This document shows positions 1-64,000 of a stretch of DNA of 64,000 nt, one piece after another. The stretch is taken from assembly GCF_026210795.1 (NCBI RefSeq), contig NC_089452.1:62001-126000 (forward strand). Reading direction: 5' to 3'. Both the position numbers and the translations under genes were made by a program. Origin of the DNA: Rhizophagus irregularis (lineage: Eukaryota > Glomeromycota > Glomeromycetes > Glomerales > Glomeraceae). The notes beneath the pieces were generated by a model. It saw only the letters and a program-made list of their open reading frames with translations, did not search any database and was not told the origin of the DNA. The stretch's first letter is position 1, and every line of letters starts with the position of its first letter.

Positions 1-915
1 ACTCTAAACGCAATTCCGCACGCAATAAAAAATTTAACTAATGCACGATTAATTCGTGTACATCTTTGTTCGTTAAGCTCTGTTGAATCATGGTAATCAT
101 CCATGTTACTTTGACCTTCAGAGTATTTTCTTTTTTTGGATGACTTGGACTTATCTTGCCGTTCCATTACTTTAGTCATATACCTTCTAACAACTGCTGC
201 TGGCGCATCTGGACAATGGTTTGAAAGATGCTCTTCGAGCTTTGAAACTTCACCGCGTGACCATGTATTCTTACAGTACTTGCAGGAGGAGGCAAATTTG
301 CCAGAACCAACAGCTTCTCCTTTATTAATATCTTCCCAAATGCTATTAGGTGGCCGACCTCCTCTATTTTTCATTTTAATGGGTGAATCTTCTATGTGAT
401 CAGTCATTTGAAACAGTTTATTATTAATATTATTATTAAGAAAACGGAAGAAAGTAAAAGAAACTTTAGTTCAGTGTTAAAGGAGATGACGGAATTGGGT
501 TTATTAAATGCATGTTACGCATTTTCCTTTAATGAATATAAGCCCCTTAAAAAAAAACTGTAAAAACGTGTAATATCATAATATTAATATGGGAGTTAGA
601 AATGAAAATTCTAACACTAGATAAAGCTTAAAAGAACTAAGACGACGGTAAAATATTGAAGTTTAATCTTTTATCTGTAGATTATTTGATCATCAAAATT
701 ATATTATTAATTGGTGTAACTTGGCGTAACTATATGCAAATCTTATGATCAACTATGCCGAAACTACGGAGAAACCTATTATAGAGGTTTCGGCATGTTT
801 CGGCAGTTTCGCAATTTTGACAGGTTTCGCAGTTTCAGCGTTTCGGCGTTTCAGCACTATATAAGAGGTTTCACCTTTCGGCATTAGGCCAAACAGGTTT
901 CGGCAAGCAACCTTA
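1..915 (-). mobile_element. hAT transposon, terminal 915 bp (left copy, cut by window edge)
   Basis: This is an inverted copy of 34595-35509, the same length with no gaps and about five substitutions seen by hand. It ends at 915 with the terminal repeat gtttcggcaagcaacctta, followed by the 8-bp target duplication ctcatgcc (916-923). It contains the subterminal CCGAAAC clusters (about 750-900) and, on the minus strand from about 413 down to 1, the start of the transposase with its BED zinc finger. The rest of the element lies to the left of the window. The target-site partner of ctcatgcc is not beside this copy; it is at 39100-39107, which is the key to the inversion described under findings. 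Confidence 0.93.
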
Positions 916-2439
916 CTCATGCCAAGCATCCCTACATCAGTGGGCAAACAAAACCCTAATCTAGTGTACACAAATATGGGTGCAGCGTTTTGTGTTAATA
1001 ATGAACCTGCTTTGTCAGCCCAAACAAATTTATCATTATGGCCTTCATCTACACGTGCAGAATTAGTGGCCATTTGTCTGGCATTACTCACAGGTCCTAT
1101 GAATGCAAAAATCAGGATCTATACAGACAGTCAAAGCACCATCTACATGATCAATAATCAACATAATAAATCAGGCAGGAAACTACTAAAACAGACTAAT
1201 TCTTTAATCTTACTCAAGATAGATATTCTTTTACAAGAAAAAAAGATGGATCTAGAATTAGTGAAAGTTAAGGGACATAGTGGAGATGTTATGAATGAAA
1301 TGGTAGATGAATTAGCTAAAACTACAAGTAACAACAGCTGCTACTTTAACAACAGGTTTAGCTATAGTAGTAGGACAGTTAGATTTTTTCCAATTTTCAA
1401 ACAGATCCCAATAGAGTACAATTTAAGGAAATTTATCAAAACTCTAATGAATGCTAGAGTGGCAGCAGAATGGTCAATGTTAAAAACCAATGGACATGAA
1501 ATACCAATTGCCTGGAATATAACATGGAACTTAATTCATAGATATAAAGGGTTTAATTGTATTTCAGTTAAAAAACACTGGCATTTAATTTTTATTATTA
1601 AACTATTTGCTAAACTTCTTCCTATAGGTACTATCCTGTTACAGCGAAAACCAAATATATACAAAAATTTTGTTTGTCCCAGGTGCAATGCTAATAAAGA
1701 AGAAAACAGATATCATTTTATTGAATGTGATGCCAATAAGGATCTATGGCCTATAATTAAAAGTAGAATGCAAGATGATGTGATTCCTATAATTCAAAAA
1801 TGGAGTAACATACCAGAAAACACACCTAAAGCCATAAGTGAGAAATTAAACCAGATACTAGGATTACAACATAATAACAAAAAATTTATTGATTTTAGCT
1901 CATTGGCCTTGGAAGCTAAAATTAACACCAATATTTCCAAAATTTCAAAACAAACATTTGGATTCTCAGAATCAAAAAACATTTTATTCTTGGCTTCACT
2001 TTTGGACTCCTTTATTATTCACTTTAAAGAACTAATTTGGATACCAAGATGTAATGCTACTATTGCATGGGAAAAGACTAGAAATATTGGAAGAAAAGAA
2101 AAATTAAATGAATCCGAAAATATGGATCGTTATTTCAAATCCTCTCACCAACAGGTTAAACACTTAAAACAGGATAAACAAACTTTAAAGAAGAACAATT
2201 ATTCAGATTTACAGGAAGATCAAATTGCAGTACTTGATAATATTTCAATTGAGTTGGATTCAGTGCAGTCTGAAAATTCATTAAATGAAAATCACATTAT
2301 ATCAAAGTGTTATAGAGTGGGAAAAAAAGCTCAAGATCAGATGAGTTTACTAATCAGTAATAACTGGTGGTATAGCTGGGCATATAAGAAAACAAAAAAT
2401 ATTATTAACAATGTTATAATAGATCTAATAACAACATAA
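916..2439 (+). pseudogene. LINE ORF2 C-terminal half: RNase H and zinc-binding tail
   Basis: 507 codons open without a stop. It continues the RNase H domain begun at 39.1 kb: acidic residues appear in STRAELVAI (E), IYTDSQST (D) and the GHSGDVMNEMVDELA block. Further on is a CPRC...HFIEC zinc-binding motif (about 1678-1730) typical of LINE C-termini, then a charged tail. The first D of RNase H (YTDGS) is on the other side of the hAT insertion, so this piece is not a functional enzyme by itself. The 919 ATG is part of the original ...SLMPS... codons, not a natural start. Removing hAT and one copy of ctcatgcc restores the frame exactly. Confidence 0.88.
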
Positions 2440-2676
2440 TTAATTTTACTCTGAACTTAAATTCATTAATTTTGAAAAAAAAAAAAAAAAAAAAAAAAAC
2501 CTCAAATCTTGTAGTTCAAATTAATTGGTATAGTATCAACTATCATTTTTCTTTTATTATTTATATTTTGATGATTGCATCCTGCTGGGTGGATATAGCT
2601 CATGATAATTTATTTGTATGGTATATAAACTTAATATCAATAAAGCATATATAAATCATTAAAAAAAAAAAAAAAA
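2440..2676 (+). other. LINE 3' UTR and poly(A) tail
   Basis: Non-coding. It holds an A-run of about 23 at 2475-2497 and terminal poly(A) near 2661-2678, with aataaa-like signals just before it. It marks target-primed reverse transcription. Confidence 0.8.
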
Positions 2677-3384
2677 AATAAATAGTATTGTACTGATCTG
2701 GTAATTTTGTTTACTATCATGATGATAATGGTCAAAAAAAACTTGGAAGATTAAGATCAATTTTAAAAAATGAGGATGGATATTATCAGTTACGAATTCA
2801 AAAAATTTTGGAATATAGAGATTTACCCAGAAATTTAAAAGGGTTACCAAGACAACGTCGTTCTATTACCGGTGAAGTATGGTTACAAGACGAACCATTT
2901 TTAATTATAATGACTTCTCAAATTTTAGAAAAAGTAACTATATTGATGATGTTTCAACATCAAAATATTCCTGATGGTTCATTGCAGATTAGTGAAATAA
3001 TTTATAAATGTAATAACCGTTGGCACGTTCGTAATGTAAAGCTTTCATACCTACATCCATCTAATTACATTTCTATCAGAAATCCACCATCATCATCTAT
3101 GCCAATCTATAAGCTGATTTTAGATCTTTATTATGATGATTTTGGTACATTTAGAAATGTATACCATTCTCTAGGTGGTGTTTATGTACAGTTTGGAAAT
3201 ATGCCAGCACATCAAAAAAAGCTAATAAAGAACCATTTTGTTATTGGGTTTATCCCATTTGGAGGAAAATTTGACGAATTTATGATACCATTCATTTCAG
3301 AAATGAAGGAATTAGAGAAAGGAAAGGTGATGACTGTCCAAGGACAAGATGCATGGATAATTGCTGGTTTAGGCGTTGTTACGG

Positions 3385-3457
3385 CAGATTTACCTCAAGG
3401 TAACAATTTGACAGGAGACAACGCCAGATTTACCTCAAGGTAACAATTTGACAGGAG
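3385..3457 (+). repeat. 40-bp tandem duplication in coding exon
   Basis: The 40 bases from 3385 are repeated from 3425. Forty is not a multiple of three, so the frame breaks. Reading from the second unit restores ...NNLTGVLR and a GT donor at 3465. Confidence 0.9.
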
Positions 3458-3905
3458 TATTAAGGTATTTTTTCAATTTAGTTAATAATATAATAATATA
3501 ATTTTATGACAACTATTAAAATTTTTTAAAAAATAAATTTAGACATAATGCAAATAAGGGTTGTCGTACTTGTAAAACTACTAAAGAATCATTGAGTGCT
3601 CACAATCAGGATATCGTAATAACATTACGTTATCATCATATTACAGACGAAGAAATCTTAAAAATTTCTCATGAGACTATAATGTCAAGAAGAGATCAAC
3701 TTTGTACAGAATATGGTTTACGATCATTACCTAGTATTTTAGATAAATTAAAAAGGGAAAGACATTTACATACGCCGCAGGATGTTTATCATGCGACTGC
3801 AGGAAAGATATGGCGGCTACTAAAATTAACTTGTGAATTATTTTCACAAGAAGAAGAAGATAATTTTATCAAAATTTGGAAAAATTTTGAAATCCCAAAA
3901 AGATG

Positions 3906-4105
3906 CACACGTCAAATGATCAAAAATAGGCAAAAAAAATGGCACAAATCGCATAAACTATTCGCAAATTTGTATAAACTATTTACAAATAGTATAGGTT
4001 AATTCGTAAATAGCCAAAAACAGCCAAGAATAGCCAAGAATAGCCAAGAATAGCCACTGCTTTTCGCGCCATTTTTTTTGCCAATTTTTAGCATTTCGAC
4101 CTGTG
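3906..4105 (+). mobile_element. CACTA-like MITE, copy 1 (200 bp)
   Basis: Imperfect terminal inverted repeats start CACACGTCAAATG and end ...CATTTCGACCTGTG, with a 3-bp target duplication ATG (3903-3905 and 4106-4108). Deleting the element and one ATG restores the coding order K-R-W-S-R-L-S. A 10-bp motif agccaagaat is repeated inside. A second copy is at 60309-60507, inverted, with target duplication TTA. Terminal CAC and 3-bp duplications fit the CACTA superfamily. Confidence 0.88.
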
Positions 4106-5489
4106 ATGGTCTCGCTTATCAAATCCGATTACTCACTACAATAGTTTTATGATGTTGGATTTACTTAGATTAGCTATGATTATGCCATTTTTGTTAAACC
4201 AGTTTTTAAAAGAATCAAGTATCAAACGTAATGAAACAGCCATGATTCAACAAAGAATTGATGCATTTCGAGTTAGTTCAGTTCCAAAAATTATTATATC
4301 TTGTTGGATACATGTTGCAAAAACTATGAAAGTGGTTGTTAACAAGAAATTTACATCAGATAGCTATGAGGAATTGCAACAATGTCTTGAAGAAAAGTTT
4401 TCAATTCTTCCAAAGGTATAGTTACAAATTTGATATTGAAATATGGAATAATTTCAAATAATTAACAATATTTTACTTTTTATAGGTTTTTGTAAATTTT
4501 GTTAATTTACCAAATATACACGTTAATATGCATCTTTTAATGCATGCTAAAACCTTTGGAACACTTATTAATACCCAAGTTGGTATAAAAGAAATGGTCC
4601 ATCGTATTTTTAAGGGGATGGTACCAAAGACTAATTGCAAAAACATAGATTTGGATTTATTAAAGCGTTACAATACTTTATTTGCAATTCGACATTTAGC
4701 AGATGGTGGTATTGATCCAAGATTTAATAGATCTTGTACTGGATTTACAAATTCAAATTTTGGACAATTATTTTTAAATTGGTATGTTACAGAAGATAAA
4801 TATTCAACTGAAGCAACTGAACAAGTTCAAGACGATGATGATGATACAAAAAGTAAGTATTTTATTGCATATAGTAGTACATGTTTGATATTTATATTTA
4901 CTAATCTTTTAATTTAGTTATATCTCCAGTAAACTTTATTTCCAATATTTCATTAAAAAAAAGAATGTCAAAGCAGAAACATGATAAACTTCTTTTAACT
5001 TTACATAATTTTAAAACTGAATTGTTTTTATCTTATGTGGATATGAAGTTTGAGGCGGCACTTATAAACTCTTCAATTAATTGGTACAAATTTGCATCAT
5101 ATATGATTGAAGAAGAAAATGGTATCCTTTCAAAAGTTCACCTACATCTCGATGATTTTATCACAATTTATGAAGAAGATCATGAAGAATCTTATGCAAT
5201 AATCAAAGGTATCTTTCAACATAAGGGTAATAATAACAAATATTATGCATTTATTGTTGTAGATTGGTTTGAAGATACTATGGTTGAACATTCAGTATTA
5301 AAATGTCCACTTTACCGTCTTCAAGCAACAGGAGATAAATGGAGACGTATTTTTCCAATTACTGTAATAGATAATGTTCAAAAAGTACACTTTATTCATA
5401 ATTGTAATTCAGAAAGGTGCCAACTACCAAATCATGATACTACAAATAGAATTTGGATAAAAAATAATTTTTATTTTACAGCCATATAA

Positions 5490-6834
5490 TTATATTAATT
5501 ATATAAATATAATAAAATAATTATTTTAATTTGTATTGTATAAAATTTTGGTTAAAATTAACTAACCAATAAAATCATATGCATGATGTAATAATAAATT
5601 AAAATTAACCAATTAAAATTACTTTAATTACATGCATGTGATATCTAAAAATAGCTAAAATTCGCGTTTATTAATGAGATTTTTTTTGTTTATTTTCAAA
5701 AATACGCTTTTCTCTTGTCTTTTATATTAACACTTTACGATATTTTAGATTTTAGTTCGTCTCTTTTTTTCTCTTTTTAAAGTATACTTTAATTATCTCT
5801 TTACAATATTAACAATACTTTATTAGTTTACTATATATTCAACATAGTAAGACATCCACATACGAAAAGCAAGAATAAAAGCAAGAATAAAGAAAAGAAA
5901 ATGTACCCGCCACTCATATATGAAAAAAAAGAATAAAAGAAAGGAAAAATGTACCCACTACCCACATACAAAAGAGAGAAAAGCTGCTTTTAAATAAATA
6001 GTGGAAAGGTATGAAAATAGGATATACGTGTATTTTTCATATTTTTTTTACAATATGTTGTGGTTTGAGTCTTTCTTTGTTAGACTGTGGTATAAATGTG
6101 AATATATTTTTTAACGGCCATGTATCTATTGCTTGTTAAATATATTTGCAATTTTTTGTCTTTCTTTGTTAGACTGTGGTATTACAATATGAAGTGTGAA
6201 TATATTTTTCAACGGCCATGTATCTATTGCTTGTTAAATATATTTGCAATTTCTTTTGTAATATTTGCTTTAGCCTGGAGGAAAATGTTATGAAATAGGG
6301 CTGGATATTTTATGACATTTTCTGCCTTCCAATTACTTTGTCCGGAGGTAGCCTGACAATTTGTCATTGTCCTTCAGTCGTAGCAACCAGCATTTTTTTA
6401 CAATATTATGATTTTAAGAAACAAAACACTTTCAAAAAAATTTAAAGAAAGAACTAACTTAAAAATATTAACATTTTTATTATTCTTTACAAAATCCTGG
6501 AATTACCTACTCTAACTATTATCCTAAGGTTATGTATTAAATTTTAAATATATTTTACAAAGAGTACATTTTATTAATCATGATTGTTTTATATATATAT
6601 ATATATATATATATTTTAAAATTGAAAATGACGTATCCATCTACTTATATACGAAAGAAAAGAATAAAAAAGAGAAGAAAAGAATAAAAAAAAGGAAGAA
6701 AAAAAACGTATTCCACTCACCCATAATAATCCACTAATAAAAAATTATTATTATTAATGTATAATAAATAAATGTAAAACATTTTTTGTAATATTAATTC
6801 GATATTAATATGATATTATTATGATGTAGTTAAT
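5490..6834. other. Non-coding AT-rich stretch
   Basis: No gene seen. It holds a roughly 90-bp near-tandem duplication at about 6070-6262 (each unit begins gtctttctttgttagactg and contains aacggccatgtatctattgc) and an (AT)n run at about 6589-6614. Confidence 0.6.
6070..6262 (+). repeat. Two-copy tandem repeat, ~90 bp
   Basis: Units start at about 6070 and 6159. Both contain gttagactgtggt and aacggccatgtatctattgc, separated by a short variable spacer. Confidence 0.8.
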
Positions 6835-7096
6835 AAAATGTCAAATATTTTGTAATATTAATTCAATGTTAATACGACATCACTACGATGTGATTACGAT
6901 ATCAAATAAAATGTCAAATATTTTGTAATATTAATTCAATATTAATACGACATTACTACGATGTGGTTACGATATCAAATAGATGTAAAATATTTTTGCA
7001 ATATTAATTCGATGTTAATATGATATCACTACGATGTGGTTACGATATCAAATAAAATGTCAAATATTTTGTAATATTAATTCAATGTTAATACGA
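6835..7096 (+). repeat. 73-bp satellite, left flank of LTR element
   Basis: Units begin near 6835, 6908, 6980 and 7054 (period 73-74) and contain taatattaattcaatgttaa and acgacatcactacgatgtg. The array is broken at ...atacga (7096) by the LTR retrotransposon and resumes at 18541 with acgacatgg, so the element inserted inside one unit. Confidence 0.88.
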
Positions 7097-8190
7097 TGTA
7101 AACGGTCGAATATCAAGCATGAAATATGATAAAATTCAACCACCAAATGTAATTGCCAAATATCAAGAACAAACAAATTAATGGTGAATCGGCGTAGACG
7201 GATAAATAATTAGCCGAAAAGGATAAACATTTAGGAAGAGTAATGATCTACATGATGTAATATTTATCAAATGATTGACAAGGAACCAATAGGATAATTA
7301 GAGTCGATCAATTGCGGCTTAGCAATCTTTAACAATAAGAACAATTAGAAAGAATAATTATAAGCCACAAAAGATAGATTATAAGCGAAACACATAAAGT
7401 AAGTTAAAAGAACATATAAAATAATGTCAGAAAAATTAAAGAACATAAAATAATATAAAAGATAATATAAAAAGATAGTATAAAGATGGAACGTAAAAGA
7501 TAATATATTAAAAAGAACATATATAAAAAGATAATATATTAAAAAGAATATATAAAAGATAGCATATTAGAAAATAGCGTATTTAAAATATAGATAGTAT
7601 ATTAGAAAGATAGTTCAAAGATAATATGTAAAAGAACATAAAAGATAGTATATAGATAGAATAGAAAGTAGTGTAAATTTGTATAAATAGAGAACGGAAT
7701 TCAAAGTAATTCCACAGTTCTCATCCACAGAACTCAATAAAAATATAAGTTTCATTTAATTATTCGTTAGTAAAGTTTAATATTAATTAAAGGTAATAGG
7801 TTCGCCCTAAACTTTAATTAATGTTCGCTTAATTAATTTTAATTGAATAAAATGGAAATTTTAAGATGAATTAAATATACGCTTTTGAAAAGTAATAATT
7901 CGTAGCGAGAGCTATTGAAGTTTGAAATTAAAGGTAAAAGTGGATATAATTTGGGGAAAATTTAGAGAAGTTAAATTTTATTTTATATCGTTCAACGTTT
8001 TATATTACTAACGCTATTTATGTCGTGAACCAAGAATGTTGTTGTATGTTGTTCGTTGTTTATGTTGTTTGATAATTATGCTGTTCGTTTATTTGTTCGT
8101 TCGTTCGTTTATTCGTTCGTTTGACCATGGGAATGCCCGTTCGACGTGGCAACTCTGTAAATTGATGACAGAGGGAATTGGGGGATCTCA
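7097..8190 (+). repeat. 5' LTR
   Basis: 1094 bp, TG...CA, matching 17447-18540 except for four transitions. It contains a TATA box at 7682-7690, a polyadenylation-like AATAAA at 7736-7741, and a (TTCG)n-like stretch near 8095-8130. Confidence 0.96.
7682..7741 (+). promoter_or_regulatory. LTR core promoter and polyadenylation signal
   Basis: TATAAATAG (7682-7690), then AATAAA (7736-7741) about 50 bp on, suggests that the transcription start and R region lie just downstream of the TATA box. The same pair is in the 3' LTR at 18032-18040. Confidence 0.55.
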
Positions 8191-9814
8191 TATGGTGCAT
8201 GCTCGCAAGAAAGGAAATGATCATCATCACATGATTATTATGATAAGGAATATGAAAATTTAATTTCGTTAGTAAGTCACTGATAGGTATTATTAATCAA
8301 TATTTTATTTTAGAATTTATTTTTAGATTTCAGATTTTGACGAGTTCAAAAGGAACCAATAAATCAATAAGAATTTAATTGAGTCAAAAACTTGAAAAGG
8401 CGAAAGATTGGAGTTTGTTGTTGTGCAAGTAATCACTTAATTGAGAGAAAGCACAAGAATATTTCTTTCGGGAATAAAGTACCTGAGAAATTTCATAAGG
8501 AGATGGGGAAGTGAAAGATGAATTTTGGAATAAAGATTAATAATGGGAGAACACCAATGTATTATCCGGGGTTCATCTGTGTGGTATGGGTTACCTCTGA
8601 GTTTGAATTTTGGATAAATGCTCGAGATTGGAAAATTTTTATTCTTCGACATTAAAGATTATAATGTATGGGTTACGTCAAATCTGGATACCCAGCTCAA
8701 TAATGCGCAAATTGCTTTGGGGACGGGGAATAAAAATTGTAAAGACACCTACTATCAAGAAACATTGAAAGAATAAAATAGGACAAACCTGTAAACTATC
8801 ATGCTTTTACCCAATGGGAAAAAGATAGAGATAAGCCCAGTATAGGTCCACCAATTTGAGGAAAGATAAGTTGGTTTAGATGAGTTTTATGGATAGCTGA
8901 TGACTTTTGAAACTGGATTTTGAAAGGTTAGATTCACCCGTTAAGAGACAAGTCGGCCAACGAAGGAGGAAAAAATGGATACGTTGTATTGTTACAGGTC
9001 CTAGGCTACATTTCAGATGAAGGTTCCTGGTGTAGTGTCCTAGTTCACGCTCTCATTACAATGTTCCGTTAAAAGAAGATAAAATAGAAGGATATTTACA
9101 CATTAACGAGCCGTATAATGAATATTACGTGCAGTATTTAATAATAGAGTAAAATCCGAAAAGAAGGACATTTATTTAAAAGAAGAACATTTATTTGAAA
9201 AAGAATATTTATTTGAAAAAGAACATTTATTTGAAAAGAAGGACATTTATCTGAAAAGAACGACATTTATCTGAAAAGAACGACATTTTGTGTATCATAG
9301 ATTAATTTATATAATATAGAATATATAGTAAGAAGGATTTATGTGGACGATAAGAAAGATTGGAAATTCGCAAACTTTAAAAGTTATGAAAATTTCGGAG
9401 TTTGTGATATGTGAAATTATGGATCTTGGTGACAAAAAAAAAAAAAAAAGATGTGATAAGTGAAATTATGAATCATGGTGACAAAAGAAGTGATATGTGA
9501 AATTATGAATATCGGTGATAAAAGATAAACTTTGTGGCGCAGTAAAAACCTCCGCAGACTGAGGAGATCGTGGACTTAGAATAATTTTTGAAATTTTGAG
9601 GCGCAGTAAAAATTAATAGTAAAATATGGCGTAGCGAATATATAGAACTGAAAGATGGAATCTAAAGATTGAAAGAAGTAATCTATTTAAAGATAAAAGA
9701 ATGTTTAGAAGATCAAAAATAGAAACAATAAGAGTGAAATATATATATATAGAGAGATAGGAATCCGATTGAGATTCTGGATGGATATTCATAGCAATTT
9801 AACTAAAGCATACA
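8191..9814 (+). other. Retrotransposon leader, 1.6 kb, non-coding
   Basis: Between the 5' LTR and the Gag start. It begins ta-tggtgcatgctcgc (candidate tRNA primer site; I could not match a tRNA). Degenerate repeats are present: gaacatttatttgaaaa units at about 9165-9290 and gtgaaattatgaat(c/a)tggtga units at about 9405-9530. No convincing ORF. Confidence 0.65.
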
Positions 9815-12800
9815 ATGGAATGGTACCATCAATGGGAAAGTGAATATAGAACACATAAAGAGGAACACGAACTAGGAACAGAAGAATTGGACGAATGTTT
9901 AAATTGTGAATTGTGTCATCCGATAGTAAATGAACCAATAGTGTTCAAGAAATTTTGGGACGCATTATTTAAATTTGAAGATGCAATAATAATATATAAT
10001 GATGTAACAATTAAAGGATTATTAGATTTATTAAGTATGGATAATTCAGAAAGAGAAGATACAATACATAAGGGGAAATGTAGAGACATAATGGATAGAA
10101 TAACGGAGTCAATAAGATATAGGATACAACCAAAAATAAAAGAAAAGAGATTACGAACGATCATATTAGTGATTGTAAGGGATTGTATTGAAAGAAATCT
10201 GGGGAATGAAGTATTTGATAGATTAATTGGAAATCCTGAATTAATAGAACACAAATATATTTTGGAAGATTGGGATGTTGAAAGAAGGTTTGAGAAATTT
10301 TGGCAATGGTATAGAATCACATCGAAAGAAGTTGGACCATTACGAGTAAAGATGGGAGCAATAAAGACATTTAGAGAATTACTATATGAAGAAGAAGGAA
10401 TAGCTATGAATGAGGAGAAAGTAAAGGAACTAATGTCCGATATAGAATATGAGAACATAAATATAGAAAATGTTCACGAATATCACAAGAATATGGTACA
10501 AAAGATAATAAGAATATTTATAGATACTAGGAGTTTTACAAAAGAACCAGAAGATTCAGAAAGTGAAGATAGTCCAGCAAGTTACGAATTAGAAAATAGT
10601 TCTGAGGAAGAATTAGAGATAATAATAGGAGACAAATCATGGAAATTTAGTGAATTAAAAAGAAGGACAAGTTCTATGGATGAAGATCAATTGAGGTACA
10701 TTTGGAAGATAGGAATAAAGTTGATGATAGAAATGGATATATTGGTAACGAAAACATTTATAGATAAAGTCCAAGAGATAGGGGAAATGGATGAAAGGGA
10801 AAAAGAATTGAAGATAAGGGAATGGTTAGAAAAAGAAACAGTAATATGTAAAAGATGCGGTAATAGAAGGTTCGAAATGGACAAAACAGATAATGAATGT
10901 AGGGAATGTATTAAAGAAATGCAGAAAGATGAACAAGATGAGTTAGCAGAATTAAAAGATGAGATAGAAAAGTTAGGATATGAAATAGATGTATCAGAAA
11001 TTCAAAGAATGAAGAGTTTTGGAGTAAATAATCGAATATTAATAACAGAAGAATTTATAATGGAATATATGGGAATAATAGAATTGGAAGATAAAGAATT
11101 AAGAAGAGAAATTCATAAGTGGTTAAATGAGAATACAACTTGGTGCGAAAGGTGCGAAATAAGATGGATGAATAATATGTTTAGATTTGGAGGAACTGTA
11201 TGCAAAGATTGTGAAGAAGAAGATGTTGATGAAATTGATGATCGAGTAAAGAGATTGCAAAAGATTTTTGAAGATATTGGAACAATGATAACTGAAGAAG
11301 AATTGTTAAGATTAACTAGTATGGGATATACAGACGGAGAAATTTTAGATAAAGAATTTATTGAAATCTTTCAAGAAAATAAGAATGAGTCGGAAAAAGA
11401 ATTGAAGAAAAAGTTAGATAAGTTGTTGAAAGAACAAGCAGGAATAATAGATAGTGAAGAAAGTGGTGAAAAGAGTGATAATGAAGAATCAGAAGAAGAT
11501 AATACAGATGATTCAGAAAAGACTGGAGAAATATTAAGTTCGGATGAAATATGGGATGAAAATATTGAAAATTTTAATGAAGAAGAATTTGAAGATGAAA
11601 TTGAAAATGTTATAAATAGAGGAGATATTGACTTAAGTCAAAACTCAGATACGAATAGTTCATTAAATATTAAAAATTCTGACAACGAAAGTGAATTATC
11701 TGATTACAATTTACGAGATTTATTTCAAGAGAATATATTGAATATGGCAACCGAGAATCAAATAAAAAGAGTAATAGAGAACGCTTTAGGTTATCCAGCT
11801 AATACTTTGAATGCAGCAATAGGAGCAGGAGCGAGTTTGATAGATAGAATTGAAAATGCAGGGAATGAAGCAGGAGGAATGGTTAGTGTACCACTCTTTT
11901 ATGGAAAAGAAGACGAAGATGTTAACGATTGGGTTAGACAATTTGAGGTAGCATTTACAGCAGTCGGAAAAGCAGCAGGAGCTAATGGTGTAAGACAAGC
12001 GGCATACGCAGCAGCACATTTAAGAGGGGCAGCATCACAATGGTATAATGAAATGAAAGAAGTAAATGCAGGTAACTTAGTGAATTGGGCGGATGCAGAT
12101 AATGATAATGATTTAAAGCATAGAATAAAAAGGAGATTTACTAGAGAGGATGTCAGAAGAAAGAAAATGCAAGAATTAAGAAAAATTCGACAAGGAAAAA
12201 ATGAAAATGTTGAGGAATACACAGGAAGATTTAGACAAATATTAAGGATAGCAACTAGAGGACATGCCTTAGCAGATGATTGTCAAGTAGATTATTATAT
12301 TGATGGATTGGAACCAGCAATAGGGTATCAAATTAGAAGACAGAATCCGGGGAACTTAAATGGGGCAATAGAAATGGCAGAAAGAGAAGAAAGTGCAAGG
12401 GACGAATTTTATAGGAAAACAATAGGTTTACCAGTTAGTACAAAGATAGACATCGGAAGAGATGATAATAGACAAAATATGTTCACAAAACCATTGAACG
12501 AAAATTATGAGGACGAATTAGTCAAAGCGTTTGAGGAAAAGGCAAGAATTAGTAAATTAGAAGGACTGGTATCAAATATAGAGAGAAGATTAAATAATGA
12601 TAATAATAGGTATCGATCAAATATGGGAAGGAGATTAAATGATGGTAATAGGAATAGTTATCAATCAAATCAAAAAAGGGTACCGACATGCTATACATTT
12701 GGTAGAGTCGGTCATTATTCAAGAGAGTGCCCGGAGAAAAGAAGGAATGCAAGAGTAAATATGATGGACGAATATGATGACCAAGAAGAATATGATTATA

Positions 12801-13123
12801 ACGGATATGAAGATGAGGAACCACAATACGGTGAAATGTATTATACACAAGGTTATTACGATGATTATGAAGATAGGGAATTGAATTATTATAATGAATT
12901 ATACGCAAAAGATAACGCAGTAAAAGGAAGAAGACAAACGAGGAGAACGAGTCCAATAGTGGGATATAAAAATAATAATGAAGAAGGAAATTTACAAGAA
13001 GAATTAAGAGAAGCGGGAAATAGAATGGATGATAGAGAAATACCAAGTGGAACAACAACACGCCCGAAAGGACAGAACAAAATAATGTACACAGAGATAG
13101 TCAAAATTGGGATAATCCAATAG
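9815..13123 (+). CDS. Gag polyprotein with long N-terminal zinc-ribbon extension
   Basis: 1102 residues. The C-terminal half (from about M644, nt 11744) is a Ty3-type Gag: a capsid-like helical region with VPLFYGKEDEDVNDWV and the RRFTREDVRRKKMQEL block, then a CCHC-knuckle position at about 959. The knuckle reads C-Y-T-F-GRVGH-YSRE-C, so its second Cys is Phe. The N-terminal 640 residues are not normal Gag. They contain three diverged repeats (about 291-365, 393-466, 494-542); the first two end in a C-x2-C...C-x2-C zinc ribbon (C345/C348/C362/C365 and C444/C447/C463/C466). An acidic Ser/Glu/Asp-rich linker (about 545-640) follows. The tail is Asp/Glu/Tyr-rich. Whether translation starts at 9815 or a second protein starts at M644 cannot be told. 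Confidence 0.88.
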   Translation: MEWYHQWESEYRTHKEEHELGTEELDECLNCELCHPIVNEPIVFKKFWDALFKFEDAIIIYNDVTIKGLLDLLSMDNSEREDTIHKGKCRDIMDRITESIRYRIQPKIKEKRLRTIILVIVRDCIERNLGNEVFDRLIGNPELIEHKYILEDWDVERRFEKFWQWYRITSKEVGPLRVKMGAIKTFRELLYEEEGIAMNEEKVKELMSDIEYENINIENVHEYHKNMVQKIIRIFIDTRSFTKEPEDSESEDSPASYELENSSEEELEIIIGDKSWKFSELKRRTSSMDEDQLRYIWKIGIKLMIEMDILVTKTFIDKVQEIGEMDEREKELKIREWLEKETVICKRCGNRRFEMDKTDNECRECIKEMQKDEQDELAELKDEIEKLGYEIDVSEIQRMKSFGVNNRILITEEFIMEYMGIIELEDKELRREIHKWLNENTTWCERCEIRWMNNMFRFGGTVCKDCEEEDVDEIDDRVKRLQKIFEDIGTMITEEELLRLTSMGYTDGEILDKEFIEIFQENKNESEKELKKKLDKLLKEQAGIIDSEESGEKSDNEESEEDNTDDSEKTGEILSSDEIWDENIENFNEEEFEDEIENVINRGDIDLSQNSDTNSSLNIKNSDNESELSDYNLRDLFQENILNMATENQIKRVIENALGYPANTLNAAIGAGASLIDRIENAGNEAGGMVSVPLFYGKEDEDVNDWVRQFEVAFTAVGKAAGANGVRQAAYAAAHLRGAASQWYNEMKEVNAGNLVNWADADNDNDLKHRIKRRFTREDVRRKKMQELRKIRQGKNENVEEYTGRFRQILRIATRGHALADDCQVDYYIDGLEPAIGYQIRRQNPGNLNGAIEMAEREESARDEFYRKTIGLPVSTKIDIGRDDNRQNMFTKPLNENYEDELVKAFEEKARISKLEGLVSNIERRLNNDNNRYRSNMGRRLNDGNRNSYQSNQKRVPTCYTFGRVGHYSRECPEKRRNARVNMMDEYDDQEEYDYNGYEDEEPQYGEMYYTQGYYDDYEDRELNYYNELYAKDNAVKGRRQTRRTSPIVGYKNNNEEGNLQEELREAGNRMDDREIPSGTTTRPKGQNKIMYTEIVKIGIIQ

Positions 13124-13455
13124 GACCAGAAAATTATAATTATGGTCGTCGACCCATGACAAAAGACGGAAGATTTTATAAACCAATGTTCACAAGAGAA
13201 GGCAAAGTATTTTACCCTGGAATGCGGCAAGACGAATCTGGAAATTGGGCTAGAACAAAGCCATCAGGATCAGGAAAGCCCAGAGAATATGGACCGAGAT
13301 TAACTGATGAAATACCACCTTACGACATTGTGGGAGACGTGAAAAATTGTAGAGCGAATATAACATTTGGTCAAATAATAAATGAGAATCCTAGGTATCA
13401 TAAACAATTGAGAGAAGGAACATATAGACCAAGAAGTATGAGCGAAAAAAATTGA
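13036..13455 (+). CDS. Gag-Pol linker in the -1 frame
   Basis: An open frame beginning after the TAG at 13033-13035, overlapping the Gag end in the -1 frame and ending at TGA 13453-13455. From 13087 it reads as natural protein (RDSQNWDNPIGPENYN, PPYDIVGDVKNCRANITFGQ). The latter block commonly precedes the protease in this group of fungal Ty3 elements. The same frame continues after the TGA into the protease, so one stop separates linker and protease. It is probably reached from Gag by a -1 shift between 13036 and 13123, but I see no clear slippery heptamer. Confidence 0.6.
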   Translation, partial: RNTKWNNNTPERTEQNNVHRDSQNWDNPIGPENYNYGRRPMTKDGRFYKPMFTREGKVFYPGMRQDESGNWARTKPSGSGKPREYGPRLTDEIPPYDIVGDVKNCRANITFGQIINENPRYHKQLREGTYRPRSMSEKN

Positions 13456-13464
13456 CTACACTCG

Positions 13465-13968
13465 GTGGAAACTATGAAAAATGAGGAAAAAAGAACTACA
13501 GCAATGAGAACAGAATTGGAAGTTGAAGATCAACTAGTGAATGTAATAATAGATACTGGAGCAGCAGTAAGTGTGATAACAGATAAATTAAGAAGAAGAT
13601 TGAATATACCTATATTTGGAAAAAGTAAATTTAGATGTACAATAGCAAATGGGCAAAAGATAGCAGCGTTAGGAAAGGCGAATATAACTTTGAGATACAA
13701 AGATGAATTAGAAATACTGAAAGAAGTTGAAGTAATCGATTCAGAAGAAGAGGATCTAATTTTGGGAAATGACATATGGAAGTTGTATAATGCAAAAATA
13801 AATTTTGAAGATCATACCTTAAGAATAGAAGAACAGGGAGAAGTAATAACGATTCCAGTAGGATACGAAAGGGAAGTAGTATATGAAAGTGAGGAGAGCG
13901 AGGACGACGAAGAATATGAAAGTAACGATGAAGGAGAGGTATTCAGAATGCACCAGAATTTTAAATAG
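13465..13968 (+). CDS. Retropepsin-type aspartic protease
   Basis: 167 residues from the first ATG; in the same frame as the upstream linker. The active-site motif I-I-D-T-G-A-A has its Asp at residue 30 (nt 13552). A second conserved block, LILGNDIW, lies near residue 96, as in Ty3-type proteases. An acidic tail follows. It would cleave Gag and Pol during particle maturation. It ends at TAG 13966-13968 and the next block is in another frame. Confidence 0.85.
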   Translation: METMKNEEKRTTAMRTELEVEDQLVNVIIDTGAAVSVITDKLRRRLNIPIFGKSKFRCTIANGQKIAALGKANITLRYKDELEILKEVEVIDSEEEDLILGNDIWKLYNAKINFEDHTLRIEEQGEVITIPVGYEREVVYESEESEDDEEYESNDEGEVFRMHQNFK

Positions 13969-14003
13969 AGAGTCTTGGCTCTGAAGAGAGAGAGACGGAA
14001 AAG

Positions 14004-14178
14004 ATGCTAGAACCAAGTGAAAAATTTATGCAAAAACTAAGTATAGGGGAAGTAGAAGAACCAATTTGGGAAAATATGATAAAATTACTATTAGAATACC
14101 AAGATATTTTGGAATACGACGAGGAAATAGAAGGAAGAACAAAAGCAGCGCAGCATGAGATAAAGATAAAAGAGGGGT
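14004..14178 (+). pseudogene. Protease-RT connector, frame-shifted
   Basis: Starts MLEPSEKF and ends AAQHEIKIKEG then TAG. Ty3 RTs normally read H-x-I-x-T-G-x-x-x-P-I-x-Q-R-x-Y here. The second half of that motif (VEPIKQRRYKE) is present one frame away, starting at about 14177, at a run of four Gs (gaggggtag). One missing G would join the two. I read this as a one-base deletion or a sequencing error in a homopolymer; recoding is possible. Confidence 0.65.
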
Positions 14179-16084
14179 AGAACCAATAAAGCAAAGAAGA
14201 TACAAAGAAACAGATGAAAAGGCAAAATTTATAAGCGAAGAAGTGGATAAATTGTTGAAACAAGGAAGGATAAGGAAATCAAAAAGTCCATGGAGTTCAC
14301 CTGTTACATTAGCAGGAAAGAAAATGGGAAAATATAGATTCTGTATTGATTACAGAAAGTTAAACAAGATAACTATAATGGATAGTTTTCCTTTACCAAG
14401 AATGGATGAATTATTAGACAAATATAGAAAAGCAAAATGGATTTCAAGTATAGATCTAGCGGCAGGATTTAATCAGGTAGAAATGAAAGAAGAAGACAAA
14501 GAAAAAACAGCATTTGTATGTTCGAAAGGATTGTTTGAATATAATGTAATGCCATTCGGTTTAACGAATGCACCAGCAACATTTCAAAGATTAATGGATG
14601 AAATATTAGAAGAATACATAAACGATTTTGTAGTAGTATATATTGACGATATCATGATATATTCAGAAAATTTAAAAGACCATATGGAACATGTGGAAAA
14701 AGTATTAAAGAAGTTACAGGAGAATAATTTAATAATAAAATTAAAGAAATGCAGATTTTTGGAAAGAAACATAGAATTTTTAGGACATATAGTAGGAAAT
14801 GATGGATTAAGGCCAGACGATAAGAAGATAGAAAAAATAAAAGAAATGAAGGCACCAACAACAGTGAAAGAAGTAAGATCATTTTTGGGACTTTGTTCAT
14901 ATTACAGAAAATTTGTGAAGAATTTTTCAAAGATAGCAAGACCAATAAGTGATTTGAGAAAGAAGGGAATACCTTTCATTTGGGGAAGAGAACAACAAGA
15001 AGCGTTTGAAAAGTTGAAAGAAAAGTTAATACAATATCCAATATTGCGACATCCAGATTGGAAGAAAGAATTTCTATTGATAACAGATGCATCAGGAAAA
15101 GGATTAGGTGCAGTATTAAGCCAAAAAGACGAAAAAGGAAAAGAAGTAGTAATAGCATATGCAAGTAGAAGTTTATTACCAGCAGAAGAGAATTATCCGA
15201 TAACAGAATTGGAATGTTTAGGAATAGTTTGGGGAATTCAACATTTTCATAAATATTTGATCGATAGAAAATTTAAAGTAATAACAGATCACAATGCATT
15301 AAAAGGATTAATGAATGCAAAGATACTGAAAGGAAAAAGAGCAAGATGGGTAATGGAATTACAGCAATATAATTTTGAAGTAATACATAGATCAGGAAAA
15401 GAAAATACGAATGCTGACGCATTAAGTAGGTTATTAAAGATAGTAGAGGACCAACCAGAAATAGTAATAATTGATGGAGTAGATGGATTAGGGAAAACAA
15501 GTATAGTACAAAATTTAATTAAAGAGTGGGAAAAGCAAGGATTAAAAGTAAGATTCAACACTTATAAGAGAAGAAGAAAAGATAAAGATGAATTTTATGA
15601 ATCAAAGATGGAGACAGAATGGAAATTTAGAAAAGAAGTAGTAGAACAAATAAACAGAAGAATGTTAGAATATGATGAAGATACAGATATAATAATTTTA
15701 GACAAATCACCATATTGCGAATATTATTATCAAAAGACGAAAAGTTTTGACAGAGGATTAATTACTCCACATGGAAATCATGAGATGGAAAAAGAAATAT
15801 TCAGATTGAAAGAAATGATAGATAAATCAATAGTGATATTTTTAGAAAAAGATGGCGATGTATGTTGGAAAAATTACATCGGAAGAGAAACAAAGAAAAC
15901 GGAAAAATCATCATATCCAACACTAAAGAAGGATGAATATCTGGACATGGTTAAAATGTTTGAAGAAAATCAGAGTGTGTACAAAGATACCAAAAGATAC
16001 AGTCGGGTAAAAGTTAAAAATGACAATAATAGTTGGAGAAAAGTATTTAAAGAGGTGGAGAAATGGAGAAGAGCACAGGACTAA
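14177..16084 (+). CDS. Reverse transcriptase - RNase H - thymidylate-kinase-like fusion
   Basis: Open from about 14177 (first ATG 14243, residue numbers from there, 613 residues). RT: SIDLAAGFNQ (D71), MPFGLTNAPATFQ, YIDDIMIYS (D135, D136). RNase H: ITDASGKGLGAV (D282), TELECLGIVW and ITDHNALKG, ending at ADALSRLL near residue 398. Then, with no stop, comes a P-loop kinase domain of about 200 residues: IVIIDGVDGLGKTS (Walker A, G412-T419, K418), IIILDKSPYCEYYYQ (D487-K-S, the position of the DR[YS] motif of thymidylate and deoxynucleoside kinases), then a hydrophobic strand IVIFLEKD and a basic LID-like GRETKKTEK. The family would phosphorylate dTMP or a deoxynucleoside. Activity and substrate are inferences. 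Confidence 0.92.
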   Translation, partial: VEPIKQRRYKETDEKAKFISEEVDKLLKQGRIRKSKSPWSSPVTLAGKKMGKYRFCIDYRKLNKITIMDSFPLPRMDELLDKYRKAKWISSIDLAAGFNQVEMKEEDKEKTAFVCSKGLFEYNVMPFGLTNAPATFQRLMDEILEEYINDFVVVYIDDIMIYSENLKDHMEHVEKVLKKLQENNLIIKLKKCRFLERNIEFLGHIVGNDGLRPDDKKIEKIKEMKAPTTVKEVRSFLGLCSYYRKFVKNFSKIARPISDLRKKGIPFIWGREQQEAFEKLKEKLIQYPILRHPDWKKEFLLITDASGKGLGAVLSQKDEKGKEVVIAYASRSLLPAEENYPITELECLGIVWGIQHFHKYLIDRKFKVITDHNALKGLMNAKILKGKRARWVMELQQYNFEVIHRSGKENTNADALSRLLKIVEDQPEIVIIDGVDGLGKTSIVQNLIKEWEKQGLKVRFNTYKRRRKDKDEFYESKMETEWKFRKEVVEQINRRMLEYDEDTDIIILDKSPYCEYYYQKTKSFDRGLITPHGNHEMEKEIFRLKEMIDKSIVIFLEKDGDVCWKNYIGRETKKTEKSSYPTLKKDEYLDMVKMFEENQSVYKDTKRYSRVKVKNDNNSWRKVFKEVEKWRRAQD

Positions 16085-16144
16085 AAATATAGAACATATA
16101 ACGAAAATAACAAATTCGGAAGTAGAATCAATTAAGAAAATACC

Positions 16145-17371
16145 ATGGAAGAAAATAATTACAAGAGTATAATAGACAATATCGAAAAAGAGAATAAGTA
16201 TGAATTGAAAGAGGGAATTTTATATAGAGTGAAAGGACAAAACAAATTTAGAGTAATCAAGGATTATGAATACGAGGGATTAATGTATATGATGCATGAT
16301 AATGAATTATCAGGACATTTTGGAATAGAAGCGACATTAGATAGAATAAAAGAAAATTATTGGTGGAAAAATATGAAGGAAGATGTAGAAGAATATGTAA
16401 GGACATGTTGGAATTGTCAAATGAGAGGAAAACCAAGAGGAAAGAACGAATTGATGCCAATAAAGATAAATGAACCATTTGAAATGATTGGGATAGATAT
16501 AGTTGGACCATTAAAAGAGGCAGAAAAGGGAAATAAGTACATTGTAGTAGCAATGGATTATTTTACGAAATGGCCTGAGGCTGCACCACTAAAAGAAGCT
16601 ACAGCAAAAGAAGTGGTAGAATTTATTTGGAGAGACATAATTTGTAGACATGGATGTCCAAAGAAAATAATTAGCGATAGAGGGACTCACTTTAACAATA
16701 AAATGATGGAGGAATTAGTAGAAAGATGTGGGATAAATCATAGATTAAGTACACCATATAGGCCACAAACAAATGGTTTGGTCGAAAGATTCAATAAAAC
16801 TTTATGCGAAGGATTAGCCAAATTAGGAGAAGAAAACTGGGATAAACATATACCATCCGTATTATTTGCATACAGAACAAAGAAGCAATCGTCAACAAGA
16901 ATTAAACCTTTTTATGCAACATACGGAAGGAGAGCGAAATTACCATTAGACAAAGATGAAAACAAGATAACATTAGCTGATAGAGTAAAAATACTAATTG
17001 AGGAGCTACCAGTAATAAGAAGAAAAATAAAAGAGAACGTGGAAGAAGCTCAAGAAAAACAAAAACAACAACATGACAAAAGAGGAATTAGGAAACTTAA
17101 ATTTGAAATAGGAGAAAAAGTATTATTATACGAAGCGTGGAGAGAAAAACAATGGTCTGGAAAATTACAGAACAAATGGAAAGGACCATATTTAATTCAC
17201 GAAGAATTTGGAAATGGGGCATATAAACTCAAAGAATTGGATGGAAGAATACTAAAAACACCACAAAATGGAGAATGGTTAAAGAAATTTTATGATCGAG
17301 GGAGATTTACACCAAAAATAGTAATTAAAGGAAAAGAGGTATTCGATAAGACCCGAGTTCGATTCGAGTAA
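16145..17371 (+). CDS. Ty3-type integrase with GPY/F module
   Basis: 408 residues. The N-terminal H-H-C-C zinc finger ends in RTCWNC (about residues 50-100). The catalytic core has D118 (GIDIVGP), D178 (ISDRGTHF) and E214 (LVERFNKTL), which gives the exact D,D-35-E spacing. The C-terminal KWKGPYLI...GNGAYKLKELDG is the GPY/F module. No chromodomain follows. It is in the same frame as the RT-kinase block but separated by TAA codons at 16082 and about 16133; the intervening residues look coding in another frame (NIEHITKITNSEVESIKK). So this may be a separate ORF or a broken Pol. Confidence 0.92.
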   Translation: MEENNYKSIIDNIEKENKYELKEGILYRVKGQNKFRVIKDYEYEGLMYMMHDNELSGHFGIEATLDRIKENYWWKNMKEDVEEYVRTCWNCQMRGKPRGKNELMPIKINEPFEMIGIDIVGPLKEAEKGNKYIVVAMDYFTKWPEAAPLKEATAKEVVEFIWRDIICRHGCPKKIISDRGTHFNNKMMEELVERCGINHRLSTPYRPQTNGLVERFNKTLCEGLAKLGEENWDKHIPSVLFAYRTKKQSSTRIKPFYATYGRRAKLPLDKDENKITLADRVKILIEELPVIRRKIKENVEEAQEKQKQQHDKRGIRKLKFEIGEKVLLYEAWREKQWSGKLQNKWKGPYLIHEEFGNGAYKLKELDGRILKTPQNGEWLKKFYDRGRFTPKIVIKGKEVFDKTRVRFE

Positions 17372-17432
17372 AATATTATGGATAAGACACGAGTTCGATT
17401 CTATCAAAGTTATTTGTGAGGTCACAAATAGC

Positions 17433-17446
17433 GAAGAGGGGGATAA
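17433..17446 (+). promoter_or_regulatory. Polypurine tract
   Basis: gaagaggggga directly before the 3' LTR: the expected plus-strand priming site. Confidence 0.8.
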
Positions 17447-18540
17447 TGTAAACGGTCGAATATCAAGCATGAAATATGATAAAATTCAACTACCAAATGT
17501 AATTGCCAAATATCAAGAACGAACAAATTAATGGTGAATCGGCGTAGACGGATAAATAATTAGCCGAAAAGGATAAACATTTAGGAAGAGTAATGATCTA
17601 CATGATGTAATATTTATCAAATGATTGACAAGGAACCAATAGGATAATTAGAGTCGATCAATTGCGGCTTAGCAATCTTTAACAATAAGAACAATTAGAA
17701 AGAATAATTATAAGCCACAAAAGATAGATTATAAGCGAAACACATAAAGCAAGTTAAAAGAACATATAAAATAATGTCAGAAAAATTAAAGAACATAAAA
17801 TAATATAAAAGATAATATAAAAAGATAGTATAAAGATGGAACGTAAAAGATAATATATTAAAAAGAACATATATAAAAAGATAATATATTAAAAAGAATA
17901 TATAAAAGATAGCATATTAGAAGATAGCGTATTTAAAATATAGATAGTATATTAGAAAGATAGTTCAAAGATAATATGTAAAAGAACATAAAAGATAGTA
18001 TATAGATAGAATAGAAAGTAGTGTAAATTTGTATAAATAGAGAACGGAATTCAAAGTAATTCCACAGTTCTCATCCACAGAACTCAATAAAAATATAAGT
18101 TTCATTTAATTATTCGTTAGTAAAGTTTAATATTAATTAAAGGTAATAGGTTCGCCCTAAACTTTAATTAATGTTCGCTTAATTAATTTTAATTGAATAA
18201 AATGGAAATTTTAAGATGAATTAAATATACGCTTTTGAAAAGTAATAATTCGTAGCGAGAGCTATTGAAGTTTGAAATTAAAGGTAAAAGTGGATATAAT
18301 TTGGGGAAAATTTAGAGAAGTTAAATTTTATTTTATATCGTTCAACGTTTTATATTACTAACGCTATTTATGTCGTGAACCAAGAATGTTGTTGTATGTT
18401 GTTCGTTGTTTATGTTGTTTGATAATTATGCTGTTCGTTTATTTGTTCGTTCGTTCGTTTATTCGTTCGTTTGACCATGGGAATGCCCGTTCGACGTGGC
18501 AACTCTGTAAATTGATGACAGAGGGAATTGGGGGATCTCA
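17447..18540 (+). repeat. 3' LTR
   Basis: 1094 bp, TG...CA, followed by the target duplication ACGA and then the resumed satellite. TATA at 18032-18040. Confidence 0.96.
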
Positions 18541-18640
18541 ACGACATGGTTACGATATCAAATAAATGTCAAATATTTTTGTAATATTAATTCAATGTTA
18601 ATACGACATCACTACGATGTGATTATGTGATAATATTTAC
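18541..18640 (+). repeat. 73-bp satellite, right flank
   Basis: Continuation of the unit interrupted at 7096: acgacatggttacgatatcaaat, then a further partial unit, which decays after about 18625. Confidence 0.82.
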
Positions 18641-18801
18641 ATCGCATAATGATCGCTGCGATATCGCAGAGATATCGAACTAATCAATGTCGAATAAATA
18701 TAGTTACGACTAACTTAACGACGTTGAATCTATTTTTTATCAAAATATCGTAATGATATCGTAATGATATCATTGCAATATCTAATCAATATCGATTGTA
18801 A

Positions 18802-19538
18802 ACTCCAAGTTTCAGCAAAGTAGCATTATCGAATTTTGCTTTAGACAAAGAAAGATTCAAAAAAAAGTCTGAGACGCTGGAGATCGAAGAAGTAGTTAAC
18901 ATTATTAAAAATTGGAGACTAAATGACGAGAATGAAGAAACAACGTGGTACCAGAAAAAGTGGTTGAAATTATTAACGAACAGCAAAAGCTAGATAAGAT
19001 TCCATACAACCGGTATCAAGATTTACCAAACCACAAAGTCTTAAAAAACAAATTGGCAGAACTGAAATCGATTTTCTACCATTCATCTAATGAAATGGAA
19101 TGGGAAAAAATCAATGAGAAAGCCTTATTCGAATCGTTAGAAGAGATGATGGATAAAGAAGTAAATGAATTGGATAGAATACCTGATTGGATAAAATCAA
19201 ACAGTTTCTTCAGAATAGGACAAAGAATTGTCAGTATAACAGAATACAATGCAATAATGAGAGAATATATGACGCTAAATAACAATTTTGAATAAAGATT
19301 GAAAGACGAAAACTGATATCAGAACGAGAGAGGAACCAGAAATAAAAGACTGATTTTCGATTCACCTAAGAAAAGCGAATTAAGCTGCATGAGCGAATCA
19401 GAAAAGGAAGAAGAGAAGAAAGAAATCAAGCCTCGCAGTTTAGAATCAGAAAAAGAAGAGCGTTCGATGACGACAAAGACAACAAATAACATAAACACGA
19501 CGAAGAAGAAAAAGAAGAAAAGAAATAATAGAAAATAG
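18802..19538 (+). pseudogene. Unrecognised charged protein, frame-shifted
   Basis: Coding character passes through three frames. One block (18802 to about 18995) includes FKKKSETLEIEEVVNIIKNW. A second (18945-19295, 116 residues) includes IPYNRYQDLPNHKVLKNKL and RIPDWIKSNSFFRIGQRI. A third, Ser/Glu/Lys-rich, ends at TAG 19536-19538 (SELSCMSESEKEEEKKE then a KKKKKK stretch). I do not recognise the family. It could be a Gag-like or host protein. The frame changes suggest decay or missed short introns. Confidence 0.35.
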
Positions 19539-20985
19539 TTTGGAAAATATACAACATATCCAATCGAAGTCACGTGACTTTAAAAGTCATATAAAAAATT
19601 TTTTGCCGATACCAAATTTTAGATAGAATTTTAATTGTTTGTATTTTCTTTTTTAACTGTATATAGTTTCTTTTCTTGATGTCAAATACAGTAAAATTTA
19701 GGAAAATAATCTGAGATATAGTAGATTTGATTAGCTTAGTCTTACTAGACCCAGAGTTGATATAGTTGTAGCCTAATATTTCTATATATAGTTATCTTAG
19801 CTTAACTCTACATACAGGCATTTGACGATTTTTAATGGGATTTTGATTTTTCAAGAAAGTAAGTATTATTTAATTTTGTTTTGTACTGTTTTCTTTATTA
19901 AATAGATTATACTCTGTTATAGGAAAAACATATGATTTGCACGGTTTGCTCTAAGTATCTTGTAGTTTTGGGATACGATATTTTTTTATTTATAAATCCT
20001 AATAAAGATGCGTTACAGTTTAAAAAAAAAATAATAATAATAACTAAAATGCTATTAGAATATATTCCTTCTTTTATATCACTATTAAATATTGTAATCA
20101 AAATGCTAATAAAGCATATTCTTAATACATGGTTTATAAGTATACTGAAATAGTACAAATAGTTTAACTAAAATACTATTAAAACATATTTTTAGTACAT
20201 AGCTTTTATCACTATTAAACATTGAATATTGTAATCAAAATACTATTAAAACATATTTTTAATATATGGTTTATATTACTATTAAATTCTGAAATTGTAT
20301 GAGTAGTTTAATCAAAATGCTATTAAAACATATTCATAGCATACGGCTTATATCATGATTAAATATTAAAATGCTATTAAAACGTTTTTAATATATGGTT
20401 TATATTACTATTAAATACTGAAATTATACGAGTAGTTTATTAATCAAAATGCTATTAAAGCATATTCATAGCATATGGCTTATATCATGATTAAATATTA
20501 AATATTGTAATCAAAATTGTATTAAAACATGTTTTTAACACATAGTTTATATTACTATTAAACACTGAAATTGTACGGGTAGTTAACTAAAATGCTATTA
20601 AAACATATTCTTAACACATGGTTTAAACATTGAATATTGTAACAAAATGCTATTAAAATACGTTTTTTAATACATGGTTTATGTCACTATTAAATACTGA
20701 AATTATAAACAAAAGATGATTAAAATACATTTTAAGTATACTGAAATTATTAAGTAGAAATTAAATATATAATATTTATACTTAAAATATACTTAAACAG
20801 GCAAAATTTAAGAGTGTTATGAATATTATTTATGTATCAAATCCAATGAATTTAAGTGTATTTTTAGTATTATTTATGAATATATCTGCTTTATACAAAA
20901 TATATGAAATTATATTTAATTAATACTAATATAATACTCAATTTCACATTTAAATATTCTTAATTTTCAGTACAATTTCAGTATA
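19539..20985 (+). repeat. Non-coding, with ~10 degenerate tandem units
   Basis: From about 20040 to 20720 the core (t)caaaatgctattaaaacata recurs roughly ten times at 55-75-bp spacing, alternating with tttatat(t)actattaaatactgaaatt. No gene. Flanking parts are plain AT-rich sequence. Confidence 0.7.
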
Positions 20986-20989
20986 TTTT

Positions 20990-21719
20990 CAGTATATTTT
21001 CAGTATGCAATTTTTCTTACTGGGAATAATAGTAAATGGATCATATAAAATTAAAGAATTAAATGGGAAATTTTTAAAAAGACCTGTAAATGGAGAATTA
21101 TTAAAAGAATATTTTGATAGGGAAATATTTGAATCATATGTAATAATATAATATATTTTGAGACCTGAATTCAATTCTTAATTTATGGGACATAAATTTT
21201 TCAAGGGGAGGATAAATGTAATAACTGAAAATATAATAGATGAATAAATAATTATCCGATGGGTAAATAATTAGCTGATAAAGTAATATTTATAGTTTAG
21301 TTTAGTTACAAGATAGTCATATGATAATGTATTTCTTTATTTTCTTTAATTTTCTTAAATTTTTATTAGAAAAAGATAGTAGATATTAGAAATAATTTTC
21401 TTAAAATGTATAAATACAAGTGGATTTCGTTAGAAATTTTGCAGTTCGATTTATGTAGTTCAATTTTAATAAAATTAATTCGTCTTTTAATAAAAACTAA
21501 CACACTCTTTTTGCCTTTTTCTTATGATGAAAAAGTGCCACATTAATTAGTTTAATTAATGGTTTATTGAAATTATTAATATGAAAAAACTATTGCAATT
21601 TAAAATTAAGTAAAAATATTATTTCGTAACTAATTTTTATTTTAAACCAAGCAAAGATATTATTCAAACTCAATACGTCATACGATAATTATTTATTATC
21701 CTATGGGTAGCATGTTACA
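20990..21719 (+). mobile_element. Ty3 remnant: integrase tail, polypurine tract and one LTR
   Basis: 20990 to about 21151 encodes the end of a Ty3 integrase (GSYKIKELNGKFLKRPVNGE), similar in layout to the GPY tail of the intact element but diverged. A purine tract caaggggagga follows, then a ~503-bp LTR from TGTAATAACTG (21217) to ATGTTACA (21719), with TATAAATAC near 21409 and AATAAAA near 21470. All upstream parts are missing, so this is a 5'-truncated element of a different family. Confidence 0.78.
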
Positions 21720-23220
21720 ACATTTCGTTGAGAACAAGTATAATACCAGAAGCAGGGACATTTGTTTACCACTGAGTGGCAGACGGAGGTGACAACATAT
21801 ATAACCTGCATGCCTTCTTCTTTAACACTCTGTATCAGCATTATAGCATAATATCAACTTATATGTATTCCTTCTATGCTCAGCTATTTTATTCTGTTAG
21901 TTTGCTATCTGATTCTACTAATTTATCAGCTGATTCTGTTGGTTTGCCAATTGTACATCTTTACGCTGATTCAGAAAATGTATACCCAGATTGGCTATTT
22001 GTAATTCTGCAATACGTGCTTGATTCTATTATGTTATAGTTTTCCAATATTTACGTCCATTCCTCTCATAAGTAAAATCAGCATGTACTCTTATTAAATC
22101 TTAATTAAGAGTAAGGATGGCCCTGAAATTGATTTGGCAAAAATCCGAAATCTAAAATTCTGAATCCGAAATCTGAAATTTTTCTGAAATTAATTCATAA
22201 TTTCAGCTGAATTCATAATTCTGGCCAAAATTAATTTATAATTTCAGACGAATTTGTAATTCCAGCTGAAAATCATAATTCCAGTCAAAACGATATGTCG
22301 ATCATTTCTATATTTGCCAATAGCCATTCCACAAAAATCGATTTTAGTAGAAACGAATATTAAATCTTGTGTAATATCAATTTCCATTTTGGAAAATTCT
22401 ATAATTCTGGCCGGAATTAAGTGCATAATTCTGGCCAAATTTATATATTTAATTTTGGCATTTCAGCTGGAATTTCAGATTTTGGAATTTTGGATTTGGC
22501 TGGAATTACGGCTATGGTTTCAGAATTTTGGTAAATCCGAAATATTTCAGTTTCAGGGCCATTTTTAATTAAGAGTATTTGTACACTCTAAAGATTCTTT
22601 AAGTAATGTCTGCAATCCTTCTATCTGATTTAGTTGGTCTACACCAATTTCTTGCATTAGAGCAGCTTGACGAATAATTTCATTAAGACTTTGTGTGGTA
22701 GCATTAAAGACATCATCTATATCTTGTAGAATTCAATCTATTTCGATCAAAAAATAGTTAAATCTCTATTACACAATCTGCAACTGCCCGTTAGCGATCT
22801 AGTATTCTTAGAATAGGATTGAATAATTCATTATTTTCATCCATTTTTACCTTTCCTTTACATACAGATATTTCTTAAATGCGTTTTTTGAGTTTGTCTA
22901 CTATGTCTTCAAGCTGAATGATATGTTTATCCTAAACAATAAGTGCTTCTTCCTTCAACTCTAAGTTATCTTGATACTTCCCAAGTTCAACTAAGGTGGA
23001 CTGACACTCTGCCCTCAATGACTCTATCTCATTCTCATGTGAAATAAGATTTTTTTCAATATAGGAGATATACCATTCACATGCCTCTATCTCCTTTGTA
23101 AGTTTACGGATTTTCTTCTTATTGGAAATATTATTTGTTTCCTTTTAAACTAGCTGTTTACACAAATCGAAGTTGCTATTTAATAGATCAAGATATATTT
23201 GTTCAACTCCCATTGATTCC
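21720..23220 (-). pseudogene. Coiled-coil protein pseudogene
   Basis: Minus-strand coding remains from about 23212 (ATGGGAGTTGAACAA) downward: LTKEIEACEWYISYIEKN, SLRAECQSTLVELGKYQDNL and IIQLEDIVDKLKKRI. A second block starts MDENNELFNPILRILDR at about 22842 and runs to IEGLQTLLKESLECTNTLN; past the MITE come Asn/Gln-rich heptads (ARIAELQIANLG). Several in-frame stops are present. It is heptad-like throughout; function unknown. It is convergent or divergent with the integrase pseudogene next door and may belong to the same large element. A hAT MITE (22112-22567) interrupts it. Confidence 0.45.
22112..22567 (+). mobile_element. hAT MITE (456 bp), family with TAAGGATGGCCCTGAAA ends
   Basis: Ends TAAGGATGGCCCTGAAA / TTTCAGGGCCATTTTTA; 8-bp target duplication ATTAAGAG at 22104-22111 and 22568-22575. 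Internal short repeats of ttcataattt(c/g)agc(t/c)gaa. A sister copy is at 23814-24658. Confidence 0.88.
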
Positions 23221-23813
23221 TATTATTCTGATAGATTCTGATGAAGTATGAAATGTAAAAATGACTTAAACTTTACACAGAATATTATACCAACCATCTG
23301 GATATCAACGGACTGCCAAAAAATTATATAAGACATCACAAAATGCAGGACATGATTTCACCTTAGATGAAGTGCAAGATTGATTTGAAAGACAGGCAGT
23401 ACATCAAGTCCACAAACCTCATTCCTGATTTATCCCTCGAGTAAGTTTCAGTTCTATATAGATTCCCAATGAAATTCATCAAGCTAACATTTTATATATG
23501 CCATATGATGAGGTTGGACATGTAATTTATCTTTTCTATCTTAATATAGTTAATATAGTATCAACCAGTGTTAAAGATCAACAGGGAAACTAACTTTTTA
23601 TACTATTGCTCAAGCTTTTAAAAAAGTATACTATGATGATACAACATATTCGCTCACTTGGCCAAAATTATTGATTACAGATAAGGATTTAGAGTTTAAA
23701 AGTGAATGTGAAAAGCTAATGACTTTCCATGATGTAAAGATTCAAAAGGCTAAGTCTAAACGTACTGTTGGCATTGTAAAGCGATATAATCATACCTTAG
23801 TTGTAAGGATGGC

Positions 23814-24658
23814 CCTGAAATTGATTTGGCAAAAATCTGAAATCTGAAATTCTAAATCTAAAATTTAAAATTTTTCCAAAATTAATTCATAATTTCGGCC
23901 AAATTCATAATTCTGGCCAAAATTAATTCATAATTTCAGATGAATTCGTAATTTCAGCCAAAAATCGTAATTCTGGTCAAAACGGATATATCGATCAGTT
24001 CCATATTTGAAGGTCATCTAAAGGGGGTAAATTACGTGACTTCGAAAAAAATTGTTTTTATAAAATAAAACTTTTTACCATATATTCAACCATTCCAAAT
24101 ATATATCTTAAATGCATTTTTACATGCTCTGCGTAGGGTTTTGAATGCTGTTTTTGATTTATTTAACTTTTTTTAATTTCATTATTCATTTTTGGATATG
24201 ATCAGCAAAGTTTCATTCATTCATATGTAAAGTCAAAAACAATATTCAAAATCCACTTTTTTTCCTTAAGTAAACTTGCAAAGCAGATAAAAATACGCTT
24301 ATATTATGATTTTAAAGTTTCTATTAATCTTTCTTTATAAAAAATTAATCTAATTAAAATTACACTGAATCACGTGATTTGTCCTGCTTTAGATGACCTC
24401 TATATTTGGCGATAGCTGTTCCATAAAAATTAATTTGGTAGGAACAAATATGGAATCTTGTATAATATTGATTTTCATTTTAGGAAATTCTATAATTCCT
24501 ACTGGAATTAAATGCATAATTCTGGCCAAATTTACATATTTAATTTTGGTATTTCAGCTGGAATTTCAGATTTCAGAATTTTGGATTTGGCTGGAATTAC
24601 AGCTACAGTTCCAGAATTTTGGCAAATCTGAAATATTTCAGTTTCAGGGCTATCTTTA
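23814..24658 (+). mobile_element. hAT MITE copy 2, carrying a nested insertion
   Basis: Same family as 22112-22567. Target duplication cttagttg (23806-23813) / cttggttg (24659-24666), 7 of 8 bases. It is enlarged by an insertion at 24010-24399. Confidence 0.85.
24010..24399 (+). mobile_element. Nested MITE (~389 bp) inside hAT MITE
   Basis: Terminal inverted repeats AGGTCATCTAAAG...CTTTAGATGACCT with internal TTACGTGA/TCACGTGA arms. Flanks catatttg / tatatttg match the uninterrupted site in the sister MITE (ctatatttgccaatag), giving an 8-bp imperfect target duplication. Confidence 0.8.
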
Positions 24659-25177
24659 CTTGGTTGAGAAACTATTTTCATCTCAAGATGCATCTGACTT
24701 ACTAACTTTAGGCAAAGCGAGATCTCAAGTCTGGATAAAAAACTTACCTATTGCTGTAGAAAGTATAAATAACTCAGTAACCAAACAACTTGGTATATCT
24801 TCTACAGATGCCATCAAAAAGAGGCGAGTAAGTTCTAGTCCTTCTTATCCTCGTAATGGACCTGTTGGATATGAAGAGGAGAAACTACCACTAGATATAC
24901 TAAGTGTAAGGTACTTACTTAAGTCAAGTAATCTGAAAGGTGGAAAACATCAAGCAAAGGATATGAATTAGTCACCTAAGATTTACCATATTCATAGTAT
25001 ATCTTTAACACAAAAAAATCAACCAGTCTTATACTGGCTTGTTGATAATGATAGTATAGAATCAAAGAGATCCTTGGTGAGGAAAGAACTTTTGGTCATA
25101 CCAGATGATATAGAACTTCCGCCACAGTGGGTGCTTACAAATTAAAATACTGATATTATTTTATACAATTATACTTA

Positions 25178-25440
25178 TTGAAAATGATCAGAAAATATAC
25201 TTGCGAATATTTACATAATACAGGAAAGCCTTGTTATCGTTCTTGTATGAAACTTGAAGGATGTCGTTTACATTGGAAGACAAAACCATGTATTCCATGT
25301 GCCATATATGGAAATCTACAGGTACGTCTAGTGGTCAATGTCAAATTTATATTGGAAGCTATTATTAAAACCAATATCTCAACAGACTTAAAGAATCTTT
25401 AGCAGCTAATAAACATTAGTAATCATCTATCTATCTGGAA
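25178..25440 (+). pseudogene. Small Cys-rich protein downstream of the integrase
   Basis: Starts MKMIRKYTCEYLHNTGKPC and has a C..C..C..C..H..C..C pattern over the first 50 residues (TCEYLHNTG, CMKLEGC, CIPCAIYG), which suggests a small zinc-binding protein. After about 25320 the frame shifts: the alternative frame gives GTSSGQCQIYIGSYY, and its continuation NQYLNRLKES after a stop. It begins 33 bp after the integrase stop, so it may be an accessory gene of the same element. Confidence 0.4.
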
Positions 25441-25478
25441 CAGAATCTCGGCAAAACATTTTTATGATCACCCCAGAC

Positions 25479-25675
25479 TGAGGTTGCAGGCGAAACCCCA
25501 TAGTAAACGTAAAACTTGACAAAACTATATTAAAATATTAATAAAAATTTGGCAAAACTTGACTATAAAAATCATATGAAATGACAAAACTATAATAAAC
25601 TCTTATAAAAAAATTGATGAAACTGAGGTTTAGACGTTTTGCCAAATTCAAAAACCAGTTTAGCCCGCAACTTTA
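25479..25675 (+). mobile_element. hAT MITE (197 bp)
   Basis: Ends TGAGGTTGCAGGCGAAAC / CCAGTTTAGCCCGCAACTTTA; target duplication ccccagac (25471-25478) / ctccagac (25676-25683), 7 of 8. The termini resemble those of the full hAT element (TAAGGTTGCTTGCCGAAAC). Confidence 0.78.
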
Positions 25676-25799
25676 CTCCAGACACATATCTATTGCATCT
25701 GTCACATCTATTACATCACGAGCATTATGAGCATCACAAGCATACACCTTAGACACGTACCTATGACATACTCTCAAGCAGTTAATCACTATGGGTAGT

Positions 25800-26330
25800 T
25801 ACACCCAATTTTAGGAAGACTTTTTGTATGTCTATTTTCATGTAAACTAAAAGAACACAAAGGATCAATGGAGCCAATCCTGCTATATATTTTTGGGAAG
25901 ACTTTTGGTAAGACTTTTAGTAAGACTTTGCTGTCCCAACATTTTTATTTATACTAAAAAAAACACAGAGGATCAATGAAGCCAATCCTGCTGTATATTT
26001 TTGGTACGACTTTATTTAGCTTATTTACTAAATGAATCACTTTTAGAGTATCATAAAAAATAGTATGCCAAAATGGATTGCTGAATCGTGTCGACAGTAT
26101 TACAGACACTTTGTGTCCTTCATGCCTCTGGCACTTATAAAGGCAATCTGATATAGCATAAAAATTAAGACATCTATAAAGGATTCTGGCGTGATAAAAA
26201 GACCCTATAATACTACTTATTTTACATAGCAGGAATACCTTAAAATACCCAATTAAGCTGTTTTAGGAACAGTTAATGTTAATCTATATCAGATTACAAG
26301 ATGAAGGGGTCTAAGGTCTCAGCATAATGA
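25800..26330 (+). repeat. Repeat block related to 55.7-56.3 kb
   Basis: About 25815-26035 has two ~120-bp units (aggatcaatg(g/a)agccaatcctgct followed by atatttttgg(g/t)a(a/c)gactttt). 26041 to about 26170 is an inverted match to about 55725-55855 (agtatgcc, gacactttgtgtccttcatg, ggcaatctgatatagcat). No gene. Confidence 0.7.
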
Positions 26331-26420
26331 TAACATATAAAAGAAAACAGGGTGAAGGGGTCTGGAAGAGAAATCAGTATGGTAATATATTTGCTGTCTC
26401 AGGTCCCCTAAGGTTATCTA

Positions 26421-26783
26421 CTTTACTAAAAATAGTCAATTTTTTGAAATGATTTTGTAATAATTTTAAAATACTACAAAAATACATTTAATACATCAAA
26501 ATGTTTTTATTATATTTTTGTTATTATTTTGTAATTATATTGTATTTAGGTCTATAAAAATAACTCAAAATAATATCACAATAATTTTTTAATATTTTTG
26601 TTATTATTTTATTATTATAATATAATTAACTTTAATATTATTTTAATATTTTAATCTCAAAAATACCTTAAATATATCTTGATATATTTTAAAAATTTTA
26701 CAAAATAATTGCACAATTGTTTTGAAAGCCATTGTATCTAGGTCTATAAAAATATTTCAAAAAATTGGCCATTTTTAGTAAAG
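26421..26783 (+). mobile_element. TA-type MITE, 363 bp, copy 1
   Basis: Ends CTTTACTAAAAATAGTCAAT / ATTGGCCATTTTTAGTAAAG, flanked by TA. Near-palindromic throughout. The same length as the inverted copy at 53823-54185. Tc1/mariner-like by target. Confidence 0.87.
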
Positions 26784-26907
26784 TATATTGAGTCAGAATA
26801 TTCCTCCAGAATATTATAAGATATAGATCAATTGCTTATTTTATAGAATTAAAGCTATTATTGTAGTAAATGAAAATAGAATTCAATGATAAATTTTTAT
26901 TTAATTA

Positions 26908-27634
26908 TGAGCTGCAAAAAGATTGGTACCTTACTCAAAAAGGAAAGGATTTATACCAAGAAAAATACCATATAATTAAAACAAGATGGGCTGAAAAAAT
27001 ATATATATTATAATGACTTTAAATAAACATTTTTACTAATATTTTTTTATCTTACTATGGATAGTTTCTCTACAAAATGAAGCAATACATTACTAACTGA
27101 TAATGAAAAGTTGATGATAATTAATGTTTACAATTATTTTTTGGGAGCTAACTTTAAAAAGGATCAGGTCACATTACACAAGCATGTTGCTGAGGTGTTT
27201 GGGCATAGGGAAAGTACAGTTGAAAGGGTAGTTTCAAACTGAAAAAGCCATAGAGATAATACTTTTACACCACACAAAATGCTTGAATATCCTAAATTAC
27301 AATTAAATAGTTAAATTTTCATTATATTGCTTTTTCTGATGAATTAAAAAAACCAGAACTTTTGAAGCTGGTTAAAATAAACAAAGAAAAGGTTCCATTT
27401 TCTTGTGTTAACATTGCAGAACAATATGAATATAAAGTTAATTTTACCCCTCCATACCATGATTGTGAACTCCAATCTATTGAAGGTGTTTAGTCAGTTG
27501 TAAAGGGTAAAGTCGCATGCTCAAGTTCACACCCAAACTTTTTATTTGTTAGAAATTCACTTTTAAATGTATTTACATAAAAATTTTTTTTATCAATACA
27601 ATATTTGAGGTACCAATCTTTTTGCACCGACCCA
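26908..27634 (+). mobile_element. Tc1/mariner-type element, internally deleted
   Basis: Terminal repeats TGAGCTGCAAAAAGATTGG / CCAATCTTTTTGCACCGACCCA; TA on both sides (26906-26907, 27635-27636). Inside are a start MDSFSTK with an HTH-like block (DNEKLMIINVYNYFLGANF, VFGHRESTVERVV) and the end of a DD(34)D/E transposase (NFTPPYHDCELQSIEGV, SVVKGKVACSSSHPNFLF), with in-frame stops. The middle of the transposase is missing. Non-autonomous relic. Confidence 0.78.
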
Positions 27635-27981
27635 TAATGACTAAAGATGCAATAAATGTACTGTACTTAAATTTTTACTTTCACATTAATATGTATATAA
27701 TTTTTTTCACTTTGAAAAAGGTCCGCATATCATTGATCGCCCTCTGTATAATACTGTATAATGAATAAAAAAGATTTTGACAAAATGTCACGGGTTTTCA
27801 TATTTAGAATTAACATTTATAAATCATCAAATAAATTTTTCGTAAACGCAAAAAAATCTTATTTTTTAATAGTTTAATATACAAGGTGTACATGATTACT
27901 ATTAGTATGAACCCTTTGGTAACCCGCGCGTGCGTTTGTCATTGCATCATCTCATTTGTTGGAGTTGTTGGTTCACATCAA
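27635..27981. other. Intergenic, no feature seen
   Basis: AT-rich sequence between the mariner relic and the CRN stop codon; the 3' region of the CRN gene. Confidence 0.5.
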
Positions 27982-30697
27982 TCATCGGTTTTCGATATCT
28001 AAAATTTCTGACACGTCAAATGGGAAATAATCCATTTTTGGCATTTTTTTAGCCCCTGGATTTTTGATATAATAATCTTCATCGCTATAATATGGCCGTT
28101 TTTTGATTACATTATCAATCGAGGCATCGCCAATACCGTCAAGAACATTTTTCAACCTATTTTTTTCCCAAAAGTTGGGATTTGCATCTCCGGTAATGGC
28201 AAATGATGCCCGAGAGGAAAAAACGGGTCCAAAGTGTTTTTTAAAATCCTCTTTTGAAATTACCAAAACACCTGATTCATGCTTTTCCTTCTTATATGGT
28301 TGCGAAGTAAAAATAATTGTAATAAGAATATAATTATCATCATCATCAACAGCAGTATAAAAACTCTTTAGATTTTTCTCATCTTCTTCTTCAACTTTAC
28401 TTTCGGGCATCTTTATTGAAACGTAATCCCATTTGCACTGGTTCGACATTAGGAATTTTTTAAATTCAATATGCACAAGTTTTCTGACAAGAAACACGTC
28501 AGCAAACGGAGCACTACTACCATTGATAACTACTACATTACCATTCTGCCAGTCTATTATTTTACCATCATGTTTTTCTGTTAATGGATTAGTGTGTGGA
28601 AATTGTTCATTTGCTTTACATACACAAAGGGGTTTCAATTCTACGCTCATATCAAAGTTAACATCCAACTCATCAGCATTGGGATATAATTCTCGTAATG
28701 TCATTGTAGTCTTTCCCATTTTTATCGCCAGATTAGTACGAAATGCTTCATGGTATGCCACAAACACCTCCCATTCTTCCCAATACATGCGTTCATCATA
28801 GAACTTTCTTACAAGTGTAGGTTTAACAATACACAGAACGTCATTATATAAACAGATAAAATAGAAGGGCATATTAATAAGGAACAAACTGCATCTGGCA
28901 GATTGTTCAACAGAGGAGAGAATAATATGTCTATCACGTTCTAGGCTTCTAATTGTAAGAGCTGGATTATTATCATCCAAACATTTATTAGGCTCAATAG
29001 CAATACCTTCAATGCAAAAATACATGAGCTTCATAGCAACATTTCTGTTCTTTTCAACATAGTCTCTTATGCCATACTGTTTATCGAGACTGTCCTTGAC
29101 TTTGATGAAACAGTCCACAAAGTCAATATCTTTTTTTTCAAGTTTCTCGAAGAATCCTCTCCCCTGTTTACCATCTGCTCCAAAGCAGACAATAAAGAGT
29201 CGTTGAAGTGCGCGTGGCAACCCACCGGTATCCCTCAGAAGCTGAAGCATTTGGCGACAATATTTCCATTTATATGCATAGTTTGCAATTCCCGCATTGA
29301 ATTTTTCTGCAAAATGATCCGTAATCCGAATAATGGATTTATCGTTCAATAATGGACAATCAACAAACTGGAATGAAATTCTTGAAGCTTCTTTTTGTTC
29401 AATGACAGCCAATGGAGCGGTCCCTGAAAGGAATGGTTGGACAAAGGCGGGTAAAGCGGATTTAAGCATAAATTCCGAAATATTATGGATCATATTATAG
29501 AAGAGTTTTGTTGGTGGATTCGACTTATCCTCTTTATCCCATGAATCAATAAGTTGAAATTCATCAATATGAAGATATAGGAAAAATAAGTGTTTATCGG
29601 ATAGATTTAGGGCTTTACGAATTTCTCCGATAACAACATTAAAATGAAAATTATTAAAGCTGTCCCCATATTGTTCAAGTGCGATGCGGAATTCTTGAAA
29701 CGTCATTCCATGTTCTTTTTCAATAAAAAACGCATGCGCAATTCGTAAGCCGATAATTATTGATGCATCTATGCCATAATCTTGTCGAGTAAGTCTGTGA
29801 CCATTTCCGAAGTCAATACATAAGTATTCAAGATGTGTGTCAGTCCTTCTTCTGTCATGAGGAATTTTACGATCATTATAAATATTCTGAATATACTGAG
29901 GCATGTCTCTTCTGACTTGATTAAAAAGCTCCTGCCCAAATCGAGTTTTTCCTATTTACAAGATAATGAGTAACTGATACAAATTGTTTACTAGGAAAAG
30001 TACAAAGAAACAATACCTATCCCCGGGGCTCCTCCACTGACAAGACACCAGTAGTTCGATTTTCCATCTCGGCCCGTAATATTACTGTATATTGTCTCAT
30101 TTATATAACCCATTGCCTCTTCGAAGTTACGTTATTGCAATGGCATGCTTAATACATCAGGCAAATTAGGTGTACCCTTTAATGCATTCTTTTTAATAAC
30201 CTCAATAATTTCCTTAAATGAAAGAGATGCTAATCAAAAAAAAAATCAGGCAGAGAAATGAATGTAAATGATATAATCTATTTCTTGTTCGATTGGTAAA
30301 ACGTTAAGAGACACTTACCAGCAGCAGCGGGCAATTGTACGATGACGTGAATGTTCTCATCTACAAGCAATTGTTCAAAAAAAACTTTCTTAACCGAGAA
30401 TATGGGTATCAACTGCTCGCCTCCAAATTTTTCTATAATATCATCTTTGGTAGTAACATGTTTAAGTTTGTCTCTTTCACCGTAAGCGATGTCAACCTTC
30501 CAAAGGTCAATGTCCTTATAATTAAACTTAATATCATGATTAATCTCATTATAGACAAGAAACTTGAGGTCTGAAATCTTTAAATCATCAAATTTGACCA
30601 AAGAACCATGAATGTCGCTTTCTTTAGCAACGTTAACCACAAAAGTATCAACAAAAGAAGTCATTCCTAGGAGTAAACAATTTATTGACACCATCAT
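27982..30697 (-). pseudogene. Crinkler (CRN)-type protein: UBL header, P-loop NTPase, nuclease-like C-terminus
   Basis: Three exons: 30697-30319, 30229-30017, 29951-27982; introns 89 and 65 bp. Exon 1 is the CRN ubiquitin-like header (MMVSINCLLLGMTSF, IDLWKVDIAYGE). Intron 2 splits the Walker A codons: VSGGAPGIG | KTRFGQEL. LFFLYLHIDEFQLIDSW fits Walker B. Near the C-terminus FADVFLV...HIEFKK has the D..ExK spacing of PD-(D/E)xK nucleases, as described for CRN effectors. About 850 residues. In exon 2 a TAA (30134-30132) interrupts SMPLQ-*-RNFEEAMGY, otherwise the gene is intact, so this copy is a recent pseudogene unless the stop is read through or is an error. A second, inverted copy starts at 63457. 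In the family such proteins are candidate secreted or nuclear effectors. Confidence 0.85.
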
Positions 30698-41963: not shown

Positions 41964-43231
41964 TTGTCGGTTTCCATAGTAATAGTTATGTAATAGCTTA
42001 AGTAATTTATTTGTATGTCATTCTGGTCTCGATTTTTTCTTGTTATAACATTTAAAGGTTTATGGTACCTAATGTCTTTCCTAGGGAGCTCTGTATCCGC
42101 TGCATATACTATAATACCATTGAGTTTGTCCCAGTATCTATCTATATCTTCTTGGGAATACTCCTTGAAGTTGGCTCTATTCTCAAGTAAATCTCGATCA
42201 AGAGAGTTTAGTTGATTTTTTATATTAAGCCGGAAGTTATCCCACCTTTCTGTTTCGATGTTGTCACAATCATACATAACTCTGGAGTGGGTATTACCTG
42301 TAGGTAATTTGTCATATACTGTGTTTTTTTTATTGTTTCGTATAAGGTCAGAGGTGTCCATGGTTAATGTGATTATATCGTGATCACTGTGTGTGATAAA
42401 CGTTGAGGGAGTAATTGAAAAATTCACTAATTTATTGCTATGGGTTTCTGATACCCAAATTTGGTCTATTCTCGTGCTAACACCTTCTTTGTGATAAGTG
42501 TTGCCTTGCGCTTCTTCATCAAGTTTCCTATATGAATCTATAAGGCCCAATGTTTCTAGATCATTAAAAAATTTGGGTCTGGAAATGTGTTGTGGTGGAG
42601 TACGATCGATAAGGCCGTTTGTAATTAAATTAAAGTCTCCCATTAATATATGTATTATATTATTTGATTTTTTGTATATAGTTTCATCGCGCATTTCTCT
42701 TTTAAGTTGTTCCAGGGTCTTGGGGAGGATTGTTTTGTTTTGTGGTGCCGCGTAAACAATCCAGATACAAAATAGGACATTTCTAAATAAAAAGTATACT
42801 GAGAGCAAATATGGCGAATGGATTTTGTGTCCTTGATAATGTTTATTCCATTTCCTTGAACATATTAACACCACTCCTGATCCCTTATGTTTGTCGCACT
42901 GTTTACTAGACCAATAAATATAAAATTGCTCTTTAAAGTTGTCAGGAGTTTTGAAAACACCGTTCTTTTGGTCTAGATTAATTTTGTTTAAGGCCATAAT
43001 GTCTACTTGATTTTCTTGCATCCAATTTAGTATTCCGTAAAGTTTTGCATTGTCACCTGCCAGTCCGTTGATGTTGTGGGTTCCAATGTGAAGTGTAAGG
43101 TATAACGCGTCTAAATCCATTTGTTGTTTCTCAAATCGTATACGTTGACTAAGCAAAAAACTATTAATATTTTCTGAATTTACTTTGTTATTGTTATTGT
43201 AGTTGTTATTCTGTACTCTAATGTTCGACAT
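41960..43231 (-). pseudogene. LINE APE-type endonuclease ORF
   Basis: 423 residues. Endonuclease/exonuclease/phosphatase fold: THNINGLAGD, IHILMGDFNLIT, STRIDQIWVSETHS and ITHSDHDIITL (the terminal D/H pair). The position of the catalytic Glu (usually in ALQE- or ALNE-type text) is Lys83 in MALNKINL, which would kill cleavage. It ends at TGA overlapping the RT ATG, whereas in most LINEs these domains share one ORF; probably a frameshift. Confidence 0.85.
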
Positions 43232-43356
43232 GAGTGTAGAATTGTATGTTTTAATGTATTATTATTGTCTATAATATTGTCTATATTATTGGAGTTATTT
43301 GTTCCAGCCAAATAGTCCTCAATTTTTTTTTCAATTATATGACAATACTATTTATT

Positions 43357-44377
43357 AAAAATAACTTTAATAAATATTATCAATGATAATAAATTATAAT
43401 TGTATCAAAGTGTATTATTTTATAACCTTCTGATATTAATATTTCGTGTTGTCCAAAAAGTGGGGATTCCCCCCATAAATTTTTATGCCAAAATTCTGAT
43501 TTTTCTTCAGAATTAATGCTGGGTCCAAAATACATATGCTTCATTAGCATCAGATTATTAAGAACACGCCATATAATTTCACTGATTAAGAGTTGATACG
43601 AAAGTTTTGATCCTCGTGAGGTTGATGGAGTTTTTTTTGGTGAAATTTTAATAAACTTTGTTATTATTGGTAGGAGAGGAAGACGTTTTCTCCATAATTG
43701 GAATCTTCGGATATTTTTACCACATGGGTAGGTTCAAATTGAGAATTGTGAATGATATCGACAAGATCTTCATATGCTTTCGTAGAAACATTATGCTTCT
43801 GAAGCCAACAAAATAGTGCTGTAGTTGTATAATTATCAAAGTACGGTGCAAACTCACCATTGCAGAACGGTATCTTGTCTTCATCTAACGCTTCAACGAT
43901 TTGATCTATTTCTTCCTCTTCATTATTACGTTCCTCTTCATCGTTATTACGTTCCTCTTCCACTTGATTATTATTATCATCATTGTTACCTTCCTCCTTC
44001 TCCTCTTCGTCATTGTTTTCATTATTATCTTCCTCCTCTTCCTCCTCTTTATAATTGTATTCGTTATCACTTTCTTTTTCCTCTTCAGTATCAGATGAAT
44101 TGACATTATCTTGCGAAAATATCATCTCATCATTGTAGTCTTGAGGATTAATTGATCCATATGCATTATCGTCATCATTAATGTCTTGAAAACTTAAATC
44201 ATCTTTATGATCATACTGAAAGTCCATGTCATCGTTATCATTATCAGGTGAACGTACAGGCGAACGAATTGCAACTCTCTCATCAGAATCTGTTGTCTCA
44301 TTAGGTTTGCTATAAGAAAACCGATTTTGAATTTGAATTGGCTCTATTGGTTTATTGTGACTATATCGTCTTCTCAT
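43357..44377 (-). pseudogene. Tnp2/Plavaka-like gene, 5' part
   Basis: The ATG at 44377 starts MRRRYSHNKPIEPI, followed by a low-complexity acidic region (long Glu/Asn/Asp runs, about residues 85-165) and FALFCW-like text (TTTALFCWLQKHNVSTKAYE). At about 43672 the frame shifts from GENVF to LPLLPIITKFIKIS, then SYQLLISEIIWRVLNNLMLM, FWHKNLWGESPLFGQHEILI. The last block should be followed by SGNFVYYHDDNG, which is found at 2697, next to the LINE 3' end. So this is the N-terminal half of the gene at 2697-5489. Confidence 0.62.
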
Positions 44378-45658
44378 CTTTTAACAATTTAAATCCTTAA
44401 CTTAATTTAGAATTTTTATAAAATTCAATAAATCTTTATAAAAATTATTTATTAAATACCTTAATACCTTTTATATTGTTTAGCGTATCAACAAAAAAAC
44501 CAAAATCAATTCGGTTAAAATTATTACCGATTTGCTATAGATTCTGATTGGAGTTTTGAAAGTAACACAATCGTCAAGTTTTGGAATACAATTGTATACA
44601 AAATCAAGTAGTACATGCTTTTTTTATCGTTAATCAATACATAAAAATTCAATTAGTATAAAAAAAATTTATTTCATACTTGCTTAAATCTCACGAATGC
44701 GTCAAAAAACTCAAAAATTAAACTAATTGAATTGCGAAGTTTTTGACCTGTAAATTCATATACAGGATTATAAAAAATAGTGGTTGAAAATTATACTTAA
44801 TAAATAGAAAATGCTCTCGCGAAACAATAATTTAGTTAATTTAGTAGTAGAGTATTAAAGTTTACGATTTAATAAAATAATAGATAAAGTATGATTTAAT
44901 TTACGATTATATATTTAATTTATGATTATATTTTTCGAACATCAAAACTAATGAAGCGAATTCGTTAAACACCATGATTGTTATTAGTAGACCAATTAAA
45001 TCAATTTTCGTTAATTAATTTTTGTTAATTTTAAGCCATTGTCAAAATACTAAAATAAATGTTGTGATAAAACTTCTCCGATTAAACCTCTAAATCGACC
45101 ACCATAGAAGATAATTACGTGTATAAAAACATCTTTATTATTCCATAGTAAGTCCTCAAATTAACCCGTGACTCACCCACGGTAAATTCTTTAATTTACC
45201 ATAAAGATACCGTGACATACCCGTGATACACCCGCAGCATACCCATGGCTTATCCAAATTTGTTTAACAAATTTGTTTAAACTATTTATTCCACATCATT
45301 GCAATTTCTTATTGTGTTCATAGATTGTAGGCGTAATAATTTGATTTTATTTTTTTACAAGAACACGGATTTTTTTTATTTTCCCACTCCTTTTACAAAA
45401 TTCTTTCATTTCATTAATTCTTTCGTTTTCATTAATATAATTCTTCGTTTCATTAATTCTTTCGTCTTCATTAATATTTCATTAATTCTTGTGTTCATAG
45501 ATTGTAGGCGTAATAATTTGATTTTATTTTTTTTTACACAGATTTTTTTTTTTTTACATGGATTTTTTTTTTTTACGGATTTTTTTTTATTTTCCCACTC
45601 CTTTTACAAAATTCTTTCTCTTTCGTTTTCATTAATATTTCATTAATTCTTTAATAAC
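44378..45658 (+). other. Intergenic AT-rich; ~178-bp tandem duplication
   Basis: No gene. cttattgtgttcatagattg followed by taggcgtaataatttgattt occurs at about 45307 and again at about 45486, each followed by cccactccttttacaaaatt. Many ttcattaattctttcg units lie between. About 45165-45245 has several acccgtga/acccacgg motifs. Confidence 0.6.
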
Positions 45659-46701
45659 ATGTGGACTAATAGACAATTGCGAGTTTTAATTAATGAAAGA
45701 AAAAATGAAAACGACAATTTTCACGAACTTAGTGGTAATTAGGGATGGCAACGGTCACGGTCATTAACCGGTTATGACCGGTCATGACCGTGACCGATAT
45801 CGGTCGGTCAAAGACCTCTGACCGACTGTTTAACCGACCGTTTGACCGACCGTTTAACCGATCCTGAAATGTTTGCGAAACGTAATTTAATAAAAAAATG
45901 TTTTGCAAACGTTTTTTTAATTATTTTAATAGAAAACGTTGCGAAAACATTTTTTATTACTGTAAGTATTTCAAACGTTTTTTTATTAAATTACATTTCG
46001 CAAACGTTTTCAGGATCGGTTAAACGGTCGGTTAAACGGTCGGTCAGACCGGTCAGTCAAACGGTCGGTCAGTCGGTCAAAGGTTCTTGACCAGTTATGA
46101 CCGACTGATGACCGACCATGACCGACCATTGCCATCCCTAGTGGTAATATGAAGTATAATTTTTGGAAAGGGCTAGCAAGCAAAATAAAACCTTGAATTC
46201 AGAACCACGTATACTGGGAGGCAATGTAAAGAAAATTTAACGGCTTAGTGCGAGTTTATAAAGTATATAAACATTATTTCAGGTTCAACTACTATTTTAG
46301 CATATTAAATAGTACTAATATAATTTTATAATTTTATTAGAAAATGCAATTATATATCGAGGGTAAGCCAAAAGGAAGGAAAAGTACTCTAGGAACGAAG
46401 TACTACGAGGAATTCAGTGAACGTTTTTGGGAAAACCGACGTAAATATTAGAAAACCACGTAAATATTTTATTTTTTTTTTATTTAATCTGATTATTTAT
46501 TTAGAAACAATTTATGATATTGCTCACGAAATCAACACAACAAGCCATACAACAACTCCGTCATCCTCACCACTACATTCACCAATATGCTCACCTATAT
46601 CACCTCTCCGTTCACACTCATCATCATCATCTATGCCTCTCCGTCACTCATCACCTACACCTCTCCTCCGTCACTCATCACCTACACCTTACCGTTTATG
46701 A
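45659..46701 (+). pseudogene. Small Myb/SANT-like gene, disrupted by a hAT MITE
   Basis: Three exons: 45659-46282 (including the MITE 45740-46140), 46341-46440 and 46505-46701; introns 58 and 64 bp. Exon 1: MWTNRQLRVLINERKNENDN, FWKGLASKIK, and in shifted frames TYTGRQCKE and FNGLVRVYKVYK, the third helix of a Myb/SANT- or trihelix-like domain. Exon 2: EGKPKGRKSTLGTKYYEEF. Exon 3: Ser/Pro/His-rich (SPLHSPICSPISPLRSHSSS). Frame breaks near 46195 and 46235 plus the MITE indicate a pseudogene. Its layout (DNA-binding head, low-complexity tail) resembles the second gene of the hAT element. Confidence 0.55.
45740..46140 (+). mobile_element. hAT MITE (401 bp) rich in GGTCGGTCA/TGACCGACC
   Basis: Ends TAGGGATGGCAACGGTCACGG / CCATTGCCATCCCTA; target duplication GTGGTAAT at 45732-45739 and 46141-46148. 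The arms are arrays of ACCGACCG/CGGTCGGT. The middle is a long palindrome around cgtttgcgaaac. Excision would restore codons LSGN-MKY. Confidence 0.9.
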
Positions 46702-46814
46702 GGCTCACCTTCATATTATGAAGTCATTGAAATTGAATAATTTCACCTCTCCATTTACGCTCACCTCACTTCATATGAAATTGTAAATCTTTCAAATCAT
46801 AATTACTATTTTGT

Positions 46815-46918
46815 TATATTGATGTCTGTACAACATTCAATTTTGCTTAATATTATATTGCTGTACAACATTCAATTTTTTGCTTAATATTATATTGCTG
46901 TACAACATTCAATTTTTT
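46815..46918 (+). repeat. Three-copy ~41-bp tandem repeat
   Basis: Units of ctgtacaacattcaattttt + tgcttaatattatattg. Confidence 0.8.
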
Positions 46919-47723
46919 TATTTTCCAAACGATGTATTTTCATTATTTGGAAAAAAATACTATTTACTTTACTACATAAAATAATAAATTATGCTAAATC
47001 ATTAAATAAGCAAATAAGCAGATTGTCACTGTATTATTTCAATTGGAATATTTTAATTATAACCTCCACAATTAATCATGAAAATTATTTTGAGAGTATT
47101 CTAGCAACCATCAAACTGTACTATGTTTCATCCATTTATCGTTTAAAAATTTCTCTTCCTTTAGCAGTTAAGTTTATAAATTTCTATTTAATGGTACTAT
47201 TGAAATGTAAATTCGTTACCAACTCTAAATATTTTTGAATTTTGTAGCTTTACATAATATTCTATAGACTGCTCACGACTTTCTTTTCATAATTGTACAA
47301 TAATATACAAAAATCATATGTTAAGGAGTTGCATTGTCTTTTCACAAATTTAGTAATCAGTCACATATGAGTAAAAAGGTTTGATTGGGTTATTTGGATG
47401 CAATAATATCTTTAACATTACGTAATTTAATGCCGAATGATAATAGTAGCTATAATGGCTATACTTTTTGAGTTTAATGCATATCATTGTATCACATAAA
47501 ATGATACTTCATATGATTAATTTCTTCTCACTCCTTTCTTCTAATATTTTTCTTCTCACTCCTTATATGGCCTAAAAAAGTATAATAAAATTCATGAAAT
47601 TGAATCGTAAATACGCAATAAAATAAAGATTTGGAACTGATTTGAAGTAATCTTCTATATAAAAAAAGTGTCCAGTATTCACTTTTATTATTAAATGAAA
47701 TACAAATTATTTATAGATTATAA
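46919..47723. other. Non-coding, nothing recognised
   Basis: AT-rich; no ORF with coding character, no clear repeat. Confidence 0.5.
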
Positions 47724-49045
47724 CTAATTTTCACCCGAGGTGATTTAGCAATTTTTCACCTAGGGTGATTTAACCTGATAATTTTATATATTTTTATATA
47801 ATTTACCCAGTGATATCACCTCATTTAAATTTTATTGGCTAATTAATGTGCTGATCATTTCTTATGTTTGTTTGTTTTTTTAAACGTACTCGGATAATCT
47901 TTTTTTTCTTTAGGCCTTTCGCTCCTTTGCACGGCACTCAAGGTACATTTTCTTTCTTTTTTTTTTATTTGCTTCTTGCATTTTATTTCCTACTAACTTT
48001 ATTTCATTTTTTTAGGTCCTTTAGCTCTTTCAGCTTTGCAATTAAGGTATATATGTCCAGCACTAGGCCGTTTCTTATTTTTTATTTCATTCTTATATTT
48101 CGTTTCTTACATTTTGTATTTCACTTTTTCTAGATCTTTCGGTTCTTCTCTGCAACTACTAAGGTATGTTTTTACTTTTTTGTTTTCGTTTATTTATTAC
48201 ATGTAATTTCCGTTCCCTACTAACTTTATTTCTTCTTTTATTTTATGGGTTTGGTTTTTACTTGGTCCCCTGTTTATCTCATTTTCGTTCCTTCTCCATT
48301 TTTTGTTCTTTTTCGTCTCTTCATTTTTTTTGCTTTTTTATTCTTCCCTTCCTTTGTTTTTTCCGTTGTTCTTTATTTTCTCTGCGTTCCTTTCATTTTT
48401 TTTTGTTCCACTTTGTCTCTTTCGTTCCTTTACACTACCCTTCATTCCTTTTGTTTTATTCCATTCCTGCTTCATCTTTTTTATTCCTTTACACTACCCT
48501 TTATTCTTTTTATTCCCCTTTGCTCCATCTTGTCTCTCCTTCATTCTTTTCATTTTTTTTCATTCCCACTTGATCTTTTTCGCCCCTTTCATTTTTTTCA
48601 CTCCCCCTTTGCTTTATTTCGTTTTTCCTTCAATCCCCCTTTGTTTCTTTCATTCCCATTCACCCTCATTTTTTTTTCCTTTTTTTATTCACATATTCTC
48701 TTTTCTTTATCGTTGTGACTCATTTTTTTTTGTTATTCCTATCAAAAATCTAGTATTTTGGATAGTATGAGTTTGTTTTTTTCAATCAATGATTCATGTA
48801 ATCTATTAAAAATTAATAAATTGCTATAAACTTTTAGTGCGAAAATATTTTAAGCATTGTTTATTATATATTTAAAAATTTAGCCAATCAAAAAATTTCT
48901 TTTGCAGAGGATTTATATGCAAATTACGAAGTGAGAAATATTAAAATTTACACCAATCAAATTTAATAAATTTAATAAATTAATCGTGAGTGAAATCACC
49001 TAGGTGAAATCACCCTAGGTGATCTTCACCTGGAGAGAAAGTTAG
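47724..49045 (+). mobile_element. Inverted-repeat element filled with polypyrimidine sequence
   Basis: Left arm CTAATTTTCACCCGAGGTGA ... TTTTTCACCTAGGGTGATTT; right arm (complement) CTAACTTTCTCTCCAGGTGA ... ATCACCTAGGGTGATTT. No clear target duplication, so the ends are approximate. Inside, 47880-48720 is almost pure C/T on the plus strand, with about three ~110-bp units bounded by intron-like ..TAG and AAGGTA.. signals (47911, 48012, 48131). Confidence 0.55.
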
Positions 49046-49811
49046 CAACAGTCTTATTTATATAAATTAAATTTAATTTTCGATCTTGAAATCATAATTT
49101 TTAGTTTTCCCATCTCCTGATATTTTTAACTGATCCTACATTTTACACAATACACAATGATATTGAGATCATGTATATTTTCCAATTAAATATTACAATC
49201 ATAATTACAATAGCTAAAATCTCAAAATTATATCATGATAACCTCACCCTTTTTTTTTGTTCATTCAATGTTTATCACCTACTTTTTTGAGCAAGAAAGT
49301 TGCTCCACATTTTTTATTCATTCATATTTTCTCGATATATATCACCTACTTTGAAACAAAAAGGTTGTTCCACTTTTTTTTTCGCTCATATTTTTTTATA
49401 TTATGACGACTAAACGTAAATCACCTAATAAATCGTCTGATAATAATCAAGAAATGGAAGTTGAAGGAGGTATGTAGATATAACTCTTTTGTAAATTTAT
49501 AGTAAGTTTTGTTATATAGTTATATGTAAGAAGAATAATTAATAAATACCAAAAATATGTATAATAGGATCGAAAAGAAATCAAATTACGAAAAAAAGAA
49601 GAGATATTGACATTGAGAAAGCCAATCAGTTGATGAAAAAAAGTAAAACCCATAGTAATAAAGAAGCTGCCGAATCTGCCGATAAAGAAGTTATAGTAGT
49701 AAATGAAAAAAGAAGTAATGATGATGATGATGATGATGATTCGAGTAAGACGGAAGATCATAAAAAACCTGAAGTATTTCAATCAAAGTCAAATTTAGAA
49801 ATAGTTGCTTG

Positions 49812-51406
49812 TAGTGCTCTACATGAGCCGGCTCGAGCTGAGCTACAGTCTGGCTTGGCTCGGCTTGAAGATCTGTGCCAAGCCAAGCCTGAAATGAGCC
49901 GAGCCACAAAAATCTTGGCTCCAGCTCGAGTTGGCCAGCTGAGCAAATGAAAATCCTGGCTTGAACGGCCAAGCTGAGCTCGAGCTGGCTCGAGCTTTAT
50001 CATAAAAACGTTTTCACAACGTTTTTACTTTAAATTATTAAAAAAACGTTGCGAAACGTTTTTTACTTTTATATTTATATAAAACGCCAAAACTATTTGT
50101 TTCGGCGGTTTTCCTTTTGATTTTACATGTAAAAATGCCGAAACCGATAGTTTCGGCGTTTTTTTTTCGATTTTACATGTAAAAGCACCAGAATAATTGG
50201 TTCCGGCGTATTTCCTTTTGGTTTTACATGTAAAAACGCCGAAACTGATAGTTTCGGCATTTTTTTTTTTGATTTTACATGTAAAAGCGCTGGAATAATT
50301 GGTTCCGGCGTATTTCCTTTTGGTTTTACATGTATAAACGCTGAAACTGATAGTTTCGGCGGTTTTCTTTTGATTTTACATGTAAAAACGCCGAAACTGA
50401 TGGTTTTGGCGGTTTTTTTTTGATTTTACATGTAAAAGCGCCGGAATAATTGGTTCTGGCGTATTTCTTTTTGGTTTTACATGTAAAAATGCCGAAACTG
50501 ATAGTTTCGGCGTATTTCTTTTAATTTTACATGTAAAAATGCCGAAACGGATGGTTTCGGTGTTTTTTTTTCGATTGTACATGTAAAAACGCCGGAATAA
50601 TTAGTTCTGGCATTTTTCTTTTTGATTTTACATATAAAAACGCCGAAACTATTAGTTTCAGCGTTTTTTTTCAATTTTACATGTAAAAACGCCAGAATCA
50701 TTAGTTCTGGCGTTTTTCTTTTTGATTTTACATGTAAAAATGCCGAAACTGATAGTTTCGGCGTTTTTTTTTCGATTTTACATGTAAAAATGCCAGAATC
50801 ATTAGTTCCAGCATTTTTTTTCAATTTTACATGTAAAAACGCCGGAATTATTAGTTCCGGCAGTTTCTTTTTGATTTTACATGTAAAAACGCCGAAACTA
50901 TTAGTTCCGGTGTTTTTTTTTCAATTTTACATGTAAAAATGCTGGAATCATTAGTTCCAGCATTTTTTTTCAATTTTACATGTAAAAACGCCAGAATCAT
51001 TAGTTCCAGCGTTTTTTTTCAATTTTACATGTAAAACCGCCGGAATCATTAGTTCCGGCGTTTTTTTTTCAATTTTACATGTAAAAACTTAAATAAACGT
51101 TTTCGCAACGTTCTTTAATAAACAATGAAAAAAAGTTGCGAAAACGTTTCGTTTATGCATGCATTATTATATAAAAACGTTTCGCAACGTTTTTTGTATA
51201 ATAGCTTATTTGGCTCGCGGGCCAGCTCGAGCTTTTTGAGCCAAGTCTGTTACAGGCTCGAGCTTTTTGAGCTGAGCCTAATAACTGGCTCGAGCTCTTC
51301 CAAGCTGGCTCGTGAGCCACCAAGCCAATTTAATCATGGCTTGGCTTGGCTCAGCTTGAAAAGCTTAAGCCAGCTCATGAGCCAGCTTGGCTCGTGTAGA
51401 GCACTA
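49812..51406 (+). mobile_element. hAT MITE (1595 bp) with GAGCC-rich arms and a palindromic array
   Basis: Ends TAGTGCTCTACATGAGCC / GGCTCGTGTAGAGCACTA; target duplication GTTGCTTG at 49804-49811 and 51407-51414. The arms (about 49830-50000, 51205-51400) are built from GAGCC/GGCTC words and are clearly GC-richer than the surroundings. Between them are aaaacgttgcgaaacg inverted segments and the array at 50075-51090. Confidence 0.92.
50075..51090 (+). repeat. Array of nested palindromes inside the hAT MITE
   Basis: About 17 units of ~60 bp. Each joins ttttACATGTaaaa (palindrome) to an inverted repeat such as cgccgaaac-tgat-agtttcggcg or gccggaat-catt-agttccggc. Arm changes are usually matched on both sides (GAAAC/GTTTC against GGAAT/GTTCC type), so pairing is largely kept while the sequence varies. 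Confidence 0.88.
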
Positions 51407-52189
51407 GTTGCTTGGCTCGTCGACCATCCAGAAATTTTAAGATTGGCACTAGAAATGAACAATACGGATGTTGCTATCTCATCATCCAGTAAAATTACGG
51501 ACGTAGGTATTAAATTAACATGATAATATTTATTTGTCTAAATCTTTTAAATAATGTATTTTTAATATTTTAGGATAAAATTCGTCTATGGGACGAAAGT
51601 GTCAAGTGTCTTTTTTTACGTGCGAGAAGTCTGCGTGGTGAAGTTTTTGATGAGTTGATAACAAAATTTTCAAAATAAAAATACATTCAAACGAAGCTAA
51701 AAGCTACCTCGAAAAAACCTGAAAATTTTTCATCGACTTCAGAAATAAGTTTAACCAAATTATTTTAACTTCTGTAGAAGAATTTAAAGAAATAAGAAAA
51801 AACAGGTATTTATTTAATTGTTTCCTAGCTAACCAAATAGTGCTGTTTGTATTAATTATTAATTTAATTATAGAGCATCTACCGGAAGTTTATCTCAAAA
51901 GGAACTTATAGATTACGTTGATGAAGAATTTGTTCAAAAGATTTTAAGCCGACAGCTTGTAGCTGTTAATATTTCAGAATTAACAAGAAATGGAGGGTTT
52001 GATATCTTGGTTGATTTCGTAAGAGAAACCTTTAAGGTTTCGTGGAACAGAAAAAATTTGTCCGCCATTAAAGAATTAGATAATATAACCAAAGAATTAA
52101 CGATCCCTTCTAGGAGCGGAAACAAGATCGTTGATTCTTTATCGGTAAGTTATTTTATTTATACTGATACTTCATATCCTTTAAGTATT

Positions 52190-52278
52190 AGTTATTTACT
52201 AATCTAGTAGTATATAAATGGGTTATCATCCGAAGGATGATGGCCCATTTATATACTAAACTAGATCAGTAAATAACT
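52190..52278. repeat. Hairpin, 89 bp, followed by a 21-bp palindrome
   Basis: AGTTATTTACT ... TATATAAATGGG-ATCATCC / GGATGAT-CCCATTTATATA ... AGTAAATAACT. The perfect palindrome ccgccagtttataactggcgg follows at 52308-52328. A short MITE-like fold-back lying at the 3' side of the preceding gene. Confidence 0.72.
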
Positions 52279-52328
52279 TTTTTATCATCCTAGATATACT
52301 AATTGGTCCGCCAGTTTATAACTGGCGG

Positions 52329-53822
52329 AAAAAATCCTAAATACCAATTAGTAGCCAGGTGATAATCATAGTTATTAATAATAATATTAAATTATACATA
52401 GTTATAAATCTTAGCAAACGCTCTAATTTTTTTATAAAATTATGCATTTTATAACGATATTACATTGAATAAATTTATTAAATTTTACAAGTAAATGATA
52501 ATATGAAACATCATTATTCTAAACATTATACCATAATATCAAGTAATAATAATATAAAATAAAATGGATGTATAAAACTATAAAATGTTTGTCTAAGATA
52601 TAACACTTTCAAGTTTAAAAAGTAATTGTTGTTTTGTTAAAAATGGAATGGTTATTATGTGACGTTTCTTCTTTAATGTATACGGCCCAAATATCTCTAT
52701 ATATTTGATGTTACTATACAGATCAAAAAGAATTTATACAGATCAAAAAGAATACATTTACGTAACATTTGCGTAAAGTAAGAACTTTAAAGTTTAAGCC
52801 AATTCTGACTGGTAATTTACAAAATAACAAACACATTTCTTAAAAAAATTCTGAATCAGAATACTTTTCCGGTTTTTATCTTCGATTCTGCAAAAAATTG
52901 AAAAGTTCAGGTGATAATTCAAGAAATATCCACCTATAAAAGACTAAATAATTATCAGGTTGATCAAGTTCGTGTAATACCAAATTTAATAAATTGTTTG
53001 ATTAAATAATCGCGTATATTAAATGATCGCGTATATTATAAGGCTATTAATTCCTAAAAAGTCAATTTAACCACTATTTTATTTAAGACTATTTATTTTG
53101 TACATTTTTTTTTTAAAAAAAAAACTTTCTTTTTGTAAAGTAGAGTTTGCCTCCTATACCGTTTGCCATCGTGCATAGTGTGTTATAGGAAAAGGCGAAC
53201 TTGAATTATATAGGTGTAAGCTTATGTTATATAGGCGTAAAGCTTATATAATTAACGTAACGAAAATCCTTTAATCAAGGGTTAAAATAGGCATGATGTG
53301 ATATTCTCATATATCATGAGTTCTGTCTGTTCGAAGTGTCATTTTATATATAATTAAGTAGGCTTAAGTCGTAAGTAACTTTTTTATAACATTGATTATT
53401 GGAGAATTAAGTGGCAAAAATAATTTTTAGTTTGTAAGACTTTAACTCCATACCAACTTGTGTGTGTTTGGCGTATATTTTATTCCCTAACCCTTAGACT
53501 CACTCGTGGGTTGGTAGGTTGCTTTGCACTTCTTGCAGCCTATCTTTAATGGGTTTTAGGTTCACGTTTGCCCATTTAAAATTTATTAAACAGGATGTCA
53601 TTCGTCCAAACACATTGCAATGTTTGTTGATGAAGCTATGGTTGTCTAATAAAAGTTCGCTTTGCCAGGCAATTTATGGTGGATTCAATGGATCAAATTA
53701 CAAACAACAATAATGCAGTCATATGAGAATTCCAGGCCAAAGAATAAGGGTGAATTGTCAAAGTTGAGAATATATTTGTATTTTTTTTTAAAGCTGTCAT
53801 TCTCATGAACTTTTTCATTGTA
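52329..53822. other. Non-coding, nothing recognised
   Basis: AT-rich, with scattered short ORFs lacking coding character. atacagatcaaaaagaattt is duplicated near 52715-52755, and aggcgtaa(a)gcttat motifs occur near 53210-53250. Confidence 0.5.
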
Positions 53823-54185
53823 CTTTACTAAAAATGGCCAATTTTTTGAAATATTTTTATAGACCTAGATACAATGGCTTTCAAAACAATTGTGCAATTA
53901 TTTTGTAAAATTTTTAAAATATATCAAGATATATTTGAAGTATTTTTGAAATTAAAATATTAAAATAATATCAAAGTTAATTATATTATAATAATAAAAT
54001 AATAACAAAAACATTAAAAAATTATTATGATATTATTTTGAGTTATTTTTATAGACCCAGATACAATATAATTACAAAATAATAGCAAAAATATAATAAA
54101 AACATTTTGATGTATTAAATGTATTTTTGTAGTATTTTAAAATTATTACAAAATCATTTCAAAAAATTGGCCATTTTTAGTAAAG
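53823..54185 (-). mobile_element. TA-type MITE, 363 bp, copy 2
   Basis: Inverted copy of 26421-26783 with the same length; ends CTTTACTAAAAATGGCCAAT / ATTGGCCATTTTTAGTAAAG, flanked by TA (53821-53822, 54186-54187). It lies directly beyond the 3' end of the ORF1-like pseudogene. Confidence 0.87.
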
Positions 54186-54204
54186 TATAGTTGGTGTTAT
54201 TTAA

Positions 54205-55367
54205 GTACCTGGCATTATTATTTGTGTTGTTACTGTTAATGCCTTGTCCTTTTTTGACTTTCTTTCTTCCTTTTTCTGTTAAAAGATTGTCTTGTAATTT
54301 CGCACCATCCATACTGAAGCTAGACCTTCGTCATTTTTTTTTAAGGAAGTTTCAACTGCTTTTTCCATTTTTTCTTGGTCACTAAAATAACCTATTACTT
54401 TTCAGTTTTATATTATCTTAATAACTTTTATAAAAGCAGCGTTATATTCCTTCTGCAATTTCGTCATAAATACCATTCCGTTGTCTCTTCTCTTAAATTC
54501 TTCCATCTCCTCTTTCGTCATGTCTCTAATTAATTGCCATTTATCTCTGTCTTGTCTCGTCTTTAGTCCTTTTCCTGCATCGTACTATCTTAGGTAATGA
54601 TTGCTAATACAAATTCCGAAAGCGTCATTGTTAAACATTGATTCAAAATTTTTGTTCAAAATTATTTGTATCCTAACCGATTTGTATTTGTATTGTTGTC
54701 TTACTTGTATCCTTAATACTTTTCCAATTTTTGATATGTTTGTCCTGATATCCTCTTCAGTCCAAAATTTCGGTACATCATAAAAGAATAGATCACGTGA
54801 TTTTTCTTTCTCCTTGTTTCTGAGATCTTCCACTAAAACTGGTATCTCCAAGATCAGCTTCAATTTTTCCTTTTTTGAAGATCGCTTGCCTTTTCTTAAA
54901 TTTTTTGGCGTGCTCTCTTTCTTGTTCTTGTCCACCTCCTTTTCTTGCTTTATTTGGGCGATGGTGTGATTTAGTTGCTTTACTATTTATTCCTGCTTTT
55001 GCATCACTCCTGCCTGTTTTGATATGGTACTACTTTTCTCACGTAACCATATCTGTTCTTCGTTCAGACTCTTCTGCAGTATTTTTCATTCCTTACCTTG
55101 AAGTTTCGTATTGTCCATGTATATTTTGTGAGCAACTTCCATACTACTCTCTAACAGTAGCATTATTTCTGCTACTGGTAAACAGATGACATGAACTATA
55201 GTTTCAAAAACCTTTATACTTTTATCAGTTTGTCTGTAAACTCGTAGTACATCTTCCTCAAAAACTTTCGCTCTTTTTGTTCCTAGTCTTACAAACTTTT
55301 CTGATAGGAGTCAAAATATATCTTTGTAAAAGGTGTTAACAAACTCTTTCAGTGAAATAAAATCCAT
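54205..55367 (-). pseudogene. LINE ORF1-like protein with RRM-type domain, several stops
   Basis: ATG at 55367 (MDFISLKEFVNTFYKDIF), followed by LRVYRQTDKSIKVFETIVHV, EVAHKIYMDNTKLQGKE, coiled-coil text (NHTIAQIKQEKEVDKNKKES), a basic region, then an RRM-like block (FFYDVPKFWTEEDIRTNISK, VLRIQVRQQYKYKSVRIQI, FGICISNHYLR) and YDAGKGLKTRQDRDKWQLIR. In-frame stops: TGA 55313-55311, TGA 55088-55086, TAA 54989-54987, TAG 54587-54585 and others near 54410. All are in one frame with no shift. The domain order fits retroelement ORF1 proteins; no RT is next to it. Confidence 0.6.
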
Positions 55368-55902
55368 TTTTGTTTATTTTTATATCACTTTTCATATATT
55401 TTTGCCATTATTTTGCTTTGAAAAAATTTGGTCAGAGGATTGGCAGAAAGAATTTCTAGCATTTTAAGTAGGACAAACTTGGGGGTTCTGGGACAGCAGC
55501 CATCACATAGTTCTAACCATAATTTAGTGTACCTCCAGACCACCTAGCCATGATTTCTGATATGATAACACTATACCTGTTTTTCTATTCCCAGACCACC
55601 TCACCTTGATTCTCGATATATTATTACTTGTTATCTATAAAGAGCCCTTCAAGCGTTGTAGATAAGATTAAAATCATATATTCCTAGGCATTATTACCAC
55701 GCATGGATCCATTCCAGGGTATCATAATTTTATGCTATATCAGATTGCCTTTATAAGTGCCAAAGGTATGAAGGACACAAAGTGTCTGTAATACCAATGG
55801 CACGATTCAACAATCCATTGTGGCATACTATTTTTATAATACTCTAAAAATGGATTCATTTGATGATTTAAGCCATTTATGCTCTAACCAAAAATTTTTA
55901 AC
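55368..55902. repeat. Flank of the ORF1-like gene and inverted repeat of 26.0-26.2 kb
   Basis: About 55400-55680 is probably 5' UTR or element flank (ccagaccacctagcc / ccagaccacctcacc duplicated near 55540 and 55600). 55725-55855 matches about 26041-26170 in reverse. Confidence 0.6.
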
Positions 55903-56333
55903 AGGAAGGCAACTAGATATGTTTTAAAGCTTTTTTGCTATACGAAAAAATCTGGGACAACTGGTTTAACCAAAAGTCTAACCAAAAATCTAACCCAGGT
56001 TTAACCAAAAATATATAGTAGGAAGGCAACTAGACATATTGTAAAGCTTCCTCTGCTATACGAAAAAATCTGGGACAGCAAAGTCTAACCAAAAATCCAA
56101 CCCAAGTCTAACCAAAAAATGTATAGCAGGAAGGCAACTAGATATATTGTAAAGCTTTCCCTGCAATACGAAAAAATCTGGGACAACAGGTCTAACCAAA
56201 AGTCTAACCAAAAATCTGACCCAGATCTAACCAAAAAATGTATAGTAGGAAGGTAACTAGACATATTGTAAAGCTTCCTTTGCAATACGAAAAAATCTGG
56301 GACAATAAAGTCTAACCAAAATTTAACCCTAAT
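55903..56333 (+). repeat. Four tandem units of 108-119 bp
   Basis: Units start aggaagg(c/t)aactaga at 55903, 56020, 56128 and 56247; each contains gtaaagctt, atacgaaaaaatctgggaca and several copies of gtctaaccaaaa. Related shorter units are at 25.8-26.0 kb on the other strand. Confidence 0.88.
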
Positions 56334-59300
56334 TATAAATTGCTCTCATTCTTTGACGAAGCCTATTTTCATACCGATTTTGATAGTAATAAGATGGGAA
56401 ACATTTTAGAATTTATTAATTAAAAAAAAAAATTTTTAGGTTATTAGTACAGGATCCCGAATAATATATATAAAGGTAGGTTTTGAGTTTGCTTAACCAA
56501 CATATAAAAATTTTTCCTATGTGAGATTTATTATTGCTTATTTGATAACATAATTTTTAAATAGTCAGATATAATTATGCGTAGCAGAGTATTAAATTAT
56601 TAATAGTCAGATATATATTTGCGTAGCAATAAAATTTTTTAATATATATATATAATATAATATATATTTACATTTTCACATTAAAAAAATCTAATAAAAT
56701 ATGTAAACAAAGTTATAAACATGTTTGTATAAAAAAAATTTACTATTTTTAATACAAAGAATAAATTAATTGTATACGTAATACAGGGAACATTTTTAGA
56801 CGTGATCGTGTAACATGTTTTTGATAAAACAAATACGCATCCGCGTAACATTAAAATCATAAATCATATACGTGTCCATGTAACATTTAAAAAATATATA
56901 TTTAAAATGAGAGCAACAGATGGATGGGAAGGGAAAAATAAGTGTTTTTCTGTTTTTTATAATTTTACACTATAATTTTTGTAATAATCAATAAAAGTCA
57001 TTTCATTTTTACTTAGAAAATTTTTTAAAAATATTTTTTTTTGTTTTTTTTGACAAATTTTACAGTAAATTTTAAAAATAAAAATTCCGCGTATTGGTGG
57101 TGTTACAAAAAACATGAATAAATCCATATATATCTATTCAATCATGATAAAAATTTATATGTAAGTAGATTCGAACCTGCTGAACAACTTTACTTAAGAA
57201 GGTTTTGGATGTTTCCTATGACTAAAGTGCCTAAATTACGCTCTGAAGTCACAGAACAGATATACGAAATATTAATAAGAAACATTTATAAGTTGTAAAT
57301 TGTAATATTACAAAAAAATAATAATAGCTTTATCCATACATTATTTCAAAATTTTTTGTTTTTTTAGTTTTTTTTTATATTCATATTTTATAAAAAAAAT
57401 TATATATAAATATATATATGTCATAAAATAAGTTGCTTAGCAGTGTAAAAAATTTATGGGTTAGATAAAAGTTTGCTTATTAGCAGACATGAAAAATATT
57501 TGCTTATTGACCTTAGTAAATTTTGAATTTTTTATCTGACCTATATATATATTGTTCGGGGTCCTGCTATAATGGAACAAATAATAGAACGGTTATAATA
57601 AAAATAGTTTGATATATATACCAGAATACGTAACGATTCACAATTTTAAACCAATAAAATTACAGTATTTTTACATGATACAGATAATTTCATTTTTTTG
57701 AGCAACATGATAATTTTTTTTTTATAAAAAAATTATTTTGAATAGTAAAAAAAAAGCAAAAGTTTTGGTAAATTTCAGTATATAAAATTTCTCAAATAAT
57801 ATTTTAAATAAAAATAATCTAAATTTTCAATGTCGTCATACATGTCGTACAAATAAAAACTTGATATAATGGAATTTCATGTGATTTATATATAAAATTT
57901 GGTATATCAAAATTTTTTGATATATCAGAAGTCTCAATATACCAACAGGGCGGACATCTCTATTTTATCACGATTTTGCCGATCATTTTGCTGATCAATT
58001 GTTCAATATTGTCACAAAAAAATACTGTTAAGTTTATTTTTTTTACAAACTCTACATAATAATGTATAAAATTTTGATTTTATTTACTTTATTTATATAC
58101 TATTAATAAATTAATTCATAAAAATAGTTCATGAAGATTTTACCAAATATTAGCCTTATATTAACCTTAATAATTGCAAGTATTCTTTTAATGATAACTT
58201 TTTATTTATTAAAAATTATCCATGTTTATTTTAGCCATAGATTCTTGAATACTTAAATAATATATTATAAAAGTTTCAAGTTTCGCCTGAACATCTGTGG
58301 CTTCGCCTGAAGCTTCAAAGTCAAATTAGCAGATGATCGGCATATGATTTGTAAATACTAATTATTGAATATTTTGGCCCAAATCTAACTTTGGCACTAC
58401 ATTTTTTTTTGCCACAATAATTTTATAGTATATTTTTGATAACCTAAATTACCAAACAAAATGATTATAAATTTTTTTTGAGCAAATATGGCTTTGCTTG
58501 AAGCCCTCAAAAAAATGCAATAATCAATATATATAATCAGCAAATGATCGGTAAGGTGATAATTAGCATGTTCACCCTGTTCAATATACCAGATATTTTT
58601 ACTGAAATGGATGGTTACATTATATCAACTAACTTTCACTGTATAAATAGTAAATTATTCAATCAGATTAAAAATAAATAAAACATTACTTTTTGCTTTT
58701 ATCCATTCATTTTTTTCTTATTATATAAGACTTATCTAATAACTATTTTTAATAAATATTTACTATTAGGTTTTTACAAATTAAAATCCAATTTATATTA
58801 ATTAGATTGTGAACTGATATTTCATTATATATTATGCCATGATATGAATCACTTCATTTATTATTATTTTTTTTTTAATGTTGAATCATGTACCATTTTA
58901 TTAAAATATATTTGTACTACATAATAATCATAACTATTCTATAAATGATACTTTCAGCTCCTAACTGTCTGATTAAGTATTAAATATTATATTACAAATA
59001 AATTAAGAATAAAATTAAATAGTAAAAGTAAATCAAAATAAAATACTATAAATTAAAAATTAAACTAAAATAAAATACTATAAAGTAAAAATTAAACCAA
59101 ATTAATATACGGCTCTATAGGACCATCATGTACACGTTATACCAATATTTTGCACGTCATGCTTAATATAGCGATTATAACGTGCTCAATATTATTAAAT
59201 GCAAATTTATATAATTATGAAGTTTATAAAATACAGTATATGATTATAGATATTATTAAAAATGCATAAAATAAAAAAAATAATGTTTTAATATTAGCAT

Positions 59301-59358
59301 AACAATCAAATATTCATAAAAATATATTACTCTTTCTTTTGACATTATTTATGTACTA
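56334..59358. other. 3-kb AT-rich stretch without genes
   Basis: Only homopolymer and (TA)n runs, e.g. about 56640-56670. A Pol III B-box-like ggttcgaatc (minus strand, about 57167-57177) is discussed under rejected items. Imperfect duplications such as gatgatcgg(c/t)at(a/g)tgat near 58330 and 58540. No coding character in any frame. Confidence 0.55.
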
Positions 59359-59788
59359 TGGTGCATATCACTTAAACTCATCAAATAAAATTAGTGATTT
59401 TAAAAAGCTAACTACTTGTTAAAATTATATGATAATTAAAAATGTAAACTGATAAAATTACACTTTGAGTTCTTCTCTTTCAAATTATCGGATTACTTTT
59501 CCTTTATCTAATATATTTCAAAAGTTATTAAAGTTTAAAGTTAGCATATTTTTATATATCTCTATATTAACTTATATATAAATGAGAAAATTTCGGAATT
59601 ATTCTATCATGTGATATTGATTATAACCAATTATATTGATTTATTTGTTATAATAAATTGTGATCAAAATTTTAATTACTAAATAAAGTTAGACTATTGC
59701 CTTATTTAGAAGTAATAAATCCTAATTTAGTAATGATCATCATAAAATAAAAATTCGGACTATTGATGAGTTTAGGTGATATGCACCA
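59359..59788 (+). mobile_element. TA-type MITE (430 bp)
   Basis: Ends TGGTGCATATCACTTAAAC / GTTTAGGTGATATGCACCA (one mismatch over the first 25 bp), flanked by TA at 59357-59358 and 59789-59790. No ORF. Confidence 0.85.
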
Positions 59789-59885
59789 TAAAAGATTCAA
59801 TAAAGGTGATTTAGAAAGAGAAGAAGAAATAAACTAATAAAGTATAAAAAAAGTTTAATGATGGTCATTCTGATCCGTATATTAA

Positions 59886-59990
59886 TATTGTTATTGTACA
59901 GGCGTCATGCTTAATAATGATCTGATATGGTACTCTGTGCCATATCATACCATTATCAAGCATACCCATACAATAACATACAAATAATAT
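59886..59990. repeat. Imperfect hairpin ~100 bp
   Basis: gttattgtacaggcgtcatg-cttaataatgatctgatatgg pairs with ccatatcataccattatcaag-catacccatacaataac around a tactctgtg loop. Confidence 0.7.
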
Positions 59991-60308
59991 ACTATAAATT
60001 AAAATTAAAATAAAATTATAAATGATATTATAAAAGTAAAATTAAATGAGAATAAAAAATTAAAATTATAAATAAAATTAAAATTAAATGAGAATAAAAA
60101 ATTAAAATTATTTTTTTTTAAATTATTAATCCAATAATTTTTTGTTTATGTATAATGTAATTTTATTAAACTTCTTTTTTATTGGAATCCAATCCTCACA
60201 TATGTATTTCTTTACAAAGATATCTATTGATTTCTTTACTAAAGAAACTGACTTTTATATTCGATCTACTTTTCTTATTTGTATATCTTTTACTTTATCT
60301 GAAAGTTA

Positions 60309-60507
60309 CACAAGTCGAAATGCTAAAAATCGGCAAAAAAATAGCGCGAAAAGCAGTAGCTATTCTTGGCTATTCTTAGCTATTCTTGGCTGTTTTTGGC
60401 TATTTGCAAATTAACCTATACTATTTGTAAATAGTTTATATAAATTTGCGAATAGTTTATGCAATTCTAGCCATTTTTTTTGCCTGTTTTTGGTCATTTG
60501 ACGTGTG
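60309..60507 (-). mobile_element. CACTA-like MITE, copy 2 (199 bp)
   Basis: Inverted copy of 3906-4105; ends CACAAGTCGAAATGC / GGTCATTTGACGTGTG; 3-bp target duplication TTA at 60306-60308 and 60508-60510. Confidence 0.87.
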
Positions 60508-62099
60508 TTAATTTAAATTATCCTTTATTTTGGATTTTGAAGTAATTTTATCTGTTTAAGTAATGCTTTTTTCCATAAAATAACTTGTTCACATTTTGGT
60601 TTTTATATTAATTCTTTAAATGCTAAAATGAACTGAATTAAAATATTAGCCATAAGTATTTGTGTCTCAGTAAGAGATATTTTAAATCTTTTTGTAATTT
60701 GCTTTATTCAATATTATATAATCTGGATATTTTTTTCGTAGATATTATAATAATTATCCAGATTATATAACCTTATATAATTAGAAAAATGAATATCAAT
60801 ACAACATTTTAGTAGAGTTAAAAATTTATTTAATAATAATATAAGTAATTTGTTATATTTAAGGAAGAAATCAGCATTTAATGAAAGAAATTTAATAATG
60901 CTGATTTATACAAATTATTACTAAAAATGGCTAATACACAGTTTTTGTTAAGATGACGTCTTCTCAAATAATTAAATGCTGAATGCGATAATGGATAATG
61001 TCAATTCTAGCCAAGCCACTCATGCATGAAGTTTAACGTCATCAAAGTTCAAACTCTTTGACTTTACTCTGGAAGAACGTGTCATTCCAGCTGTAAATTT
61101 AATAAGTTTATGCGTTAAGTAAAATATTTTGACCTGTATTTTATTTTTATTTAGTTTTATTTAATTTATAAATTTTAGTTTATAATTTATTTATTGGTAA
61201 TTTTCTTGTTTCTTAATAGTGAAAATATATTTATCTTTTCTATTTATTTTAGTTATTTAGGCTTATAATTAGAAGTTTTAGTAGTCTTAGTATGGCTTTA
61301 ATAATATTCCTTTTATTTTTTTTTGTAGGTTTTATTTTTTTGGACTTGAATGCTTTGAAATTCTTGGAAGATAAGTAAACATACTTTTTTTAGTAAAAAT
61401 TATTATTAGTTACTAATATTCCTTTTATTTTTTTTTGTAGATTTTATTCCATACATCTTAAATTTTGGATTACTTTAAAGTAACTATATAAATAAATTTT
61501 TTTAAGGCTGTTAATAAAAATTTTTAGTTACTAATATGTTTGTTTTTTTTCAGTAAATCTCAATTTTAGGTATCTTAAGACTCTGGCATGTAAATAGTTT
61601 TTTTATATTTAAGGATATTAATAAATCATTTTTTTTCGTTAATTTGATAGGTTTTAGTTCTTTTCTTTATAAATTATAAAAAAATAGTGTTTTTTAAAAA
61701 ATTAAATAGTTTCTATTAGTATTTATGTATATATACCATAATATTAATCTTGTAAATATCCCTCTCAGCCAGAAAAATTATTTTATACTATCTTTTTTTA
61801 ATTTATTGAAAAAAACAAAGTAAGAACATAACATTCTAAAAAATAGTTTTTTTATTAATACAAAGCCCATAAATTTAATTATAGAATATTAATAATTTTA
61901 TCCTGCTGAGTGGTGATCTTTCTCTTAAATATAAAAATATCAATTAAATTAATTTAATAAAATGTTATAGAAAGAAAACTTACTATTATAATTCCAGCAT
62001 TATTTAAAGTATTTAATGCTTTTAAAGATAATTCACAAGTATTTAAATATATTTCTAATTTAATTTTAAAAGTATTTATTTGCATATTTTGAATACTAG
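60508..62099. other. Non-coding AT-rich stretch
   Basis: No gene recognised. About 61290-61470 has two units of taatattccttttatttttt + ttgtagattttat with intron-like tttttgtag signals; possibly remains of introns. Confidence 0.45.
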
Positions 62100-62620
62100 T
62101 TATAAGATATAATATTGTAATAACTTTTTTTTATTTTTCCACTTTTTGGCTTTTTTTTCAATCTTTAGGTAAAAATATATTACAAATTTATTTAAAAAAT
62201 TATTAAGATCTTCATTTCTTTCAGTAAAATAATGATCGAATTCTTCAAGATTAAGAATAAGACCCATAGATTTTTTATGCTGCATTTGATAAAAATTGTA
62301 GTCATTTTTTAAAACTTAGAAGCTAAAAATATTCCTTCAGAAAATAATTCAGGTTATGACTCATTTTCATTATTCTGATAGTTTATTTTATTATAACCTT
62401 CTATAATAGATATATAATGAGAAGAACAAATTGTATCATGTAATTTTAAATATAGATATATGGTTAATATTTCATGATCTTTAGCTTTATTATAAGCTAA
62501 TTCTATTAATGTTTGAAAACTTAAAGAATTTTTTGTATTTTGGGAAATTTTTTTATTAATCTTAAAAAATAAAATAAAAAAAACTGTTACTAAACCTGTA
62601 ATCACATGATAAAATTTCAA
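62100..62620 (-). pseudogene. Unknown small protein, possibly two pieces
   Basis: 62620-62354: 88 residues with a hydrophobic segment near the N-terminus (VITGLVTVFFILFF), which could be a signal anchor, then AYNKAKDHEILTIYLYLKLH. 62285-62100: 61 residues (SMGLILNLEEFDHYFTERNE). They could be exons of one gene or chance frames in AT-rich DNA. No family recognised. Confidence 0.25.
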
Positions 62621-62990
62621 CCAATAAAATTGACTATTCCCACGTGTTAATAACCAAACCTGATCAATGCAGCCAATTATTAGGACTTTTATCTATGTAT
62701 AAAATAAATGTATTGTAAAAATAGTGTTCGGAAAGTATACCATAAAAGGAAATTCGGACTGCCGATCAAAATGATCTGCATCCGAGAGTAGTGTGGTGAT
62801 CCGGATGACGGTTTTCATCCGGATCGAAGCACTAGTTGTACAAGATAGTCAAGATAGTCCGATTCAGTGAAAATTATATATACTAGTAATGGTACATTAA
62901 GCTGGTAATACAATACTCACAATTAGTAATTTATCTCTCATTCCATAAAAAAAAAACTCATTTATGAAATAGGCAAGTAGCCTAGTACAT

Positions 62991-63148
62991 CCCTATAAAA
63001 AAAGTTAAATTTGTGCCAAATGGACTAATCATGCAATATTTATTCGAAATTTGTACTAAAAAATAATATAAAATTCGAACAAATTCTAAACAAATATCAT
63101 ATGATTAACCTATTTGGCACAAATTTAGCACAAACTTTTTTTATAGGG
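62991..63148 (+). mobile_element. MITE (158 bp) absent from the paralogous CRN locus
   Basis: Ends CCCTATAAAAAAAGTT / AACTTTTTTTATAGGG-type (CCCTATAAAAAAAGT on both sides), subterminal aaatttgtgccaaat in both arms; 3-bp target duplication CAT at 62988-62990 and 63149-63151. The paralogue near 31105 has the empty site (tagtacataagtc). Confidence 0.9.
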
Positions 63149-63188
63149 CATAAGTCATTACATTTCCATACTTAATCAAATACAACCT

Positions 63189-63242
63189 CGTACGACCGAA
63201 AAATTTGCGTAACTGTTAATTCACTTTTTTTATAAATACCCT
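63189..63242 (+). promoter_or_regulatory. CRN promoter block, copy 3
   Basis: CGTACGACCGAAAAATTTGC, GTAACTGTTAATTCAC and TATAAATACCCTGGG, about 215 bp before the CRN start codon. A 5'-UTR intron ending TTTTTTTTACAG just before the ATG (about 63438) is likely. Confidence 0.62.
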
Positions 63243-63456
63243 GGGAGAATCAAAATTCTAATGAGTAAAAATAAAACCGTACTAATTATTTTTTTTGTGT
63301 ACTGATCATATTACCACTGATCAAGAGTCTATTTTATTATTAATCATTTGATGAATTCGGAAAGGATTTTACAAGTAAATATATATCCTCAAAATTTCTC
63401 TCACACTAAAAAACACCTAAAAATTCTTTTTTTTACAGAATTATCTCCCAAATGAA

Positions 63457-64000
63457 ATGATGGTGTCAATAAATTGTTTACTCCTAGGAATGACTTCTTT
63501 TGTTGATACTTTTGTGGTTAACGTTGCTAAAGAAAGCGACATTCATGGTTCTTTGGTCAAATTTGATGATTTAAAGATTTCAGACCTCAAGTTTCTTGTC
63601 TATAATGAGATTAATCATGATATTAAGTTTAATTATAAGTACATTGACCTTTGGAAGGTTGACATCGCTTACGGTGAAAGAGACAAACTTAAACATGTTA
63701 CTACCAAAGATGATATTATAGAAAAATTTGGAGGCGAGCAGTTGATACCCATATTCTTGGTTAAGAAAGTTTTTTTTGAACAATTGCTTGTAGATGAGAA
63801 CATTCACGTCATCGTACAATTATTGCCCGCTGCTGCTGGTAAGTGTCTCTTAACGTTTTACCAATCGAACAAGAAATAGATTATATCATTTACATTCATT
63901 TCTCTGCCTGATTTTTTTTTTGATTAGCATCTCTTTCATTTAAGGAAATTATTGAGGTTATTAAAAAGAATGCATTAAAGGGTACACCTAATTTGCCTGA
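63457..64000 (+). CDS. Crinkler (CRN) gene copy 2, 5' part (cut by window end)
   Basis: Exon 1 63457-63838, intron 63839-63927 (89 bp, same as the paralogue), exon 2 from 63928 running off the window at TPNLPD. Ubiquitin-like header MMVSINCLLLGMTSF ... IDLWKVDIAYGE. Differs from the minus-strand copy by D/Y, S/L and one extra Leu near the exon end (VQLLPAAA). The region holding the stop codon of the other copy is outside the window, so whether this copy is intact cannot be seen. It presumably also encodes the P-loop NTPase and nuclease-like parts. Confidence 0.85.

Follow-up and report, generated by a model that had tools for sequence, protein, structure and literature searches.

A putative deoxynucleotide kinase between RNase H and integrase in Ty3 retrotransposons of Rhizophagus

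Why would a retrotransposon carry a putative nucleotide kinase in its pol region? The question is raised by a stretch of 64,000 nucleotides from Rhizophagus irregularis (contig NC_089452.1, positions 62,001 to 126,000; hereafter the window), in which an earlier note proposed that a thymidylate kinase (TMK)-like domain is fused to the Pol of a Ty3 element. Retroelements draw on the dNTP pool of the host, and cells hold them in check by depleting that pool (SAMHD1).

Structure of the element

The whole element occupies positions 7097–18540 of the window and comprises the following features:

7097..8190, + strand: 5' LTR (TG...CA), matching the 3' LTR
9815..13123, + strand: Gag ORF, 1102 aa (Retrotrans_gag, E 5.5e-13; Ty3_capsid, E 1.3e-9)
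13465..13968, + strand: protease ORF (gag-asp_proteas, E 3.3e-9)
14243..15436, + strand: reverse transcriptase (RT) and RNase H (RVT_1, E 2.8e-44; RT_RNaseH, E 1.5e-37)
15437..16081, + strand: TMK/deoxynucleoside kinase (dNK)-like nucleotide kinase domain (stop codon 16082–16084)
16145..17371, + strand: integrase ORF (Integrase_H2C2, E 1.3e-21; rve, E 1.6e-14)
17447..18540, + strand: 3' LTR, matching the 5' LTR

The LTRs, gag and the order protease–RT–RNase H–integrase are those of a Ty3/Gypsy LTR retrotransposon, and the RT and RNase H scores are both well above the Pfam cut-offs. The Gag ORF consists, in order, of an N-terminal region of ~650 aa, a capsid-like domain and one CCHC-like zinc knuckle, the Pfam match of which is weak (E 0.017, under the cut-off). 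The ~650 residues 5' of the capsid region (9815–11770) contain repeated CxxC pairs and have no Pfam match. The LTR pair (7096–8190 and 17446–18540) is identical at 1091 of 1095 aligned bases, and the four differences agree with the young LTRs described previously. A candidate 4-bp target duplication, ACGA, flanks the element (7093–7096 and 18541–18544), which sits within a ~73-nt tandem repeat (6848–7096 and 18504–18679). Re-inspection of the sequence confirmed the 14243–16084 ORF and its kinase motifs as first reported, with the last ~210 residues continuing from RNase H without a break. The claim that the same uninterrupted frame extends into the integrase was incorrect: the integrase ORF is in the kinase's frame but is separated from it by two in-frame stops (16082–16084 and 16133–16135).

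Fold, motifs and family assignment

Structure comparison matched the TMK/dNK superfamily fold along the full domain, bearing out both the proposed fusion of such a domain to Ty3 Pol and the Foldseek check suggested for it. Among the best 50 Foldseek rows, 18 were other kinases or P-loop proteins (adenylate kinases, UMP-CMP kinase, PFKFB, NadR, shikimate kinase and a tRNA kinase). The window kinase scores 19.4 bits against the Pfam TMK model (cut-off, 27), which another member, P0087, exceeds (30.2 bits), and falls below the cut-offs of the NCBIfam dTMP kinase models. Family matches among 36 members were to AAA_14 (30/36; generic), TMK (29/36) and dNK (8/36). A PDB sequence search with the kinase returned P-loop matches to FtsY, adenylate kinase and others, and a PDB search with the kinase profile reached three TMK sequences at only E 0.12–0.14 and yeast TMK at 0.3. 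The Pfam scan of the element gave no dUTPase family match, and the fold is that of a P-loop kinase, to which the dUTPase fold is unrelated.

The window kinase reads GVDGLGKTS at Walker A (with K418 in ORF numbering), contains D487-K488-S489 within LDKSPYCEYYYQ and has a LID-like basic segment, GRETKK. Across 36 genomic sequences (the window plus 35 fetched loci), D16, K20, R45, R47, R65, D89, K90, R150 and K154 are invariant. The P-loop GVDGLGKT follows the TMK pattern Gx[DE]xxGK[ST], with D16 and K20 in 36/36 and G14 in 35/36 genomic sequences; single database rows of a protein alignment (A1) lack G14, D16, G19 or K20. The DR[YFH] motif of TMK and the E/D-R-S motif of dNKs are absent, with DKS in their place in 36/36 genomic sequences and DK in all 34 rows of A1 that cover this site (33 database proteins plus the window); P0044, which is not part of that alignment, reads NK. 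The Lys for Arg that the earlier note had recorded in one copy is thus found throughout the aligned and genomic copies, which makes it a family trait rather than decay.

Assigned by sequence position rather than by coordinates, the basic LID segment is present (R150 and K154 in 36/36, K153 in 30/36), and positions 44, 45 and 47 after strand 2 are basic (KRRR) in 36/36 genomic sequences. A basic LID segment is the type II TMK arrangement, and a basic residue after strand 2 together with an acidic P-loop residue points to a nucleoside monophosphate (NMP) kinase, whereas dNKs have a catalytic Glu after strand 2. An alignment to E. coli Tmk, uncertain at 15% identity, pairs D16 with the P-loop Glu of Tmk and R65 with a Tmk Arg. 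Because of this P-loop Asp, the invariantly basic segment after strand 2 and the aligned Arg in the next helix, the sequence favours an NMP kinase over a nucleoside kinase. With TMK (PF02223; E. coli Tmk) the domain has in common the fold, the acidic P-loop residue, the basic LID-like segment and the helix Arg; it differs in its DK instead of DR, its low aligned identity and a substrate that we only infer. A deoxynucleoside kinase acting in salvage (deoxynucleoside to dNMP) is an unlikely alternative, given that the place of the catalytic Glu of dNKs (PF01712; human dCK and dGK) is taken by the basic residues in every genomic sequence, that the P-loop Asp is TMK-like and that TMK matches outnumber dNK matches among the members.

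The DK found in every aligned copy could also mark a P-loop domain that is inactive or regulatory and is required for structural reasons; a study of bovine immunodeficiency virus reports this for the dUTPase-related gene of that virus (PMC4261571). The Walker A Lys, the P-loop Asp and D89 are nevertheless invariant in 36/36 genomic sequences, which makes a dead domain improbable.

Distribution and origin

The nearest named proteins are from R. irregularis (Glomeromycota; up to 98% identity). Four species are named for proteins with the domain (R. irregularis, R. clarus, R. diaphanus and Glomus cerebriforme), and some records already label such proteins 'thymidylate kinase' or 'thymidylate kinase-like'. 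RNase H, kinase and integrase lie in that order in one R. clarus protein (P0089, 580 aa), and the match in R. diaphanus P0060 is limited to 70 kinase residues ahead of the integrase. A profile search of 5.8 billion proteins yielded 98 matches among 8000 candidates scored, a depth at which distant kin were possibly missed, and its organism-naming rows were from Rhizophagus or Glomus cerebriforme.

None of the 59 pattern matches in an IMG/VR scan was a relative. Phage sequences searched by tblastn had nothing matching the window kinase, and only weak similarity to a relative, L037 (76 records, best E 2e-3). A phage origin through phrog_761 was considered and dropped: in a control this profile matched E. 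coli Tmk (132 bits) and the host dNK (64.6 bits), and being so broad it provides no phage link. Besides the element, the host has an ordinary TMK gene, with exons in L052, and at L061 a dNK gene. Motif comparison lends no support to capture of the host TMK: the L052 gene carries GCDKAGKS and DRYAYS, which the element kinase does not share. A TMK-like host gene in L051 has an unusual P-loop, GCEDTNTT. Two loci, L053 and L058 (the latter on the reverse strand and with an integrase), have a CxxC/coiled-coil-like ORF in place of RT ahead of the kinase ORF within 3.1 kb; these are perhaps a different element type.

Some phage proteins with weak similarity to L037 are annotated as polynucleotide kinase (PNK), and the strongly basic segments KRRR and RETKK would suit a nucleic-acid kinase (acting on 5'-OH polynucleotide or tRNA primer) that repairs cDNA ends or the primer. 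Yet other records label the same phage genes, or similar ones, thymidylate kinase, the full-length match is to small-molecule TMK/dNK structures and no PNK is among the best 50 structure matches, so this activity is hardly probable.

Copies in the host genome and selection

Searching the host genome (146.7 Mb, 32 contigs) returned at least 151 kinase matches, some of them pieces of one copy; 56 (window included) cover 213 or more of the 215 residues at an identity of at least 94%, 53 of them without a stop codon. We fetched 40 regions, picked to span groups and biased to full-length copies, 35 with the kinase and 5 without. The kinase lies after RT–RNase H on the same strand at all 35 kinase loci; the fusion recurs in many insertions. 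Integrase follows in 32/35 (in L019 and L020 it is reduced to C-terminal remnants, and the stretch at L016 lacks it). Among the frames listed, the kinase is the end of the RT–RNase H ORF in L011 (group A), L024 (B), L031 (C) and L039, in which the RT part is interrupted by a stop; in L042 (E) it starts the integrase ORF, with RT–RNase H in a different frame. L024 has an additional 118-aa open frame between kinase and integrase (3134–3487, reverse strand). The five kinase-free loci belong to two lineages, N1 (3 loci) and N2 (2 loci), in which the integrase comes after RNase H with no kinase in between. The RNase H and integrase matches are 455–458 bases apart in N2 (L049 and L050; integrase from residue 19) and ~200 in N1.

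The kinase is under purifying selection. Within family A, dN/dS (Nei–Gojobori) was 0.07 for the kinase, 0.07 for the integrase and 0.03 for RT–RNase H. A length filter applied to the whole set beforehand removed 1/41 RT–RNase H and 5/41 integrase rows, and several far comparisons are saturated. For the kinase, the value was 0.09 between A and B (at dS 0.75) and 0.07 within C, and was higher within B (0.24) and E (0.22), at dS 0.03–0.04. Recurrence and dN/dS across copies were among the checks set out in the earlier note, and because of the number of matches and a dN/dS well below 1, a chance origin of the fusion is excluded. That the domain is a functionless capture hitchhiking with the element, with which the kinase-free lineages would agree, has a negligible probability in view of the dN/dS of 0.07–0.09 (in a sample of mainly full-length copies), the same motifs in divergent lineages (54–67% kinase identity to the window) and the presence of the domain in four named species.

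Exchange of the kinase between lineages

Group B is 86% identical to the window in the kinase, 68% in RT–RNase H and 59% in integrase, and at the level of bases L039 is 99% identical to group B in RT–RNase H, 91% in integrase and 70% in the kinase. Compared in 100-base steps, L024 and L039 are 98–100% identical in the last kilobase up to 2500; from 2501, the start of the kinase match, identity drops to 71%. The right edge is gradual (65–78% at 3489–3687, 86–93% to ~4387 and at least 95% beyond). Trees place B and L039 together for RT–RNase H (100/99) and integrase (100/99), and the kinase tree groups B with A (100/100). AU tests rejected A+B for RT–RNase H (p 6e-5) as well as for integrase (p 5e-109); for the kinase they rejected B+L039 (p 4e-64) and also B joined to C and D (p 0.007). 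The groups had been named from identities ahead of the trees, and the clades to test were picked after seeing both. The kinase has been exchanged as a unit between element lineages. Because the A and B kinases differ by a dS of 0.75, the donor of the B kinase lies outside the sample, and the likely route is template switching between co-packaged RNAs.

Possible role of the kinase

We consider it probable (roughly 0.6) that a Rhizophagus Ty3 lineage captured a P-loop kinase of the TMK/dNK superfamily and kept it in pol, and that it enters the particle and phosphorylates a deoxynucleotide for reverse transcription. Position, predicted fold, intact motifs, purifying selection and exchange as a unit are established directly. 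After capture between RNase H and integrase, Pol would be synthesized with the kinase attached and would carry it into the particle, where its substrate may be a deoxynucleotide, a dNMP (for example dTMP) being the likeliest; the raised deoxynucleotide supply could keep reverse transcription from stalling at low dNTPs. The replacement of DR by DK counts against this explanation, as do the window kinase's scores below the TMK cut-offs, the AAA_14 matches and other kinase folds among the best rows, the higher dN/dS within B and E and the existence of the kinase-free N1; with the host's own TMK and dNK genes the need for a second kinase is not obvious.

The two strands of the element interior (8191–17445) differ strongly in composition (A 44.1, T 24.3, G 22.1 and C 9.5%); outside it, A is 34.7 and T 36.2%. 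With a + strand of 44% A, first-strand cDNA needs much dTTP, and a very AT-rich template had been suggested as one possible reason for the kinase. This reason is not supported, as A-richness does not follow the presence of the kinase: RT–RNase H of the kinase-free N1 is 47% A, as A-rich as the kinase lineages, and A-richness therefore gives no support for dTMP in particular.

Relation to known elements

Non-primate lentiviruses encode a dUTPase in pol between RNase H and integrase, reported to be important in non-dividing cells (PMC4531489). This enzyme, like the element kinase, belongs to the dTTP pathway and has the same pol position, but it hydrolyses dUTP, whereas the element has a P-loop kinase, in a fungal Ty3 with separate ORFs. 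LTR retrotransposons of fungi (Postia, Phanerochaete and Tuber) and bdelloid rotifers have likewise captured a nucleotide-metabolism enzyme (PMC2864245, PMC5408684), although the enzyme there is a dUTPase rather than a kinase and lies at either Pol end or between protease and RT; the main texts of both papers, searched by passage, did not return the word 'kinase'. Enzyme domains were also acquired by plant and oomycete retrotransposons in the form of an additional RNase H, through independent acquisitions according to the authors (PMC5348765); it repeats an activity already in the element, whereas the kinase would add nucleotide metabolism.

Our literature search, by title and the start of the abstract and with subscription papers and bioRxiv mostly outside its scope, returned no fusion of a thymidylate or nucleoside kinase with a retrotransposon, and the word 'thymidylate' was absent in a passage search of two R. 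irregularis transposon papers (PMC8647823, PMC11075540). In the literature examined, dUTPase is the sole dNTP-pathway enzyme captured by retroelements. We thus found no earlier report of a kinase cargo in such elements, and a captured nucleotide-metabolism enzyme as such is already known.

At about even odds, Rhizophagus Ty3 elements carry a putative deoxynucleotide kinase as a swappable cassette that provides dNTP precursors where reverse transcription runs, in nuclei or hyphae with low dNTP, and trade its alleles by recombination. A pol kinase kept by selection and exchanged as a unit would point to dNTP supply as a limit on retrotransposition in these coenocytic fungi and would allow that limit to be tested directly.
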